Notes: generated by a model not told the origin, from the sequence alone. DNA of 64,000 nucleotides from Nitrospira sp. (GCA_024998625.1 JACOEL010000015.1:1-64000); one strand, 5' to 3'. Counted from the stretch's first letter, positions 1 to 64,000 are shown. Numbers and translations: made by a program.

Positions 1-51
1 GGAATACGCTACCCCTAGCACATCGCGAACGGAGAATAAATCAGAGATTCC

Positions 52-1164
52 CTAGGTCGTGACTCTGGCACTGTGACCGCGTTTATCGTCCTGGCGTCCC
101 TCCGGCTTCCGTTCAGGCTTCTCGTCCTTAACCTCTTTCGACTCGGCCTTCTTCTCGGTGCCCCGGGCAGGCAGGCCGGCGAGATCACGCACCTTGCCCT
201 CGATCTCTTTCGCAATGGCGGGATTCGTCTTGAGAAAATCGCGGACGGCTTCACGCCCCTGCCCCAATCGTTCGCCCTTGTAGGAGTACCAGGCGCCGGC
301 TTTCTCCACCACACGCTTCTCGACACCGATATCGACGAGCTCGCCGGATTTCGAAATGCCTTCGGCAAACATGATGTCGAACTCCGCCTGCCGGAACGGC
401 GGCGCCATCTTGTTCTTGACCACCTTGACCCGCACGCGGCTGCCGGTGACATCCTGACCGTCCTTGATCGATTCAATGCGGCGGATGTCGAGACGCACCG
501 AGGAGTAAAACTTCAGCGCATTGCCGCCGGTCGTGGTTTCGGGATTGCCGAACATGACACCGATCTTCATCCGGATCTGGTTGATGAAAATCAAAGTGGT
601 CTGTGACTTGGAGATCGCGGCCGTCAGTTTGCGCAGCGCCTGCGACATCAGTCGGGCCTGCAGACCCATATGGGAATCGCCCATCTCGCCCTCGATTTCC
701 GCTCGCGGCACCAAAGCCGCCACCGAATCGACCACGATGACATCGATTGCGCCGCTGCGCACCAGGGTTTCCGCAATTTCCAGCGCCTGCTCGCCCGTAT
801 CCGGCTGCGAGACGAGAAGATCGTCGGTCTGGACGCCGAGCTTCTTGGCATACGTCAGGTCCAGCGCATGTTCCGCATCGATGAATGCCGCCACTCCGCC
901 CGCCTTTTGTGCTTCTGCAATGGCGTGCAGGGTCAACGTCGTCTTGCCGGAAGACTCCGGGCCAAAGATTTCGATCACGCGCCCGCGAGGAAAGCCACCC
1001 ACACCGAGGGCAATATCCAACCCCAACGAACCGCTGGAAATCGCCGGGACATCCGCGGGACGGTCATCGGCACCGAGCTTCATTACCGCACCCTTGCCGT
1101 ACTGCTTTTCAATCTGGGCCAGGGCCAGGTCCAATGCGCGCTTTTTCTCGTCTTTTTCAGTCAT
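52..1164 (-). CDS. recA: Recombinase A (RecA)
   Basis: RecA forms ATP-dependent filaments on single-stranded DNA, drives strand exchange and stimulates LexA-type autocleavage in the cytoplasm. The protein is 370 residues, close to the usual 340-380. Walker [10 protein letters not shown] lies near residues 69-77, followed by the typical EHALD and VVDSVAAL segments, the [16 protein letters not shown] region and the L2 segment with [10 protein letters not shown]. The C-terminal tail from about residue 330 is long and charged (Lys/Glu/Asp-rich), as in many bacteria. An open frame runs 21 codons further upstream, but the ATG at 1164 is preceded by AAGGAGT six bases away and begins with the typical MTEKDEKK sequence. 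The gene stands alone here; the usual recX/alaS neighbours would lie beyond the left edge. Confidence 0.97.
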
Positions 1165-1493
1165 TCCAAACTCCTTATCGAAGCGTGACTCTGAAGCGTT
1201 TCTTCTATCGAACGCCGTGGGAGACAACGCACCAGCCGGCGCTGAGTTGACCGAACGTGAACTGGACCGGGGCCAGTCTCGTAGAACGGAATGAATTGCG
1301 GATTATACCGGAGTTAGAAGGGAGAAACCTAGTCCGCAGGTGCCGCCATGACGGTCGAGCCTGACCGGCCGGAAATGACAGGTCGCGGCGACGTTGTCAC
1401 ACCAACGCAGCGGTGAATGTAGTCTGTGCCACGCGTCACGATGTATCGCTGCGCAAGATGAGAGCGATCGGTGGCGGGAGGCTTCGATCGCCT
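1165..1493. other. Intergenic region between recA and a glycosyltransferase
   Basis: About 330 bases without a supported gene. It holds the recA ribosome binding site, the candidate -10 element and the recA leader. Reading frames here are short and lack ribosome binding sites. I see no tRNA, hairpin terminator with a T-run, or repeat. Confidence 0.5.
1302..1307 (-). promoter_or_regulatory. Possible -10 box for recA
   Basis: The minus strand reads TATAAT here, about 138 bases upstream of the recA start codon. No convincing -35 hexamer sits 16-18 bases further upstream, so this is only a candidate promoter element. A short GAACGTGAAC direct repeat lies between it and the gene but does not match the spacing of a known LexA box. 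Confidence 0.35.
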
Positions 1494-2576
1494 CTAGCAG
1501 GCGGCCTGAAGGCCGAGTTGCGTGCGGATGGTCGTGGCGAGAAACCGATACTGCCCGGCAACAGTGAGAAGATACTGCTTCCTGAGTCCTCCTTCCGGCG
1601 TCCGTTCGGCTGCCTGGAGGTGCGTGCGCGCGGCGCTTTCGTACACCAGGACGAGCGATGATTGAATCTGGAGTTGCCGCGAACGGCGAACCCGGATCTG
1701 GCCTTGAAGCGGCGCCCTCGCCACCACCTGAAGAATGGCCTGCGCCCGGTGCAAACTGGTGTGGGAGGCCATCACCGCCTCGTATCCCTGCCTTGCCACC
1801 GCATCCCGCTCGGCCGGATGGCCGCAGTAGTGTTCGACGATCTCGATCACCTGCTCGACATTGCCCCTCTCATAGAGGGCACAATGGGTCCGATCCTGGA
1901 ACAAGTCGTTGAAACCGTTTCCGATCCGTTCGCCGACCAGGAGCGCCCCGCAAGCCATGGCCTGGAAGGTGCGGAAATTCACGTCATTGTCGGCCGATTG
2001 ATTCAGCACCATCAGGGAACGGTTGAAGAGTTCGCGGTACCCGCCGCTCCCCACCGCGATGGGATAGCGTCGTTGCAGGCCTTCGACCAACGCGACACGC
2101 TCCGGATTCCACTGCCGGTTGAGTGTTCCGACGAATGAGAGGCGCGTATCCCGTAAGCCGCCCGAATCACCATCGTCGGGCACATGACAGAACAGGGGCT
2201 GCCACGAGACAATTTGCCGTTCAGGATCGACCCGATACCGGGGAACCCAGTCTCGCTGCGCCACACAGATGACGTCGAAGGCCGCCGCGTACGCTTGGTG
2301 CCACCGTGCATGGAGATGGGAGTCGATCGCATACCAGACCAACGGCACATCGAGTGCCTCCAACCCCAACAACTTCGGGGTCCCACTGTCGTCTCCCACC
2401 ACAACCAAGTCGGGAAACCATCGCGCCGGAAACTGCGCCGAAAGACTATGCATGCTTTCCACATACGGGCTCAGGACGAAATCCGCCGTGCGATCGAACG
2501 CCGCCCATTTGACAACATGGCCGAGTTGCCTGAAGTCCTGCACAAAAAATGGATTGCCGAGATGAAGGATGTTCAT
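1494..2576 (-). CDS. CgeB-like glycosyltransferase
   Basis: A 360-residue protein that resembles the CgeB/spore-maturation group of GT-B glycosyltransferases, which transfer sugars to proteins or surface glycans; donor and acceptor cannot be told. It opens with MNILHLGNPFF, the usual first strand of the N-terminal Rossmann domain. A C-terminal donor-binding segment follows (FRTFQAMACGALLVGER around residues 205-220, then FNDLFQDRTHCALYE), the family's equivalent of the nucleotide-sugar site. The last 70 residues are helical and basic. The ATG at 2576 has no strong Shine-Dalgarno; the frame stays open about 25 codons upstream but offers no start codon. It is monocistronic, with no sugar-biosynthesis neighbours. 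Confidence 0.75.
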   Translation of the reverse strand: MNILHLGNPFFVQDFRQLGHVVKWAAFDRTADFVLSPYVESMHSLSAQFPARWFPDLVVVGDDSGTPKLLGLEALDVPLVWYAIDSHLHARWHQAYAAAFDVICVAQRDWVPRYRVDPERQIVSWQPLFCHVPDDGDSGGLRDTRLSFVGTLNRQWNPERVALVEGLQRRYPIAVGSGGYRELFNRSLMVLNQSADNDVNFRTFQAMACGALLVGERIGNGFNDLFQDRTHCALYERGNVEQVIEIVEHYCGHPAERDAVARQGYEAVMASHTSLHRAQAILQVVARAPLQGQIRVRRSRQLQIQSSLVLVYESAARTHLQAAERTPEGGLRKQYLLTVAGQYRFLATTIRTQLGLQAAC

Positions 2577-2792
2577 ATACGTATCGAACGCCGCCGCCAG
2601 TCCATTTCCTACATCGGTGTATCCGTCTGATAACTTGAAGCAATGGGTCGATCAGAATGGAAACACAAGAGCCGTTTGGCTAGGCGGAGTAGGAGCGATC
2701 ATCAGCGCAAGGCCGCTGCCGAGGGGCAAGAGTGATTGATTTTGTTGACGAGAAACTAGGGGCGCCGCGACAAGAGAGGAAACGATCGCAGG

Positions 2793-3173
2793 TCAGTTGT
2801 CCGGATTGGAAGTTTCCGGCAGGTCACTGTTGCTCTGGCGGCTCTTCAACCATTCACTGAGTTCAGTCCGGAGCGTGCGATTGAGGCGTTGTTGGGCTTC
2901 AAGGGGAAGACGGACAAACTCCACACCAAACTGATGCCCCTTCACCCATTTGATCGTGCCGAGGTCGATGGGGAGCGCCGGTGGCTGATGGCCGAGGAGC
3001 ACACTCACGCGCACGTCACTGCCGCAGAGCACTTCTCTATCGCACATGACGGAACAGCCCTTCAACGACAGGTTGGTTAGCACGCCTTCCCCGACAAAGG
3101 GCGCTCCGCCGAAAATGACCGGATAATTGAGCGGAAACCGGTAGTAGGTTCGAACGTACCGACGAGGTGCCAT
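2793..3173 (-). CDS. PilZ domain protein
   Basis: A single-domain PilZ protein of about 126 residues, a likely cyclic-di-GMP receptor of the cytoplasm. Both binding signatures are visible: the RxxxR motif (RTYYR) near residues 8-12 and the D/NxSxxG motif (NLSLKG) near residue 35. The rest follows the PilZ beta-barrel pattern, ending with GHQFGVEFVRL and a C-terminal helix. A GTG lies one codon before the ATG, but AGAGAGGA is better spaced for the ATG at 3173. No effector domain is attached, so it probably acts through a partner. It has no obvious operon partner; the next gene starts about 180 bases away on the other strand. Confidence 0.85.
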   Translation of the reverse strand: MAPRRYVRTYYRFPLNYPVIFGGAPFVGEGVLTNLSLKGCSVMCDREVLCGSDVRVSVLLGHQPPALPIDLGTIKWVKGHQFGVEFVRLPLEAQQRLNRTLRTELSEWLKSRQSNSDLPETSNPDN

Positions 3174-3352
3174 CACATCCTCTCTGTGGGCGGATGGTAC
3201 TCAGGCCGACCCGGCAACCGATATCCTACCTTGGGAGGGTGAGACGACAATTCTATCCGTGAGTCTCCTTGTGTTGCCGGCGAGATCTGAGTAGGCTGCG
3301 GCGGAAAATGCAGCTGCGACCCCCGAGGTTCCATTGATAAAGAAAGGGCTGT

Positions 3353-3856
3353 ATGCGGAGGTATCGACAGGTTGTGCTGTGGATGGCCGGGGCTTTGCTG
3401 CTGCAGGGGTGCATCGGTGTCGGGGCCTGGACGCTGGGTAGTCGCACAGAATCCGGCGACCATCCCAAAATTGATCGGACGAGAGGTGTGATCGACGTGC
3501 GCAACGGCGAACCAGAACGGACACTCAAGACTGCAGCCGAGCTCCGCGCACAGTGGGGCGAGCCAGATCGGGTGGAGTCGCTTGAAGGCAGTAAGGAAGA
3601 ATGGATCTATAAGACCGATGGCATGCGATGGTCTGGACTGGTTCTCTATGTCGTCATTGTTCCCCTCCCCGCCATGCTTCCAGTCGGTTCACAGTACGTA
3701 TCATTTCTCATCCATGACGGCCGAATCGAGAACGTCACACGCGCCGATTGGGCGTTCAAGGCCGGTGCCTACTGCGGCTTCTTCGGGATGATGTACGGAG
3801 GGTTGGGCTGCGGAACGAGCACGTTTGAAGAGCGGCAGAGTGTCGCGACCCACTAA
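3353..3856 (+). CDS. Small lipoprotein of unknown function
   Basis: A 167-residue predicted lipoprotein. The signal peptide ends in the lipobox LLQGC with the acylated Cys at residue 20. The segment from about residue 62 (AELRAQWGEPDRV followed by EEWIYK) resembles the turn found in SmpA/OmlA (BamE)-like and related small outer-membrane proteins, where a G-x-P precedes a strand, but this is only a local likeness. Two hydrophobic stretches near residues 93-112 and 135-150 could be membrane-associated. AAAGG precedes the ATG. It is a single gene, converging on the next through a strong terminator. Function unknown. Confidence 0.7.
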   Translation: MRRYRQVVLWMAGALLLQGCIGVGAWTLGSRTESGDHPKIDRTRGVIDVRNGEPERTLKTAAELRAQWGEPDRVESLEGSKEEWIYKTDGMRWSGLVLYVVIVPLPAMLPVGSQYVSFLIHDGRIENVTRADWAFKAGAYCGFFGMMYGGLGCGTSTFEERQSVATH

Positions 3857-3867
3857 GCAGTTTCCAC

Positions 3868-3902
3868 AAAAAAGCCGGGCTGCGGCTTTCCGCAGCCCGG
3901 CT
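3868..3902 (-). terminator. Rho-independent terminator
   Basis: Twelve-base-pair GC-rich stem (3874-3885 with 3890-3901) and a four-base loop. On the minus strand it is followed directly by six T residues, so it ends transcription from the broken gene at 3932-4428. It lies just after the plus-strand lipoprotein gene and may partly stop that transcript too. Confidence 0.9.
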
Positions 3903-3931
3903 TCCCCTTCACTATTTCTGCCACCCCCGCA

Positions 3932-4428
3932 TCAATGAGCGCCGGACTTTTCCGGATGCACATCGATGATGTGGCCGGCTTCGTTCAACTCCGCCCGTAC
4001 CCGCGCGCCATCCGTGATCGAGGCTGAGAGCACTTGTTTCTCCAGCGGAAACTTCTGTTCGCCCTTCGCGGTCTTTAAAGTGATCTCATTCTGCATCGTG
4101 CCCATTGACACGACTTCACCCGTGACAAACCGATGTTTGCCTTCCGTGCCCGGGGATGCACTTCCAGCACCATGTTGTTCTTGTCGATCACGATGGTGAC
4201 TTCGTCGCCGGCTTTCGGCAATGCATGACCATGGCGCTCGGCGTGGTTTTCGTTGAGCTGAGGTGCTTCCGCTGGGTATCCTGACTGCCAACGCCCCGGC
4301 CTTTTCCACCACCACCCCCTGCAACTCCTGGTGACGACTCTTTGCAGAGCCTTCGTCGGCCCTTCCGACCAAACTCGTCATTCCGATCACAGCACTACCA
4401 CGCACACATATGTGAACAATTTCGACAT
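3932..4428 (-). pseudogene. Secreted small protein gene broken by three frame changes
   Basis: The intact ancestor probably began at the ATG at 4428, which has GGGAGG eight bases upstream and encodes a signal peptide start (MSKLFTYVCVVVL). Around 4390 that frame meets a stop and the sequence continues in another frame (VIGMTSLVGRADEGSAK, then HQELQGVVVEKAGAL). From about 4260 to 4154 the sensible protein is in the third frame (QLNENHAERHGHALPKAGDE..., VIDKNNMVLEVHP). It then returns to the second frame (EGKHRFVTGEVVSMG to the end, VHPEKSGAH). The shifts fit small deletions of 1, 2 and 1 bases. A continuous but partly nonsensical frame from a GTG at 4405 survives by chance. The product would be a periplasmic beta-rich protein of unknown role. 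Either real decay or indel errors in the assembly. Confidence 0.7.
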
Positions 4429-4657
4429 ATTCTACCCTCCCGTTAGCGAGCCGTCTGTAAGATCTCTCGACGACATACTCGGTAGAGTGGAGAATAGCGG
4501 TTTTCTGGGGGATTGAAGGACTAGGAGAAGCCCCGGCGAAAGTTCAGAGAGAAGGACAGTCTGATACGCGCTAGGGTTACTCCTATTTTCAATGCGCATG
4601 GAACTCATCCATGATTGATGGCTGGGGACGTTCACGATCTTGGATAAAAACATCCAA

Positions 4658-5131
4658 ATGGAACAGGACCTGCCCTTCCAATATCGCCAATGGCGATTGG
4701 AACGAATCGGGCAAGTCTTGATTGCAGGCTGCCTCATGGCCGCGCTGCTCGGCCTCTTCGGGCATCACCCGCTCGCATTAGTGACACACCGGACGCCGGA
4801 TGGACGACTCTCAATCCACTATGACCATTTTGCGCGCGTGGAAAGTGCCAGCGCCTTACGATTGACGCTCGAACCAGGCAAGGATGGGGAGAGAGTCATC
4901 CGTCTATGGTTGGATCAGGAGTATCTTGACGCATTGCAGCTGACCACCGTCTCTCCCACGCCGATCCGGGATGAGGCGCGCAACGGAGGCCGGACGTTCG
5001 TCTTTCAGACCGACGGAAGTCGGTTCACCGCAACGCTCTCGGTTCAATTCCAAGCAGTCGGGACCGTACATGGCAGCGTCAGGGCCGACGACGGCGAGGC
5101 GCTCCTCGTGACACAGTTCGTATGGCCATAG
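4658..5131 (+). CDS. Membrane-anchored protein of unknown function
   Basis: About 157 residues. A short charged N-terminus is followed by one hydrophobic helix (about residues 18-40, VLIAGCLMAALLGLFG) and then a beta-rich domain presumed to be periplasmic. I recognise no family. The start is uncertain: a TTG at 4640 has GGGGA eleven bases upstream, while the ATG at 4658 has only a weak GGAT. It ends 12 bases before the DUF421 gene on the same strand, so the two are probably co-transcribed and the protein may be an accessory to the DUF421 membrane protein. Confidence 0.65.
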   Translation: MEQDLPFQYRQWRLERIGQVLIAGCLMAALLGLFGHHPLALVTHRTPDGRLSIHYDHFARVESASALRLTLEPGKDGERVIRLWLDQEYLDALQLTTVSPTPIRDEARNGGRTFVFQTDGSRFTATLSVQFQAVGTVHGSVRADDGEALLVTQFVWP

Positions 5132-5143
5132 AAGGAGACACCC

Positions 5144-5590
5144 ATGGACGCCATTGTACGAGGTCTCGCGGTGTATCTGTTCCTGCTGATTCTTTTTCGT
5201 ATCGCCGGTCGTCGTACCCTCGGCAGTATCACGAACTTCGACGTCGTGCTCCTCCTCATCATCAGCGAGGCAACGCAAAACGCCATGATCGGAAATGATT
5301 ATTCGGTGACAAACGGCTTCCTTGTCATCCTGACACTGGTCGGGCTCGATATTGCCTTGTCTCATTTGAAGCAGCGATTTCCTGCAATGGAGCGGTATCT
5401 GGATGGACTACCGTTGATCCTGGTCGATCACGGCCGGCCACTGAAGGAACTCATGCATCGGGCGCGCGTGGATGAACAGGATATCCTCGCGGCCGCGCGG
5501 GAAAAGCATGGTTTGGAACGGATGGACCAAATCAAGTATGCGATTCTTGAAACGAACGGCATGATTTCCATCGTGCCGAAGATGGGATAG
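5144..5590 (+). CDS. DUF421 (YetF-like) membrane protein
   Basis: A 148-residue protein of the DUF421/YetF family. Three hydrophobic segments occupy roughly residues 5-20, 33-50 and 57-75, followed by the soluble DUF421 domain. Recognisable elements are the [16 protein letters not shown] segment just after the first helix, [11 protein letters not shown] and the [14 protein letters not shown] end. The biochemical role of the family is not settled; the related YetF of Bacillus is a membrane protein. A strong AGAAGGAGA site precedes the ATG. It is probably in one unit with the membrane-anchored gene just upstream. Confidence 0.85.
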
Positions 5591-5648
5591 CCGATGTGTA
5601 TCCTCCGTTCAAGCGACAATGAACGGCGAAGGAAGCCGGAGCCCGTGG

Positions 5649-6626
5649 CTAGAATCCGAGCTCTTTTTCGAGGTCGGCCTTCTTCTTGTCGAACTTCTTC
5701 TGCTCCGCCTGGCTCTGCTCCGCGAAGGCTCCCTTCACTTTCTCACCGGACTTCTCCAGCGCACGGCTGGACTCTTCCATCTTCTTTTTCACCTGCGCCA
5801 GTTTGTCTTTCGACTTCGGCGAGCCGGCAAACTCGTAATACATCACGGCATTCGCCTGGGTGAACGTCGAATCCGAACGCGCCGTGATCGTATCGCCTCG
5901 CTGCTCGGCCCGCTCTCGCGCCGCCTTGTCGCCGGCCGACAAGAACTTCATCCACCCGGCTGCGGTTCGCAGTTTCTCGAGAGATTTCATTGCGGACGTG
6001 GCCACCTCAATCGCACTGCCCGAGAGCCCCTTCGCATCCTGCTCTTCCGCTTTCATCAGCCGGTCGGCCTTGGCGGATGCCATCTTCCGCAAGTCCTGAC
6101 GATAGGCCTGCGGCGAGACATAGGGTTGACGCTCTCCCGTTTTCGGATCCGGCACCAGCCAACGACCTTCATCCACACCCCAGGCCGTCGTGAAGAGCGC
6201 GAGATCCTCCGGTTTCGCTTGTAGCGCTTTCATCATCACACGATTCGCGTCGGCATAGTCCCCGATGGTTTCGAAATAGCGAAACGCCGCGGTCTGCCCG
6301 TCGGCCCGCACCGTATCGGCAGAATACAACAGGCCCTTCGCCTCGGCCGCCTTGGCCAAATCACGGCCCAGCTTCGGCAAGCCGGTTTTGGCGCGGGACA
6401 AAGCGGTCTTGTCGTAACGATCGAGACACTCGTTACCAACGATGAATCGATAGGCCATGAACAGCTCGGCAGGCCGCCCGGCCTGTTCGGCCTTCGTCAA
6501 CGCAGCGACCGCCGCCTTGGCGCTCTTCTCTTCCTCATCCCCCAAACAGGGATCGTCGGCGCGAACCGGGGATACCGTCACGGTAAGCAGCAGCAGGCCG
6601 CAGCTCAGGATTCTGACCCTACGCAT
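5649..6626 (-). CDS. Exported alpha-helical protein of unknown function
   Basis: A 325-residue protein with a signal peptide (about residues 1-23, cleavage likely after VRA). The mature part is almost entirely helical and charged, with a TPR-like periodicity (for example ELFMAYRFIVGNE and TIGDYADANRVMMKAL) and a strongly charged Lys/Glu coiled-coil tail from about residue 270. No catalytic motif is visible. AGGGAGG precedes the start. It follows the DUF4412 gene by 11 bases on the same strand, so the two form an operon of exported proteins. Periplasmic location is inferred. Confidence 0.7.
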   Translation of the reverse strand: MRRVRILSCGLLLLTVTVSPVRADDPCLGDEEEKSAKAAVAALTKAEQAGRPAELFMAYRFIVGNECLDRYDKTALSRAKTGLPKLGRDLAKAAEAKGLLYSADTVRADGQTAAFRYFETIGDYADANRVMMKALQAKPEDLALFTTAWGVDEGRWLVPDPKTGERQPYVSPQAYRQDLRKMASAKADRLMKAEEQDAKGLSGSAIEVATSAMKSLEKLRTAAGWMKFLSAGDKAARERAEQRGDTITARSDSTFTQANAVMYYEFAGSPKSKDKLAQVKKKMEESSRALEKSGEKVKGAFAEQSQAEQKKFDKKKADLEKELGF

Positions 6627-6637
6627 CGCGCACCTCC

Positions 6638-7387
6638 CTATCGGCCGAAGAGGCCTTTGAGCATCTTGTTCACCTCGCCCGCCGGCGTCTCGCTCTCCTG
6701 ACTCTTGCTCCCGCTGCTGTTCCTGGACGATCGTTTCTCTTTCGCCCGCTCCTGCCCGGTGTTCTTCATCATCTCTTCCATGTTCGGCATGCCGCCCTGC
6801 CCCATCATCGCGCCCATATCGTTCTTCGTCGCGCCGGCGGGAACCTCGAACAACGTGGGATCCTGCTTCTCGATTTTCACGTTGGTCAACTCGCTGGCCA
6901 TACGCATCTTCTTATCCCCGTCCTTCGACAGGAGATCCATTTTGACGGTAACCCCCTCTTTGGTCGTCCAGAAGAAGCCGCCGAACTTCGCTCCGTCGGG
7001 TTTGGTGGCGATAATTTTCGTCTTTGTGGTCTTCAAACCGTTGATGGTCTCTTCGCCGACCTCGGTCTGTTCTTGAATGTCGAACCCGCCCATGTCGGGG
7101 GCATTCGACTGATCCAGCGGCATCTCCATATACATGTCGCCCATCACCTGCCAGATGACCTGTTTGTCCTTGCGGATGATGGTCACGCTGCCCTCCGCTC
7201 CCCCCATCTCCATGCGCTGCTTCGTGGGCGTGTGGTACACGCGGGACTTCATCGTCATGCCGCCCTCGGTTTGCATCGTACTGTCCGCCGAATACTCTAC
7301 CGTCGGCTCCGGCAACGGCGCGGCCGTGACCGTCAGCGGCACAAGGGCCAACGAAAACAGCATGGCAACAGATCGCAACAATGTCAT
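6638..7387 (-). CDS. Exported DUF4412-type protein
   Basis: A 249-residue secreted protein with a signal peptide ending near residue 22 (VTAAPLP). The body looks like the DUF4412/LolA-like beta fold: repeated strands about MEMGGAEGSVTIIRKDKQVIW, then the ETINGLKTTKTKI segment and the FFWTTKEGVTVKMD strand pair, ending with the characteristic TLFEVPAGATK. The C-terminal 60 residues are Met/Gly- and Ser/Lys-rich and probably disordered. CAGGAGG lies well placed before the ATG. It is the first gene of a two-gene unit with the helical exported protein at 5649-6626. LolA-like folds often bind lipids or lipoproteins, but that role is not shown here. Confidence 0.75.
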   Translation of the reverse strand: MTLLRSVAMLFSLALVPLTVTAAPLPEPTVEYSADSTMQTEGGMTMKSRVYHTPTKQRMEMGGAEGSVTIIRKDKQVIWQVMGDMYMEMPLDQSNAPDMGGFDIQEQTEVGEETINGLKTTKTKIIATKPDGAKFGGFFWTTKEGVTVKMDLLSKDGDKKMRMASELTNVKIEKQDPTLFEVPAGATKNDMGAMMGQGGMPNMEEMMKNTGQERAKEKRSSRNSSGSKSQESETPAGEVNKMLKGLFGR

Positions 7388-7679
7388 GGCCTAACCTCCT
7401 GGTGGACCGAGTGACTTGCCTGGCGGGGACAGAGGCTAGCGGGGTTTGAGGGGGGAGTCAATATGGGGAGAGGGCTGGGGCAGAGGAGACTGGGTATATA
7501 TGGCAAGTATGGAAATAATGCGGGGCAAGCAATATGGATAGTACCCGGATTAGAGCAGGCCCCCGATTGATGGATGAAAATATATGAACCCAACACCTGC
7601 ACCTAGTCGATTCTCCGCGAGGGGGATCCTACGTTGGAAGCAGAGGAGCTTGCATGGTCGAAAACGCCGATTGCCTGAC

Positions 7680-9845
7680 TCAGGATGGGCGGATCCGATT
7701 GGGCGATGTCGTACTCGCCGGCGCCATGGTCTTCTTCATTCGTTTAAATATCAACCCAACATACACCATGGAACAGAGATAAACCGTGGACATTGTCAAC
7801 AGAACAAGTATGGAGACATACCAGAGAGGCGGCCTCACCATACAGTCAGCCATCACACACAGGTGCGCTCGGCCCCCCCACGTCCCGGCCGCAGCGCTTA
7901 AAAATATCACGATCCCCCATATGACCCTAGGCCGAAACACTCTTTGGAAATTGCCCCGCGTTTTCAATGACAGTCGAACGTTTCTCTCTTCCGCCTCGGT
8001 GGCGTCAAATGCTTGGTTTGGATGGTCATTCAGTAAAATGAGAATACGACGCCAGGCGACCGATCCAGCCACCGAATTGGCGAGGATCCCCCGACGCAGC
8101 TTCCAAGGTAGCAATCGCTTCATCAACCAGTTTTGCCGCGCAACATATTCGGTCTTCGCCTCCTTCCGATAGACCTCAAACGGCCTGGGACTGCTCCAGA
8201 GCAAAATCCCCGCAAGAAGCGCAACAGCAGATGACAGCGAAAAACCCCAGTACCGCCATCCGATCCAACCGTAACTCAACAGCAATCCTGTGATGACCGA
8301 GGTGATGAGGGGGATCCGGATATAGGCCCAGACCAGTGCCATGTCATACACCCCATCGACTTCGATGAAGTCCTTGGAAACGAATTGTCCCAAATGAGAC
8401 CCGGCACTATGGCATTGGGGCGATGGTGGCTCATCTATGACCTCATGAATCAGGTGGTCGAAGAGCGCTTGATCCTTCCAATATTGCACGTGCGCAACTC
8501 CCGGCACCGAATACCGACGAAACACCACGTCCCGATACGCGACGGGAATGGTCGTGTTAAAGACTTTGCCATAATTGGGGCATTCCTGAGTGTTGTCGAG
8601 GTGATGACCGACGGGATCCTGTTCATCGCAGAGGTTGTAATGGGTGATGCGATGCCGATTGGTATCGTCCAGCCAATTGTCACTCCACGCGTGAGGGAAG
8701 GAATGGTGGCTCAATCCCATATGACGATAGTTGTGGTGCCAAAGGGTGAGAAATTTATCGATAGGCGACCCCAAGGTGATGAAATGCTTGACGTGATCGC
8801 GCCACAGGAGAAGAGGACAGTCATGGTAGAGCAGTGACGCATTCGATTTCGGCATAGTCGCGCCATGGCACTGCTTGAACTGCGCATATCGAGTACCAAG
8901 ACCGGCCCAGTTCTCAGCGGCGCGGGGAAGATTTGGCCGTCGCGGTTCCCTCATCAGCTCGGACAGGAGACCGAGCCAGGATTCTTGGTCGGAATCCTCC
9001 CGCTCAGTATAGCCGGGAAAGGGAAGGCACCCGCTGGTATGTCGATCAGTCCCGTCTCTGATGCTTTCCTTTGCAAAGGCATACACCAGCGCATCGAAGC
9101 TCAAGACCGATCCCAAACTGTGGGCAATGACCGTATAGTTGGGTGGAACATAGTTCTCATCAGCGCTCGTCCGTTCGAAACGGCACCATTGAACATAGTC
9201 ACGCAGATGAATCTCGTCCATCACCCGATGGAATCGACGAACAGCCTGGCCTCGCGTACGTGCATAGTCTCCGTACAAATGGACGTCGCCGATGACGTCC
9301 TGAAAGACGGCCCTAGCCGCTTCTTTGGAATAATAGGTCAAGAGGCCTTTCATCGGCATCAATGTCTGTTCGATCTCACACAGGAGGGGCATCACCCAAT
9401 TAGCGGACCAATTCACGGGTGTAAAGGGAGGTTGCAGTCGTTTAATGAGGGCTGCAGCCCAACGTTCGGGAGGAGAGCCGAAGTCAGTCTGGTGAGTTTG
9501 CAGAAGGTCCGACCATCGCATATCCACGAAACGAAAATTATTTCCTGATTTCTCGGTAGCGCGGGTTCCATCAAACGTTTCTGATTGGTCGACGTTCTCG
9601 GCAGGATCGATGGGAATCCCCTTGAACTCCGACCAGCCATGTCCTCCACCTTTCCGACGCATGGAAAGCGAGGAAAGACTCCCTGGCAGCAGTGCCGCGT
9701 AGGGGACCCCAGGTTTATCCTTCGCACGGGCAGTGGCGAATCGGTTCACCACTTCGACGGTTGTTTCGTTATGCCGCTGCTCGCCGATCCCATGCACGAC
9801 AATGATGTAGTGGCGAGGACAAGATGGACCATTCCCGTCGAACAT
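7680..9845 (-). CDS. Alpha/beta-hydrolase with C-terminal membrane helices
   Basis: A 721-residue protein and the last gene of the seven-gene operon. The N-terminus has the hydrolase oxyanion-type motif HGIGEQ (residues 18-23), and AHSLGS (241-246) gives a nucleophile Ser243 in a G/A-x-S-x-G elbow. This places about 480 residues in a lipase/esterase-like domain with large insertions. From about residue 505 to 700 there are roughly four hydrophobic helices (for example around LITSVITGLLLSYGWIGW, AVALLAGILLW, VIWGIVIFLSAAAGTW and YVSILVLLTMSTVYL). The enzyme is therefore probably anchored in the inner membrane with the catalytic domain in the cytoplasm. The substrate is unknown. AGGAAGGGG lies upstream; the gap to the previous gene is 72 bases. 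Confidence 0.8.
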   Translation of the reverse strand: MFDGNGPSCPRHYIIVVHGIGEQRHNETTVEVVNRFATARAKDKPGVPYAALLPGSLSSLSMRRKGGGHGWSEFKGIPIDPAENVDQSETFDGTRATEKSGNNFRFVDMRWSDLLQTHQTDFGSPPERWAAALIKRLQPPFTPVNWSANWVMPLLCEIEQTLMPMKGLLTYYSKEAARAVFQDVIGDVHLYGDYARTRGQAVRRFHRVMDEIHLRDYVQWCRFERTSADENYVPPNYTVIAHSLGSVLSFDALVYAFAKESIRDGTDRHTSGCLPFPGYTEREDSDQESWLGLLSELMREPRRPNLPRAAENWAGLGTRYAQFKQCHGATMPKSNASLLYHDCPLLLWRDHVKHFITLGSPIDKFLTLWHHNYRHMGLSHHSFPHAWSDNWLDDTNRHRITHYNLCDEQDPVGHHLDNTQECPNYGKVFNTTIPVAYRDVVFRRYSVPGVAHVQYWKDQALFDHLIHEVIDEPPSPQCHSAGSHLGQFVSKDFIEVDGVYDMALVWAYIRIPLITSVITGLLLSYGWIGWRYWGFSLSSAVALLAGILLWSSPRPFEVYRKEAKTEYVARQNWLMKRLLPWKLRRGILANSVAGSVAWRRILILLNDHPNQAFDATEAEERNVRLSLKTRGNFQRVFRPRVIWGIVIFLSAAAGTWGGRAHLCVMADCMVRPPLWYVSILVLLTMSTVYLCSMVYVGLIFKRMKKTMAPASTTSPNRIRPS

Positions 9846-9917
9846 ACCAGAAGCCCCTTCCTATCGTGATGAAGGCCCGAGCGCAGGCTCCTCGTTCACC
9901 GCTCTGCACAAGAATGC

Positions 9918-10367
9918 CTACTTCAGCGCAATCCCGATCCCAATTAGACCTGCAACCTTATAGATTTCCATGACGGCCTGCCAAAAGTTCTTGGCCATCC
10001 CAACGTGAAGCTGGTAATGAGCTCTCTCAATCTTCCGCTGAGCGTCCGGCAACCTTCTCACCCACCTCTCAAACACTAGGGTTTCGACCCATGCCCAAGT
10101 CGGGTATCCCAGTGCGGCAACGCAAGCCCACAAGAGGATCAGCCAGAGGTGATCTTTAGGCCACGGGGAGATTTGGAGCCCACCAACAAGGCCAAACAGT
10201 AAGGGAGCTAAACAGATTGTCACGTGAATGATTGAAGCGGTCACATGCAGATGCATGCTTCCAAAGCGCCAACCGTTTCGCCTGTACCACTGCGGAGTTG
10301 GCTCTACGAGCGAACCCGGCGTTGGATCGTCACTCAGAGGGTCTGGTAAGAGTCCGCTATCGTTCAC
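9918..10367 (-). CDS. Small membrane protein of the hydrolase operon
   Basis: A 149-residue protein with a hydrophilic N-terminus (about 40 residues), two hydrophobic segments (about residues 44-66 and 75-97), an amphipathic basic stretch (ERWVRRLPDAQRKIERAH) and a final hydrophobic segment (VAGLIGIGIAL). I recognise no family. Its start overlaps the end of the upstream lipoprotein hydrolase gene by 11 bases, which implies translational coupling and a shared role in the operon. It may act as a membrane platform for the hydrolases, but nothing in the sequence proves this. Confidence 0.7.
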   Translation of the reverse strand: MNDSGLLPDPLSDDPTPGSLVEPTPQWYRRNGWRFGSMHLHVTASIIHVTICLAPLLFGLVGGLQISPWPKDHLWLILLWACVAALGYPTWAWVETLVFERWVRRLPDAQRKIERAHYQLHVGMAKNFWQAVMEIYKVAGLIGIGIALK

Positions 10368-11376
10368 TGGTTGACTCGAATCTCACTGGGTCTCGCAGAA
10401 ACCGTCTGACTTCCTCGCGGGCCTCTCTCGACGCCTTGCCGGGGTCGCCTGCCGCGTGCCATTCACCGATCAAGGTGCTATGGGCATGCTCCGGCAGCTG
10501 ATCGGACAGAATCACCTGACACCTGGCAAGGTCCGGTACGTTCTCATCGATCCGCTGTCGCTCCGACGGATCACGGGGCGGAATTACCAGACACGTCACG
10601 CGATCAGGAACGCCCTCCTTCGAAAAGGTCTTCCACACCGTCTCCAGCTTCTCCGGTTTCGAAACACAATCTTGCTCAAACCTCACGAAGAAGATCTTTG
10701 CGGAACTGTTTATTGCCTGTTCGATATCGTCCTTGGAGATACCCAGCGACTTTCTGACCTCGTCGTCATTGCGGAAGATCGACAGCGGCAGCGTGGGCTG
10801 AGCGAGGACCACAGCATGGATACTCGAATTGTCGAGCAGCGCTAATGGCAGCGAGCCCGTCAAGCAGTTACCGATGACCCCGATGGGTTGTTGCGGATGC
10901 AATCGCTCAATCTCCCGTGCGACCGCTCGCAGCCACCCCACAATCTTGCTCTCTCCACTCTCCAGCCCCCACCACTCACGGTTGAGCCCAAAGGTAATCA
11001 AGAAGCCATGCCAGGTCGACTGACTATTCCATTCGCCAAACAACAGCGGCACATAGACCGTAAATTCTTTCGACAGCTCACGCGCATAGTCCAACGTCTT
11101 CCCAGATAAACCAGGCAGTTCATGGAGCAACAGGACAGGCGGCTTCGTTCGATCGCCGAGAAAACAGTAGACCGGATGCGCAACCGAATCAGCCTTGAAT
11201 CCATCACCATCATTGTTGAAGCATGTTTCCAACATTCCGACAAACCGCATCTCCTCACCGTGAGGTGCACAGCGCACCAACTCGACCAGGCCGCAAGCCG
11301 ACAGGGAACAGACCAGGCCCAGAGCGAGCACATGCTTGGTGAATCGGCACACCCGACGCATGCGTGCATTCTTCAT
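10357..11376 (-). CDS. Lipoprotein with dienelactone-hydrolase-like fold
   Basis: A 339-residue predicted lipoprotein: signal helix (about 11-24) and lipobox SLSAC with Cys28. The mature part follows the dienelactone hydrolase pattern: strand VLLLHELPGLSG (81-92), then FTVYVPLLFG, then the nucleophile elbow GVIGNCLTG with Cys171 where serine hydrolases have Ser. A histidine near residue 296 (PEHAHSTLIGEW) is a plausible catalytic partner. Known dienelactone hydrolases use a Cys nucleophile and are cytosolic; a lipid-anchored version facing the periplasm is unusual. The gene overlaps the upstream hydrolase gene by four bases (ATGA) and the downstream membrane protein gene by 11. Substrate unknown. 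Confidence 0.78.
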   Translation of the reverse strand: MKNARMRRVCRFTKHVLALGLVCSLSACGLVELVRCAPHGEEMRFVGMLETCFNNDGDGFKADSVAHPVYCFLGDRTKPPVLLLHELPGLSGKTLDYARELSKEFTVYVPLLFGEWNSQSTWHGFLITFGLNREWWGLESGESKIVGWLRAVAREIERLHPQQPIGVIGNCLTGSLPLALLDNSSIHAVVLAQPTLPLSIFRNDDEVRKSLGISKDDIEQAINSSAKIFFVRFEQDCVSKPEKLETVWKTFSKEGVPDRVTCLVIPPRDPSERQRIDENVPDLARCQVILSDQLPEHAHSTLIGEWHAAGDPGKASREAREEVRRFLRDPVRFESTSER

Positions 11377-12305
11377 GGCTTTGGTTTTGGTCTTTCTGCC
11401 GGCCAGTCAGGATTCGGGTGGCGGCTCAGAAACTCGAACACGAACTGCTCGCTCTCCGCCCTCGTCTGATTCTCTGGTGGCGAAGGGGTAGGGTACACCG
11501 GCAAATAGTCACTGTGGCCGATATCACGACCCGGATCCGCCATCCGTGACTCGATCTTGGCCAATACATCCGGAGGACAGTCCTCCGGGCCATACCGACC
11601 CAACGCCCACACGGAACGCTCTCCCGAGAACGGCCACCAGGATTGGGCTACATCGCCTGCCGGATAGGCCAACTGCAAGACCCGATCCTGTTCCGACGCC
11701 AGAACCGCAAGCCGGTCGGCCTTGAGCGCGGCATCGCGATAACTGGTGAGCCCCTCCTTGCCCAACGAATCGTTGTCGATCGCCGCCGCCATCAAACAGA
11801 TGCGATCCAAGATCGGCTTCTTGACCTTGACCTCTCGCACCATACGTTGCGCCGCACGCATCACGACGCGACAGCCGAGGCTGTGACCGACGAACGCCAC
11901 ACGGGCGCTCTCATCCACATTGAGAACGATCCAGGTGAGCAGGTTATCGGCACTATCGTCAGCATCGCGACTTTCCGAGGGATAGCTAGCCGCACCGGCC
12001 CATGAAGTGAACCTGGACATGCCGGCCCATGAGTCGCCAGGCCAGAGGACCGCGAGCATCAGATCCGTCGAGCCCTTCTGTTCCAACCATCCGATGAATC
12101 GCACCAGTTTCTCGCGCCCTTCCGCAAGGCTGTTGTTAAAGCCATGCAGGAACACCGTGAGACGCTGTCCACGAGTCCGCAGGGTAAAGTCTGGCAATCG
12201 ATCATCCCAGCTCTCATCCCGCGGCGCCCCGACGCGGTAGAGATGCCCTGAGGTGACGGCCCCGCCGAACTTTTGGTCACGCAAGCTGAGGATAAAGGCG
12301 TTCAT
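11373..12305 (-). CDS. DUF900-type alpha/beta-hydrolase
   Basis: About 310 residues, resembling the DUF900 group of alpha/beta-hydrolases. HGFNNS (54-59) is the family's oxyanion motif and VGHSLG (139-144) carries the nucleophile Ser142; a RDADDSADNL segment and an LMAAAIDND stretch follow as in DUF900 proteins. There is no signal peptide, so it is likely cytoplasmic. The frame is open 35 codons further upstream, but the ATG at 12305 overlaps the stop of the preceding gene in the form ATGA and begins with a sensible strand (MNAFILSLRD). It is in the middle of the operon and overlaps the next gene by four bases. Substrate unknown. Confidence 0.82.
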   Translation of the reverse strand: MNAFILSLRDQKFGGAVTSGHLYRVGAPRDESWDDRLPDFTLRTRGQRLTVFLHGFNNSLAEGREKLVRFIGWLEQKGSTDLMLAVLWPGDSWAGMSRFTSWAGAASYPSESRDADDSADNLLTWIVLNVDESARVAFVGHSLGCRVVMRAAQRMVREVKVKKPILDRICLMAAAIDNDSLGKEGLTSYRDAALKADRLAVLASEQDRVLQLAYPAGDVAQSWWPFSGERSVWALGRYGPEDCPPDVLAKIESRMADPGRDIGHSDYLPVYPTPSPPENQTRAESEQFVFEFLSRHPNPDWPAERPKPKP

Positions 12306-13087
12306 CGCGCTTTCAACGCCTTCGCGGCTTCCTGTATCGCGGTGGAGAGATCCTTCGCCACCGGCGTCAGAGGAACGGCGGCAAGACCGACGAGGAGACA
12401 CCACCCCCACTCGCCCGATGTCACCATTCCCATGCTCCCACCAACCGAGAATGAAATAGCCAGCGAAACGAAGGTAGCCAGGAACTTTGTCTGGCTAACA
12501 TATTGTGTGTCGGCCAAGGCCAGGGCGGCATCGATGCGGGCGTCGATCATGGTCTCCAGACGAGCCATCGCGGACCGCTGTTCATCGGTCATGGCCGGTT
12601 CCGGAGGATGCTTGGGCTCCTCCTGAGACATGGACTGCGCTGCTTGGGAACGCTGCCGGCGCGCGCTGTCGATCGCCTGCGCCGCAAGGTTCGCAATGTC
12701 CGCCGTGACTCCCAATTCGGTCGCCACTAATGCGATGGTCGACACCTCCATCATCCCAAACCCAATCCGCACCCCCTGCCGCAGCGTTCGAGGCAAGTCG
12801 CCGCTCACACGGCCTACTCGATATTGAGCGCGGAGTAGCTCCATCACGTCACTCCCATAGGCAATTCTCAATGCAGGCAGCAGTGGATCGAGGGTGGCCT
12901 TGTGCGTCGGAAAGAACCGCCGTCCTCCCTCCTTGCCTCCCACCGCAAAGATGCGTTCAAACCCGGCCGAATCAAACCAAGTAAATGGCTTGAAGAACCC
13001 ATCCACAATGCCCTGTGACGCACCACCGAGTGCGCCGATCGCAAGCGCGGCCGTACCTAACGTCGTTGCATCGATCTCCATACTCAT
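12302..13087 (-). CDS. Membrane protein of the hydrolase operon
   Basis: About 261 residues. A glycine/alanine-rich hydrophobic segment lies at the N-terminus (TLGTAALAIGALGGASQGIV), a second hydrophobic segment occurs in the middle (IGFGMMEVSTIALVATELGV), and two more helices near the C-terminus (FLATFVSLAISFSVGGSMGMV, and WCLLVGLAAVPLTPVAK). Between them is a helical, charged region with many Gln/Arg residues. I recognise no family. An ATG two codons later (13081) is an alternative start. It follows the giant lipoprotein gene by 45 bases and overlaps the DUF900 hydrolase start, so it belongs to the same operon. Confidence 0.72.
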   Translation of the reverse strand: MSMEIDATTLGTAALAIGALGGASQGIVDGFFKPFTWFDSAGFERIFAVGGKEGGRRFFPTHKATLDPLLPALRIAYGSDVMELLRAQYRVGRVSGDLPRTLRQGVRIGFGMMEVSTIALVATELGVTADIANLAAQAIDSARRQRSQAAQSMSQEEPKHPPEPAMTDEQRSAMARLETMIDARIDAALALADTQYVSQTKFLATFVSLAISFSVGGSMGMVTSGEWGWCLLVGLAAVPLTPVAKDLSTAIQEAAKALKAR

Positions 13088-13132
13088 ACTCTCTTCAGGT
13101 TGTTCGCCTCTCCTCACTACTTCACCACTGAG

Positions 13133-16100
13133 TTACTTCCCCTGCTCCTGCTGCGGGTCTTTCGGATTGGCCGCGTCGCCGATAAACAGAACCGCCTGCT
13201 CATATCGATCCAACGCCTGCTTGTGGTCCTTCAACATGCCCAGCAACTCCGCGCCCACAACCTTGCGGACTTCACTTGCGGCCTTGGACGACTCAGCCTT
13301 CACGTCCTGTTCAATTCGCGCCGATAATCGCTTCTCCAACTTGGCCAGCGCCTTAAGATCATTGGTGATCGCGAGGCCTCGTTCTTGATCCGAAGCCTTC
13401 TTCAACGGCTCGACGTGCTTATCCCACTGTGCAACTTCCTCTCCCAACGCGGTTTTGAGCGCAGTCATCGCCGCTGGATTGTTCTTCAATTCATCGTGCC
13501 TTTCCCACCCTGCAAGAATCTGGTTATACAGCGCTTTGTCTCCGTCTTTGCCATGCAATTCGGCAAGCCTCGTAGACAACTCGACTGTGTGCGCCTGATA
13601 GGCAGCCTTGTGTTTCCCGAACACCTGCTGTAATGGCGGCAGTTCCGCTTCCTTTTCCGCCGCAGTCTTTTTCGAGTCATCCTTCGTGCCAGACAACTGT
13701 CGCAGCTCATGAGAAAGATCGATCGGCAGCTTGGTCCCCAAACCGAACAGGGCCAGATGCTTGGCCGATTTGACGATATCCTTCGTGTCGCCGAAATACT
13801 GCTTCACGTACCAATTGCCCACGTCGTCTTTAACGAGCGCCTGGTTCGTAAACCCTGCCCCCGAGACCCGCACGCGGTTGATGTTTTGCCAATATTGTTT
13901 GTCCAGCTCAGCCGTCAACGTCCGATCCTGCCTCTCAGACGGATTGAGAATGTCCACCAGTTGGGAGGAAAACGGCAGGCTCCTGATCCCTTGCGAGAGC
14001 AACATGTTGTCCCATGCCAGGTTCGGATCATCCTGCAACGACGTCGATGGGAAACTCGTCCGTAAATAGGCCGACGACGGGCGGAGATAGGTCATTCCTA
14101 CACGATGCTGGTAGGCATTCTCCAACGCCTCGGCCGCCTGTTTGCTCGCCGTTGAATCCTGTCCATACCGCTCAACCGCCTCCATTTCTCGATGGCGCAG
14201 CAACGCGATCACCCGATCCATGACGTCCACAGGACTGTTGTAGTCGCCGTCCTTCAACGGCGGCAATGAAGGCGGCGGCGTCCGCTTCGCCAAGACCGCC
14301 TGCGTATCTTGGTATGCTTTCTTTTTGGCGGCATCTTGTTCGGCGGCCTCTTTGTGTTGCACATGGGAGGCCAACAGCGCATAAATCGTATCGGGTGACA
14401 CGTATGGTGCGTCTGTGGGAGCAGCTTTCAGCACCTCCCCCTTCACGGCGTCGATCACCGTCGCAGCCGTCGCCAATCGAGCTTTGGTGACGGGCAGCTC
14501 CGCGATGACTGCCGCCAACCCTGCCGCCTCCGCGCTCAACTGCTTGGTCTTGTCCTGGACGTCACGGCGCGCCTGCTCCCTCTCCTCCCGGATCTTGTCG
14601 TATTGCGTCACGCGAGCCGCTCGCGCGGCCTCCAATTCATCGAGATGCTTGGTGAACACCGCCAACAACTCGGCTCGATTGCTTGAGGTATGGCCCTGCT
14701 TCCTACGATAGGCCTCAAACCCCGTTTTGCTCTCCGGATCCTTCGCATACGCGATCGCCTGATCAAACAGGGACCGTTCTTCCGGAGTGGGAGTACCATC
14801 CTGCGCCTGCCTGATGGTGGTAAGCTGCTGCTCCAACCCGTCCGGGCCGGTCAGGAAGGCGACGAGATCGGCAGCCTCGCCCAATCCCGCCGCCTTCCAT
14901 CGAGCCTTGATCTGCTCGGCGACTTGCGGCGTCACCAGGTCATGGATGGCTTTCAGCGGACTGAGCTTGGTCCGATAGTCGTTAAGCGCTTGCGTGGCCT
15001 TGTTCACCTCATCGTCGGCCTCGGTCTTGAGAGCCGCCGCGTTCTTGATTTGCCCGTCGATGGCCGCTTTCTTGGCCTTAGCCTCATCGAGTCGTTGCTG
15101 CGCAATGACCTGTTCATAGGCCAGCTCCTTCAACAGGTCGTTCAGGATCTTCCGCGGGTCCGGCTGATAGACCGCGTTCACGGCCTGAATCTCGGCGGGA
15201 ACCCGCTTCTGGCTCTGCTCCCGATAACGATCCCGTTCGCGCAATTCATTCGCCGAAAAGAGAATGGAGTTGCCGACGGCTTGAAGGACACGGACATACC
15301 GTTTCGTCATGGCTTGCGGCGCATGAGATTGTCCGATCACGGAAGTTTTTTCATACCCAGCTATCGCATCATCTCCGAACAACCCGCGCAGAATATTTTT
15401 ACCCCCACCCACAATAAGCCCCTCGGTGCCAGGCGGCGAGGCCAAGCTGTCGTGGTTGGCCAAGAAAAGGAGTTTTTGGGCGAATTCCACTAACCCGTCC
15501 AAGAGCCGCCTTTGATCATCGGATTCCGCACAACGCTGCTGCTGACTCTCAAACGCTACACAAGACTTTGCACGGTTGTGCGAATCAAGGTAATTCTCCG
15601 TTAACGTGTGTAACCCATCGAGCAATCGTCCCCGTCCAAATCCATGGGCCAAATCCCGCTTCACATCCTCCATGGCTTGAACGACCTCATCCTTCTCAGA
15701 ATCCTTCCCAGACCCATTCCCCTCAAAAAAAATGCGATTGAGTCCGAGCCGCACGATTCGTTGGTCATTGACGCGATTGGCCTTTTCGACCAGCGTCTTG
15801 GCCACACTCTTCGGTGGAGCAGCCTGTTTTTCCGCATTGTCGAGGGCCAAGAGAAAGAGCGCCGTGTCCGCCGGTGCACTAGAAAACGCCTGCGTCAGGA
15901 TAGTCTCGAAGTGCTCCTGCTTGTCATTTACGTTCTCCTCTGTCCAGGCAGGCCCTGTCGATCCCTTCTCCGAGATTGTCCCGGAGCTCTTGGATTCTTT
16001 TGTTGCCTTCTCTTCTGTCTCTTTCGATCCACCCTCACAGGTCTGTTTCCACTCTCGAGTCAATACATTCTCCAACACCGAACAAGTGCCGGCGTCGCGG

Positions 16101-17332
16101 AGACGAGACAAGGCCGACGCAATCTGGCGTACGCTGGTCACCTTGACCGCCAACCGAATCACTTTTTTCTCGAGCGCATCGTACCGGCCTGGCTCTTCCC
16201 GCTCCTCCCGCTTTACTCGTTCGATCCGCAGCAGCAAATTCAAGCTTTCTTCCCACAGATCGCGAACCGCTTGTCTCGACTCCCAGTAGGCATCGGCCAA
16301 TTCCTTGGTCCGCTTATTCAGTTGGCGACAGGCCTCGTCGCCTTGGGGGCCGTCCACGCACAATTGCCTGGTTGCCTTATCAAGCTGCGTATGCTGTTCG
16401 CCGAGCAGCTTCCAGACGGCTCGAAACGGCAGCCGCCGGTCATAGAGTTGCTTGTCAGGGTTGTCATAAGACGCTGATCCTTGCCATTCCTGAATAAGGG
16501 CGAGTTCCATGCTCTTCTCCGGTGGTTGGGTTGTCGTCCCCTCTTTAACAACCTTTTTCAACGCATCCATCAATTGGCCGACTTCCCTCTTTGATTTCCC
16601 CTTCCCTCCTTCAGTTGGAACAAGGAAATTTCTGTAGGCGCGCAGCAACGCCTGAAGATCAGGAAGAACCTGGGTCCCTTCCGAGCCTTTCACGCCGGCA
16701 AGAAGATCCTGCTTTAGGCCTTGTTCGATCTCGGCAAAGATTTGTCGATCGCGGGCTTCACTGAACTCAACGATGCCCTGCATTCGACGCAACCGGTCCG
16801 ATACCTCTCGTAACCTCTTGCCATAGGGGGCAAACACCGGTGAGTCCAAATCCTCGTACAGACTCAGGACATCATTCACGTGACGCGCATAGGGGCGCTT
16901 GAAATGTGGTTGACAGGATGGTCGTGGGCCTGTGAAGAATTCTTTAATCCCCTCCCAAGTCTTCCGAAAGATCGATTGGGATGGAACCTCCGGCATATAG
17001 TCCACACCTGCTGGTGGCTGCACATACTCGCCCTGATACCAACGAGTGACGATGTCTCCTTTCAAACACTTTTCAGGTTCTGGAGGCTTGTCATCCGCAA
17101 TAGGCTTGCCGTCCGTATCGGGCCACTCCAAATTGTCGCGCAACTGGATCAACATCGGTTTCGCCGCCGTCGCCAGCGCCACCAGCTGGTGCAGCTGCAC
17201 ATGTTCCTCATTGACCAACGCGCCTTTGTAAACATCCACATCGACGGTCAGGACGGCGCAACCGCTCAAAACCCCACACAGGGCCAGACCGACCGCCCCC
17301 ATACCCCGCCGTCTCATGGCTGCGCGCGTCAC
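13133..17332 (-). CDS. Giant coiled-coil lipoprotein, 1,399 residues
   Basis: A very large predicted lipoprotein. After a basic N-terminus and hydrophobic helix, the lipobox VLSGC gives an acylated Cys25. Just after it come TVDVDVYKGALVNEEHVQLHQL and LATAAKPMLIQLRDN, which look like a conserved N-terminal domain. The remainder is largely alpha-helical and charged. A long coiled coil runs from about residue 730 to 1010 (QRLDEAKAKKAAIDGQIKNA, then the REEREQARRDVQDKTKQLS stretch). A less helical segment around 1090-1200 (VGMTYLRPSSAYLRTSFPST) may be a globular domain. No enzymatic motif is visible. Its start overlaps the stop of the upstream lipoprotein gene (ATGA). It may span the periplasm as a scaffold; that is inference. 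Confidence 0.85.
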   Translation of the reverse strand: MTRAAMRRRGMGAVGLALCGVLSGCAVLTVDVDVYKGALVNEEHVQLHQLVALATAAKPMLIQLRDNLEWPDTDGKPIADDKPPEPEKCLKGDIVTRWYQGEYVQPPAGVDYMPEVPSQSIFRKTWEGIKEFFTGPRPSCQPHFKRPYARHVNDVLSLYEDLDSPVFAPYGKRLREVSDRLRRMQGIVEFSEARDRQIFAEIEQGLKQDLLAGVKGSEGTQVLPDLQALLRAYRNFLVPTEGGKGKSKREVGQLMDALKKVVKEGTTTQPPEKSMELALIQEWQGSASYDNPDKQLYDRRLPFRAVWKLLGEQHTQLDKATRQLCVDGPQGDEACRQLNKRTKELADAYWESRQAVRDLWEESLNLLLRIERVKREEREEPGRYDALEKKVIRLAVKVTSVRQIASALSRLRDAGTCSVLENVLTREWKQTCEGGSKETEEKATKESKSSGTISEKGSTGPAWTEENVNDKQEHFETILTQAFSSAPADTALFLLALDNAEKQAAPPKSVAKTLVEKANRVNDQRIVRLGLNRIFFEGNGSGKDSEKDEVVQAMEDVKRDLAHGFGRGRLLDGLHTLTENYLDSHNRAKSCVAFESQQQRCAESDDQRRLLDGLVEFAQKLLFLANHDSLASPPGTEGLIVGGGKNILRGLFGDDAIAGYEKTSVIGQSHAPQAMTKRYVRVLQAVGNSILFSANELRERDRYREQSQKRVPAEIQAVNAVYQPDPRKILNDLLKELAYEQVIAQQRLDEAKAKKAAIDGQIKNAAALKTEADDEVNKATQALNDYRTKLSPLKAIHDLVTPQVAEQIKARWKAAGLGEAADLVAFLTGPDGLEQQLTTIRQAQDGTPTPEERSLFDQAIAYAKDPESKTGFEAYRRKQGHTSSNRAELLAVFTKHLDELEAARAARVTQYDKIREEREQARRDVQDKTKQLSAEAAGLAAVIAELPVTKARLATAATVIDAVKGEVLKAAPTDAPYVSPDTIYALLASHVQHKEAAEQDAAKKKAYQDTQAVLAKRTPPPSLPPLKDGDYNSPVDVMDRVIALLRHREMEAVERYGQDSTASKQAAEALENAYQHRVGMTYLRPSSAYLRTSFPSTSLQDDPNLAWDNMLLSQGIRSLPFSSQLVDILNPSERQDRTLTAELDKQYWQNINRVRVSGAGFTNQALVKDDVGNWYVKQYFGDTKDIVKSAKHLALFGLGTKLPIDLSHELRQLSGTKDDSKKTAAEKEAELPPLQQVFGKHKAAYQAHTVELSTRLAELHGKDGDKALYNQILAGWERHDELKNNPAAMTALKTALGEEVAQWDKHVEPLKKASDQERGLAITNDLKALAKLEKRLSARIEQDVKAESSKAASEVRKVVGAELLGMLKDHKQALDRYEQAVLFIGDAANPKDPQQEQGK

Positions 17333-17988
17333 AGGCCCCTCCCTTCATTCGCAGGGAACTGCTCCTTCGCCGCTTCCAATTGAGCTTCGACCACCTGCTT
17401 CTCTGCCTTCACGGTGGTCATGGCTTCAAAGAGCAACCGGTTCAAGGTGCTATTGTCCTGATCGGCCTTGGCTTGGACGAAGCCCCCCAACGCTTCGTCC
17501 ATGGCGGCAAAGAACTCCTCCGGATTGGCCCCCATCACGATGACCAGACGATGTTCCTTGGGCACCTCACGAAATCCCTCCGGACCGAATTGCATGAGCC
17601 GGCGTCCGATCTTCAGTTTCGACAGCTGCTCGTTGCCTGCCTTGGTGAAGACGATCTTGCCGTCCGCCTTGTTGATCTCGACCGAACTTCCCAAGGAGTC
17701 GATCAACTCGGCTGGCACCCATCCGGACCCGAACCGCATCCAACTGATGATGCTGGCCTGTCCACGCACTCGGACCCGATACAGGGCGGGCGGAACCTGC
17801 TCCTGCGGATCGAATGATCCAAGGTAATACACCTGCTCAATATCGTGGCCTGGAATGACAGCCCCGACCGCGGCCGTGATCGCGGCGCCCAGGGCGATGG
17901 TCTGAGGAAGGGCGTTACAACCGGTGGTAAGGCTTCCGATCAGCAATGCCATCGCGCAGCAACCATTGAGCAGAACAGATTTCAGCAT
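17329..17988 (-). CDS. Lipoprotein heading the hydrolase operon
   Basis: A 219-residue predicted lipoprotein with lipobox LTTGC and Cys24. A hydrophobic stretch (TIALGAAITAAVGAVIPG) follows closely. The body contains a beta-rich domain (VYYLGSFDPQEQVPPALYRVRV; ASIISWMRFGSGWVPAELI; GKIVFTKAG) and ends in a charged helix (VKAEKQVVEAQLEAAKEQF). I recognise no named family. It is the first gene of the seven-gene unit; its stop overlaps the start of the giant lipoprotein gene by four bases. A candidate promoter lies about 115 bases upstream. Confidence 0.78.
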   Translation of the reverse strand: MLKSVLLNGCCAMALLIGSLTTGCNALPQTIALGAAITAAVGAVIPGHDIEQVYYLGSFDPQEQVPPALYRVRVRGQASIISWMRFGSGWVPAELIDSLGSSVEINKADGKIVFTKAGNEQLSKLKIGRRLMQFGPEGFREVPKEHRLVIVMGANPEEFFAAMDEALGGFVQAKADQDNSTLNRLLFEAMTTVKAEKQVVEAQLEAAKEQFPANEGRGL

Positions 17989-18710
17989 TGCGCACTCTCC
18001 ATCACGTCATTCAAGAAATCCGATGCCATAACAACTTCTGTGAGCACGACTATCGTAGCCTCTGAACAATGACGCTCCATCCACTGTTTTCGGCTGGCAT
18101 CTTATAATCGTACATACTACGTAATTGCAATACGGCCAAATGGCCCTATCAAAAATGAAATACAACCATTTTTACGGGGAATATTAGAAAACTAACTCGC
18201 CCTAGTAGCTCTACTAGAGGCAAGCGCCACTACGTACCAGGAAGGAAGAACCTGAGCCAGAGGTCCGTATCCTCGACGTTGCGCCAAGGGAACCTTATGT
18301 TTGAACAATTACTCCCTTTATCCTCCTGAGCGCCCCACAGAACTACCCCCTAACTGCATCCAAACAGATACTCCCCATCTCATTTGCTGATATTCAGATG
18401 TATCCGACCGTCATATCCCTGTAATTTTCGTCATGCGCCCCACTAGCCGCCGTGATCTCACGCTCGCTCTTCCATCGAACCACCAGGGTAGAAACCTGCC
18501 GTTCCTAGGGTCATGGCGAGCCACATCTACTCCGTAACCATATGAAAATACGTTCATGGAGGACGAATCATCCGACTGGAACTATCCTATTGTGCATGTC
18601 GTGGGAAGGACGTTCGTCACACGCAGAACCGAAGATCCGAACTGGCACTAAGTTTGCTCACTTATCGGGCAAGCGAGCATTCAATGGTCGTCTCACAAAG
18701 GGAGGATCTT
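17989..18710. other. Long intergenic region
   Basis: About 720 bases between the divergent hydrolase operon and a small plus-strand gene. It is visibly more AT-rich than its surroundings, notably at 18100-18200 and 18340-18440. It holds the candidate operon promoter. Frames are short and without ribosome binding sites. I see no RNA gene or repeat that I can support, though the length leaves room for a regulatory RNA. Confidence 0.4.
18102..18130 (-). promoter_or_regulatory. Candidate promoter of the hydrolase operon
   Basis: On the minus strand TTGCAA (18125-18130) and TTATAA (18102-18107) are 17 bases apart, a sigma70-like layout. Transcription would start about 105 bases upstream of the first gene (start codon at 17988). 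The match to consensus is partial. Confidence 0.35.
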
Positions 18711-18968
18711 ATGCGACAGGACATGATGAAAGACGAGAGCCATCGAAACACCGCCGAGTCGAAACACGCAGACAGTACCCGACAACGGTCACTGACCTAT
18801 GATGAGACGAAGGCCGCCGAAGCGGCATTTAAGGGCGAGCCTTTCAACCCGGCTTGGTCTGCCGCTGCGGCCACCGTGTATGCCGGAATCACGGACGCCA
18901 TGGAAAAGCGGCGGATGGCTATGGCTGTTGAGTCCGAGGTGGCGGAGGAATGCCTTGCCGAGCGATAA
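18711..18968 (+). CDS. Small protein of unknown function
   Basis: An 85-residue soluble protein. The frame opens earlier, but the ATG at 18711 has a GGAGG site five bases upstream. The N-terminal third is polar and probably disordered. The rest has a compact pattern (LTYDETKAAEAAFKGEPFNP, then WSAAAATVYAGITDAMEKRR) suggestive of two helices around a turn, as in small conserved proteins of this lineage. No catalytic motif is seen and no partner gene is nearby. Confidence 0.6.
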   Translation: MRQDMMKDESHRNTAESKHADSTRQRSLTYDETKAAEAAFKGEPFNPAWSAAAATVYAGITDAMEKRRMAMAVESEVAEECLAER

Positions 18969-19139
18969 GACCGACAATCCTTGAGCCTATGATGCAGTGG
19001 CTGAGTCGATCAACGTTTGGACAGGCTGACGAGGGAGTAAGGGGCCTCTGCCGGCTGCCTCGAAGCGGGGAAATGTCATGTTTGGTGAGAGTGGAAATCG
19101 GTTAGCGGGTTGGTCTTGGCATCTCGCCCCATACAGGTA

Positions 19140-19343
19140 TCACGGTTTCTTCGCTACTACCTTGCCGTTCTCCCACACATAAATCGGTGTGCCGTACATG
19201 CGAGCGGTTTTTCGGGCAGCCTTGGCCGCCCGGCGCAGCGCGGCGCCAACCTGTTCCGCACCAACGCTCGGCTTCACTTTCCTTCGAGCTACTTTGACGG
19301 CCCATCCTCCTGAGGCCTCGGCAAACGCTCCTACACCGACCAC
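19140..19343 (-). CDS. Small basic protein, possibly antitoxin-like or 5'-truncated
   Basis: A 67-residue Arg/Lys-rich protein from a GTG start. Its end, ALRRAAKAARKTARMYGTPI then YVWENGKVV, resembles the C-terminal helix-strand of many small proteins annotated near toxin-antitoxin loci, but I cannot name a family. The reading frame remains open for about 22 codons before the GTG, and those codons look protein-like (LEFEKFSDALYQDLADK), yet no ATG, GTG or TTG occurs there. The gene may therefore have lost its true start. No partner toxin is visible beside it. Confidence 0.4.
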   Translation of the reverse strand: MVGVGAFAEASGGWAVKVARRKVKPSVGAEQVGAALRRAAKAARKTARMYGTPIYVWENGKVVAKKP

Positions 19344-19513
19344 TTTGTCTGCCAGATCCTGGTATAGAGCATCTGAAAATTTTTCAAACTCTAACGAAAT
19401 CGACGCACGACATCGGCGCGTGGTACATCATGCCCTCCCTGACGCACCCGCACGGCGATCCGCTGGAGGGCCAGCGCGACTGAAGGCAGGAAAAACAAGC
19501 CGGCAATCGCACG

Positions 19514-20761
19514 TCACACATCTGTCTTACCGATTCCACCAACACGAATCCTCCTCCCAAACCAGGCACTTCCCCCTGCTAAGACAACCATCACTCCGCC
19601 GATCCCGATGATGCTGGCGACGGATCCGAACGATTCCGCCACCCAGCCGAACGCACTCATGCCGAGCATGGATGTGGCGGTGGCACTCGCCGTATAGACC
19701 GCCATCACGCGTCCGACCATTCCCGCTGGAGCCACTTCTTGAATGATGCTCCAGGCGATGGGCGTCCATGTGCCGAGGCCCATGCCGATGCAGCCCACAA
19801 GCACGGCAGCCAGGCGCAAGTCGTTCGTCCACGTCAACCCCACCAGGGCCAATCCGGCGAGGGCGCAGGAGAGGGTGATCACCGCGAGCCGCCTCGGCAG
19901 ATCCCACGCGCTCATCCGGATCAACCCGACCGAAGTGAGCAGCAACCCCACACCGAGCCAGGACCAGAGATACCCGACCTCAACCGGTCCGAGCCCGAGC
20001 AAATGGCGCCCGAACACAGGGAACAGGGTCGAGAACGCGCCGCTGCCGAACGTATAGACCGACGCGAGGACAATCAGAATCAGTACGGTGCGATGAGTCA
20101 GAAACGCGTAGCGGGTGCCTTCGATCAAGTGCCGGATAAATGGTCTCCAGCCCTCTCCATCGGCCGTTGTAGTCTCCGTCACTCGCAGCTGGATCGGCAG
20201 CAGGCATGCCGCTGAGGCGAAGTAGGTCACGGCATTCAAACAGAGCACATCTTGTGAACCGGCAAACGCAATCCCGAGTCCGCTGACCGCCGGTCCGATG
20301 ATGATCCCGAGGCTGGTCGTGCTCTGAAGGAGCGCATTCGCCGCGGTGAATTGAGGGCGGGTGACCATGAAGGGAACGGCAGATGAGAGTGTGGGCACAA
20401 ACACTGCCGTGGCGACGCCATACAGAAAAGTAAGGAGGTAGAGCGACCCGACGGTGAAATTCTCCACCGACACCAGGCAGGGTATAAGTCCGATGAGCAC
20501 ACCTCTGGCGACATCGCTACAGATGAGGATCGTTTTCTTGGGAAACCGATCGACAATCACTCCGATGAACGGCCCCAACAGAATCGGCGGAAGCGTCTGC
20601 AGAAGCCCGATCACGGTCGTCTTGAGCGGCGAGCCGGTGACCGCATAGACGAACCAGAGCAGCGCCAACTTGCTGATGCCTTCAGCAACCTGGGACAATA
20701 CCTGACTCCACCACATGAGACTGAAGTCGCGTGTAAGCAGCCACCGAGGGGCTTCGGCCAT
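19514..20761 (-). CDS. MFS efflux transporter (MFS_3/EntS-like)
   Basis: About 415 residues with the 12-helix pattern of the major facilitator superfamily. Early in the protein are LTRDFSLMWWSQVLSQVAEG and, after helix 2, the loop PFIGVIVDRFPKKTIL, the equivalent of MFS motif A. This arrangement is typical of the EntS/MFS_3 branch of drug and siderophore exporters. An ATG at 20761 is preferred over the upstream in-frame GTG/ATG codons because it starts right before the conserved WLLTRDFSLMWW; no Shine-Dalgarno is visible, but a TATACT sequence lies six bases upstream, suggesting a leaderless transcript. It lies 160 bases downstream of a paralogue in the same orientation. Substrate unknown. 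Confidence 0.85.
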   Translation of the reverse strand: MAEAPRWLLTRDFSLMWWSQVLSQVAEGISKLALLWFVYAVTGSPLKTTVIGLLQTLPPILLGPFIGVIVDRFPKKTILICSDVARGVLIGLIPCLVSVENFTVGSLYLLTFLYGVATAVFVPTLSSAVPFMVTRPQFTAANALLQSTTSLGIIIGPAVSGLGIAFAGSQDVLCLNAVTYFASAACLLPIQLRVTETTTADGEGWRPFIRHLIEGTRYAFLTHRTVLILIVLASVYTFGSGAFSTLFPVFGRHLLGLGPVEVGYLWSWLGVGLLLTSVGLIRMSAWDLPRRLAVITLSCALAGLALVGLTWTNDLRLAAVLVGCIGMGLGTWTPIAWSIIQEVAPAGMVGRVMAVYTASATATSMLGMSAFGWVAESFGSVASIIGIGGVMVVLAGGSAWFGRRIRVGGIGKTDV

Positions 20762-20923
20762 GCCGCCAGTATAAACGTTTGCCGCGGGAGTGGAATCAGT
20801 AGGACTGGGTGGCGCTGAGAAATGTCCCACGCATGGTCCTTCCGCTCACGAAGGCTCGTTCAGGCTGCCTCATCGCGTCTATTTGGTGCCGCAAGTCAGG
20901 TGGTCGCCAGCAGGCTGTGAGGA

Positions 20924-22189
20924 TCATCGCGCATGGGCAAGAGGAATGGGGCGGGCTCTGCGCGCGCATGACACCGCCACGGCGGCGGTGAGCAACAGCA
21001 CAAGCCCCAATCCCACCAGGCTCGCGGCAGGACCGATCGCGTCGGCCACCCAACCGAAGCCCGTCATCCCCGCCATGGCCGAGGCCATGGCGCCCACACT
21101 AAACGTCGTGAGGACGCGGCCGATTAAATGTTCCGGGGTCACTTCCTGGAGCACCGCCCACACGATAGGATTGAGCACCGCCGTACTGCCGCCCACAATG
21201 ATGACGATCGCCGCCGCGACCAGAGGCGTCTCCAGCAGACTCAAACTACAGACCGCAAGGCCGCCGATGGTCATGCCCCTGACGACGATACGCAAGCGCC
21301 CCTGCATGTCACTCTGTTTTTTCCACGCCAGCCAGGTCGAGGCCGCGAGCATCCCGACGCCGAGCGCAGACCACAACCAGCCCAATTGCACGGGCCCGAC
21401 TTGGAGAAACTCTTTGGCATAGACCGGCAAGATGAAGACGAAGGCGCTCACGCCTAAATTGTAGAGCGATGAAATGATCACCAACGTCAAGACCATGGGT
21501 TGCTGCCCGAACACGAAACGAAAGCCGACTTTCAGTTCGTCCCACACGGAGGTGGAATTTTCTCTCGGTGCGATAGGAGCAAGGCTGAAGCGAATCGGCA
21601 TCAGGCACAGGGCCGAAACGAGGAAGGTGACGGAATTGATGAACAACACATTCTCCGCGTTGATCAGCGCGATCATCACCCCGCTGATCGCCGGCCCCAG
21701 CAACAGGCCGATATTGTTCGTGCCTTGAATGAGCGCATTCGCCGACATTAGCTCAGACGGCCGAACCAATAACGGCACGGCCGACACCAGCGCGGGACCG
21801 AATACGGTGGAAACCACGGACGTGAGAAAAATCAGTCCATAGAGTCCCTCGATCGACAGCATGTCCATGGCATACAGCGTCGGGATGAGACAGGTAAGCA
21901 CTGCACGAAACAGATCGACCCAGATCATCACGGCCTTTTTAGGCAACCGGTCTAGGTACACCCCGATCAGCGGACCGAACAAGAGAGGGGGAATGGTCTG
22001 GAGAAGTCCGACCATGGTCATCTTCATGACCGAACCGGTCAGTTCATACACAAACCACAGGAGCGCCACCTTGTTTAACCCCTCGCCGATCTGAGAAGTA
22101 GTCTGCCCCCGCCACAGCAGTCCGAAATCTCTGGTTTGAATGAGACGCCACCCGCGACTTGGAACGGAGTCTAATTGATCCTCTGACAT
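20924..22189 (-). CDS. MFS efflux transporter, paralogue of the next gene
   Basis: About 421 residues, again MFS_3/EntS-like with 12 hydrophobic segments. It shares many segments with the neighbouring transporter: TRDFGLLWRGQTTSQIGEGL, ALLWFVYELTGS, and the motif A loop GPLIGVYLDRLPKKAV. The pair is clearly a tandem duplication that has diverged. The chosen start (22189, MSEDQLDS) is the ATG closest to the conserved first helix; the open frame continues 16 codons upstream. A GGGAGAA sequence 9 bases upstream is a weak ribosome binding site. Substrate unknown. Confidence 0.85.
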   Translation of the reverse strand: MSEDQLDSVPSRGWRLIQTRDFGLLWRGQTTSQIGEGLNKVALLWFVYELTGSVMKMTMVGLLQTIPPLLFGPLIGVYLDRLPKKAVMIWVDLFRAVLTCLIPTLYAMDMLSIEGLYGLIFLTSVVSTVFGPALVSAVPLLVRPSELMSANALIQGTNNIGLLLGPAISGVMIALINAENVLFINSVTFLVSALCLMPIRFSLAPIAPRENSTSVWDELKVGFRFVFGQQPMVLTLVIISSLYNLGVSAFVFILPVYAKEFLQVGPVQLGWLWSALGVGMLAASTWLAWKKQSDMQGRLRIVVRGMTIGGLAVCSLSLLETPLVAAAIVIIVGGSTAVLNPIVWAVLQEVTPEHLIGRVLTTFSVGAMASAMAGMTGFGWVADAIGPAASLVGLGLVLLLTAAVAVSCARRARPIPLAHAR

Positions 22190-22521
22190 GATCGGGTTTC
22201 TCCCGGGATAACCCACGAACTGACGCGCTATGGCCACAGCCCCAACTGCCTTAATCCTACTCTTCGACCAACGTCGTTCTGATCTATGCTACTCGTTCCT
22301 ACCAGCCAGCCAGGCTAGGAAAAGCCCTTGGGGCAGATCGACAAATGCCCGGCAGGGTCCTGAAATTTGTCCAGTTAGCAGACTTCGAGGCATCATCTAC
22401 ATACGTGCGTCGAACGAAGGGAGTCCCCGAGCAGTCCCCCCTTCTCCTCCCCCTCAAGCCTTCCCTCATTCCTTCCGATACAGGAGCAGGAAACCCTTTT
22501 CTTTATTTCCCTGGAGGTCGC

Positions 22522-22896
22522 ATGTCCAACATCATCGAACAAATCGACAAGGCAATCGGTGCGCATGGCGCGTGGAAGGTGAAACTGCGGCAGAACATCG
22601 ACGGCACGCTGACACTGGTCCCGGCAGAAGTCGGTGTGGACAACCGCTGCGAGTTCGGCAAGTGGCTGCATAGTCTGGCCGGTACCCCCGCCGCCACAGA
22701 CCCCTATTACAAAGAGATCCTGGAATTGCACAAGGCCTTCCACAAGGTTGCAGCGACGGTCGTCACCAAGGTGCAATCGGGGGATAAAACCGGCGCGGAA
22801 GTGTCGATCAGCTTGAAGGGGGACTACACGGCGGCATCGTCCAAGTTGACGGCCAAGATGATGGAATGGAAGAAAACGGCTACGAAGGCCGCCTGA
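22522..22896 (+). CDS. Stand-alone CZB (chemoreceptor zinc-binding) domain protein
   Basis: A 124-residue cytoplasmic protein that is entirely a CZB domain. The four expected zinc ligands are present: His15 (AHGAWK), Cys43 (RCEFGKWLH), and His70 with His74 (HKAFH). In known proteins the CZB domain senses zinc or hypochlorous acid through the Zn-Cys group and is fused to chemoreceptors or diguanylate cyclases; here it is free-standing. The frame is open upstream but GGAGG lies right before the ATG at 22522. A perfect hairpin follows the gene, and a response regulator gene begins about 210 bases downstream. Confidence 0.88.
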   Translation: MSNIIEQIDKAIGAHGAWKVKLRQNIDGTLTLVPAEVGVDNRCEFGKWLHSLAGTPAATDPYYKEILELHKAFHKVAATVVTKVQSGDKTGAEVSISLKGDYTAASSKLTAKMMEWKKTATKAA

Positions 22897-22913
22897 TCGA
22901 GCACGGCCCTGCT

Positions 22914-22950
22914 CTGGAGAAACTCCCTAACGTCTAGGGAGTTTCTCCAG
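22914..22950 (+). terminator. Hairpin terminator after the CZB gene
   Basis: A perfect 16-bp stem (22914-22929 with 22935-22950) closed by a five-base loop, 18 bases after the CZB stop codon. No T-run follows, so it may terminate inefficiently or protect the transcript end. Confidence 0.6.
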
Positions 22951-23110
22951 CCTCTGCGCCGGCCGACATAGCCTCACCCCCTCCTTCGGATCCGCACGCG
23001 CCGGACTAAATCGTTGTTTCCTCAGACACTTTCTGAAATGCCTGCATAGGGAGTTGCTCCGGCATGGTCCCTGCTCTCTCCTGCTTCAGAAGTAACCGGA
23101 TCTATACGCG

Positions 23111-23539
23111 ATGCCCCCATCCATCCTGCTCATCGACGACAGCCCCGGCGAATGTGAACTCTTTCGCCAGGCCCTGACGCAGTCCGGATATAAGGGTCGC
23201 TTGGAGATCACCGATGGCAGCCGTGCGGCAATGACCTATCTCAACGAGCACATGCCCAGCGATGAGCCGGGCTTGATCCTGCTCGACCTCAAATTACAGG
23301 GAGAACGCGGGGTGGATGTGCTGAAACGCCTGAAGCAGGACGCGCGGCTTGCGCCGATCCCAGTGGTGATTCTCACCAGCTCCGACGACGCCGTGGATGT
23401 GCGGGCCTGCTATCAGGCCGGAGCCAATGGCTACGTGGTCAAGCCAGGACAATTTGATGACCTGGTGAGCCTCTCCCTGCACCTCTGGAAATTCTGGCTC
23501 GAACACAACTGCACCAGACGGATTGCCACCCCATGCTGA
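23111..23539 (+). CDS. Single-domain response regulator (Rcp1-like)
   Basis: A 142-residue receiver domain with no output domain. The acid pair D9/D10, the phosphoacceptor D59 (LILLDLKLQG), T90 (VVILTSS) and K112 (YVVKPG) are all present, so phosphorylation should be possible. The spacing and the 10-residue insert between strand and helix are typical of the Rcp1/hybrid-type group. No kinase is nearby. The gene ends seven bases into the RND pump gene (stop at 23537-23539, pump ATG at 23533), so the two are translationally coupled, which is unusual for a receiver protein and suggests control of, or response to, the pump. Confidence 0.88.
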   Translation: MPPSILLIDDSPGECELFRQALTQSGYKGRLEITDGSRAAMTYLNEHMPSDEPGLILLDLKLQGERGVDVLKRLKQDARLAPIPVVILTSSDDAVDVRACYQAGANGYVVKPGQFDDLVSLSLHLWKFWLEHNCTRRIATPC

Positions 23540-26500
23540 CGCGCGCAGCCCTCAAAAATCCCTATGCCGTGTTTGCGATCTGCATGATCGCGCTGATCCT
23601 GGGCACCGTGTCCTATCAGAAGATGCGCGTGGACATCTTCCCCGAGATCAAGCTGCCGTCCATTCTTGTCACTACTTTCTACCGCGGCTTGAGCCCCAGC
23701 GAAATGGAAGGGGCGATCACGCTCAAGATGGAGCAACGCTTCGTCGAGGCGAGCTACGTCGAGCACATCGAGTCCCAGTCGCTCTCGGGGATGAGTTACA
23801 TCAAGGTCTTCTTTCAGCCGGACTATGGGATCGATTCGGCCCAGTCGGAATTGACCAGCCTGGCCTATAGCATCATTCGCCTGCTGCCGCCCGGCGTCTA
23901 TCCGCCCTCCGTGTATAAATTCGGCGTATCGAGTCTGCCGGTGGGATACCTTTCCATCTCCAGCGACACGCTCGGTGCCAAAGAGATCCGCGACCTGGCC
24001 TACTTCAACGTGCGCCAGCAGATCGCCACCATTCCGGGCATTTCATTCGGCCCGCCGTTGGGCGGCAAGGTCCGGCAGATCACCGTGTTTCTCGACCAAC
24101 AACGTCTGCTCGCGCGCGGTGTCTCTCCCTCCGAGGTAGTCAATGCGCTGAATGCACAGAGCGCCATCATTCCAGCCGGAGACATCAAAATCGGGGACCT
24201 CGACTACTACGTCTACTCCAACAGCCTCATAGACGTGGTGGACAAGATCAACGACATCCCTATCAAGATCGTCAATGGCACGCCGGTGCTGATCCGCGAC
24301 ATCGGCACCGCCGCCGACAGCGCCGCGGTGCAGACCTCGATTGTGCGGGTGAACGGCCGCGAGGCGACCTACATTCCGATCACCAGGCAGGAAGGCGCCA
24401 ACACGCTGGAAGTTACCGACGGCATCCGCGCGAAACTCTCGAAGCTCACGGAGATTCCCTCGGGTACGACCATCAAGTTTCTCTACGACCAGTCGCTCTA
24501 CATCCGCCAGGCCATCGCCAACTTGCAGAAAGAGGGACTCCTCGGCGCCGGACTGGCCGGCCTCATGATTTTCATTTTCCTGGCGAGCGTCAAAGCGGCA
24601 CTCGTGGTTGGACTGGCGATTCCCCTTTCGTTGACCGCCGCGCTGGTCGCGCTCTACTTGACCGGCCAAAGCGTGAACTTGATGACGTTGGGCGGGCTCG
24701 CCCTGGTCATCGGCACCCTGCTGGACAACAACATTGTGGTGCAGGAGAACCTGCACCGGCATTTGGAGATGGGCAAGGACGGGCGTTCAGCGGCCGAGGA
24801 CAGCGCCATGGAACTGACGCTACCGATCCTGGTGGCCACGATCTGCATCCTCATCGTCTACCTGCCGATCATGTTTTTTACCGGCATCGTGAAGTATCTT
24901 TTCGTCCCGCTGGCGATGACCGTCGCCTTTGCCATGTTAGCCGACTATGTCGTCTCCATGTCCGTGACGCCGGTGGTGTTGGCCTGGCTCTATCAAGCCG
25001 GACATGCCAAGTCCTCCGACCATGAGGCGTCGGCCGACGAGGGTTGGTTCCGGTATGTGCTCGCCATCTACGAGCCATTACTCACCGCCGGTGTGCGTTT
25101 CAAGCCCATCGTGATCGGCCTGGCTGCACTGGCCCTTGCCGCGACCGCTTTCTTTTTGCTGCCCCGTCTGCACACCGAGTTCTTCCCCAAGGTGGATGCG
25201 GGCAATTTCACCATGCTGGTGATGGCGCCGGAAGGATCACGGATCGAAAAGACCACGGCCATCGTGGGTCAGATCGAGCAACTCGTGCACGATACGATTC
25301 CGAAGGCCGATCTGGAGGAAGTGATCTCAAACACGGGTCTTTACTTCGGCGATGCGGCGCGCTTCGCCCCGAACACCGGAAACCATACGGCCTTCGTATT
25401 GGTAAACCTCGTGACCGGACATCAGGGGCACACGGAAGACTATATCGCGGACCTTCGCAAAAGGGTCAAGACTGCGCTGCCCGGTGTCGAGATCGCCTTT
25501 CAAACCGGCGGTATCATCAGCGATGTCTTGAACTTCGGCCTCAAAGCCCCGATCGACATCCAGGTCAAGGGCCCAAGTCTCGACGTCATCAGGCCGGTCG
25601 CGGAGCAGATCCAACAGCGGGTCGCCCAGGTACCCAACACGGTCGATGTGCGGATCAAACAGGGCAAGAGTTATCCCGAACTGCACATCGATGTGGATCG
25701 CACGAAAGCCGCGTATTACGGCATCAACCAGAATCGCGTGGTGGTCGACGTCATCACCGGCATTAGCTCCAACCTGGCCCTCTCCCCCAACTACTGGCTG
25801 GATCCCAAGACCGCCAACGGCTATTTCCTGCTGGCGCAGTATCCGGAGCAATCGCTCACGACGACGGAAGACCTGTTGAACATTCCCATCATCGGCGCGC
25901 GCACGCCGCTGCTGCCGACGGCCAGCCTCACAGGCGGCGGTATGCAAGGCTCCACGCTGGCGCTGCAGAATACGCCCTTTGCCGGACGGCAAATGGACAT
26001 GGCGAGCGGGTATTACGCCTCGGGAGACGACCGGCGCGGCCCACCCGTCATGCTGCGGGATGTGGCATCCCTGAAGTTTAAAACCGGTCCCGATTCAGTT
26101 GATCACTATGACCTCTCACGATTGATTAACGTGTTGGTGACGCCGGTCGGAAACGATCTCGGCCATGTGGCAAAAGACATCGAGAAGGCGCTGGCCGACG
26201 TGCCCCTGCCCAAGGACGTCACGGTGCAACTGCGCGGCGAAGTGGCCAACATGCGCGGCGCGATCCAGAACTTCGCGCTGGCCCTCCCCCTCGCCGTCGT
26301 GCTGATCTACCTGGTGATGGTGGCGCTGTTCCGGTCGTTCATCGATCCCCTCATCATCCTGGTGGCGGTTCCGCTGGGCTGGATCGGCACCGTACTGACG
26401 TTACATCTCACCAACACATCCGTGAACGTCGAGTCGATGATCGGGACACTGATGATGATGGGCATCGTGGTGTCGAACAGTATTCTGCTCGTCGACTTTG

Positions 26501-26802
26501 CCAATCGTATGGTGCGCCATGGAGCCACGGCCGAACATGCCGTGCTCGAAGCGGGTCGGCGACGCATTCGCCCGATCCTTATGACGGCCCTCGCGACGAT
26601 TCTCGGCCTGCTGCCGCTGGCCCTCGGCTTCGGCGAAGGTAATGAAACGATGGTGCCCCTGGCTCGCGCGGTGGTCGGCGGGTTGGCAGTCAGCACGATC
26701 ATGACGTTGTTGGTGGTCCCCATCATGCACTCACTCGTGCTGATTCGCCGGGAACGTCTCCCTGTGTCTTCGACCGCGCCCGCGACTCTGGAGGAAATTT
26801 GA
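23533..26802 (+). CDS. RND efflux transporter permease (AcrB/MdtB-like)
   Basis: An inner-membrane pump subunit of 1,089 residues (family norm 1,020-1,080) with 12 helices and two large periplasmic loops. The N-terminus MLTRAALKNPYAVFAI and the YFNVRQQIATIPGI porter-domain segment are typical. The proton-relay site in helix 4 reads LLDNNIVVQEN: D398 is kept, but the second Asp of AcrB (D408) is Asn399. The helix-10 Lys of AcrB (K940) is Ser981 (MGIVVSNSILLVDFA). This pattern occurs in a separate branch of RND proteins. It overlaps the response regulator gene and is followed by adaptor and outer-membrane channel genes, forming a full tripartite system. Confidence 0.93.
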   Translation: MLTRAALKNPYAVFAICMIALILGTVSYQKMRVDIFPEIKLPSILVTTFYRGLSPSEMEGAITLKMEQRFVEASYVEHIESQSLSGMSYIKVFFQPDYGIDSAQSELTSLAYSIIRLLPPGVYPPSVYKFGVSSLPVGYLSISSDTLGAKEIRDLAYFNVRQQIATIPGISFGPPLGGKVRQITVFLDQQRLLARGVSPSEVVNALNAQSAIIPAGDIKIGDLDYYVYSNSLIDVVDKINDIPIKIVNGTPVLIRDIGTAADSAAVQTSIVRVNGREATYIPITRQEGANTLEVTDGIRAKLSKLTEIPSGTTIKFLYDQSLYIRQAIANLQKEGLLGAGLAGLMIFIFLASVKAALVVGLAIPLSLTAALVALYLTGQSVNLMTLGGLALVIGTLLDNNIVVQENLHRHLEMGKDGRSAAEDSAMELTLPILVATICILIVYLPIMFFTGIVKYLFVPLAMTVAFAMLADYVVSMSVTPVVLAWLYQAGHAKSSDHEASADEGWFRYVLAIYEPLLTAGVRFKPIVIGLAALALAATAFFLLPRLHTEFFPKVDAGNFTMLVMAPEGSRIEKTTAIVGQIEQLVHDTIPKADLEEVISNTGLYFGDAARFAPNTGNHTAFVLVNLVTGHQGHTEDYIADLRKRVKTALPGVEIAFQTGGIISDVLNFGLKAPIDIQVKGPSLDVIRPVAEQIQQRVAQVPNTVDVRIKQGKSYPELHIDVDRTKAAYYGINQNRVVVDVITGISSNLALSPNYWLDPKTANGYFLLAQYPEQSLTTTEDLLNIPIIGARTPLLPTASLTGGGMQGSTLALQNTPFAGRQMDMASGYYASGDDRRGPPVMLRDVASLKFKTGPDSVDHYDLSRLINVLVTPVGNDLGHVAKDIEKALADVPLPKDVTVQLRGEVANMRGAIQNFALALPLAVVLIYLVMVALFRSFIDPLIILVAVPLGWIGTVLTLHLTNTSVNVESMIGTLMMMGIVVSNSILLVDFANRMVRHGATAEHAVLEAGRRRIRPILMTALATILGLLPLALGFGEGNETMVPLARAVVGGLAVSTIMTLLVVPIMHSLVLIRRERLPVSSTAPATLEEI

Positions 26803-28100
26803 TGACCGAACAGATAGTCCCGCCCCCGCTCGTGAAGCGCCCCAACCGTACGCCACTCTGGATTGGAACGGCCGTGCTCCTAGTCCTAGCGATCGGCGGC
26901 TATCTCTCTTGGCAGGGAGACGAACCGGCTCCCCCCTCAGCTCCAGCAAAATCGGCTGGGACGAGGCAATCGGAACCGCCTACCGGCCAGACCCCCTCGG
27001 AACTCGACTCCACACCGGTCGACGTGCAAGTCACCAAGCCGACCAGACGAGACCTGATCTATACGGTCAAGCTGCCGGCCAACGTGTCGCCGCTCTACCA
27101 AACCACGCTCTACGCCAAAGTCTCCGGCTATCTGAAATGGATCGGCCCGGACAAGGGCGACGCGGTGAAGAAGCACGAAGTGGTCGCCGTGATCGACGCG
27201 CCGGAGGTGGAAGAACAGTACCAGCAGGCCGTGTCGGATTATAAAATCAAGAAGCTGACCTATGAACGGCTGGCCAAGGTCTGGAAGGAATCGCCGGATG
27301 TGATCGCCAAGCAGGACGTGGACGTGGCCGAAGCGGCGTACCAAGGTTCCCGACACCTGATGGAACAGCGGGTCGTCATGCGGGATTACACGAAAGTCCG
27401 CGCGCCCTACGACGGCATCGTCACCGCGCGCTTCGCCGATCCCGGCTCCTTGATTCAGATCGCCACCTCCTCAGCCACCAGCGCGATTCCGCTGTTTACG
27501 ATCATGGACCTCAACACGGTCCGGGTCTATGCGAATGTCCCGCAGGACGACAGCCCCTGGGTTGTTCCCGGCAAAACCAGCGCGACCGTGAAGGTCACGG
27601 AGCTACCCAACCGGTCGTTCAGCGGCGTGGTCACCCGCTCCACCCTGGCGCTTGATCCCGCGACGCGGAGCCTGCTCGTCGAGATCGATTTGCCCAACAC
27701 AGACCATGCGCTCCGGCCCGGTACCTTTGCCGAAGTGGCGCTCGGACTGAGGGAAATTCCCCAGGCCCTCGTTGTTCCGCCGCAGGCGGTGATCAGCACA
27801 CCCAAAGGAAAATCGGTCTTCATTGTCGAAGAGGGAAAGGCCAAATCGGTCCTCGTGCAGACCGGCATCAGCGACGGCCGCTGGATCGAAATCACCTCCG
27901 GTTTGCAGGGCCACGAAGAAGTGGTCGCGGTCGGGAAACGCCGCCTGCTGGACGGCATGCCGGTCCAGGCTGCACCGTTCAATCTGCCTGACGCCAAACC
28001 GTCCCAACAGAAATTCGAGCGTCGCGTTCCCGGTGGCACCCCCCCGCCGCCGACCTCCGCACCGAACGGGGCCTCGCAGAAACAGGGAGAACACCCATGA
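26802..28100 (+). CDS. RND periplasmic adaptor (membrane fusion protein)
   Basis: A 432-residue membrane fusion protein. An N-terminal helix (about residues 18-33) anchors it. After a Pro/Ser-rich linker come the first lipoyl half (KLPANVSPLYQTTLYAKVSG), an alpha-hairpin (about 130-190), the second lipoyl half with the motif RAPYDGIVTARFADPGSL, and beta-barrel plus membrane-proximal domains. The end is Pro-rich. It would link the inner-membrane pump to the TolC-type channel. The start ATG overlaps the pump stop (TGATG), with GGAGG upstream; a TTG one codon earlier is less likely. The stop overlaps the channel start (ATGA). Confidence 0.93.
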   Translation: MTEQIVPPPLVKRPNRTPLWIGTAVLLVLAIGGYLSWQGDEPAPPSAPAKSAGTRQSEPPTGQTPSELDSTPVDVQVTKPTRRDLIYTVKLPANVSPLYQTTLYAKVSGYLKWIGPDKGDAVKKHEVVAVIDAPEVEEQYQQAVSDYKIKKLTYERLAKVWKESPDVIAKQDVDVAEAAYQGSRHLMEQRVVMRDYTKVRAPYDGIVTARFADPGSLIQIATSSATSAIPLFTIMDLNTVRVYANVPQDDSPWVVPGKTSATVKVTELPNRSFSGVVTRSTLALDPATRSLLVEIDLPNTDHALRPGTFAEVALGLREIPQALVVPPQAVISTPKGKSVFIVEEGKAKSVLVQTGISDGRWIEITSGLQGHEEVVAVGKRRLLDGMPVQAAPFNLPDAKPSQQKFERRVPGGTPPPPTSAPNGASQKQGEHP

Positions 28101-29515
28101 GTCGCTTGTTGCCCCATACCACCCTCCTGACGCTGACGACGTTGGCATTGACCGCGCTGTTGGCCTCCGCCTCGCGCGCCGCGGACGCAGAGCAGCCCCT
28201 GACGCTGCCTCAGGGCAGTTTTCTGGGCGTACAGCGCGCCGTCGATATTGCGGTGAAAAACCACCCCATGCTGCTCGAAGGCGTGGCGAACCTCAAGGCC
28301 TCGGAGGCCCGCACCGAGCAGGCCCGTTCCCTCTACTACCCGCAGGTCTACGCGAACGCCAACACGGTGGCCGGCGCCGGGGTGAGCAACCCGCGTTTCC
28401 TGGTCGGCGGTGGATTGCTTCGAGAAAACCAGACCACCTTCACCGGCGGCGTCATCGCCAATCAACGCATCTACGACTTCGGCTACACGAGCAATCTGGT
28501 GGAGTCGAGCAAACTCGCCGAACGCGCGCAGGGACAGGATGTCAGCGCCCGCCGCGCCTTGGTGCTGCTGTATGTGCAACGCGCCTATCTGAACAGTCTC
28601 AAGCGGCGGCGGCTGGTCCAGATTGCCGAAGAAACCGTCCGGGAGCGCGGGATCATCGCCGGGCAGATCGAGACCCTTTACCGCCAGCAACTGAAATCGA
28701 AGCTCGACTTCGATCTGGCGCATGTGGAGCTGGTCAATGCGCAATCGCTCCTGGTGCGCAGCCGCAACGACTTGAAAGCCAGCTTTGCCGATTTGAACCG
28801 GACCATGGGCATTGCCGGAGCCGACGACTACGTCCTCGAAGACATTTCCGTGGAGGTGCGTCCGCAGAAGACGCTGGCAAGCCTGATCAACGAAAGCCTG
28901 TCGCATCCGGAAGTGAAACGCGCGAAGGAGCAGACCGCTTCAGCCGACGCGAGACTCACCGCGACCAAACGCCAGTACCTGCCGACGGTCTCGGCGATCG
29001 CCAGCGGCGGAACCTTCGATCCCTTCGATGCCCGCCAGAACCAGCAGACCGGCGGCTGGTGGATGGCCGGCGCGATGGTGTCGATGCCCCTCTTCACCGG
29101 ATTTCTGATCGAGAATCAAGTCGTGGAGGCGAACGCCAATCGTCAAGCCGCCTCCGCCGCCACCAGCAATATCGAACAGGCGCTGACGCAACAGGTGACC
29201 AACGCCTATCTCGACACCCTGACCTTCGCGCAACAGATCACCCTGGCGGAAGAACAGGTGAAAACCGCGCAAGAAGCATTACAGCTTTCGAAACAACGCT
29301 ACAGACTGGGGTTGGGCACGGTGGTGGAAGTGACGCAATCGGAAGTGGCGGTGACCGCGGCGCAGACCCGGTTGGCAGAAACCCAATTCGACTACAAGAT
29401 CGCGGAAGTCACGCTGGCCTACACGTCTCAGGGCGACGACAGCGGGCGCGCGCTTTTATTGAGTCGCGCCAGCCCCCCTTCACCGGATGCAGTGGGCCCG
29501 CACCCGGCCAATTAG
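28097..29515 (+). CDS. TolC-family outer membrane channel
   Basis: A 472-residue outer membrane efflux protein. The signal peptide runs to about residue 31 (SRAADAEQ). Two OEP repeats follow, each with long heptad-rich helices and hydrophobic beta-strands: the first around 50-230 (AVDIAVKNHPMLLEGVANLK; FTGGVIANQRIYDFGYTSNL) and the second around 250-440 (SLSHPEVKRAKEQTASADAR; MAGAMVSMPLFTGFLIENQV). It is the last gene of the response-regulator/pump/adaptor/channel operon and overlaps the adaptor gene by four bases. A nested inverted repeat follows about 35 bases downstream. Confidence 0.93.
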   Translation: MSRLLPHTTLLTLTTLALTALLASASRAADAEQPLTLPQGSFLGVQRAVDIAVKNHPMLLEGVANLKASEARTEQARSLYYPQVYANANTVAGAGVSNPRFLVGGGLLRENQTTFTGGVIANQRIYDFGYTSNLVESSKLAERAQGQDVSARRALVLLYVQRAYLNSLKRRRLVQIAEETVRERGIIAGQIETLYRQQLKSKLDFDLAHVELVNAQSLLVRSRNDLKASFADLNRTMGIAGADDYVLEDISVEVRPQKTLASLINESLSHPEVKRAKEQTASADARLTATKRQYLPTVSAIASGGTFDPFDARQNQQTGGWWMAGAMVSMPLFTGFLIENQVVEANANRQAASAATSNIEQALTQQVTNAYLDTLTFAQQITLAEEQVKTAQEALQLSKQRYRLGLGTVVEVTQSEVAVTAAQTRLAETQFDYKIAEVTLAYTSQGDDSGRALLLSRASPPSPDAVGPHPAN

Positions 29516-29550
29516 GCAGCGTGTGAGTACAGGGCCGGAGCAGGTCTCGC

Positions 29551-29632
29551 CGTTCGTGAAGCGTCGTTCGTCTCTCCTGTCACCAGCGATCAACTCGTTT
29601 GAAACGAGTGACGAGAGACGCTTCACAAACGA
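29551..29632. repeat. Nested inverted repeat after the efflux operon
   Basis: The left arm starting CGTTCGTGAAGCGT (29551) is matched, with two small interruptions, by the reverse complement ending at 29632. Inside lies a 17-base palindrome (29593-29609). The core word GTTCGTGAAGCGT recurs in inverted orientation at 30360-30372. It may act as the terminator of the efflux operon or be a small palindromic repeat element. Confidence 0.6.
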
Positions 29633-29645
29633 TGCGGGTTCCAGC

Positions 29646-30329
29646 TTACACCGGTTGGCCGGGGAAGACGCGGGCGAGGTCGATCACCAGTTCGTCCTTG
29701 GAGTTAGCGAGAAGCCAGTCCCAGATGCTGGTACTCTGAATCACCATGGCCTGGTCGAGATCGAAAAACAGATCGAAGCCTTTGGAAACGATGGGATTCA
29801 TCGGGTAGCGTCGATCGTAAATCATGCCATAGGCCGGAATACCGTAGACGGTCTGCCAATTCCCTAAAATAAAGTGCAGTTCAGTGCCCCTCACGTAGAG
29901 CCCGCCTGACGTGATGATCCGCTTGACCGAAGTCTGCGGCTGACTCAGGTAGTAGGTGACTCGTTCATTCTCCCGCGCCAAGCGTAACGCTTCGACCAAC
30001 TGCGGGACCAGAATCGCGATCTCTCCGTCGCGAAACATCGGCAACCGGATCGAGTCCCCGGAAATCCAGCGCTGGATCGAAGCCCGGTGCTCCTGCACCG
30101 TAAGGCCCATCAGCACGCGGCGCACCTGGTCGTGAGAGAACTGGGCCGGATGGGTGAAATGGCCCGGCGGCCATTCCGGCAGCACATTGGCATCCAACTC
30201 CAAGCGGACAAAATTGACGGGATCTTCGTAGACGGTCCGCGAGGGGACCTGGGGGATGGCACATCCGACGGCGAACACACAGAGCACGACCAACCGGGAC
30301 ACGTGAAACGTGAAGCGCAAGAATCGCAT
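29646..30329 (-). CDS. Lipoprotein of unknown function
   Basis: About 227 residues. The preferred ATG (30329) gives a classic lipoprotein signal: MRFLRF, a hydrophobic helix and the lipobox FAVGC with Cys23. An in-frame extension of 15 codons lies inside a repeat-like sequence. The mature protein has a mixed pattern (ILVPQLVEALRLARENERVT; TSGGLYVRGTELHFILGNW; AYGMIYDRRYPMNPI) with no motif I know. It would sit at the outer or inner membrane facing the periplasm. It is convergent with the efflux operon, and its upstream neighbour is the cyclophilin gene 54 bases away on the same strand. Confidence 0.72.
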   Translation of the reverse strand: MRFLRFTFHVSRLVVLCVFAVGCAIPQVPSRTVYEDPVNFVRLELDANVLPEWPPGHFTHPAQFSHDQVRRVLMGLTVQEHRASIQRWISGDSIRLPMFRDGEIAILVPQLVEALRLARENERVTYYLSQPQTSVKRIITSGGLYVRGTELHFILGNWQTVYGIPAYGMIYDRRYPMNPIVSKGFDLFFDLDQAMVIQSTSIWDWLLANSKDELVIDLARVFPGQPV

Positions 30330-30383
30330 AGGGACGCTCGCTGAGACTATGATCTTCTCACGCTTCACGAACAACGCTTGAGG

Positions 30384-30893
30384 CTACTCGGTAATGGTGA
30401 CGGTCATTTCGACGCGCTCCAGCGGGTTATCCCGGCCGTCGCGCTTGGAGCCGACCACTTTGTCGACCACGTCCAGTCCGCTCTGCACTTCACCGAAGAC
30501 CGTATACTGCCAGTCCAGAAAGTTGGCATCGTTGACGCAGATAAAGAACTGCGAGCCCGCACTGTCTGGATCGTTGGCGCGCGCCATGGACAGGGTGCCC
30601 CGCTTGTGCGGCTTGCTGTTGAACTCCGCCTTCACGTTGTGGCCTGGACCACCCATCCCATGCGAGGCACGATCGGGATTCTTGCTGTTGGGATCGCCGC
30701 CCTGAATCATGAAGCCGGGGATCACCCGGTGAAAAGTCGTGCCGTTGTAGAACCCCTTCTTCGCCAGATCCACGAAGTTCTTCACGTGATTGGGCGCCAC
30801 GTCGGGAAACAGACGCAGCACGATCTCGCCCCATGGCTCATTCTTGGATGTGACAGAAATGGTCGCGATCGGTGAACTTGCTTGTGCCGTCAT
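30384..30893 (-). CDS. Peptidyl-prolyl cis-trans isomerase, cyclophilin type
   Basis: A 169-residue cyclophilin that catalyses cis-trans isomerisation of Xaa-Pro bonds. The catalytic Arg is in FHRVIPGFMIQGGD (about residues 54-67). Other active-site elements are the SMARANDPDSAGSQFFI segment and FLDWQYTVFGEV, where the usual Leu-Asp and Trp are present. No signal peptide precedes it, so it should be cytoplasmic. Good GGAAAGGA site before the ATG. It lies 17 bases downstream of the beta-propeller gene and may share its transcript. Confidence 0.95.
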   Translation of the reverse strand: MTAQASSPIATISVTSKNEPWGEIVLRLFPDVAPNHVKNFVDLAKKGFYNGTTFHRVIPGFMIQGGDPNSKNPDRASHGMGGPGHNVKAEFNSKPHKRGTLSMARANDPDSAGSQFFICVNDANFLDWQYTVFGEVQSGLDVVDKVVGSKRDGRDNPLERVEMTVTITE

Positions 30894-30910
30894 CTCGTAT
30901 CCTTTCCTAC

Positions 30911-31987
30911 TCAGTTAAACTTGAAGGGCGCGATGCTCTCCCCTTCCAATCCCTGGCTGACCGCCGTCCAGGTAAGGCCATCGTCATCGCTGCGAAAGAC
31001 ACCCGAACTGGTGCCGGCGTAGAAGCCCCCTTTTTCACCTTCAATCAACACCTGCACCGACAGATTGCTGAGCCCCTTGTTCAACGGAACCCATTGTCGC
31101 CCCTTGTCGACGGTCTTGAAGATTCCACGGCCCGTGGCGACATAGACGCCGCGCTCGTTGCTGATCAGTCCACGGATCGAATCGTTCGGCAGGGCTCGGC
31201 TGATCGGCAACCAGGTCTTGCCCGCATCGCCGCTGCGAAAAACACCGCCGTCGAACGTGCCGGCATAGACACCCTGTTCCTTATCCACGGCCAACACCCG
31301 GATAAAATTCTCCACCAATCCTTCGTGGTCGCGTAGCCCTTGCCGCAACCGCGTCCATCCGGTCGACCGCTCCTTATAACTATGCACGCCCTTGCCGGAG
31401 GTACCAGCGTAGAGCGTGCCATCGTCGGTCCGGGCCAACGCATGCACCAGAATCTCATCCAAACCAGTGGATACGACCTTCCATTGATCCTGCGCGGCAT
31501 TCAATAGATAGACCCCGTCGCCGGTTCCGGCGTAAAGCCCCTTGGCATCCATCATCAAGGCTTTGATCTCCAGACGCTTGAGGCCCTTGTTGACCGGCTG
31601 CCAGCTCTTACCCCCGTCACGGGATCGGAAAACGCCGCCGCGAAACGTACCCGCGTAGATCGCCCCGTCCTTGCCGATGGTGAGACAGAGCACGAAGGGA
31701 TCAGTCAATCCCTCGTTGGCCGAGGTCCAGGATCCGCCGCGATCGGCGCTGCGAAAAATGCCCATGCCGAAGGAACCGGCATACACCACTCCTCCGGAGC
31801 CGGTCGCCAGGGCCTGAATACTCGTATTGCCGATATCGGCGGAGGTGCCCGGTTCCTGTCCCGGATGCCCCTGCTCCAGATTCAACGGAGCCCCGCCCTC
31901 GCTCCCACCCGGGAACGATGCCGCATGCGCGACCCCTTGCAAATCGCCGAGTGTCAACGCCGTCAACACCAGCATATGACGCAGCAT
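30911..31987 (-). CDS. Exported beta-propeller (Ycf48/BNR-like repeat) protein
   Basis: A 358-residue protein with a signal peptide ending around residue 22 (GVAHAASFPGG). The mature part contains about seven repeats of the form AGTFxGGVFRSRDGGKSWxPVNKGL, each combining a YAGT strand with a sialidase/Asp-box-like S-x-D-x-G-x-x-W motif. This is the pattern of BNR and Ycf48-like beta-propellers, usually binding or assembly platforms rather than enzymes when, as here, no catalytic site is added. GGAAGG precedes the ATG. It is upstream of the cyclophilin gene. Periplasmic location inferred; partner unknown. Confidence 0.85.
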   Translation of the reverse strand: MLRHMLVLTALTLGDLQGVAHAASFPGGSEGGAPLNLEQGHPGQEPGTSADIGNTSIQALATGSGGVVYAGSFGMGIFRSADRGGSWTSANEGLTDPFVLCLTIGKDGAIYAGTFRGGVFRSRDGGKSWQPVNKGLKRLEIKALMMDAKGLYAGTGDGVYLLNAAQDQWKVVSTGLDEILVHALARTDDGTLYAGTSGKGVHSYKERSTGWTRLRQGLRDHEGLVENFIRVLAVDKEQGVYAGTFDGGVFRSGDAGKTWLPISRALPNDSIRGLISNERGVYVATGRGIFKTVDKGRQWVPLNKGLSNLSVQVLIEGEKGGFYAGTSSGVFRSDDDGLTWTAVSQGLEGESIAPFKFN

Positions 31988-32022
31988 AGAGTGATCATCC
32001 TTCCAAAAGTGTGGACGCCGGA

Positions 32023-32793
32023 TTACCGGACGCGATGACCGGCCGTGCCGATGGGTATATCAGGATCGAGCGGCAAATTCATATCGGGAGCCGGCCCTGC
32101 GGCCCGCCCGAATATCTTGGCCCCGATGATTCCGATCTCATAGAGTACCATGAGCGGGACCGCCATCAGCAACATGGTAAACAGCGTGGCATCCGGAGTC
32201 ACGATGGCCGAAATGATCAGCGCCGCCATGATGGCATGTTTGCGATAGTGCGCCAGCACCGCAGCCGAGACGACCCCCACGCGCGACAACAGGGTCAACA
32301 CCAGCGGCAGCTCAAAGGCACAGCCGAAGATCAGAAGAAATTTGACGTTGAAGTCGATATAGGTCCCCACACCGAGCGCGGGAGTGATGTCGCGATCCAT
32401 ACCGAAGCTGACGAAGAAGTCGATGACGAGCGGCAGAATGACGAGGTTACAAAAGACCAGGCCGAGCATGAACAGCAAAGCCGCCAGCAGGAACAGGGGA
32501 ATCGCCCAGCGTTGCTCCTTGGGGAGCAACGCCGGTTCGATAAACTTCCAGCACTGGTAAAACACCATGGGCAGGCTGAGGATGATACCCGCCAGAAACG
32601 ACACTTTGATGGACGCAAACAGCGCTTCCGTCGGCCCGTAGAACACCAGTTGATTGGGAAACGGGCGATTGAGCCAGGCGACCATCTCGGAAGAGTAGGT
32701 AAATGCCGTAGCAAACGCGACCGCCAAGGTCACCGCGATGATCAGCAGCCGCTTCTTGAGCGACTGAATATGGGCGGCCAGTGGTGCGAGCAT
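32023..32793 (-). CDS. tatC: Sec-independent translocase TatC
   Basis: The 256-residue core receptor of the twin-arginine translocase in the inner membrane. The N-terminal cytoplasmic motif LAAHIQSLKKRL corresponds to the family's LxxHLxELRxRL. Six hydrophobic segments follow. The first periplasmic loop carries FYGPTEALFASIKVSF, and PLVLTLLSRVGVVS and SAIVTPDATLFTMLLMAVPLMVLYEI are TatC signatures. The protein ends with a short Pro/Gly-rich tail. No tatA/B gene is adjacent; it must lie elsewhere in the genome. AGATAGG precedes the ATG. Confidence 0.95.
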   Translation of the reverse strand: MLAPLAAHIQSLKKRLLIIAVTLAVAFATAFTYSSEMVAWLNRPFPNQLVFYGPTEALFASIKVSFLAGIILSLPMVFYQCWKFIEPALLPKEQRWAIPLFLLAALLFMLGLVFCNLVILPLVIDFFVSFGMDRDITPALGVGTYIDFNVKFLLIFGCAFELPLVLTLLSRVGVVSAAVLAHYRKHAIMAALIISAIVTPDATLFTMLLMAVPLMVLYEIGIIGAKIFGRAAGPAPDMNLPLDPDIPIGTAGHRVR

Positions 32794-32899
32794 TGCCTAT
32801 CTGAATCAACGACCCGTTCCTCCGCTCCTTCGGCTCACACCCCGGCTCGATACGAGCAGCGGCTGGATGCGACCGGGACAGAGGACCAGGAGATCCCGG

Positions 32900-33115
32900 C
32901 TAACGCGAGGATCGAATGAGTTCGGCTATTTTATCTTTGGTGGCCAGCTTCTCTTTTTGCAACTGCTTCTTCAGCACTTCTTCCGCCGGCGTGAGCACAT
33001 GCCGCTTTTGTAAATCGGCTAACTCGGCATCGAGGCGATGGTGAGATTCTTCAAGCGCACGGAATTCTGTGTTGGACCGCCGTAACCGTTCAGTGATCGC
33101 CGTCTCCGTCTGCAT
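32900..33115 (-). CDS. DUF465/YdcH-like small helical protein
   Basis: A 71-residue, highly charged protein forming a helical hairpin: ALEESHHRLDAELADLQKRH, a turn (VLTPAEE) and VLKKQLQKEKLATKDKIAEL. This is the DUF465 (YdcH) pattern. The family is widespread but without an established role. A strong AGGAGG site sits eight bases before the ATG. It lies between tatC and rimI on the same strand with gaps of about 100 and 70 bases. Confidence 0.85.
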   Translation of the reverse strand: MQTETAITERLRRSNTEFRALEESHHRLDAELADLQKRHVLTPAEEVLKKQLQKEKLATKDKIAELIRSSR

Positions 33116-33184
33116 GTCGCACCTCCTGGTTGACTACATACGTTCGTGGATGACTGTCCTGTTGTCCGGCTTCCGGAATCGCCC

Positions 33185-33709
33185 CTACGACCGCTCGCAC
33201 AGGGGGCCTAACTGGAGCGGCGCCATTTCCATCAGCACCGCATCTTCGTCAGGGTTCACATAGTACCGCGTCCGCGTGGCGGTCTGACGAAATCCCAACC
33301 GATGATAGAGGGTCAACGCCTCCTGATTCGAAGCCCGCACCTCCAGCATCGCCCGATTGGCACCACGCTCCAACCCGGTCCGCAATGCCGTGCAGACCAG
33401 CCGCCTCGCCACACCCTGCCGTCGAAACGGGGCGAGCACAGCCAAGTTCATCAACCGCACTTCCTCGAACACGATCCAAAAGCAAAAATACCCCACAATC
33501 ACGAAGGCCCCTGACCCGGAATCAGGACACTTCGCGATGAGGAACTGCGCAAATTGATTACCGGACAACTCGGCTGCCAACATTTTGCGCGTCCAGGGGG
33601 CAGAGAAGCAAGCCTGTTCGATGGCGAATACCTCGTCGAGCGCCTCGGCGGTCGCCGGTTCAATCAACACGGAATTTGACGCCATATCCGACCCAATTTC
33701 CAATTCCAT
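33185..33709 (-). CDS. rimI: Ribosomal-protein-alanine N-acetyltransferase RimI
   Basis: A GNAT acetyltransferase of about 166-174 residues. The pattern EVFAIEQACFSAPWTRKMLA is typical of RimI. The acetyl-CoA loop reads RRQGVARRLVCTAL (motif A, R/Q-x-x-G-x-A) and the C-terminal part NRAMLEVRASNQEALTLYHRLGF is the classic RimI motif B. It would acetylate the N-terminus of ribosomal protein S18. An alternative start is the ATG at 33685. It begins four bases after the tsaB stop; tsaB-rimI pairing is common in bacteria. Confidence 0.92.
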   Translation of the reverse strand: MELEIGSDMASNSVLIEPATAEALDEVFAIEQACFSAPWTRKMLAAELSGNQFAQFLIAKCPDSGSGAFVIVGYFCFWIVFEEVRLMNLAVLAPFRRQGVARRLVCTALRTGLERGANRAMLEVRASNQEALTLYHRLGFRQTATRTRYYVNPDEDAVLMEMAPLQLGPLCERS

Positions 33710-33712
33710 TGT

Positions 33713-34537
33713 TTATTTTCGCGACTGCGAATCGGCGTCTGTATGACCGCGTTTCCCGCGGCCCTGTGCCAACTTTTTGGCGACCCGCTGCCGGCGCCGT
33801 TCGAGGGCCGACACTCCCTGCTGCTCGTCGAATTTCACTTCCGCTTCCGTGCGTTGAACATAGCGGGGAACCAGCTCCGGTCCCGCGACCTGTCCTGCCT
33901 TCAGGCGCTGTCTCCCCGCGAGACCGACGCTCACGGCCGAGGGGCGTTGTTGCTCCGGCCTGACTTCCTGCACCTGCCCATCCACCGCTTCAACGGCCTC
34001 CCGGATGTCATTTTTATAGGCTTGCCAGCCATCGCCAAACAACGTGCAGGCTTTGGCCCCTTGTAACGCCCGGGCCACGGAGGCAGGAGGGCCTACCTGC
34101 TCGGCGATGTGGGTTCGCAAACCCGTTCCAGGCAACCATTCGTAGGCGGCCCAATACACTTCATTGTGCCGACTCTTCAGGACCGGCACCAACACACCCT
34201 TCACATGGCGCAGATTCCAGGCCATTGCTTCCAAGGTCGGCACCGTCACAATGGGAGTGCCCAACACGGCACGAAATCCCAACAGGGTGGCAAGCCCCAC
34301 ACGCAGGCCAGTGAACGAGCCGGGTCCGATGGACACCGCCAATGCTTGGAGATCCTTCAACGAGAGTCCGGCCTCGCGCAACAGACGATCGATAGCGGCC
34401 ATCAACGAGCGCGCGTGTGATCCTTCGGCATCCTGTTCGATCAGGGCCAACACCTGATCATCGCGAAGCAGCGCGACACTTTGCCAGGCCGTGGCCGTAT
34501 CGATTGCCAGCAAATGCCGGGCCGGTTTCGCCTTCAT
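33713..34537 (-). CDS. tsaB: tRNA t6A biosynthesis protein TsaB
   Basis: A 274-residue member of the ASKHA-fold TsaB/YeaZ family, partner of TsaD in making the N6-threonylcarbamoyl adenosine of ANN-decoding tRNAs. The N-terminus LLAIDTATAWQSVALL and the segment VSIGPGSFTGLRVGLATLLGF (about 68-88) are diagnostic. The C-terminal 45 residues (from VKFDEQQG) are Arg/Lys/Gln-rich and unusual for TsaB, which normally ends near residue 230. The start codon overlaps the stop of the upstream DUF4292 lipoprotein gene (ATGA). Confidence 0.93.
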   Translation of the reverse strand: MKAKPARHLLAIDTATAWQSVALLRDDQVLALIEQDAEGSHARSLMAAIDRLLREAGLSLKDLQALAVSIGPGSFTGLRVGLATLLGFRAVLGTPIVTVPTLEAMAWNLRHVKGVLVPVLKSRHNEVYWAAYEWLPGTGLRTHIAEQVGPPASVARALQGAKACTLFGDGWQAYKNDIREAVEAVDGQVQEVRPEQQRPSAVSVGLAGRQRLKAGQVAGPELVPRYVQRTEAEVKFDEQQGVSALERRRQRVAKKLAQGRGKRGHTDADSQSRK

Positions 34538-35412
34538 ACCCGCCCAAGCTCGCTGGGCTTGATCGGTTCGTTCGGCACCAATTCGTGAAACGTCACCTGC
34601 ACACTGCCCGAGCCCTGTCCGTCGGTCATCCGGATGGCGAAGGGGCGCATGATCCGCTTGTCGGCTATAGACGTCTGGCCGTTCACCGCCGATACCGCCT
34701 CGACCACGCCGCCCACCGAGCGGTAGTCGTCGAACTGCATCGTGGCTTCGACGTCACCGAACGGCGACAGGCGCTCTTCCTGCACGACCAGCAAATTCCG
34801 ACGATCAAACCAGATCCGCCTGGCCACGAACGGAGCCGTGCCATTCAGGCCCGGCGCGGTCACCACATCGAGTCGATACCGGTTGCCGTCTTCCGTCAAT
34901 CGTACCGACTCGTCAGGCCCGACCACCTGGGTCCCGATGATCCCGCTCATCGCCCAGACGCTCAGTTGAAAGGGGCGCGTCAGTTGGCCGAGTTGATCCG
35001 CCTCAGAGGGACGGCCGGTCACCTCACGTCCCATGGTCGGTAACCGGAGCTTGAATTGATCTTCGATCTGCACAAACTCGAAAATTTCGCTGCCCACCGC
35101 AGAGAAGCCGCGCAACCGAATGGCATTGGGACGTTGATAGAACACCGTGCCTTGCACGCGCTGGCCGATCGGCAGGATGCCGCCGGTAATCTTTGCGCTG
35201 AAGAGTCCCTTGATCGTACGAACCTCACCTGCCTGTTCCTGCAGGAGCGCCGTTAACTGCTCCGCCGTCGCCTGTTTGAGCTGGATGGTCTCAGACGGAC
35301 CAAAAAACGCACAGCCCGGCAGAGAAGCCAGTGTCAGGGCACAGAGAAACAATGCACCCGCCGACCTGCGAGCGCTATGCCAGTACTGCATCCAACGCGT
35401 CTCCGACTTCAT
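34534..35412 (-). CDS. DUF4292-like outer-membrane lipoprotein
   Basis: A 292-residue lipoprotein with signal helix and lipobox ASLPGC (Cys34). The mature protein has a LolB/LolA-like or DUF4292 beta-rich pattern: VRTIKGLFSAKITGG, then GTVFYQRPNAIRLRGFSAVG, then EFVQIEDQFKLRLP, and late RIWFDRRNLLVVQEERLS with DVEATMQFDDYRSVGGV. Such proteins are thought to handle lipids or lipoproteins. Its start overlaps the end of radA by 38 bases, and its stop overlaps the tsaB start. Confidence 0.82.
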   Translation of the reverse strand: MKSETRWMQYWHSARRSAGALFLCALTLASLPGCAFFGPSETIQLKQATAEQLTALLQEQAGEVRTIKGLFSAKITGGILPIGQRVQGTVFYQRPNAIRLRGFSAVGSEIFEFVQIEDQFKLRLPTMGREVTGRPSEADQLGQLTRPFQLSVWAMSGIIGTQVVGPDESVRLTEDGNRYRLDVVTAPGLNGTAPFVARRIWFDRRNLLVVQEERLSPFGDVEATMQFDDYRSVGGVVEAVSAVNGQTSIADKRIMRPFAIRMTDGQGSGSVQVTFHELVPNEPIKPSELGRV

Positions 35413-36736
35413 GGATCCCGATCAATTCAATGCCTTCGACCGGTTCCAGTTTTGCAACGTTCCGTTCCGGCAAGAGGCAGCGTTTGAATCCCATTTTGGC
35501 GGCTTCACGAATCCGCAGCTCGGCCTGGCTGATCGCCCGGACTTCACCGCCCAGTCCGACTTCGCCCATGACGAGCGTCGTAAAATCGATCGGACTCTCT
35601 CGCAAACTCGACGTGACGGCGGCGACAATGCCCAGATCAATGGCCGGTTCGTCGATATGAATCCCGCCGACCACATTCACATACACGTCCTGCCCTGAGA
35701 GGTGCATGCCCAATCGTTTCTCCATCACGGCCAGCAGCAGCGACAGCCGATTCGGTTCCACACCATTGGCCATGCGCTTGGGCATCGGATAGTTGGTCCC
35801 CGACACCAGCGCCTGCAGTTCCACCAGGATCGGCCGCGTCCCTTCCAGGCTGGACACTACAACCGAGCCGGTACTGCGTTGCGGCCGCTCGGCGAGAAAC
35901 AATTCGGAGGGGTTGCTGACTTCCTCCAAGCCGCCATCCTTCATTTCAAAGACACCGATCTCGTTCGTCGATCCGAAGCGATTTTTTACCGCTCGCAGAA
36001 TCCGGAAACTGTGGCTCTTATCCCCTTCGAAATACAGTACCGTATCGACGATGTGTTCCAGCAGGCGTGGGCCGGCAATGGCGCCTTCCTTCGTGACATG
36101 CCCGATGATGAACACCGGCACGTTGCTGCGCTTGGCGAACCACATCAGCTGCCCGGCCACTTCCTGCACCTGGCTGATGCTGCCCGGCGCCGAGGTGAGC
36201 TGCTCGGTGTAGACCGTCTGAATCGAATCCACCACCACGGCCGCCGGCTGGATTTCCTGGATGGCCTTTAAGATCTGTTCGAGACTGGTTTCTCCGAGGA
36301 TCAGCAGATGCTTGCCGTCGATGCCCAGACGTTGCCCCCGCATTTTGATCTGCCGGGGAGACTCCTCGCCGGAGACGTACAGAACCTGCTCGCCCGGCGC
36401 AGCAAGCAGCGGCAATGCCTGCAAGAGTAACGTGGTCTTGCCGATGCCGGGATCGCCCCCGATCAGCATCACGGAACCGGGCACCACACCACCGCCCAAC
36501 ACGCGGTCGAACTCCCCCATGCCCGTGCTATGCCTGGGCTCCCCCACGATTTCGATATCGGAGATCGGCGTGGCCACGGCCATGGCTGTTTTGGGCATGC
36601 CCTGGCGGCCTTTTGGAGCAGCGGGCAAACGCTCTTCCTTGAGCGTGTTCCAGCCTCCACAATCGGGGCAACGCCCGAGCCATCGCAGCGCCTGATGACC
36701 GCAGGCCTGGCAATGAAACGTTGTCTTCGCCTTCAT
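35375..36736 (-). CDS. radA: DNA repair protein RadA
   Basis: A 453-residue RadA, a DnaB-like branch-migration helicase acting in recombination. The N-terminal zinc finger has C9, C12, C23 and C26 (CQACG...CPDCG). The RecA-like core shows Walker A GGDPGIGKTT and Walker B VVVDSIQTV. The RadA-specific KNRFG motif appears as AVKNRFGSTNE. The C-terminal Lon-protease-like domain begins near residue 290 and ends with ECLLP-type sequence RCLLPERNVAKL. Nine codons of the open frame precede the ATG at 36736, but the canonical N-terminus (MKAKTTFHCQACG) begins there. Confidence 0.96.
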   Translation of the reverse strand: MKAKTTFHCQACGHQALRWLGRCPDCGGWNTLKEERLPAAPKGRQGMPKTAMAVATPISDIEIVGEPRHSTGMGEFDRVLGGGVVPGSVMLIGGDPGIGKTTLLLQALPLLAAPGEQVLYVSGEESPRQIKMRGQRLGIDGKHLLILGETSLEQILKAIQEIQPAAVVVDSIQTVYTEQLTSAPGSISQVQEVAGQLMWFAKRSNVPVFIIGHVTKEGAIAGPRLLEHIVDTVLYFEGDKSHSFRILRAVKNRFGSTNEIGVFEMKDGGLEEVSNPSELFLAERPQRSTGSVVVSSLEGTRPILVELQALVSGTNYPMPKRMANGVEPNRLSLLLAVMEKRLGMHLSGQDVYVNVVGGIHIDEPAIDLGIVAAVTSSLRESPIDFTTLVMGEVGLGGEVRAISQAELRIREAAKMGFKRCLLPERNVAKLEPVEGIELIGIHEVGDALDAVLA

Positions 36737-36862
36737 CCCTACTCGCTCCGCGTCAACACACAAGATCTTTGGGCATCGTAATGGAAACAGGAGAGAAAAA
36801 GGAAGGAGGCGGCAAGGTGCGAAAAGGAACGGAAGGAACTCCCCGCAATCAAGTATGTCGAA

Positions 36863-37681
36863 TCAAGTCTTCCCACCCTCAACCGGCAACCCCGACAATT
36901 GAAAGAGAGCGATAGCCGCAGCGGCGGCGGCGTTGAGGGATTCGACTCCCGGTTTCAGGGGTATGGTAAATCGGACCGTCGCAGCGTCCAGCACCGGCTC
37001 AGACAGGCCCCGACTCTCGCTCCCGATCGCCAGCACCGTTCGCGCAGGAATACTCCGAATCGCCCGGATGGGCACGCAGCCCTCACTGGTTCCGGCGTCG
37101 GCGGCTATGACCACGCAATCCAGGTTCTGCAATTCTTCGAGACTGGTGTGGGGAAAGATAGGCAGTTGAAACAAGGCGCCGGCGGTCGCCCGCACGACTT
37201 TCGGATTGAACACATCGACGGAGTGGGGTGCCAGCCACAAGGCACTCACATCGAGTCCAGCCGCAGTTCGAATGATTGTCCCCATATTCGTCGGATCCTG
37301 CAGCATGTCCCCGTAGAGGCCGAAGATTTTCGGTTGCGCCAGTATGGCCGACTGGTTCCAGGTCGGCTGGTGAACGATGGCCAGCACACCGCTGGAGGTT
37401 TCGACATCGGACAATTGGGCCAGCTGGTGCTCCGGGCAGCTATGGACGGTACACCCGCTGCTGACAATCTGCTGCGCAATGTCCGGCGGCTGCCGCTCCA
37501 GAAACGTGGGGGCGATGACCAGGCAGACGATGTGTTGAGGCGCCGACTGCAACAATTCAAGGATGGGCTTGATGCCTTCAAGGACGAAAACCCGTTCGCG
37601 GTCACGCGTACGCTTCGTCTTGACGACATCCCGTATGTGGGAGAGAAAGTTGCGAGAAACGGTGCGAGGTGAGAAGGTCAA
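36863..37681 (-). CDS. TrmH/SpoU-family RNA methyltransferase
   Basis: A 272-residue SPOUT methyltransferase with an N-terminal substrate-binding domain (to about 100) and the trefoil-knot catalytic domain. All three SpoU motifs are present: YGDMLQDPTNMGTIIRTA with the conserved Asn and Arg, LAIGSESRGLS, and FTIPLKPGVESLNAAAAAAI. It should 2'-O-methylate a ribose in rRNA or tRNA using S-adenosylmethionine; the exact site cannot be told. It starts with TTG, as there is no ATG before the conserved VKTKRTRDRERVFVLEG. Confidence 0.9.
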   Translation of the reverse strand: MTFSPRTVSRNFLSHIRDVVKTKRTRDRERVFVLEGIKPILELLQSAPQHIVCLVIAPTFLERQPPDIAQQIVSSGCTVHSCPEHQLAQLSDVETSSGVLAIVHQPTWNQSAILAQPKIFGLYGDMLQDPTNMGTIIRTAAGLDVSALWLAPHSVDVFNPKVVRATAGALFQLPIFPHTSLEELQNLDCVVIAADAGTSEGCVPIRAIRSIPARTVLAIGSESRGLSEPVLDAATVRFTIPLKPGVESLNAAAAAAIALFQLSGLPVEGGKT

Positions 37682-37708
37682 CAGTTACCCAGCGTCGGCG
37701 ACACTGCA

Positions 37709-37739
37709 GGGAGGCCTTACTGACCCAGCAAGGCCTCCC
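37709..37739 (-). terminator. Hairpin between coiled-coil gene and methyltransferase
   Basis: A perfect 10-bp inverted repeat (37709-37718 with 37730-37739) and an 11-base loop. It lies ten bases after the stop of the minus-strand gene at 37750-38091 and is a probable terminator for it, though no T-run follows. Confidence 0.5.
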
Positions 37740-37749
37740 CGACATCGAC

Positions 37750-38091
37750 CTATTTGCGTTTCTTGCCGGAAGCCGCTTCCGCCGCGCGAATGCGTTGCGC
37801 ACGAACCTTCGCTCGCTTGAGCGCCGACAGCTTGCCGCGGGTCCGATCCCGCTCGGCCTTCAATCGCTCCAGCTGAGCACGAAGATGCACGCGCTCTTCC
37901 TTGTAAATATTGGCACATTCCGCAGGCGACAGGTTCGTCCAGTCTCCCGTTCCACGCGCCCGCTTAATCCGCGCTTCCAACGATTCACGCAGCAGCTTCT
38001 CGCGCATCGACATCAATGACTGCAAGGCTTCCTGCCGCCGCTGGACTTCTTCCTCTTCGGCCATAATGCCGCGAATGTCGGTACCTAACAT
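37750..38091 (-). CDS. Small basic coiled-coil protein
   Basis: A 113-residue protein that is nearly all helix, with long Arg/Lys/Glu heptads (EEVQRRQEALQSLMSMREK; RAQLERLKAERDRTRGKLSA). In the middle is the less charged segment TGDWTNLSPAECANIYKEER. No known family. It ends in a very basic tail (KKRK) that could contact nucleic acid. GAGGAGG precedes the ATG at good distance. It is monocistronic or shares a transcript with the methyltransferase past a weak terminator. Confidence 0.68.
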   Translation of the reverse strand: MLGTDIRGIMAEEEEVQRRQEALQSLMSMREKLLRESLEARIKRARGTGDWTNLSPAECANIYKEERVHLRAQLERLKAERDRTRGKLSALKRAKVRAQRIRAAEAASGKKRK

Positions 38092-38266
38092 CGGCTGATC
38101 CTCCTCGCTCGAGACAACAATTAGAACGCCTCATTCTACCCGATTTGGCGGCCTTTGTTCTACCAAGGAGAATGGATCGTAACGCGTTGATGTTACAGGC
38201 AAGTATCAGAGGCACCTCAGAAATGCGCCGTTGCAGACCCGGAAAGGGATACAGTAAGATCCGTCC

Positions 38267-38737
38267 ATGCCCAACGTTGGAACGCTCATTCGCGCCTGGC
38301 GAATCTCGCAAAAGTGCTCTGAGCAGGCGCTCGCAGAACGAGCCGGAATCGCAGCCGCGGTGCTGGAAGCGCTGGAGTCGGAACAGGCCGATCCTCAGGC
38401 CTCCACCCTGGAAGCGTTGGCCGGCGCACTCAAGATTCCCCTCCCCTGGCTCTTTATCCACCCCACGGATTTGGACCTGCTGTGCAAAGACGATGACGAT
38501 GAGCCGGCCCCCCTCTCCACATTGACCGGAGCCGATCCGGTCCTGGAGAGAATTCTCGTGGCGGCCGGACATGACCGGTCGCTCTATGCCCTCCTGACGG
38601 CGCTCATGCAAAGCGGCGATCCTAAACTCCTACGCGCCGCAGAGGTAAGTCTGCGAAGCCTTGTGAAACAATCCAAGCAGGCGACGGTCCCCTGGCAATC
38701 ACGGCCACCAGGACATTTCGAACCACCCAGCGACTAG
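38267..38737 (+). CDS. XRE-type helix-turn-helix regulator
   Basis: A 156-residue protein with an N-terminal XRE/Cro-like DNA-binding domain (residues 3-65: LIRAWRISQKCSEQALAERA, then LEALESEQADPQASTLEALA, ending IPLPWLF). The C-terminal part (about 85-140) is helical, with LERILVAAGHDRSLYALLTAL, and may dimerise or bind a ligand. It stands alone between divergent minus-strand genes. No obvious operator is seen; the start codon has only a distant AAGGGA. Confidence 0.8.
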   Translation: MPNVGTLIRAWRISQKCSEQALAERAGIAAAVLEALESEQADPQASTLEALAGALKIPLPWLFIHPTDLDLLCKDDDDEPAPLSTLTGADPVLERILVAAGHDRSLYALLTALMQSGDPKLLRAAEVSLRSLVKQSKQATVPWQSRPPGHFEPPSD

Positions 38738-38775
38738 CACCCCCTCGCCAACCACCTCTACGCCGTCCCACGCCA

Positions 38776-40776
38776 TCAGTGTCGATGAACAGTCGCTGAA
38801 TCTTTTTGTCCGGCCGACCGGGCGGCGCGCACCAACCAGAACCCCACCACAACCAGTGCCGCAAGCCCCGGCCAACCACCCAGCGGAGGCTCGGCAAACA
38901 ATTGAAATGGATCTCCCGACAGGGACGGCCAGATCGAACTGAGCGCAATGGGGAGCGCCAACAGGATTCCGACCAGCGCCTCACCCGTGACCAACCCGGC
39001 TGCGCACAATAATCCTCGATCCTCCGTTGGAGCATCGGGAGATTTCCCGGCAGTTCGCACATACTCCGCCAGCAGGCCTCCGAACAAAATCGTGGCCGAC
39101 AACTTGAACGGCAGATACATACCCAGCGCCACCGCCAAGACAGGGAAACGAAGAGCGGCATTCCGTTGCACCTGCCGCATGTCGAGACCGATCACGAGCA
39201 TCCCTAGCACCATCCCCGCGCCCACCAGATGCCAAGGCAAGGAGCCGCCGAACACCCCATTGGCAAGATTGGCCATGAGGGTGGCCTGCGGTGCCGTGAG
39301 CGGATGGGGATGGGCGGCCGTTACTTCGCCAATTCCATATTGAGCCTGCAGGAGGGACAGGACCGGCACAATGACAACCGCGCCCGTCGCCACCCCGATG
39401 ACCTGCATCACCTGCTGCTTCCAGGGGGTCGCGCCGACCACATGCCCGGTTTTCAAATCCTGGAGATTGTCGCCGCCCATCGCCGCGGCACAGCAGACGA
39501 CGGCCCCGACCAGCAACGCCGCAGCCGGACCGGCTGGATTGCCCTTCCCAAGAATCCCCAGCAGAAGCAATGACGCGAGCATGATGGTGGCGATCGTCAC
39601 ACCGGACACCGGATTGCTTGAGCTACCGACCAGACCAGCCATGTACCCGGCCACGGCAGAGAAGAGGAACGCCGTCAGGACCATGAGCAGGGTCAGCCCA
39701 AGTCCGCCCCACAGATTGTGATTCAACAGGCCTTGATACAACAGCAGCATGGGAACCAGTGCCGCCACCGTCAGCCCGATCAGCCAGACGACTCCCGCAT
39801 CCCGCTCAGTGCGCAGAAGTGTCGATTGCCCCTCAGATTGGTTGCGGACATCGTACAGTGCCATGAGTTGACGTAGACTCTGCCAAATCGGGCCGCGCAC
39901 CTGAAACAGAGTCCAGACCCCTCCCACTAACATCGCGCCGATGCCGATGTAGCGAATCTGCCCGCTCCACGTCGCCTTCGCCGCGGCCACACCGGTGAGC
40001 GTCTCCGGAGGCGCGATCAGCGCCTGATACAACGGCAGCAGAACCAGCCAGCCGATCGCCCCGCCGAAAAAGACGACGACGGCTGTGTTGAGCCCGATGA
40101 TGTACCCGACTGCCACCAAGGCCGGTGACAGGTTCAGCCCTCCGTACAACGTCGAGCGCCCAAGCTGAAAGGTCCCCTCCAGCGACTCGGTCCAGAGCTT
40201 CAATCCTCCCTCGGCAAATTTGAACCCACCACCCAGCGCCGCAGCGCCCAAGAGCAGACGAACTCGACCGCCGATCCCGGCGTCCGACGAGGCTCCAACC
40301 TTCAACACCTCCGCCGTCGCAACCCCTTCCGGAAAACGTAGCCGGGCATGGATAATCAGAGCGCGGCGCAGGGGAATGGTAAACAGCACCCCCAGCACCC
40401 CGCCAACGAGCGACACCGTGAACGTTTGCCAATAGTCGAAAGTGGTCCAATAGCCGATCAGGACCAGCCCCGGAATGGTAAAGATCACCCCGGCCGCCAA
40501 CGCTTCGCCTGACGAGGCGGCGGTTTGCACGATATTGTTTTCGAGAATATTCGACTGACGGAAGAGGCGCAGCACCGCCATGGAGACGACGGCGGCTGGA
40601 ATGGAGGCGGACACCGTCATTCCGGCAAACAGGCCCAGATAGGCATTGGCTCCGGCCAGCACCGCGGCCAGCAGAATCGACAGGACAACCGCTTTCGGGG
40701 TGATTTCCGGCAGCGTCACCATGGCGGGAACAAGCGGCCCGTCTACCAGCTCCGTTGGCGCATCCTGCTCGCGCAT
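38776..40776 (-). CDS. OPT-family oligopeptide transporter
   Basis: About 666 residues and roughly 15-16 hydrophobic helices, an inner-membrane transporter of the OPT superfamily, which moves peptides or metal chelates. Typical are LPEITPKAVVLSILLAAVLA at the N-terminus, SSGEALAAGVIFTIPGLVL, the SSNPVSGVTIATIMLASLLL segment and MGGDNLQDLKTGHVVGATPW. The frame is open 40 codons upstream over the rlmI end; two adjacent ATGs follow a GAGGAG site, and the second (40776) has better spacing. It begins seven bases after the rlmI-like gene. Confidence 0.92.
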   Translation of the reverse strand: MREQDAPTELVDGPLVPAMVTLPEITPKAVVLSILLAAVLAGANAYLGLFAGMTVSASIPAAVVSMAVLRLFRQSNILENNIVQTAASSGEALAAGVIFTIPGLVLIGYWTTFDYWQTFTVSLVGGVLGVLFTIPLRRALIIHARLRFPEGVATAEVLKVGASSDAGIGGRVRLLLGAAALGGGFKFAEGGLKLWTESLEGTFQLGRSTLYGGLNLSPALVAVGYIIGLNTAVVVFFGGAIGWLVLLPLYQALIAPPETLTGVAAAKATWSGQIRYIGIGAMLVGGVWTLFQVRGPIWQSLRQLMALYDVRNQSEGQSTLLRTERDAGVVWLIGLTVAALVPMLLLYQGLLNHNLWGGLGLTLLMVLTAFLFSAVAGYMAGLVGSSSNPVSGVTIATIMLASLLLLGILGKGNPAGPAAALLVGAVVCCAAAMGGDNLQDLKTGHVVGATPWKQQVMQVIGVATGAVVIVPVLSLLQAQYGIGEVTAAHPHPLTAPQATLMANLANGVFGGSLPWHLVGAGMVLGMLVIGLDMRQVQRNAALRFPVLAVALGMYLPFKLSATILFGGLLAEYVRTAGKSPDAPTEDRGLLCAAGLVTGEALVGILLALPIALSSIWPSLSGDPFQLFAEPPLGGWPGLAALVVVGFWLVRAARSAGQKDSATVHRH

Positions 40777-40783
40777 CATCTCC

Positions 40784-41980
40784 TCAGAACACCTGCACGA
40801 TGTAGCACTTGAGATAGCGCGTTTCCGGCATGCCGGCGAGCACCGGATGGTCCGGCCCCTGTCCACGTTGTTCAAGGAGCCTGACCTGCCGGCGCGCATC
40901 CCGTGCGGCCGCCTGCAGCATCTTCCAGAAGTCGTCGTCTGTGATCGGCTGCGAGCAGGAACAAGTCACCAGCACGCCCCCCGACTGAAGGAGCCGCAAT
41001 CCGCGCAAATTCACTTCCTTATACCCGGCGATGGCATGGGGCACCGCCTTTTTGCTGCGCGCGAACGCCGGCGGATCGAGAATGACCAGGTCGTACCGTT
41101 GGCCGTTCCGTTCCAACAACCGGAGTTCCTCAAACGCATCGGCCTGGCGATAGCGACAGCAGGCGGCCACCTGATTCTGCTCCGCATGCACCTGAGCTAG
41201 CGCCACGGCCGCCGCGCTCACATCCAACCCTTCTACCGATTGCGCCCCCGCCAGCGCGGCTTGTATGCCGAACCCGCCGGTATGGCAAAAGGCTTCCAAC
41301 ACCGTTTTCCCTTTTGCGAAGAGAGCCGCAGCGATCCGGTTTTCCCGTTGATCGCAGAACCAGCCGGTCTTCTGCCCCTCCGCAATATCGACCGTAAAAT
41401 GAGCCTTCCCCTCGTGAATGTTCACCGTTGTGGCACCCTCACCGCGCAGAAACCCTTTCGACAACGGCAGTCCTTCCAGCGTCCGGCTCTTGGCATCATT
41501 GCGGAGGTACACCGTCTTGACCCTCGCTTCCTGCACCAACAACTCGCCCAAGAGTTCCTTTCGCAGATCCATCCCGTACCCCAAAGTCTGCATCACTGCT
41601 ACGTCCGCAAACCGGTCTACGACCAAGCCCGGGAGGAGATCGCTTTCACCATGCACAAGCCGACAGGCAGTGGCATGCGACGCGACCGTCCGACGAAGCG
41701 CCGCCGCGGCACGGAGGCGCGCGGCAAAAAACTCGTCGTCGATCGGCTCCTCCTGAAACGTGAGCATACGGATGCGAATCTTGGAATGGGGATTGAAAAG
41801 GCCGCGGCCGAAAAACCGGTTCTGATGGGTGTACACATCGACGAGGTCCCCGGCAGCCGGCGTGCCCAGCACGTCGGCCACGTTGCTATCGAAGACCCAG
41901 AGATGCCCGTAGTAGCGCGGCCCTTCACGTTCGGCGGTCAGTCGGACTTTCGCAGTGGAACCGGTCACAAGCTGTGTCAT
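40784..41980 (-). CDS. RlmI-type 23S rRNA cytosine methyltransferase
   Basis: A 398-residue class I SAM-dependent methyltransferase of the RlmI/RlmK group. The N-terminal PUA-like domain has HLWVFDSNVADV. The catalytic domain has the SAM motif FCHTGGFGIQAALAGAQSVEG and the active-site segment VILDPPAFARSK, where the DPP motif and Phe are typical. Near the end VLVTCSCSQPITDDDFWKML carries the conserved cysteines. The likely reaction is m5C formation in 23S rRNA. The open frame continues 50 codons upstream but the MTQL start at 41980 matches the family's length. Confidence 0.88.
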   Translation of the reverse strand: MTQLVTGSTAKVRLTAEREGPRYYGHLWVFDSNVADVLGTPAAGDLVDVYTHQNRFFGRGLFNPHSKIRIRMLTFQEEPIDDEFFAARLRAAAALRRTVASHATACRLVHGESDLLPGLVVDRFADVAVMQTLGYGMDLRKELLGELLVQEARVKTVYLRNDAKSRTLEGLPLSKGFLRGEGATTVNIHEGKAHFTVDIAEGQKTGWFCDQRENRIAAALFAKGKTVLEAFCHTGGFGIQAALAGAQSVEGLDVSAAAVALAQVHAEQNQVAACCRYRQADAFEELRLLERNGQRYDLVILDPPAFARSKKAVPHAIAGYKEVNLRGLRLLQSGGVLVTCSCSQPITDDDFWKMLQAAARDARRQVRLLEQRGQGPDHPVLAGMPETRYLKCYIVQVF

Positions 41981-42202
41981 GGTAATGGTTACGTCCCGTA
42001 TGAGCGGTTTGATTCGACGGTAATGAAATGGCTCACGAGGGTGCCTGAATTCATCCCGCGAAGCAACCGGGCAGTGGGCGGGCAACATGCCGATGTGACG
42101 ATCGCTCCTGTGCTTGACCTTCCCTACCACCTATGGTTTGCTGCAGGAAGACGGACGGACAGTACGCAAATTCACGACCTCTTACTCGACAGCCGAGGCA
42201 CC

Positions 42203-43855
42203 ATGACCACACAGACGATCGGAACAGCAGTCCTGGACCGGCTCCACCGGCTCGGAGTCCGGCACATGTTCGGCATTCCCGGCGACTATGTCCTCGGCCT
42301 CTACAAATTGATGGAATCCTCGCCTATCCAACACGTGGCCACCACACGGGAAGACTGCGCGGGTTTTGCGGCAGATGCCTATGCGCGTATCAACGGAATC
42401 GGCGCCCTTTGTGTCACCTACTGCGTCGGCGGACTCAATACCGTCAACGCCATCGCCTGTGCCTACGCGGAACGATCGCCCGTCGTGCTGCTGACCGGTT
42501 CCCCCGGATTGTCGGAACGTGCCCGCAACCCCTACCTGCACCACATGGTGCGCGAGTTTTCAACGCAGCGGGAAGTGTTCGAAAAAATGACCGTAGCGGC
42601 CGTAAGCCTGGAAGACCCTGTCACCGCCGAACGTGAGATGGATCGCGCTTTCGCGGCCCTGCTGCGGTATCGCCGCCCGATCTATCTCGAAATTCCGCGC
42701 GACATGGTGCACGTGCCCCTGGCCCAGACGTCGCACAGGCATCAGCGCCAGGGCGAACCGACCGACCGAGCGGCCCTGAGCGAAGCCCTGAATGAAGTAC
42801 GCACGATGTTGGAGTCGGCCAAACGCCCGGTGATTCTGGCCGGCGCCGAAGTGGGCCGGTTCGGGCTCCATGACGAATTAACGAGCCTGGTGGAACACCT
42901 GAATGTGCCGATTGCCTCGACGCTCCTCGGCAAGTCCATCATCCGCGAAGACCATCCCCTCTATGTCGGCGTCTATAGCGGACTCGTTGCCCGCGATGAG
43001 GTGAAGGAATTCGTCAACCAGACCGATTGCCTGCTCATCCTGGGCTCGATCCTGTCCGACGTGGAGGACCTGGATGCGAACAGCGCCCTCTTCTCCGACG
43101 GCCACACCATCCATGCCACGGCGGATCGTGTCGCCATCAAGCATCACCGGTATGACTCGATTCTGTTCGAGGATTTCGTCAAGGGACTGGCCGCAGCCTC
43201 ACTGCCTTCGTTTCCAACCCCGCAATTGCCGGCGCCGTACAAGCCCGAAGAGCCCATGCCGCCGGCGCAAGCGTCCGTCAGTCTGCAGGGGGTGTTTCGT
43301 CACCTCGATACCGTGCTCCATGAAAAAACCCTCGTCATCGCCGATGTGGGCGAATCCCTCTTTGCCTCCGTCGATCTCCACGTGCACCGGCGCTTCGAAT
43401 TTTTGTCTCCCGCCTACTACACGTCGATGGGGTTCGCGGTACCGGCCGCCATCGGTGCCGGTTTCGCCGACCCGTCCCTGCGGCCGATCGTGCTGGTGGG
43501 AGACGGCGCCTTTCAAATGACCGGATCAGAGTTGTCCACGGCGGTTCGCTACAAACAAGCACCGGTCGTGATCGTCCTGAACAACCATGGCTATTCGACC
43601 GAGCGCGAAATTCTGGAGGGCCCCTTCAATGACATCCACGAATGGCGTTATGAACGGATCTGCGAGCTGATCGGCGGCGGTCAGGGCTCCCGGGTAGCAA
43701 CCCACGGAGAGTTCGTCCAGACCCTGGGCAAGGCGTTAGCGGATCCAAGCCAGCCCTATGTCATCAATGTCCTGCTCGATCCGGCCGACCGCTCTCCGGC
43801 CATGATGCGGCTGGCGCGGCGGCTGGCGAAGCGGCTTTCGACCGACCGACCCTAA
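42203..43855 (+). CDS. Thiamine-diphosphate 2-keto-acid decarboxylase
   Basis: A 550-residue cytoplasmic enzyme of the pyruvate/indolepyruvate decarboxylase family. Catalytic elements are all present: D28 (IPGDYV), E50 (TRED) and the His pair H113-H114 (YLHHMV). The ThDP/Mg site is VGDGAFQM with LNNHGYSTE, whose Glu is also catalytic. The His pair distinguishes decarboxylases from acetolactate synthases. The substrate could be pyruvate, phenylpyruvate or indolepyruvate. A 963-base upstream extension of the open frame lies antisense to rlmI and is discounted; CGAGG precedes the ATG at 42203. It stands alone, without a dehydrogenase. Confidence 0.9.
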   Translation: MTTQTIGTAVLDRLHRLGVRHMFGIPGDYVLGLYKLMESSPIQHVATTREDCAGFAADAYARINGIGALCVTYCVGGLNTVNAIACAYAERSPVVLLTGSPGLSERARNPYLHHMVREFSTQREVFEKMTVAAVSLEDPVTAEREMDRAFAALLRYRRPIYLEIPRDMVHVPLAQTSHRHQRQGEPTDRAALSEALNEVRTMLESAKRPVILAGAEVGRFGLHDELTSLVEHLNVPIASTLLGKSIIREDHPLYVGVYSGLVARDEVKEFVNQTDCLLILGSILSDVEDLDANSALFSDGHTIHATADRVAIKHHRYDSILFEDFVKGLAAASLPSFPTPQLPAPYKPEEPMPPAQASVSLQGVFRHLDTVLHEKTLVIADVGESLFASVDLHVHRRFEFLSPAYYTSMGFAVPAAIGAGFADPSLRPIVLVGDGAFQMTGSELSTAVRYKQAPVVIVLNNHGYSTEREILEGPFNDIHEWRYERICELIGGGQGSRVATHGEFVQTLGKALADPSQPYVINVLLDPADRSPAMMRLARRLAKRLSTDRP

Positions 43856-44047
43856 CCCCTGCGCGTAGCACGATTCTTTTGCTCCACAGGCCCTCTGACG
43901 AGAAGGCCTTGCACCCCACACCCAGACACCTGTTTCACGCTGATACAGCGCGGAGTTGCATTCCCCCACCCATTGACCCTCCATAGACAAATGTGGTCTT
44001 CTAAGGGCGTACTTGTCGAATTGTCATTTGACGGGGAATTCGCCACT

Positions 44048-45010
44048 ATGTCGACTAAGCTGCCGGACGGAAAGACCATGCGAGACGGTCAGATCTTCTC
44101 TGCACGACTGAACAATGTCGTCACCACAGAACGAGAGTTCGACGAGTTAGTCGCCAAGTCGCTGCCGGAATTGTTGGACCGCGCCACGGGTCAAACCAAG
44201 CGCTTTCTCCGTGAAACCAATCAATGGGGCGACGACATCACGCATGAGAAGCTGGCGCTGCGCTGGGGGTATGAGTTGGTGGAACGGTTCGTGGTCTTCG
44301 GTCGCACCGAAGTGCCGTGCCGTCCCTTCTTCCTCCTGGATAGCCTGATCGCCAAATCGTTCAGTCAGCCGGACCCGCTCTGTTATCACAAGGAGCTGCT
44401 GACGCCGGTGGGGCGGTTCCTTGATGGGCTGGCCTCCCGCGCAGTAGTGAGCCGCGATGCCCTGATCGCCCTGTTCTATCACTTCTATGGGTTCAGTCAG
44501 ACCCATGTGGTGAAGTTGTTAGGCTTCGGACAGGCCGAAAGCCAGCGGGTCTATAAGAACTTCGAGCGGTGGCGCCAAACGGGGTGGCAACGCACAATGA
44601 ACGAAACCGGGTTGAGTGGATCGGAAATCGAGGTCCTGGAGCAGGAATTACGCACCAGACCCGACCACCTGAACCATGAAGTCGACCGACTGATGCCGGT
44701 CTTGCAGTCGCATTATCGAAAGAGCGAACCGGAACATTACCCCTGCCTATCTGAACAAAAATGGGGTCAACTATTTCACGATGACTACGGCCACGACTAC
44801 CGCGTCTGGCATTTGGCCTTTTGCCGCGACTGCTTCCTGGAAGTCGCAGATCGCCGGCAAGCCGAGGTCAGCAGCGGGTTGAAGCCGCAGGTCAATCTCC
44901 ATATACATCCGCTGAAAAAGGGAGGCGTCTTGGCTCTCTTCGGCGGCGATCGAGGGGGACGGCACCATGGAAACACCAGAGCTCAACGACTATCGCGCAC
45001 ATCTGCTTGA
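44048..45010 (+). CDS. Possible HTH regulator with Cys-containing C-terminus
   Basis: About 320 residues, of no family I can name with certainty. A helix-turn-helix-like stretch (SRDALIALFYHFYGFSQTHV then VKLLGFGQAESQRVYKNFER) resembles region 4 of sigma factors or similar DNA-binding helices. Further down, WHLAFCRDCFLEVADRR holds a Cys pair (CRDC). The last 30 residues are Gly/Arg-rich. An alternative start at 43991 (ATG) would add 19 residues; GGGGA precedes 44048 at ten bases. It overlaps the start of the next gene by 44 bases, so the two work together. Function otherwise unknown. Confidence 0.6.
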   Translation: MSTKLPDGKTMRDGQIFSARLNNVVTTEREFDELVAKSLPELLDRATGQTKRFLRETNQWGDDITHEKLALRWGYELVERFVVFGRTEVPCRPFFLLDSLIAKSFSQPDPLCYHKELLTPVGRFLDGLASRAVVSRDALIALFYHFYGFSQTHVVKLLGFGQAESQRVYKNFERWRQTGWQRTMNETGLSGSEIEVLEQELRTRPDHLNHEVDRLMPVLQSHYRKSEPEHYPCLSEQKWGQLFHDDYGHDYRVWHLAFCRDCFLEVADRRQAEVSSGLKPQVNLHIHPLKKGGVLALFGGDRGGRHHGNTRAQRLSRTSA

Positions 45011-46262
45011 CGCCCTGGACGATCAGCCGCGGCGCGCGGGTGAGGAACGCCACGAATTCCTCCAGATACTGGTCAACCACGAACGCGTCGGGAAGCTGAA
45101 TTGCGCCCACACCGACCCGTCCTTTTCCTATACGGCCCGCGAGCGGAGCATTCAACACCTTGAGATCCGGAGCGAGTCCGGTGTGCTGGTCGGAGGGTGC
45201 GTCGCTCCCGAAGCCGGCCAGAAAAGTGTTCGCGTTCCGGTCGGCAAGGGCAGCGTCGCCATTCAGGTCCAGAACCATTTCGATGGCGGATCGCTTCGCC
45301 TCCAGTACGCAGCCGCCCCCGGCTGGTGGTCGAACCTGGCGTCGTCGATTGGACTCTCCTCAGCACCCACCGCACCCGCTTCCGGCAGAACTCCCGTCTG
45401 GACCAGGACCACGGCCTTCGCCCAGATCGTGCTGGCCGTAGGAGTCGTCGCATTGTTGGCTGAACGGATCCCAACCTGGCTCAGCGCTGAAGACCGGGCT
45501 CATCAGCTGGAAGAAGAGCTGGCGGCCAGGCAATCTACGCAGGAGCAGATCGATCGTGTGCATCAGCAACTAGCGCAACTGGTTGAGGCGCAGGCGTCGG
45601 CCGTGGCGATGTCCCGGTCCGAGCAGGACCGGATCGCCCAGCTGAATGCCCTTGTCGATACCGTCGCCCATGCCCAACAAAAGCTCAGCACACAAGTCGT
45701 CTCGGTGCAGGAAGATCTCAAAACGGTCAAGACCGATGTCGCCCAGGAAGTCGAAACCGGCCTGCGCGTCGCGGTGAATGCGGTGGAGGCCGACCGCGAA
45801 CTTGTGCGGCAGGATCTGAAGTCGATCAAGTCGGTCAATGAAACTCTGATCAAGCAGGTCGCCCTGCTGGAAAGCCGCAATCGAGAGTTACATGCCCGGC
45901 TGGCGCTCACCTCGCTGGAAGTCGCCAAAGCGAATGCGGCGCCCAAACCGACCGTTGTGGCCAAGGGGGACCTGCCGAAAGAGGCGCCCGTGGCAACCCC
46001 GGTCGCAGATGGCATCCGGGAGGCAGACCGTCAGGCCTTTATGTTCTGGGTTGCGTTTCAAGACGGCACGACCGAGAAGAGCATTGAGGATCTGGTCCAG
46101 GAACTGAACGGCATTAAAAAGGGACCGATGAAGTCGGGCTGGTATTCCGTTGAAGTGAACTTGCCGAATCCGGAACCTCCGGACCGCTTCCTGGAGTCTG
46201 TGAAGCGAGCCAAGATCGTGAAGTCGGTCGTGACCAGCAAGGCGATGCCTCCGGCACAGTAG
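44967..46262 (+). CDS. Membrane-anchored coiled-coil protein, partner of the HTH gene
   Basis: A 431-residue protein in three parts. Residues 1-125 are soluble and beta-rich; one membrane helix follows at about 148-167 (IVLAVGVVALLAERIP). Residues 173-325 form a long coiled coil in the periplasm (heptads such as QLEEELAARQSTQEQIDRVH). A terminal domain of about 100 residues has a compact alpha/beta pattern (AFMFWVAFQDGTTEKSIEDL, SGWYSVEVNLPNP). The topology resembles anti-sigma or envelope-sensing proteins: cytoplasmic head, single helix, periplasmic sensor. That role is inference. GAGGGGGA precedes the ATG, and the gene overlaps the HTH gene by 44 bases. Confidence 0.68.
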   Translation: METPELNDYRAHLLDALDDQPRRAGEERHEFLQILVNHERVGKLNCAHTDPSFSYTARERSIQHLEIRSESGVLVGGCVAPEAGQKSVRVPVGKGSVAIQVQNHFDGGSLRLQYAAAPGWWSNLASSIGLSSAPTAPASGRTPVWTRTTAFAQIVLAVGVVALLAERIPTWLSAEDRAHQLEEELAARQSTQEQIDRVHQQLAQLVEAQASAVAMSRSEQDRIAQLNALVDTVAHAQQKLSTQVVSVQEDLKTVKTDVAQEVETGLRVAVNAVEADRELVRQDLKSIKSVNETLIKQVALLESRNRELHARLALTSLEVAKANAAPKPTVVAKGDLPKEAPVATPVADGIREADRQAFMFWVAFQDGTTEKSIEDLVQELNGIKKGPMKSGWYSVEVNLPNPEPPDRFLESVKRAKIVKSVVTSKAMPPAQ

Positions 46263-46392
46263 TCGCGATCACCCCTCAGCAAATTCAACCACCCGGCATG
46301 GCAGGTGTCCGCCTCTCGCGTGGAGGGCGCCTCCCTGCCGCACTGGTCATTTGCTTTCCATCATCCTCTCCAAACCCGACACAGGAGGGAAT

Positions 46393-47625
46393 ATGTCGGA
46401 TTTTCATCAGAACGGGCTCGTGACGGTCTTGCACCGTCTGGGCGCCTCCAACCTGGAACAACTCGAAAAGGAACTGGAACGACACGCGGCGAGCAACCCG
46501 ATCGCCCTCGTCCTCCCTTCGCTGTATTCCGAGCTTGAGAACCCTGCGCTGAAACACATCGTGCAGGTGCTGAAAGACATCCGGTACGTCAACGAAATCG
46601 TCATCTCCCTGGATCGCGCCTCGGCCCTGGAGTTCCGGCTGGCCAAACAATTCTTCTCGGTGCTGCCGCAGCGGGTCCGAATCGTCTGGAACGATGGCAC
46701 GGGCATTCAGGACATCCTCAAGCTGCTGGCCCACGCGGAAATCGACACAGGGCTGCAAGGCAAGGGCCGTGGCTGTTGGATGGCCTTCGGCTATGTGTTG
46801 GCTCGCGGACAGAGCAATGTCATCGCGCTCCACGACTGCGACATTCTCAGCTATAACCGGGAATATCTCGCACGACTCTGCTATCCGATCGTCAACACCA
46901 ACCTCGGCTACGAGTTCTGCAAAGGCTACTACAGCCGGGTCACGAATCGCCTTCACGGCCGGGTGACCAGGCTGTATCTCACCCCGCTGATCAGAAGCCT
47001 CCAACAGGTAGCCGGATCGCATCCGCTGCTGACCTTCCTGGATAGTTTTCGTTACCCCCTGGCGGGTGAGTTCGCCATGGTGCGGGATCTCGCCTGGATC
47101 AACCGGGTTCCCGGCGACTGGGGACTGGAGGTCGGAGTCCTCTCCGAGATCTATCGTAACTGCGCGCTCAGGCGGATTTGCCAGGCCGACATCGCCGATG
47201 CCTACGAACACAAACACCAGGGTCTGTCGGCCGACAACGCCGAGCAAGGGCTGCAGAAAATGTGCGTGGACATCACCAAGTCTCTCTTCAGAAACCTCGC
47301 GAGTGAAGGCGTGGTGTTGTCGGAGGCGGTATTGAAAACCCTGCGGGCCACGTATTTACAGACCGCGCAGGAAGCGATCACCCGCTATCAGAATGACGCC
47401 GCCATCAACAGCCTGCAGTTCGACCGGCACGAAGAGCGAATGGCCGTCGAAGTCTTTCTCAAGGGCATGAAGATCGCCACGGAGGCGTTTCTGGACGATC
47501 CGCTCGGGGTACCGATGATTTCAAATTGGAGCCGGGTGACCGGCGCCATTCCCGATATCTTCGAGCGATTGATCGGCGCGGTCGAACGCGACCATGAGTG
47601 GGATCCCGTCGGAGACCGGGTATAA
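46393..47625 (+). CDS. Glucosyl-3-phosphoglycerate synthase-like glycosyltransferase
   Basis: A 410-residue GT-A fold enzyme resembling the GT81 family (GpgS), which transfers glucose from NDP-glucose to 3-phosphoglycerate to begin synthesis of the compatible solute glucosylglycerate. Typical elements are PIALVLPSLYSELENPALKH, INEIVISLDRAS-like VNEIVISLDRAS, GKGRGCWMAFGYVLA and the metal-binding ALHDCDILSYNREYLARL (DCD for DxD). EFAMVRDLAWI and PGDWGLEVGVLSEIYRN follow. AGGAGG precedes the ATG at 46393. No GpgP phosphatase is adjacent, which keeps the substrate open. Confidence 0.82.
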   Translation: MSDFHQNGLVTVLHRLGASNLEQLEKELERHAASNPIALVLPSLYSELENPALKHIVQVLKDIRYVNEIVISLDRASALEFRLAKQFFSVLPQRVRIVWNDGTGIQDILKLLAHAEIDTGLQGKGRGCWMAFGYVLARGQSNVIALHDCDILSYNREYLARLCYPIVNTNLGYEFCKGYYSRVTNRLHGRVTRLYLTPLIRSLQQVAGSHPLLTFLDSFRYPLAGEFAMVRDLAWINRVPGDWGLEVGVLSEIYRNCALRRICQADIADAYEHKHQGLSADNAEQGLQKMCVDITKSLFRNLASEGVVLSEAVLKTLRATYLQTAQEAITRYQNDAAINSLQFDRHEERMAVEVFLKGMKIATEAFLDDPLGVPMISNWSRVTGAIPDIFERLIGAVERDHEWDPVGDRV

Positions 47626-47828
47626 CGATCAGGAAATTACTCGGGCGAGCCTGCACAAAAAAAACGTCCCTCTGTGTATCCGGAGTGGCAGCGATACTTC
47701 TACCTCGCACTCACGGCCGATGAGCATCTTGCCGCCTTCCGGTCGATTGGCGTAGGATTCCGACACAGGTTGCATCACAGAGCCCCGACGACAGAAGCAT
47801 TGGCGAGAAAACAGAAGGACGAGCAACG

Positions 47829-48173
47829 ATGACAGACGATTATGCTCAGAGGAAGGTGCAAGTCATTCGAGATTTTCTGGCTAGCGGATACCCTGCCCCC
47901 TATATCGTGGAGGCGGTGGTCCCCCGAAGAGATCCGTTAGCCGATACCAAGTTCAAGATTATTGTGAACAACCAGGTGGAACGGACCCTCGCAGTCTGCG
48001 CCGCCGTCGTGTTGGACAGCCTCCCCACCCCGGACCAACTGAAACAACTACTGGTGTCGCAGGGCATTCTGGAACAGGTCAAGGCGTCGACGGACTCCCG
48101 TATTTGCCATGAGGCCTTGGGAACCGACGAAGAATCACATGCGCGACCGATGAGGTCGGTGCGAGGGACCTAG
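47829..48173 (+). CDS. Small protein of unknown function
   Basis: A 114-residue protein. AAGGA lies 8 bases before the ATG. The N-terminal part has a mixed alpha/beta pattern (RKVQVIRDFLASGYPAPYIV; FKIIVNNQVERTLAVCAAVV; PTPDQLKQLLVSQGILEQVK) that looks like a genuine small domain. The final 25 residues are polar. No family recognised. It is the last host gene before the mobile element begins about 190 bases downstream. Confidence 0.65.
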   Translation: MTDDYAQRKVQVIRDFLASGYPAPYIVEAVVPRRDPLADTKFKIIVNNQVERTLAVCAAVVLDSLPTPDQLKQLLVSQGILEQVKASTDSRICHEALGTDEESHARPMRSVRGT

Positions 48174-48361
48174 CAGGGTACTTAGAAGCAGAGTGTGTCA
48201 CCGCCATTTCCCAACGAGGGGATCCAGCCGAGCCGCGTTGAGATTCCTCCGAGCACTCCCGCACTTCACCGCTGACCCCAGACAAAAAGAAGCGAAATTT
48301 GCAGCCTCACCTCCCGCTTATCGCATTTCCAGCCGTGTAGCGACTCACCCACAGAACTTTA

Positions 48362-48410
48362 TGACTTTGCCTTCTGCGCGAATACCGTCGCATCGCAAGC
48401 GATGTACTTA
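48362..48410 (-). repeat. Left attachment site with displaced 3' end of host gene
   Basis: Read on the minus strand, this encodes KYIACDATVFAQKAKS and a stop, nearly the same end as the intact gene at 54849-55043 (KYIACDATVFAQKSKT). Bases 48378-48410 match 54868-54900 in 31 of 33 positions. This is the leftover end of the host gene after the element inserted and supplied its own version. Confidence 0.88.
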
Positions 48411-48530
48411 TTCGAAAGTCCCAAATTGCGACTAAGTGCGATTTATTGCGCTAGCCTATGAAATATAAGGAGAAAGTGGCCATCACTGCCACAACTTGGT
48501 TACGACCATTTATGACCAAATTTGACCTGG

Positions 48531-48554
48531 AACCGTGACCAAAACCGTGACCAA
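48531..48554 (+). repeat. Arm-like repeat pair, left end
   Basis: Two tandem copies of CCGTGACCA separated by three A residues; the 24-base unit recurs exactly at 54810-54833, in the same orientation, near the other end of the element. Likely binding sites for the integrase arm domain or the Xis-like protein. Confidence 0.7.
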
Positions 48555-48723
48555 GAAACTACTTAGAAAACAAAGAACATTCCTGCCTTGAAGAGGGCGA
48601 CGGCCCCACGGGCTATATCCCTGTCGCATACTTAGGTTTCCAGGCCAACGCCGCGCGCCGTGCACAAGCCGACAGATCAACTGTTCTATTCAGCTTCTCT
48701 TGGCTCCATTGCATTTACATCAT

Positions 48724-50898
48724 TCATGTTAGGGAGGAGATCTCAGTATAAAGCTTTTTAAGGTGATCGTCTGACAGGTCCAAGATGGGTTCATACATAA
48801 ACGAATTGAGGTGTATGTTCTCAGGTGTCATTAAGATGACCTTCTCAAGACAGTCTTGAACTTTGATTTCACTTGGGAACTTACTTTTAAAAAGTTCAAA
48901 GAGAGCCGTAGTTTGCTTGCTGGTTATACCTTTGATCGCAGGTTCGTCATTGATTTTACTGATCATGAACTGTTCTGCTTTCAGTCTAATAGCAATCGAA
49001 AGGACAATTTTGTTCTCGAGATGCGCACCTCCCTCAGGAGCCTTCATGCATGTCTTAATTTGGGTTTCGAGTAGATCGATAACCTTAACATCTGGATTTG
49101 GAGGCGCTCCCCCTGGCGAAAACATGCGATTGTAGATGGCCGCCAACTCACCATCTGTTATGTCTGCCGTGTCTGTCTTCCAATGAAGCAACGAAGTGAG
49201 CCGTACATAGTCAGGATCGTGCTCATCTTTTGTGAATTCGATCATGTTTCGAATAAAAGGAATTGAAGCAATTCGCTTTAGCGGAGAGGTGAAGAAGTTT
49301 TTCTTCCAATCTCTTGCAAAGGGATTCTTGATGGCTTCAGCTTGTTTAAGAACCACCTCTTTGTCCAACCTATATGCCATTAGACATTGCTTATACCCTA
49401 CAAATCGGCTTTCCAAGGTACGAAAGAAATCGAAATTATGAGTGAGTATAATTTGATAAAAATTCGGCACTTTTGAGATTTCCATAAGGTATTCAATGAT
49501 TGCATACTTATTCTTGTAATCGAACGAATCGGCTATATCATCAATTATAAAAACAGTTTCAAGATTGTCGTTTTCTCTAGCCTTGATTTCATAAATCACA
49601 TTAAGTAGATACATCGCACGTATCTCACCATTACTTAAAATCTTATCCCACAAGGCTGTTTCTTCAATTGGAACGCTGGGACGATCACCTTCCCTGGCAT
49701 AAACGTATTTAAAGGTTGGGGCTTCACGGCGCAAAATCACATCTGTTTGGTTATCCACTTCAACTCGGAAAGGAACAAAAAACCGCTCATTGTATTTTTC
49801 AATTACTGCATCCCATTTTGTTCTGTCGTTTTCGGCCTCTTTTATAATTTCGGTTAACTGTATTTTGCTTTGCTCATATATTGCGCAAAAGTCTTCATAC
49901 TCCGTCAAATTCGCTGAAAGATATGAAACCCACAATTTCTGCTTAAAACGTGCGGCATTTTCCAATTCAGGAATAATACTTTTATTATTGACCAGATATT
50001 CGCGGAATTCTCGCAGTTCATCAGTGCTTATTTTCTTATCAATTCCATTCCAAGCATCTGCTAGTTTTTCATCTCCAAGAATGGAGTCCATTTCTACCTG
50101 AATTGTCGCTTCCAGCTCCTTTTCAGTCTTCACTTCTACTCGGCCATTTTTCGTATTGATAAAAACCGAGTGGTCAGCTTTAAAGAATTTGTTCGTCTTC
50201 AAATTCTTCGCTACGGTCGTTGCATTTGTATGGTTAAAAATGCCCCTTTTAAAAAAAGTGGAAGTACTGGTGAGACTGTCATACCGTTCGATATATTCAG
50301 ACAGCTTAGCCTTGAACTCCGGTGAATCAAGCAAGGGAATGGTACGTTCAGTGAAGATCTTCTTGTAAACGATGTCGCGGAAATCGGCAGCCTTGTCTTC
50401 CAAGACTCTTGGATGTAATTGGACGAGAGAAACTAAGAATAACTTCTTGTCATGCGTAACATCATCGGCCAACGTAAACAGAATATCGTCCCGCTTCATA
50501 CCAGAATTAACTGCAAGTTTTTTTGTAAGTGCACCGGTTTTTGCGTCAATTCTGTCGTAAATTTCGGTGTGCCGATCCATAATCTTTTGATTGGCAAGAA
50601 GGCGCGAGGTCTTCTGAGACTTGAAAGTCTTGTCAATTGGAAGAATCACAAAAACAGATTCCTTGGGGATATCATTTCCCTTTTCGTCCTTAATGTTTCT
50701 GACCGAGGTCGCCTCCCTATAAATCAGATCAATTGGGGGAATGTCCGCACTCATATCCTTGAAGGTCTTGGCGAAGGACGTTTTCATGGCCCCATTCGGA
50801 GCGTAAATCGCACACACATTTCTCTCTGAAAAATCGATTTGGGTTTTGAGCTTCCTGATTCCGTAACAATTTTCTAATTCAATTTTCAGTTTTTTCAT
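48724..50898 (-). CDS. AAA/ABC-type ATPase, probable cargo of the element
   Basis: A 724-residue protein related to the large SMC/ABC-like ATPases found in phage-defence and anticodon-nuclease systems. The Walker A loop (NGAMKTS, residues 35-41) has Met where the usual motif has Gly before Lys39. The ABC-type signature LSNGEIRAMYLL is near residue 417, Walker B with D-loop VFIIDDIADSFDYKN near 450, and the switch His in ILTHNFDFF near 485. Residues 60-400 lack the zinc hook of RloC. The C-terminal 200 residues could be the effector but no nuclease motif is recognised. The gene is strikingly AT-rich against its neighbours, so it was probably acquired from a different donor. GAGAAAGAGAA precedes the ATG. 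Confidence 0.82.
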   Translation of the reverse strand: MKKLKIELENCYGIRKLKTQIDFSERNVCAIYAPNGAMKTSFAKTFKDMSADIPPIDLIYREATSVRNIKDEKGNDIPKESVFVILPIDKTFKSQKTSRLLANQKIMDRHTEIYDRIDAKTGALTKKLAVNSGMKRDDILFTLADDVTHDKKLFLVSLVQLHPRVLEDKAADFRDIVYKKIFTERTIPLLDSPEFKAKLSEYIERYDSLTSTSTFFKRGIFNHTNATTVAKNLKTNKFFKADHSVFINTKNGRVEVKTEKELEATIQVEMDSILGDEKLADAWNGIDKKISTDELREFREYLVNNKSIIPELENAARFKQKLWVSYLSANLTEYEDFCAIYEQSKIQLTEIIKEAENDRTKWDAVIEKYNERFFVPFRVEVDNQTDVILRREAPTFKYVYAREGDRPSVPIEETALWDKILSNGEIRAMYLLNVIYEIKARENDNLETVFIIDDIADSFDYKNKYAIIEYLMEISKVPNFYQIILTHNFDFFRTLESRFVGYKQCLMAYRLDKEVVLKQAEAIKNPFARDWKKNFFTSPLKRIASIPFIRNMIEFTKDEHDPDYVRLTSLLHWKTDTADITDGELAAIYNRMFSPGGAPPNPDVKVIDLLETQIKTCMKAPEGGAHLENKIVLSIAIRLKAEQFMISKINDEPAIKGITSKQTTALFELFKSKFPSEIKVQDCLEKVILMTPENIHLNSFMYEPILDLSDDHLKKLYTEISSLT

Positions 50899-51440
50899 TT
50901 CTCTTTCTCACCTCATCCGCTTTACTTGGTGCTAATTTCACTTTACCTCGCAACCAGGCGCTTTAGAATCCAAACGGACTGGTCTAATAACAGTTGGCCT
51001 CTTCCAGTAATCAGAGAGCCGAAAAGATCGCATGAAGCCTCTGGCTCTGGCAAGGATTCCCTTCCTTGCAGTAAGTAGGAACAGCTTGATGCAGACTTCA
51101 ACGACGAGGCAGGTCCCACCATGACCTTCATAATTGTATGCCAAAAGATTCCTACTTTGACCATATGAATCAAGTGAAGCGGGGGCTGCGCCCCCGATCC
51201 CCCCGGCCGTCCGGTCCAGTGGTCCGGAACGGCCGGGCGGCCTCGTTGGGCGGAGTCTTTGCGTTTCTAATCTCCCCATGGTTTCAGTATTCCTCTTCTC
51301 TACGCTGCCTTTGTAAGCAACGATACAACAGGATGGCGGCCAAGCTGACGCATCGCCGCCTTCGAAAAGGATGGAGCATCGTTCCCTCTCACCCGTAAAG
51401 GATAGTGGACGGGTGACAGGGAGAAATTGATTGGATTGGT
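50899..51440. other. Region with GC-rich hairpins, no supported gene
   Basis: About 540 bases between the ATPase and the Cys-rich protein. A minus-strand open frame runs through it but the translation is low-complexity around the hairpins and has no ribosome binding site. The main content is the hairpin block at 51181-51236, described separately; the remainder is AT-rich spacer and holds the ATPase promoter region. Confidence 0.5.
51181..51236. repeat. Double hairpin block inside the element
   Basis: First hairpin: six-base arms GGGGGC and GCCCCC around TGC (51181-51195). Second: 51203-51214 pairs with 51223-51236 (arms CCGGCCG and CGGCCGG, plus CCGG/CCGG) around an eight-base loop. GC-rich hairpins near a Rep-like gene are typical of replication or nicking origins, but no nick site can be identified. 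Confidence 0.55.
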
Positions 51441-51683
51441 TCACCGTCGTCTCGTGGGTCCCGCACACTCCACACAAAGCCAGATTTCGCACATAACATC
51501 CTTGTCCGGATAACAAAACCGCACCCACGCTCGTTCGTATTGGCAGAACTCACAAAGGCGTTCTTTGGTATGTTCAGGACAGAGCCAGGCTTTCCGTGCC
51601 CGGTCGTATGTGGTCGCTTCCCGTCCGCAACAGGCTGGACCGAAAAGGCTTGGCTGCTTAAGGCTGCATCGATGCCAGATCAT
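51441..51683 (-). CDS. Cys-rich small protein of the element
   Basis: An 80-residue protein with eight Cys, in pairs that suit zinc binding (PACCGREA; LCEFCQYERAWVRFC; MCEIWLCVECAG). It would be a small zinc-ribbon-like protein. A perfect AGGAGG site lies six bases before the ATG, inside the end of the upstream Rep-like gene whose stop is one base away. It is the last gene of the three-gene unit Xis-like, Rep-like, Cys-rich. Role unknown. Confidence 0.68.
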   Translation of the reverse strand: MIWHRCSLKQPSLFGPACCGREATTYDRARKAWLCPEHTKERLCEFCQYERAWVRFCYPDKDVMCEIWLCVECAGPTRRR

Positions 51684-51684
51684 G

Positions 51685-52398
51685 TCACACCTCCTGATAG
51701 ACGAGTCCCTTCCCCAAGACGAGTTGCAGAATGGTGCCGCTAAACCAAATTGGATGCCCCGACAGCAAATCCTCCCAGGTCTTCAGGAAGACGATTCGTG
51801 GGATTTCGATCTCTCCCCTGATCCGACGATAGACGTTTCGGCTGACCCATTGATTCCGCATCTCTTCCCACAGTCTGCTGATGGGAAACCCGAGCGAGCG
51901 CTTCCAGGACCAGCACATATTCACGTAGCCACATTGATCCTGGACGTACTGGCTGATGACATAGCGGCTCAGACGGTTCCGGGAACGATGGCTGGGCTGA
52001 TAGGCCTTAATCCAGACGACCGGGGCACCGTGGAGGGCTTGCCATTGGGTCGAGAGCCATTCCTGTGAGATCCAAAATCGCCGGGCGCGTTCCCCATCCG
52101 GCACCCGCCAGGCCCAGAAGATATGGAGCACCCCATGCCCTTCTTCCGTCCGGACCTGGTAATACTCCAAACCCTGAAACCCCAACTGGCGTTCAATCCG
52201 CTGACGCAGTTGCTTGTGATGGTAGGTCAGCTTCTCCGCATCCCCGCCTTCTGCCGTCGACAGGGTGACCCAGAGTACTTGGAACTGGTGGCACTCCCAG
52301 AACCACAGGAGCGACCGCACCCGGTGATAGCCCCGTTTCTGCTTTCTGGTCCATTCACCGGCGACTGGCTCCCGCCGGAACTCCTTCCAGCGGCTCAT
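51685..52398 (-). CDS. Rep-like protein (possible HUH endonuclease)
   Basis: A 237-residue protein resembling replication-initiation proteins of rolling-circle elements. Segment YYQVRTEEGHGVLHIFWAWR (about 89-108) looks like the metal-binding strand in which a His lies in a hydrophobic setting. RNRLSRYVISQYVQDQCGYV (about 148-168) carries tyrosines in a helix, as in the catalytic Tyr helix of HUH enzymes. The classical His-hydrophobic-His pair is incomplete, so the call is tentative. Its start overlaps the Xis-like gene by four bases (ATGA). Confidence 0.55.
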   Translation of the reverse strand: MSRWKEFRREPVAGEWTRKQKRGYHRVRSLLWFWECHQFQVLWVTLSTAEGGDAEKLTYHHKQLRQRIERQLGFQGLEYYQVRTEEGHGVLHIFWAWRVPDGERARRFWISQEWLSTQWQALHGAPVVWIKAYQPSHRSRNRLSRYVISQYVQDQCGYVNMCWSWKRSLGFPISRLWEEMRNQWVSRNVYRRIRGEIEIPRIVFLKTWEDLLSGHPIWFSGTILQLVLGKGLVYQEV

Positions 52399-52604
52399 CG
52401 GGCACCTTCCGCCTGGAGGATAGCTGGACGAAGCCCAGCAGCCAGAATCCGTTCCAATTCCTCAATGGGAATTCGCACGGCGCGAACGGACGGCTTCACA
52501 TAGGCGATCTGGCGTTTCAGGATGTATTTCCTGATCGTGCTTTCCTTCAGGCCCAACCTATTGGCCGCTTCTCGAATGGTGATCAATTTTGTACTCGGGA
52601 CCAT
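52395..52604 (-). CDS. Excisionase-like helix-turn-helix protein
   Basis: A 69-residue protein with the HTH_17/MerR-like fold used by Xis proteins: KLITIREAANRLGLKESTIR, the recognition helix, then KYILKRQIAYVKPSVRAVRI and PIEELERIL, the wing and final helix. In integrating elements such proteins bend DNA at the attachment site and steer the integrase toward excision; it may also repress its own promoter. It is the first gene of the three-gene unit on the minus strand and overlaps the Rep-like gene by four bases. AGGAGG precedes its ATG. Confidence 0.78.
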   Translation of the reverse strand: MVPSTKLITIREAANRLGLKESTIRKYILKRQIAYVKPSVRAVRIPIEELERILAAGLRPAILQAEGAR

Positions 52605-52636
52605 CGGACACCTCCTTGGAAGATTGTTGACCAGAA

Positions 52637-52664
52637 ATCACGCTTATAAATTATTAGGCGTGAT
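52637..52664. promoter_or_regulatory. Possible operator in the divergent region of the element
   Basis: Inverted repeat ATCACGC (52637-52643) and GCGTGAT (52658-52664) around an AT-rich centre. It lies between the divergent Xis-like and zinc-finger genes. A TTGACC at 52627-52632 could be a -35 box for the rightward genes. A probable binding site of an element regulator. Confidence 0.5.
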
Positions 52665-52698
52665 ACAATTGACAGCCATTAGCAAGGAGGAGGTACAC

Positions 52699-52809
52699 TT
52701 GCCAAACAAATTCAGGTGCAGACGGCCCTTCCGCACGACACTTTTTTCAGTGGTGTTGGGATCAGGACTACGGGGAGGGTTTGACGTGAGAAAGGAGCGG
52801 AAGGCATGA
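52699..52809 (+). CDS. Possible leader peptide before the zinc-finger gene
   Basis: A 36-residue open frame from a TTG that follows AAGGAGGAGGT at good distance; the ribosome binding site is stronger than that of the next gene. The peptide begins MPNKFRCRRPFRTT and has many Arg residues. Its TGA overlaps the ATG of the zinc-finger gene (ATGA), which suggests that translating the small frame lets ribosomes reach the next start. Could also be chance. Confidence 0.4.
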   Translation: MPNKFRCRRPFRTTLFSVVLGSGLRGGFDVRKERKA

Positions 52810-53483
52810 GCGCACAGAGGCAAGCCGAGGAGGCATTCCAACAGGAGTACCAGAAAGCCATCGAGCGCATCCGCACGATGCCGGATGGCGCCGTCGGCTG
52901 GGTGCTCCGGTTCCTGCAAACGGACCTAGAGGCCCTGACGCCGACCGAATGGACGTTGGTGGCGTTTGAAGTCGCGGCCTTTGTCGATGAGACGGGAGAC
53001 CGGTACGGCGGAATGGTGGCCCCGGAAAGCGGCTGGAGCGTGGAAGGGGTGCCCAACGCGAAGAACTATCAGACAATACCCAGTCGCAAAGAAGCACAGG
53101 ACATTCAGGCCACAGTCCTAGAGCAGTTAGAACTCTACTGGCACGAAGGATACATCGCCTTCACCTTTCCGCAGATGACGCTGGTCGTGGTCTCGCCAGG
53201 CAGCTTCTCCGACGAGACCGGGACAATCTTCGTGAGCGCGAAACGCAAGGCCAAGGAGTTTGAATACCGCTTTGTTCATCTCTTGGCCCAGTCCGGGGAC
53301 TACATTCGGCGCTGTCCGGAATGCGCCAAGATCTATTTAGCGATCCGGCGCGACCAGCTATACTGCCAGCCACGCTGTCAAAACCGAGTTGCGGCGAGAA
53401 AATGGCGAGAAAGCCGGAAGACCGACCAAAAGACAGAGCGACGAAAGGAGGACCGCCATGGCAAGAAAAGAGGGAAAGGATAG
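52806..53483 (+). CDS. CGNR-like zinc-finger protein
   Basis: A 225-residue protein. The N-terminal 150 residues are alpha/beta with no known motif. The C-terminal part has a zinc-binding signature reminiscent of CGNR-type fingers: RCPECAKIYLAIRRDQLYC followed by QPRCQNRVAARKWRE, giving four Cys as C-x2-C and C-x3-C. The end is Lys/Arg/Glu-rich. Proteins with CGNR-like ends are usually transcription regulators. The stop lies 26 bases inside the integrase gene, so the two are co-translated; it may regulate integrase expression. Confidence 0.7.
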   Translation: MSAQRQAEEAFQQEYQKAIERIRTMPDGAVGWVLRFLQTDLEALTPTEWTLVAFEVAAFVDETGDRYGGMVAPESGWSVEGVPNAKNYQTIPSRKEAQDIQATVLEQLELYWHEGYIAFTFPQMTLVVVSPGSFSDETGTIFVSAKRKAKEFEYRFVHLLAQSGDYIRRCPECAKIYLAIRRDQLYCQPRCQNRVAARKWRESRKTDQKTERRKEDRHGKKRGKG

Positions 53484-54630
53484 AGGCATCACCCAGCGGA
53501 AGGGCCGCGAGGGCTGGTGGGTGCGCGTCTATGAAGAGGGACGCCAGACGTGGCACAAGTGCGACACAAAAAGCCAAGCACGCACGCTGTATGGCAAGTT
53601 AAAAGCCGACGCACGAGAGGGAAAACTCTTTCCCAAACCGAAGAAGACAAAATCAATCCTGCTGAAAGATTACTTTGTGACGTGGCTCAAAAACCAACCC
53701 GCACGCGGCAAGAAACTTACGACGATCAAGACGTACGAGTCGCGATTACGAAAACATGCCCTCCCCGCCTTCGGAACGTCTCAACTCTCTGCAATCTCAC
53801 GTCCCCGCATCAAAGCATGGGCCGCCGGGCTGCTCGAAAAGGGTTTGGATTTCGATACGGCGCTGAATGCACTCTTGACGCTCAGCGCGGTCTTAACCGA
53901 AGCCGTCGAGGACGGACTGATTACCCATAACCCTGCCCTTCGTTCCGGCAAACTGTTGAAACGGCCGGCGACCATCGAGGAATCCGAACTCGCGATCTTC
54001 ACCCCCGAGGAGGAAGGCCTCTTACTGGAAACCATCCGACGCGAACGCCCGCTGTTTTACCCGATGGCCCTGACCTTCTTTCGCACCGGCCTACGAGCGG
54101 GAGAGGTGCTGGGACTCCATCGCGGTGACCTGAACTTTCACAGCCGATCAATCTACGTTCAACGGAACTGGTCACGGGGGATCTTGGGTACACCCAAGAA
54201 CGGGAAGGCCCGCCGGGTGGACATGTCTCAGGGGCTAGCAAAGGCTCTTACGGAATGGATCGAGCTACAGGATCTGGAGGCGGCAGCCGCTGGACAGGCA
54301 GCGCCTGAAATCCTCTTTCCAGGCAACCTTGGCGGAACCAGGCGGGAGCCAAGTTATATGGCCGAGAATTGGCTGCGGTACAAACTCTGGTTTCCGATGG
54401 TGGCGAGGGCAGGACTGCGACGACTGGATATGCATAGTGTCCGACATACCTATGCAAGCCGACTCATCGCGAATGGCGAGAACTTAAAATACGTCCAAGA
54501 CCAACTGGGCCATGCCTCGATTACCATCACCTGTGACACATACGGACATCTTATACCGGGCGGTAACAGGCAAGCGGTGGACAAGTTAGATCAGGAACGG
54601 ATCAAGCCGGATCATAGTCATGCTTCTTGA
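53458..54630 (+). CDS. Tyrosine recombinase (integrase) of the element
   Basis: A 390-residue tyrosine recombinase with an AP2-like arm domain (residues 1-60, ITQRKGREGWWVRVYEEGRQ), a SAM-like core-binding domain (about 70-170) and the catalytic domain. The catalytic residues are visible: R213 (TGLRAGEVLGL), H326 and R329 (HSVRH), H352 (LGHAS) and the nucleophile Y362 (DTYGHL). It is the right length for a phage or island integrase. Upstream in-frame codons exist, but a perfect AGGAGG site precedes the ATG at 53458. It lies beside the right attachment site, as expected. Confidence 0.95.
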   Translation: MARKEGKDRGITQRKGREGWWVRVYEEGRQTWHKCDTKSQARTLYGKLKADAREGKLFPKPKKTKSILLKDYFVTWLKNQPARGKKLTTIKTYESRLRKHALPAFGTSQLSAISRPRIKAWAAGLLEKGLDFDTALNALLTLSAVLTEAVEDGLITHNPALRSGKLLKRPATIEESELAIFTPEEEGLLLETIRRERPLFYPMALTFFRTGLRAGEVLGLHRGDLNFHSRSIYVQRNWSRGILGTPKNGKARRVDMSQGLAKALTEWIELQDLEAAAAGQAAPEILFPGNLGGTRREPSYMAENWLRYKLWFPMVARAGLRRLDMHSVRHTYASRLIANGENLKYVQDQLGHASITITCDTYGHLIPGGNRQAVDKLDQERIKPDHSHAS

Positions 54631-54793
54631 TTATATCCTTAATGATCTGAGCTTCGAGTCGCTTACGCCCCGAAGCAGTTGTCTCTTTGTGATAGGCCCA
54701 TGAATCCTTCATTCCAGGACGAATCATCTTAATAGCACCTGGGGTTTGCTTCCCAGGGGGAGTGATGTAGATCGTTATCTTCCGCGATTTCAT
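54602..54793 (-). CDS. Small basic protein at the element's right end
   Basis: A 63-residue protein, convergent with the integrase and overlapping its last 29 bases. AGGGG precedes the ATG. The sequence has a beta-hairpin-like start (KITIYITPPGKQTPGAIKMI) and a basic helix (SGRKRLEAQIIKDIIKKHDY). No family recognised. A second Xis-like or DNA-binding factor is possible from size and place, but this is inference. Confidence 0.5.
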   Translation of the reverse strand: MKSRKITIYITPPGKQTPGAIKMIRPGMKDSWAYHKETTASGRKRLEAQIIKDIIKKHDYDPA

Positions 54794-54809
54794 AATAAAC
54801 CCCTTTTTG

Positions 54810-54833
54810 AACCGTGACCAAAACCGTGACCAA
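54810..54833 (+). repeat. Arm-like repeat pair, right end
   Basis: Exact copy of the 24-base unit at 48531-48554, 35 bases inside the right attachment repeat. See the left copy for interpretation. Confidence 0.7.
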
Positions 54834-54848
54834 CGCATCTGAAAATTT

Positions 54849-55043
54849 CTAAGTCTTTGATTTTTGAGCGAATACCGTGGCATCGCAGGCGATGTACTTA
54901 ATCTGTTTCATGGGGACGATGATCACTTCCTTGGCCGAATCGACTTCCAGCACCTCCATATCCTCGCTGATCGTGTGACGAATCGCATCCTTCACCAGTA
55001 ATTCCTGATTGTCGGCAAACACGACTTTCACCCAATATTGCAC
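54849..55043 (-). CDS. Small conserved-looking protein, target of the element
   Basis: A 64-residue protein with a compact beta pattern: QYWVKVVFADNQELLVKDAI, then DMEVLEVDSAKEVIIVPM and KQIKYIACDATVFAQK. It resembles small beta-barrel or SH3-like proteins but no family can be named. A GTG is at 55052, but AAGGAG sits eight bases before the GTG at 55043, the better start. Its 3' end is the attachment site; the last residues (KSKT) probably come from the element and the original ending was KAKS. proC lies about 15 bases upstream on the same strand. Confidence 0.72.
   Translation of the reverse strand: MQYWVKVVFADNQELLVKDAIRHTISEDMEVLEVDSAKEVIIVPMKQIKYIACDATVFAQKSKT
54868..54900 (-). repeat. 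Right attachment site in the 3' end of a host gene
   Basis: Thirty-three bases matching 48378-48410 with two mismatches. It lies within the last codons of the gene at 54849-55043, so integration at this end keeps the gene intact. The two substitutions are silent in the encoded protein, consistent with the element carrying its own copy of the end. Confidence 0.88.
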
Positions 55044-55058
55044 GAGACGCACTCCTTG

Positions 55059-55889
55059 TTAGAGGTGATGGTTCTCTTCTTGTCCCAGTTCCTGCGATCG
55101 TTGCGCCGCGGCTGTCACGGCCGACATCAAGGTCGCGCGCAGCCGCCCCTGCTCCAGGCGGGAGAGTCCCGCAATCGTGGTGCCGCCCGGCGAGGCCACG
55201 CGATCTTTCAACACCGCCGGATGTGTCCCCTGCTCCAGCACCATACGCGCCGCGCCGGCTACTGTCTGCGCCGCCAGAACTTGTGCGGTGGCCCTTGGTA
55301 ATCCCATCAACACGCCGCCGTCGGCCAGCGCTTCGATCATGGCGAACACGTAGGCCGGTCCGCTACCGCTCAGTCCGGTCACGGCATCCATCAACCGCTC
55401 TTCCACCACAACCACCTTGCCGACCGATTCGAAGAGGCATCGCGTGCGGTCCTGATCTTCGGACGACAACCCCGGCGCGAGGCTGACCGCCGTCACCCCT
55501 TCCCCGATGGTCGAGGGCGTGTTCGGCATGGCACGGACAAGCCTGGTTGCCGTCTTGAGATGAGCCTGCAGGCGTGAGATGAGGTACCCGGCTGCAACGG
55601 ACATCACGAGGGGCCGGGCTTGGAGGCTTGAAGCCACTTCATCCAGAACCGCGTCGAGCACCTGCGGTTCGACACAGAACACGAGGAGCTCCGCGCCTTG
55701 CGCCGCGGCCCTGTTGTCGGCATGGACGGCGACGCCAAATCGGTCTGCCAGCAGTTCCCGACGATGACCATCTGGATCGCTGACGGTGAGGTGCTCAGCG
55801 GCAGCCACGCCCTTGCGCAGGAGACCTGCCAGCAGCGCCTCGGCCATATTGCCGCCGCCGATGAACGCGATTCGTGTCCCCGTCAACAT
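55059..55889 (-). CDS. proC: Pyrroline-5-carboxylate reductase
   Basis: A 276-residue enzyme making proline from pyrroline-5-carboxylate with NAD(P)H. The N-terminus has the dinucleotide loop IAFIGGGNMAEALLAGL. The central strand LVRAMPNTPSTIGEGVTAVS and the C-terminal dimerisation segment GLSGSGPAYVFAMIEALADG, with RVASPGGTTIAGL, are signatures of ProC. The ATG at 55889 starts immediately before the Rossmann strand; the frame is open 12 codons upstream. A TATAAT lies six bases before the ATG, so the mRNA may be leaderless. Confidence 0.96.
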   Translation of the reverse strand: MLTGTRIAFIGGGNMAEALLAGLLRKGVAAAEHLTVSDPDGHRRELLADRFGVAVHADNRAAAQGAELLVFCVEPQVLDAVLDEVASSLQARPLVMSVAAGYLISRLQAHLKTATRLVRAMPNTPSTIGEGVTAVSLAPGLSSEDQDRTRCLFESVGKVVVVEERLMDAVTGLSGSGPAYVFAMIEALADGGVLMGLPRATAQVLAAQTVAGAARMVLEQGTHPAVLKDRVASPGGTTIAGLSRLEQGRLRATLMSAVTAAAQRSQELGQEENHHL

Positions 55890-55895
55890 GGCGCG

Positions 55896-55925
55896 ATTAT
55901 ACGGACGGCGCTCCGACGGGCGCAA
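55896..55925 (-). promoter_or_regulatory. Probable leaderless promoter of proC
   Basis: On the minus strand TTGCGC (55920-55925) and TATAAT (55896-55901) are 18 bases apart. The -10 box ends six bases before the proC ATG, so transcription would start at or next to the start codon. No Shine-Dalgarno is visible, which fits a leaderless mRNA. Confidence 0.55.
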
Positions 55926-56003
55926 CTTGCAACAGCCGGAAGGGGTTGTATAGAGTGACGGCAGGGTTCGTGATCATCGTCTTTTCATTAGAATGGAGCA
56001 GAC

Positions 56004-57080
56004 ATGAGATGCATCCTTTCGCTCATCACCCTGGGGGCCTTGGTACTCCTGGGCGACCAGAGTTGGGCCCGCCGCGACGCCTTAACCGCCGAACAAAAGA
56101 GTCAATTGGAACGCATCGATCGCGTATTGGTCGATGTAATTGCCCTCTCGGACAAGGGTAGCCTCGACGCCAAACCCCTGGTCGACGTGGTCGCCACCCG
56201 CATGAAAGAATTCGACTACACGATCGTGACCGATCCGACCCAGCCGCACGATGTGGCACTCAAGATCAAATGCGAGCAGCGGAAGACCTGGGAGGGCACC
56301 ACGACCATGGGCAGCGATGCCGATCTTCCCGATTCTCCGTCTCGTATCTGGAAGGGTCCGGCCTGCCAGCTCGGCTATCTCCTCAACGGGAAAAAAATGG
56401 CCTGGCGCAAAGAGGTCCGGACGGACTTCGACGATGCCCAAGCCGCGGCCACACTCGCCAAAGCGGGCGATCCCACGGCCTACGCGATGGCCAAGTTACA
56501 AGCGCGCCTGGAAGAGTACGATTTCCCCGCGCTCATCACCGCTGAATGGGGACAGGAAGCGCGCCTGTTCCGCCTCTACGACGATCCCAAGACTCCGGTC
56601 ACGCGCAAGGTGAAGCTGGTGGCCCTGTTCGGCGACCTGTTCTCCGTGAAGGCGATCCCGCGCCTCCTCGACGGCCTCAATGGGGCCGACCGCAGTATCG
56701 CCAAAGCCTCGGCCCTGGCGCTGGGCAATATCGGCCAGAAAGACACGATCCCCGTGCTCATCAAGACGATGAAATCCGGCCCCCCGGATTTACGCGCGCC
56801 GGCCGCGAAAGCCCTGGGCATCGTCGGTGCATTACACGGAGACTTCACGATCGTGGATCCCCTGCTCGAGACGTTGAATACCGAAGATATCGCCGTGAAA
56901 ACCGAGGTCGCCTGGGCGCTCGGGAAATTACCGGACATGCGGGCCTATGAACCGCTGTTTACGCTCCAGAAATCGCTCTATCGCGTGCACGAAAACGACG
57001 CCGATCCCAACCTAGTCAAATTGAAGGAAGCCGTCAATTGGAGTATCAAACAGATCGACACTTGGGAACACGTGCAATAG
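56004..57080 (+). CDS. Exported HEAT-repeat protein
   Basis: A 358-residue protein with a signal peptide (MRCILSLITLGALVLLG, cleavage near residue 22). Residues 25-180 form a mixed domain of unknown kind. From about residue 190 HEAT-like repeats follow: KVKLVALFGDLFSVKAIPRL, ASALALGNIGQKDTIPVLIK, DLRAPAAKALGIVGALHGDF and TEVAWALGKLPDMRAYEPLF. Such repeats bind protein partners. GGAG lies before the ATG. It overlaps none of its neighbours, but the next gene starts 38 bases downstream in the same direction and may be co-transcribed. Confidence 0.8.
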   Translation: MRCILSLITLGALVLLGDQSWARRDALTAEQKSQLERIDRVLVDVIALSDKGSLDAKPLVDVVATRMKEFDYTIVTDPTQPHDVALKIKCEQRKTWEGTTTMGSDADLPDSPSRIWKGPACQLGYLLNGKKMAWRKEVRTDFDDAQAAATLAKAGDPTAYAMAKLQARLEEYDFPALITAEWGQEARLFRLYDDPKTPVTRKVKLVALFGDLFSVKAIPRLLDGLNGADRSIAKASALALGNIGQKDTIPVLIKTMKSGPPDLRAPAAKALGIVGALHGDFTIVDPLLETLNTEDIAVKTEVAWALGKLPDMRAYEPLFTLQKSLYRVHENDADPNLVKLKEAVNWSIKQIDTWEHVQ

Positions 57081-57118
57081 CAGGCGCCGCTTTTCTCCCC
57101 TGCCTCAGCAGATCGACC

Positions 57119-57637
57119 ATGCGACGGACTGTCGTTGCCTGTCCAATCCTGGCGGTGGCGCTCATCGTCTGCATTGCTGTCAGCGGGCAAGCTCAGGTGA
57201 TGGGGGAAGAGGCGGAACTCGACCGCCTCCGGGCAAAGGCGGAAGATGCCATGGGCAATGACGATGCGGAGACTGCGGCGATGAGCATGGGACGCGCGGC
57301 ATTGATGGCAGCACAACTCTCCAAGCGGCAGACCGAGCCGGCCCCGCGACTGACCTTCACCGCCACGGAGCACCTCTACCGGTCGCAGGAACATGGGTAT
57401 CGGGCGATTGCCCTGTTTCGGCGAGCCGGCGGGGAACTCCCCGCTTCAGCTGGCGTCTGCGGCAGTCTTCAACTGGCACAGCTCGAACTGCGGCATGCGC
57501 AGGAGGCTCTCAGCGGACCGGATGATACAGAGGGAAAGAACATCGCCTCCACTCGACGGAAGGCGGCTCAGCAGAGCATGGACGATTGGTCGATCGTGTT
57601 GGATTCGATGCAAGGGGAATTTCGCTGTCCCACCTAG
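57119..57637 (+). CDS. Exported helical protein of unknown function
   Basis: A 172-residue protein with a signal peptide (RRTVVACPILAVALIVCIAV, cleavage near residue 26). The mature part is helical and Ala/Arg/Glu-rich (EAELDRLRAKAEDAMGNDDA; SMGRAALMAAQLSKRQTEPA). It contains a lone Cys pair separated by about 60 residues (VCGSL and FRCPT), which may form a disulphide. No family recognised. A longer open frame begins 27 codons earlier within the previous gene but has no signal there. Likely periplasmic partner of the HEAT protein. Confidence 0.6.
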   Translation: MRRTVVACPILAVALIVCIAVSGQAQVMGEEAELDRLRAKAEDAMGNDDAETAAMSMGRAALMAAQLSKRQTEPAPRLTFTATEHLYRSQEHGYRAIALFRRAGGELPASAGVCGSLQLAQLELRHAQEALSGPDDTEGKNIASTRRKAAQQSMDDWSIVLDSMQGEFRCPT

Positions 57638-58065
57638 CCCGGACTATTCATGCATACCTGCTCCGGCGTCCGATCCTCTCGCCCGGCGGGGCTGTTCTCG
57701 TTCAGTCTCCTCGACGGACTGGAAGTACGCCTGCGTCGGCCTCACGTGCGAGAAGCCCCGGCGGGCTTCGGTCTCAACCGCCTCGCGACGGCATTCATGA
57801 ATAATCCGGGCCAGCCATCCATTGAAAAAGACCGCTTGCTTCGCTCTCGCATCGCTCCGAGGCTCAACGTACCGCTCACGGGAAAAGAGCTTGTCTCGGC
57901 ACGCTCGGGGTAGGGCGGGTAAGAACCATGTGGCCTCGCCTCCTCGCATTGCTGCGGCCTCGCTGAACGGCCATTTTGAACGGCCTGCGGGAAGGACGAT
58001 CAAACCATGGAACTGTGACTAACCTTGATAAGGCCGCCGGCAAACTGTTTCCGCATCTACCTCTG
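57638..58065. other. Intergenic region with repeat-like sequence
   Basis: About 430 bases without a supported gene. Bases 57822-57988 look like a degraded interspersed repeat: Arg-codon-like GC-rich words such as CTTCGCTCTCGCATCGCTCC and a direct repeat GAACGGCC eight bases apart. I recall similar intergenic sequences in Nitrospira genomes, but that cannot be verified here. Confidence 0.4.
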
Positions 58066-58509
58066 TTAGTCGTCTTCCGGATTAATGATGTGCAGCCCGG
58101 CGGGACGACAGGCCGATAAGAGCTGCTTATCCGCACTCACGACCGTCAGCCGGAGCGGCTTGAGTTCCAACGCCAGGGCCAGGTGTTGAAGCTGCGCCGA
58201 CCGCAGGGCCGGATAATCCAGAATCAATTCCTTCGCGGCCAGGTAGGTCTCCAGCGTCGGGGAGATGAACTGGAAGAGCCCCTGCGAGGCCTCCATCTCG
58301 AACTTGTACAGCACCGAATAACAGTCGTCCCTGGTGATTTCACCCTGCTGCGCACGAACGGAGAGGGCCGAGTAAAAATCCGTGACGCTCCACATGGGCA
58401 GAATGGCGACTTTGCCCCGTTTCACCATAAGCTTGTTCACCACCCGCGTTCCGCGTTCCATGCTGTACCGCTTCACCAACGCCGTGGAATCGAAATAGTA
58501 ATACGGCAT
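58066..58509 (-). CDS. PIN-domain protein (VapC-like)
   Basis: A 147-residue PIN-domain protein, the RNase toxin type of VapBC modules. Acidic residues D7 (YFDSTALVKRY), D44 (SVTDFYSAL) and D127 (SADKQLL) fit the metal site. The usual third Asp in the DALHLA-like segment is Gln106 (RSAQLQHLALAL), so the active site may be weak. The start codon lies one base after the stop of the upstream small gene, the usual antitoxin-toxin arrangement. No promoter between the two. Confidence 0.8.
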   Translation of the reverse strand: MPYYYFDSTALVKRYSMERGTRVVNKLMVKRGKVAILPMWSVTDFYSALSVRAQQGEITRDDCYSVLYKFEMEASQGLFQFISPTLETYLAAKELILDYPALRSAQLQHLALALELKPLRLTVVSADKQLLSACRPAGLHIINPEDD

Positions 58510-58510
58510 C

Positions 58511-58759
58511 CTACACCCTCCCCTTCAAGAGACTGTCGGCCAACGGCGACTGGAGCTTGGAGAGGCGATCCTGCAACTCATCCAATGGCAATTCCTCGTA
58601 GTAGCCCTGTTTGCGGAAAATACTCACGATGTCGCTTTTCAGCACCTGCTGCGTATCTGCCGCCAGCCGTTCGCGCAACCGTTTCTTCATCGCTTGACTG
58701 GACAGCCGGCGCCCACCGTTGCCTTGCTCACCCGCTTTCCGGGTCCCAATTTTACGCAT
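58511..58759 (-). CDS. Probable antitoxin partner of the PIN protein
   Basis: An 82-residue basic protein. The N-terminal 30 residues are Arg/Gly-rich and disordered; a helical part follows (SSQAMKKRLRERLAADTQQV) and the end (IFRKQGYYEELPLDELQDRL, SKLQSPLADSLLKGRV) could embrace the PIN active site. It has no recognised DNA-binding fold. AGGAG precedes the ATG at 58759; a longer open frame runs antisense-like through the upstream gene and is not believed. It lies 34 bases after the LPP20-like gene and may be transcribed with that cluster. Confidence 0.62.
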   Translation of the reverse strand: MRKIGTRKAGEQGNGGRRLSSQAMKKRLRERLAADTQQVLKSDIVSIFRKQGYYEELPLDELQDRLSKLQSPLADSLLKGRV

Positions 58760-58793
58760 CCCTGCTCCTCTCTCCTGTGGTTGACTCACTGCG

Positions 58794-59915
58794 TTAACGA
58801 CTGACCGGCGGCTGCACCGCCTCTTTCGGACAACCGGACGTCGTCGAAGCTGACGCCGGCAAATCCCTCCCTCCATACACATGCGCGGCCACGGATCGGG
58901 CCAGCTCGGACGCAAACTCCTGCTGCATGATGCGAACCGCTTTCGCCGCCGCTTCGCGCTCCGTGACATGGCCTTCCTTCCCGCCTTTCGACAGGGCCCC
59001 GAGCACACGATGGGTCGCGACTTCTTCGATCACGGACTCCGCGCACCAGCGCACGTACCGAAAATGGGGATCGTTTACTTCAATGGGCCAGAGACGCACC
59101 GACCCGGTAATGAGCAATTCTGCCGGGACGGCACCGGCGCCGCGCCCTACCACCGTGAAGCCTTCCTGCGTGAGCCCGTCTACGAGCGCGCGCTCAAGCG
59201 GCTCGGCTTGATCGCCCGACAGATCGACGGCCATGACAAGATTCCTGGCAAGAAACTGTTCCAATTCAGCGGTCAATTCCGCCACACGATACGTCGACGC
59301 ATTGCCCTGACCATTCGCTCGAACGACACGCAGATCGGTGTTATAGGCCTCGCGGAGCACCAGATTCTTGGCGGCCCGTTTGAGATTACGCAGGCGCGAG
59401 AGCTTGTCCTGAGTCTGATGCGCTTCGGTCACTTCGGTCTGAATCATGCGATCGAGTTCATTGAGGCGCTCCACCATCGCCGATTCGGCTTGCACCCGGT
59501 TCATGCCTGCCAGAGCATAGTACTGTCGCGTCTTTTGGTCAAACCAGGTATCCAGGACCTGCACATTTTCCAGCACCTTGTCGGTCGTCACCCGGGTCAC
59601 GTTGTCCAACGTGAGGCGACGCTCCGTACTCGTCTGCCCCCGGGACTCCACCACCAGGTACGATTCCCAGTCTTTCGCCTGCGCCGTAATCTCGGCTTTA
59701 AAAATTCTGGAGACGGCGGCATAGGCCTGCTCCGTTGCCTGCGGTCTCGAATCGGCCTGCCCCACCCCGACGAGATACTGGGCGGAGGGAAACTGAGGGC
59801 TGCCTCCATCAATCCATGACGGACGGGCAGTCCCGCCGAACCATCCGCAGCCGGCCAGCAACAGCAGCAGTGCCGAAAGAACGGCCGCTTGCCCTCGATC
59901 CGTGACGAGCTTCAT
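58794..59915 (-). CDS. LPP20-like outer membrane lipoprotein
   Basis: A 373-residue lipoprotein with lipobox LLAGC (Cys23). The mature N-terminal part has the LPP20 pattern (RPSWIDGGSPQFPSAQYLVG, then VGQADSRPQATEQAYAAVSR). A coiled region follows (residues 150-190) and a C-terminal domain with AVPAELLITGSVRLWPIEVN and EVATHRVLGALSK. The start overlaps the COG3014 gene by four bases. Together with the neighbouring genes it forms a lipoprotein cluster that in other bacteria is linked to peptidoglycan synthase activation. Confidence 0.8.
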   Translation of the reverse strand: MKLVTDRGQAAVLSALLLLLAGCGWFGGTARPSWIDGGSPQFPSAQYLVGVGQADSRPQATEQAYAAVSRIFKAEITAQAKDWESYLVVESRGQTSTERRLTLDNVTRVTTDKVLENVQVLDTWFDQKTRQYYALAGMNRVQAESAMVERLNELDRMIQTEVTEAHQTQDKLSRLRNLKRAAKNLVLREAYNTDLRVVRANGQGNASTYRVAELTAELEQFLARNLVMAVDLSGDQAEPLERALVDGLTQEGFTVVGRGAGAVPAELLITGSVRLWPIEVNDPHFRYVRWCAESVIEEVATHRVLGALSKGGKEGHVTEREAAAKAVRIMQQEFASELARSVAAHVYGGRDLPASASTTSGCPKEAVQPPVSR

Positions 59916-61342
59916 AACACCACCCGTTCGATCAGGAAGACGGTCTGCCCGGCGCGAAGGACCAACGGACGAGACACCCCGGCTTGGGAAGCCCCGCCGC
60001 CTCGAAGCACCGGCTGAATCCGACTCTCGTATTCTCCGGCCGGGACCCACAGGCGGGAAATCTGAATTTCATCCGGCAGGGTCCGCCAACTCCTCGTATC
60101 GGCGACTTCGGACGCCACCGCCAGACCATGCGTGAGCAACCCCACCAAGAGCCCGACCCACGCCGCATCCCCCTTGTTCACGGCATGTTGGGATCCACGG
60201 GTCGCCGCTTCGGCTGCGGTGAATTTCACAGCCGCGCGCGCAAGGGCTTTCGTGGTGATTCCGGACATGCGATCCGACAGGGACTTTTCCGCCAATGCCG
60301 TGCCGTTATACATCAGCTGCGATTGTCCGGTGATCGGCTCTCCGTTTCGCGGCACCAGCGTGATCGATTCGTGCGAGACCTGCGTTTTTTGGGGCACCAA
60401 CCGGGGCAGGGCCACCCGCACGACACGCCCATTCAGGCCATACAAGACACTGTCCGCCACGCGACGTTCCTGACGATTGGACGCGTGAATTACGCCTCGA
60501 TTCAGCAGGACCAGTTGCAGCGCGCTCAGGCTGATCGGAATATCGAGATGCACCTCTTCCTTGCGCGGCGCGCGGCCATTATAGCCGATCACCACCACCT
60601 GAGCGAGATCGGGTTGTCTCTGCAACGACACCCATCCTGTGTCGGGAAACTGCCGACGATACTCCTCGAACTCCGCCGTCATGTGCAGGGCATCGGTGGT
60701 GCGAAGCAGATCTGCGCGAAGCATCGGCGGCATGGGCGTCCTGGCCCACCCCCGCGTGAATTCATAAATCTCATGAGCTTTACGGTAGGCAATGAAGGCA
60801 TTATTGAGATCACCCGTTGCCTCGTACAACAGACCGGTCAGGTAGCGGGCAAACGCATCTTCCCGATACCCGTCTTTTTCTTTGGCGCTGTCCGACAGCA
60901 CGTTCAAGCGATGGTCGATCTGCCGTGCCTCAACCACAGCCTCCATCAGCTGCCCCATCGCCGCATAGTTGAGCGCCTTGATGACGTTGATCATCACGTG
61001 CTCGTAGGGGTCACCTTCGTAGGGCAGCATGGTGTCGTTGGTAAGGAACGCGGCGGTTTCAGTTCGGATGGTCCGGGTATACAGCCGTTCCACTTCCAGC
61101 GAGGCTTGCTCCAGTAGGCTGTTACTCTGCACATAGTCCCCGGCTAGATGGAGCGTCATCCCGCGATCCATACTGTATAGTAGACGATTCCGCGCACCGT
61201 ATTCGGATTCGGCCTGCGCCATGATGGCGTCCGCCCGCCGGGGGTCGTTCGCCAGCAAACTCTGATCGATGAGGAGATAATGATTGGCGGAGAGCCCACA
61301 CCCGGACAGGGTCCACAGCAGGCCCAGGAAGACCACGCGCAT
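59912..61342 (-). CDS. COG3014-family lipoprotein
   Basis: About 476 residues. The preferred ATG at 61342 gives a lipobox TLSGC (Cys15); a TTG 22 codons upstream lies beyond a strong hairpin and is not believed. The mature part begins with a TPR-like region (AGDYVQSNSLLEQASLEVER; ALNYAAMGQLMEAVVEARQI) and later contains VVVIGYNGRAPRKEEVHLDI, LLVGLLTHGLAVASEVADTR and PDEIQISRLWVPAG, as in COG3014 proteins. These are found beside LpoB and LPP20 genes in many Gram-negative bacteria. Its role is presumed to be support of cell-wall synthesis at the outer membrane. Confidence 0.85.
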   Translation of the reverse strand: MRVVFLGLLWTLSGCGLSANHYLLIDQSLLANDPRRADAIMAQAESEYGARNRLLYSMDRGMTLHLAGDYVQSNSLLEQASLEVERLYTRTIRTETAAFLTNDTMLPYEGDPYEHVMINVIKALNYAAMGQLMEAVVEARQIDHRLNVLSDSAKEKDGYREDAFARYLTGLLYEATGDLNNAFIAYRKAHEIYEFTRGWARTPMPPMLRADLLRTTDALHMTAEFEEYRRQFPDTGWVSLQRQPDLAQVVVIGYNGRAPRKEEVHLDIPISLSALQLVLLNRGVIHASNRQERRVADSVLYGLNGRVVRVALPRLVPQKTQVSHESITLVPRNGEPITGQSQLMYNGTALAEKSLSDRMSGITTKALARAAVKFTAAEAATRGSQHAVNKGDAAWVGLLVGLLTHGLAVASEVADTRSWRTLPDEIQISRLWVPAGEYESRIQPVLRGGGASQAGVSRPLVLRAGQTVFLIERVVL

Positions 61343-61360
61343 CCACGGGAGAGAAATGAA

Positions 61361-61384
61361 ACGGCCTCCCTGAAGGGAGGCCGT
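61361..61384 (-). terminator. Hairpin between lpoB and COG3014 genes
   Basis: A perfect 11-bp palindromic stem with two central bases (61361-61384). On the minus strand it is followed by TTTCATTTCTC. It sits in the 80-base gap after the LpoB gene and may cause partial termination, lowering COG3014 and LPP20-like expression relative to LpoB. Confidence 0.6.
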
Positions 61385-61422
61385 GGTCGATGGGGAGTGG
61401 CGTCTCAACAGAATACGTCGGG

Positions 61423-62052
61423 CTAAAAAATCGTTCGTTTCTTCTCGACGACTTTCTTGATTTTTTTCTGCCCGAACCAGGCCTTCACGTTGTTCTCCAT
61501 ATCCACCATTTCCAGGTCGATCTGATAGAAGACCGCTTTGGCCCCGTCCTGCTCATCCAGAATGGTTGAGATGCTCCCGCGCATCATGTAGTCCGCGCCG
61601 ATTTCTTTGCCGGGTGCTTTCTGCGTGTCTTCACGGGCGTGCACGGCCTGCTCGCGCCGCTCCTCGCGCACCTCTTCCCGTTCGCCCTTGCCGGCGACGA
61701 ACGTCACTTTTTGCGAGTTCGTCAGTTCCCGCTCCAGGTCGCTGATGAAGGTCTGCACGTTGATATGTTCATGGCTCTTGTTGAGGACGGTTCCGACGAT
61801 GACGACCGGCTGGCGACTCTTGCCCTTGGTAAAATTGCCGAGCCAGGGATTGCCCAGGGCTTCTCGCACCATGGCTTCAGCCACCATTTGTGAATCGGTG
61901 TCGTTCCAGCGCCCGCTGAGGTCCGTGACGATGCCGGTATCGACGCGCGTCACTTTCGTTTCATGCCCACATCCGCTCACCGCCGCGGCCACAGCCACCA
62001 GCGCTGCGGTCGCGAAGGTCCGGCCCACTGAACGATCCCGCCACTCGATCAT
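61423..62052 (-). CDS. Penicillin-binding protein activator LpoB-like lipoprotein
   Basis: A 209-residue lipoprotein with lipobox AVSGC (Cys28). The mature domain follows the LpoB/COG3417 fold: GIVTDLSGRWNDTDSQMVAE, then QPVVIVGTVLNKSHEHINVQ and TFISDLERELTNSQKVTFVA, ending with GADYMMRGSISTILDE and YQIDLEMVDMENNVKAWFGQ. In E. coli LpoB is anchored in the outer membrane and activates PBP1b. GAGGAGAGAGC precedes the ATG. It is in line with an LPP20 lipoprotein upstream and COG3014 downstream. Confidence 0.9.
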   Translation of the reverse strand: MIEWRDRSVGRTFATAALVAVAAAVSGCGHETKVTRVDTGIVTDLSGRWNDTDSQMVAEAMVREALGNPWLGNFTKGKSRQPVVIVGTVLNKSHEHINVQTFISDLERELTNSQKVTFVAGKGEREEVREERREQAVHAREDTQKAPGKEIGADYMMRGSISTILDEQDGAKAVFYQIDLEMVDMENNVKAWFGQKKIKKVVEKKRTIF

Positions 62053-62090
62053 GCTCTCTCCTCCTGGTCAGCGCGCACCGGCACGTCCGC

Positions 62091-62657
62091 TTACTTCGTC
62101 GCCCGCTTGTCTTCTTCCTTCTCCAGACGATCGAACAACCGGTCGGCATTCTTTCGTACAAAGTCGCGGACCTGCCCGTTCAACTCCTTCGCCTGCTCCA
62201 GATTGTTCTTCATGTCTTCGAGGCTCAGCTTGGTGAGGACATAGTAAGTGCCAGACTTCTCATCTTTGTACCGATCCATCGGCTTCACACCGTTCAGGGT
62301 GACTGCCGAGAAGGTCTTCACCGCCCGTTCGATGTTCTGTTCTTCACTGTTGCGGGAAAAATCGCCGGCGGTCGTCGAGGCCGCATAGTCCCGCATGAGA
62401 TAGGCCGTGTAGGTTTCGAAGGTTTTCGCGATTTCCGCGCGGCTGCGGTTCTCAGCCGTGTCCCAGGCTAAGGGTTCGTTCCGCACGCCCACCACCGACC
62501 CGACACCATAAAAAGACTTATCGCTCTTTTCGTTGAACGCGCCGGAGCCCTTCTTGACCCAGTTCGGAGGCCCCCCGCAGGCAGTCAGCCCGATGAGGAG
62601 TACGAGCGCCAACGCACTGCCGGTGAACTTGGAAAAAGCCCCCTCTACTCTGCGCAT
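62091..62657 (-). CDS. LPP20-family lipoprotein
   Basis: A 188-residue lipoprotein with lipobox GLTAC (Cys27). The segment PPNWVKKGSGAFNEKSDKSF then YGVGSVVGVRNEPLAWDTAE is typical of LPP20-like proteins, followed by a helical domain ENRSRAEIAKTFETYTAYLM. The end is charged. AAGGAGG precedes the ATG at 62657; the open frame runs 51 codons further but those codons lie over the promoter. First gene of the LPP20 - LpoB - COG3014 - LPP20-like cluster. Confidence 0.85.
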   Translation of the reverse strand: MRRVEGAFSKFTGSALALVLLIGLTACGGPPNWVKKGSGAFNEKSDKSFYGVGSVVGVRNEPLAWDTAENRSRAEIAKTFETYTAYLMRDYAASTTAGDFSRNSEEQNIERAVKTFSAVTLNGVKPMDRYKDEKSGTYYVLTKLSLEDMKNNLEQAKELNGQVRDFVRKNADRLFDRLEKEEDKRATK

Positions 62658-62781
62658 ACGATTCCTCCTTGGTGTAACACAGATGAACGCTGACGGCTTC
62701 GTGGTGTGTGGCAAACTGATGGGAGAGAGACGTGTGTGGCTCACTGTCACCCGACACAGTTGGGCGAAAAAAGCAGATTTT

Positions 62782-62810
62782 ATGCTAACATGCACCCCTA
62801 AGACTGTCAA
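62782..62810 (-). promoter_or_regulatory. Promoter of the LPP20-LpoB cluster
   Basis: Perfect -35 TTGACA (62805-62810) and -10 TAGCAT (62782-62787) on the minus strand, exactly 17 bases apart. Transcription would start about 118 bases before the LPP20 start codon at 62657. Confidence 0.6.
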
Positions 62811-62886
62811 CGCGCAACGACTGTTCCGGTTGACGGCAAACTCGAACCATCTACCTAGACGCAGGTCTTACAGAGGAGACAGACAT

Positions 62887-63057
62887 ATGGCTGATGTGCA
62901 GATTGAAGACGGCATCATTAAAGTGGTGCAACTCGATATCCAGGATCCCAAGGCCGCCGCTGTGTTGGCGGAATACCCCCAGGTCCGCTGGCCGGAAATC
63001 ACTCGCCGGGCTTTGAAGATTGGATTGGGGTACCTGAAAGGCGGAGGAAAAGACTAA
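62887..63057 (+). CDS. Small protein of unknown function (RHH-like?)
   Basis: A 56-residue protein. GAGGAGA lies 7-13 bases before the ATG. The pattern GIIKVVQLDIQDPKAAAVLA then VRWPEITRRALKIGLGYLK has a beta-strand followed by two helices, as in ribbon-helix-helix DNA-binding proteins, but the identification is weak. It is divergent from the lipoprotein cluster and overlaps the stop of the caspase-like gene by four bases. Confidence 0.6.
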   Translation: MADVQIEDGIIKVVQLDIQDPKAAAVLAEYPQVRWPEITRRALKIGLGYLKGGGKD

Positions 63058-64000
63058 GGCCCATGTTTCTCGGCTGGAGGAGCACTGCCTTGAACGGCGC
63101 GGATCGCACGTTCACTTTGTCCCCCCAGTTCCAGATATCGACGGAACGCGTCGACGGACTTTTGGGGTTCATTCAAATGGTCGGCGTAGAGCTCGCCGAG
63201 CGAGAAATAGACATCCCCGTAGGCCGGGTTCACCACTAATGCCTGCTGCATGGCCTGCTCGGCTTCCTGGTACTGTCCCTTCTTTGCGAGGGCCAGTGCC
63301 AGGGAGTAGTGGGAATCGGGATTCTGCGGCGCATGTTGCACCGCTGCGCGGGCGGCAAGCAGGGACTCCTCAAGATTCGGCAGCACTTCCAAGCGGATGT
63401 AACTCTTCAACACGTAGGCATCACCGAAAGACGGATCGTAGCCGATCGCGCGGTTGAGCCGTTCCAACGCTTCTTCGGCCGACTTTTGCTGCTGCAGCAA
63501 TGCAAAGGCCTGCTCATACTGAATGCGGGCCTCCCGCATCCGGTCCGCCTCACTCGTCGGTTCCTTCCCGGCCTGGAAGGCGCCTTTTCGCCCTTCAATC
63601 AGGATCACGTCCCCGTCGCCCTCCAACTGCACGAACTGCGGGTGCTGGGCCCCCTTGGTCGCGGCCTCCACGTCCTGCTTAACCTGCGATGCCAGTTCAC
63701 TAGCCATGAGCCAGCCGTTCTTGTTGAGATCGGCAGCCCCCTTCAAGCCGGCAACCAGCGCCGTGACGAACGCACTCTGACCCGCAGCCCGTCCGACCGC
63801 CTCTTCTTTCTCGGCCGCCGTCAGGACCTGAACGGCCCGCTTCTCCGTCTCATCTTCCGGCGACAAGCGGCCTTCGAGTGAAAGCGGCTGCGGCGCGGTC
63901 ACCTCCCATCCCCGGATGTTCGCGTCGAACAGCATCAACATGTGCTTGGAAGCGGACCGCCGGCTGAATTCCTTGAGCTGATCGAACGTGATGGCTTTGG
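63054..64000 (-). CDS. Caspase-like/TPR protein, 5' end beyond the window
   Basis: At least 315 residues; the frame is open to the right edge. The first visible part is a caspase-like (C14) fold: ITFDQLKEFSRRSASKHMLM, then LFDANIRGWEV where the motif of active enzymes would read D-x-C, and QSAFVTALVAGLKGAADLNK with ASELASQVKQDVEAATKGAQ. The expected catalytic Cys is Asn (codon 63918-63920). A TPR region follows from about residue 160: ALERLNRAIGYDPSFGDAYV, YSLALALAKKGQYQEAEQAM and YGDVYFSLGELYADHLNEPQ. This may be a pseudo-caspase scaffold. Signal sequence and catalytic His lie outside the window. Confidence 0.82.
   Translation of the reverse strand, partial: KAITFDQLKEFSRRSASKHMLMLFDANIRGWEVTAPQPLSLEGRLSPEDETEKRAVQVLTAAEKEEAVGRAAGQSAFVTALVAGLKGAADLNKNGWLMASELASQVKQDVEAATKGAQHPQFVQLEGDGDVILIEGRKGAFQAGKEPTSEADRMREARIQYEQAFALLQQQKSAEEALERLNRAIGYDPSFGDAYVLKSYIRLEVLPNLEESLLAARAAVQHAPQNPDSHYSLALALAKKGQYQEAEQAMQQALVVNPAYGDVYFSLGELYADHLNEPQKSVDAFRRYLELGGQSERAIRAVQGSAPPAEKHGP

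Follow-up and report, generated by a model that had tools for sequence, protein, structure and literature searches.

Does a tightly packed block of seven genes in the genome of a Nitrospira bacterium encode one conserved envelope pathway, as has been proposed from its sequence? Genetic manipulation of Nitrospira, which are central nitrifiers, is difficult, and to our knowledge little is known about their envelope biology or their responses to phages and rivals. The block, composed of minus-strand open reading frames g1-g7, is located in a 64,000-nucleotide stretch of Nitrospira sp. DNA (GCA_024998625.1, JACOEL010000015.1:1-64000), which is referred to here as the window. Comparisons of sequences indicate that the seven genes are one of several interchangeable cassettes, which combine hydrolases with putative lipid-anchored proteins behind a common promoter-like element (Table 1). 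The original prediction overlooked both the shared element and the swapping of cassettes. The finding gains interest as a set of cassettes and as the g1-g2 family, and loses interest as a single conserved seven-gene pathway.

Table 1. Features of the window and contents of related loci. Coordinates are window positions unless preceded by a locus name.
Feature	Coordinates	Strand	Description
g1	17329..17988	-	219-aa lipoprotein; predicted beta domain and long C-terminal helix
g2	13133..17332	-	1,399-aa lipoprotein; variable helical middle between conserved N-terminal strand and C-terminal core
g3	12302..13117	-	271 aa, helix-rich; membrane association possible
g4	11373..12305	-	310 aa; alpha/beta hydrolase of the DUF900 type, no signal peptide
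g5	10357..11376	-	339-aa lipoprotein; DLH-like hydrolase, Cys nucleophile candidate
g6	9918..10367	-	149-aa small membrane protein; two hydrophobic segments
g7	7680..9845	-	721-aa Ser hydrolase (HGIG, AHSLG); C-terminal membrane helices
Exchangeable block	7472..18348		10.9 kb; congeners have about 85 bp instead at the same site
Promoter-like element	18101..18171	-	upstream of g1; also heads cassettes of unrelated content
Element, upstream block			AATGGTTGTATTTC
Element, core	18116-18148		TAGGGCCATTTGGCCGTATTGCAATTACGTAGT
Element, -35-like	18125-18130		TTGCAA; followed by 18-bp spacer
Element, -10-like	18101-18106		TATAAG
Extra shared upstream sequence	18115-18255		shared with L031, L034 and L110; includes palindrome CTAGTAGAGCTACTAG and a second, TACGTAGT
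DUF4412-type gene	6638-7387		borders the swap site
Two tandem MFS transporters	19514-22237		landmark of the swap site, which they border in many congeners
Phage-type integrase gene	53389-54630		PF00589, 8.5e-22
MFS-flanked slot, window			A cassette (g1-g7)
MFS-flanked slot, L031 and L034			B cassette with patatin lipoprotein
MFS-flanked slot, L110			1,026-aa patatin/DUF3376 protein
MFS-flanked slot, L108			g7 alone, behind the shared element
MFS-flanked slot, L149			Tle1-like phospholipase (PF09994, 7e-73) and papain/hydrolase fusion
MFS-flanked slot, L152			460-aa protein and papain/hydrolase fusion as in L149
Other-locus cassette, L150			three small lipoproteins and patatin lipoprotein
Other-locus cassette, L151			818-aa lipoprotein and lipoprotein-like alpha/beta hydrolase
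Other-locus cassette, L153	L153:3795-9660		several lipoproteins and two enzymes of the cell wall rather than of lipids: a peptidoglycan amidase that has a binding domain (Amidase_2, 3e-17) and an L,D-transpeptidase-type protein (YkuD, 8e-17)
Other-locus cassette, L154			one unknown lipoprotein
Second-site loci L032, L033, L035, L068			adjacent to genes of Pup ligase and the proteasome

The coordinates of all seven open reading frames were confirmed, and they agree with the four overlaps and gaps of at most 72 bases that had been described. The pairs g1/g2, g3/g4 (ATGA), and g4/g5 overlap by 4 bp and g5/g6 by 11 bp, whereas g2 and g3 are separated by 15 bp and g6 and g7 by 72 bp. The start of g4 is likely to be the ATG at 12305, rather than the GTG at 12410, because the orthologues keep the ATGA overlap and the GHSLG motif. 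The block is beyond chance: its gene order is kept in other genomes, and the pairwise dN/dS of 0.08–0.37 across all seven genes indicates purifying selection. Lipoboxes are present in three proteins (Cys24 of g1, LSGC of g2, and LSAC of g5), not in two as originally counted. Two 19-residue segments with a Kyte-Doolittle mean above 1.6 are found in g6, in agreement with its description as a small membrane protein, and two more are at the C-terminus of g7. No 19-residue segment of g3 exceeds this threshold, and its description as a multi-helix membrane protein is therefore weak.

The assignment of g4 to DUF900-type serine hydrolases is borne out by the Pfam match (PF05990, 1.1e-11, 45.1 bits against a cut-off of 20.5), the GHSLG nucleophile elbow, and residues S142, D207, and H264, which are invariant even when the Sinorhizobium homologue is included. 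For g5, proposed to be a lipoprotein with a DLH-like cysteine hydrolase domain, the lipobox stands, and the candidate catalytic residues C171, D236, and H299 are invariant among orthologues; however, the match to DLH (PF01738, 0.019, 15.0 bits) is below the cut-off of 21. No Pfam hydrolase family matches g7, proposed to be a serine hydrolase with C-terminal helices, but the protein contains a conserved HGIG...AHSLG pattern. Its S243 and several aspartates and histidines, which are candidate catalytic residues, are invariant among orthologues. The sequences fit the proposed distribution of hydrolases to three places, with g4 predicted in the cytoplasm, g7 tethered to the membrane, and g5 on a lipid anchor. 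Because of their fold family and conserved catalytic residues, g4 (together with g3), g5, and g7 most likely hydrolyse esters of envelope lipids. Despite this likeness to the DUF900 and DLH families, the g3 partner and the g1-g2 setting are absent from the descriptions of these families that were found.

The loci closest to that of the window belong to Nitrospira MAGs. The full gene order is confined to the genus of the window, where 4 of 29 genomes keep all seven genes collinear and with uninterrupted frames (L018, L019, L028, and that of the window) and three more show decay (G004, G018, and G007). In L029 g6 is broken, in L017 g7 is only a remnant, and in L030 g1-g2 are broken, g7 is reduced to remnants, and g6 is missing. 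Among the seven genes, g2 has the lowest identity (53–69%) and g3 is among those with the highest (82–89%). A search of 61 relatives detected g3 in seven, every one of them in the genus of the window. The co-linear unit is real, but the proposal that it represents a conserved system holds only for its parts: beyond the genus the g1-g2 and g3-g4 pairs persist as neighbours in distant genomes, from which the full seven-gene set is absent. One ancient seven-gene system was rejected, because among those 61 relatives g3 is restricted to the genus and distant genomes keep parts only. The unit in the window is a composite of the two older pairs.

A plasmid of Sinorhizobium fredii carries adjacent homologues of g3 (1e-11) and g4 (1e-22), and a second such pair is present in another proteobacterial genome (L131); a tblastn search of plasmids with the Nitrospira query detected no relatives of g3. 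On the S. fredii plasmid (L124) the pair is surrounded by genes for a di-haem cytochrome c peroxidase, a peptidoglycan-binding protein, and a papain/hydrolase fusion. Since this fusion has homologues in the Nitrospira loci L149 and L152 (1e-66), the Sinorhizobium locus and the Nitrospira swap site share one gene pool. Relatives of g7 on Caballeronia megaplasmids are surrounded by genes unrelated to the cassette, and these loci were discarded.

The proteins g1 and g2 constitute a family of lipoproteins without named relatives that extends over three phyla, Nitrospirota, Nitrospinota, and Pseudomonadota. Neither has a relative in Pfam, NCBIfam, or the PDB, and none of 24 members of the g1 family matches a Pfam family, while Cys24 is invariant in 24 of 24 aligned homologues. 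The searches yielded only a Calx-beta insert in one g2 homologue and weak coiled-coil matches at chance level. The conserved N-terminal strand of g2, VDVDVYKG, is of the VDVDVYKGPL type across the family, and the C-terminal core, W-x2-IN-x-V...G-x-G...KDD-x-GNW-x2-K in g2, has the family form KD-x2-GNW-x2-K. In the 40 loci with a g2 core that were examined, a few of which duplicate a genome already included, g1 is directly upstream of g2 except in two truncated loci, L067 (insertion sequences) and L071 (contig start). The long type A of g2 has approximately 800–1450 residues and the short type B 430–560, with some longer. The gene is split into several frames in L030 and L026; the latter, a Nitrospina homologue in three frames (L026:3903-9815), is most likely the one scanned homologue with the Calx-beta domain (3.3e-33). 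The pair occurs in 7 of 77 Nitrospinota genomes. In gammaproteobacteria 2 of 369 matches have convincing E-values, and a wider sample gave 5 of 398, with one common to both. No relatives of g1 or g2 were detected in plasmids (tblastn, Nitrospira query), and viral contigs yielded no relative of the core of g2. At a second chromosomal site, short (B') or long (A) g1-g2 pairs of different Nitrospira adjoin Pup-ligase and proteasome genes.

The AlphaFold model of g1 has low confidence (pLDDT 64) and contains a beta domain with a long helix. It had been suggested that g2 is a scaffold spanning the periplasm; the model of a g2 homologue, also of low confidence (pLDDT 62), is mainly helical and does not bear this idea out. 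Its beta parts are limited to the conserved strand near the N-terminus and to three strands in the C-terminal core. Foldseek comparison of the two poor models with the PDB gave nothing below E 0.16, and no fold was assigned.

Beside g1-g2, other hydrolases recur in the position of g3-g7. A 738-aa patatin lipoprotein adjoins the pair in L031, L034, and L036, with a relative in L067; a 623-aa patatin does so in L065, and in L069 the patatin is interrupted by a transposase. Patatins also adjoin the pair in genomes G227/G151 and G015/G019/G022/G189, and in Nitrospina L026 its neighbour is a protein of 305 residues that resembles esterases. The only patatin detected in G725, a Nitrospinota genome, has 933 residues, is immediately upstream of g1, and is homologous to the patatin beside g1-g2 in other loci (3e-19). 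Many loci carry g1-g2 alone, and the link to lipases is therefore recurrent but not obligatory. Since most Nitrospinota and proteobacterial loci have no lipase neighbour, g1-g2 may have a function of their own.

The block is located between MFS transporter genes and a DUF4412-type gene, at a site that is free of cassettes in three congeners. In blastn comparison with the window, the empty site of L111 matches up to position 7471 and again from 18349; L112 and L113 have a similar gap at the same site. The flanks are thus constant, whereas the block is present, absent, or replaced in close relatives. No direct repeats were found at the cassette edges. At a third site, next to a conserved gene for a 116-aa protein, L150 and L151 hold different cassettes headed by the element. 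The label "lipid" is too narrow for all cassettes, because one (J) contains peptidoglycan enzymes and another (K) only an unknown lipoprotein. A literature search found no published description of such hydrolase-lipoprotein cassettes.

The element of approximately 70 bp that precedes g1 heads nine further cassettes, those in the MFS-flanked slot and four at other loci. A pattern scan of 121 genomes detected it in 15, all from the genus of the window, with one or two copies each and 17 in total, whereas a control pattern read in reverse had no matches in the 121 genomes. The genome of the window has a single copy. Every copy points into its cassette in the reading direction of the genes, and 15 of 18 aligned copies contain TTG[CT]NN-N17/18-TA[CT]AA, which resembles a -35/-10 pair and lies downstream of two invariant blocks. 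An old flank that was merely inherited would not account for this distribution, because the element is missing from the empty swap sites and occurs at more than one place in the chromosome. The element is probably a dedicated promoter that includes a site for an activator or an operator, as suggested by its conservation rather than by a generic sigma-70 scan, which found no promoter in the region; the rule of that scan does not capture TTGCAA and TATAAG at a spacing of 18 bp. It is improbable that the element is instead a recombination site, such as an attachment site or transposon end. It does mark one edge of the swapped blocks; however, it is missing from empty sites, occurs once per cassette, and heads cassettes without an integrase, and both its constant orientation into the genes and the -10-like TA[CT]AA at a distance of 17–18 bp speak for a promoter. 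A structured RNA was also considered and rejected (consensus fold of -1.73 kcal/mol, no Rfam match). The two palindromes in the extra upstream sequence, CTAGTAGAGCTACTAG and TACGTAGT, are possible binding sites of a dimeric regulator.

The explanation that we prefer, with about even confidence, is that the unit is one allele of polymorphic, promoter-linked envelope hydrolase-lipoprotein cassettes that hydrolyse lipid esters and have a role in conflict. As the sequences show, it is an accessory cassette, exchanged horizontally at a chromosomal swap site, and one of about ten known alternatives, whose menu includes lipases, esterases, and sometimes peptidases or cell-wall hydrolases, together with envelope lipoproteins. 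The conserved core, g1-g2, is most likely an envelope-anchored complex, as its strict linkage suggests, and the recurrence of lipase neighbours indicates that it may hold, localise, or restrain the partner hydrolase. Since the element is shared, one common signal would switch on the expression of the cassettes. The polymorphic site and the variability of g2 suggest conflict, that is defence against phages or rivals, which appears somewhat more probable than routine lipid metabolism; this moderate preference is due to the polymorphism, patchiness, and decay of the cassettes and to an enzyme menu common to antibacterial and antiphage effectors. More tentatively, the cassettes could form a polymorphic genus-wide system with at most one or two cassettes per genome and one signal-regulated promoter, in which g1-g2 would be adaptors or inhibitors of lipases and the signal might be, for example, phage adsorption or envelope attack.

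Housekeeping or stress-induced remodelling of envelope lipids, with the three hydrolases acting sequentially on a lipid, lipoprotein, or glycolipid in different compartments and g1-g2 as a structural scaffold, as originally proposed, is unlikely. The tight operon holds three hydrolases with different predicted locations, and g1 and g7 are under strong purifying selection, as such a pathway would have it; however, the set is patchy (only seven of the 29 genomes from the genus have g3) and decays in G004, G018, and G007, unrelated enzymes replace the cassette at the same site, and g7 can occur alone. A lipoprotein organising hydrolases has a counterpart in the outer-membrane scaffolds NlpI and LbcA, of which NlpI is a lipoprotein scaffold of hydrolases (PMC7049810). 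No sequence relation of g1 or g2 to these scaffolds was found, the cassette hydrolases resemble esterases and lipases, and the scaffold role of g1-g2 is putative. The wide differences in contents and the composition from separately conserved pairs could also be produced by a site that gathers unrelated genes, with g1-g2 and the hydrolases co-transcribed without a functional link. This is unlikely, because the combination of hydrolase and lipoprotein recurs under one element at several loci, and g1-g2 has independent patatin and esterase neighbours across lineages.

Distinctly improbable is an effector-immunity module like type VI Tle/Tli, in which the hydrolases would be toxins that reach rival cells and the lipoproteins would protect the producer. 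The T6SS Tle1-5/Tli pairs resemble the cassettes in placing phospholipase-type hydrolases beside lipoproteins (Tli3 is an outer-membrane lipoprotein; PMC9860674), and the menu includes a Tle1-like catalytic domain in the sister cassette L149 (PF09994, 7e-73), patatins, a cysteine-protease fusion, and Amidase_2, with accompanying lipoproteins that once occur three in a row. By contrast, the cassettes have no VgrG, PAAR, Hcp, or adaptor, and no T6SS genes are among the genes read in the window and sister cassettes; g1-g2 are frequently without a lipase, and neither matches a known immunity family. Several cassette hydrolases are themselves lipoproteins (g5, B_pat, and H_579), and their lipoboxes therefore suggest that they act in the envelope of the producer itself. 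Variable defence islands that include patatin effectors, such as CapV-type CBASS, are likewise optional blocks at fixed sites with exchangeable contents; however, the cassettes contain no cyclase, sensor, or PADLOC component, and their parts are exported lipoproteins. A known anti-phage system was rejected, as PADLOC gave no match for g1-g7 and weak matches only in other cassettes. No named system came up for the seven-gene unit, which works like cassettes of a lipase with a lipoprotein, yet belongs to no named family.

The promoter-like element provides a handle by which cassettes can be located throughout the genus, and the partner enzymes of g1-g2 could be tested in Escherichia coli. If the lipoproteins control lipases, they would represent a new family of regulators of bacterial phospholipases.

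Elsewhere in the window, the segment 48000-54700 includes genes for proteins of 724, 196, and 237 residues without a Pfam match. Its GC content falls to 0.44–0.48 at 48–52 kb, beside the phage-type integrase gene, and the segment is probably an integrated element.
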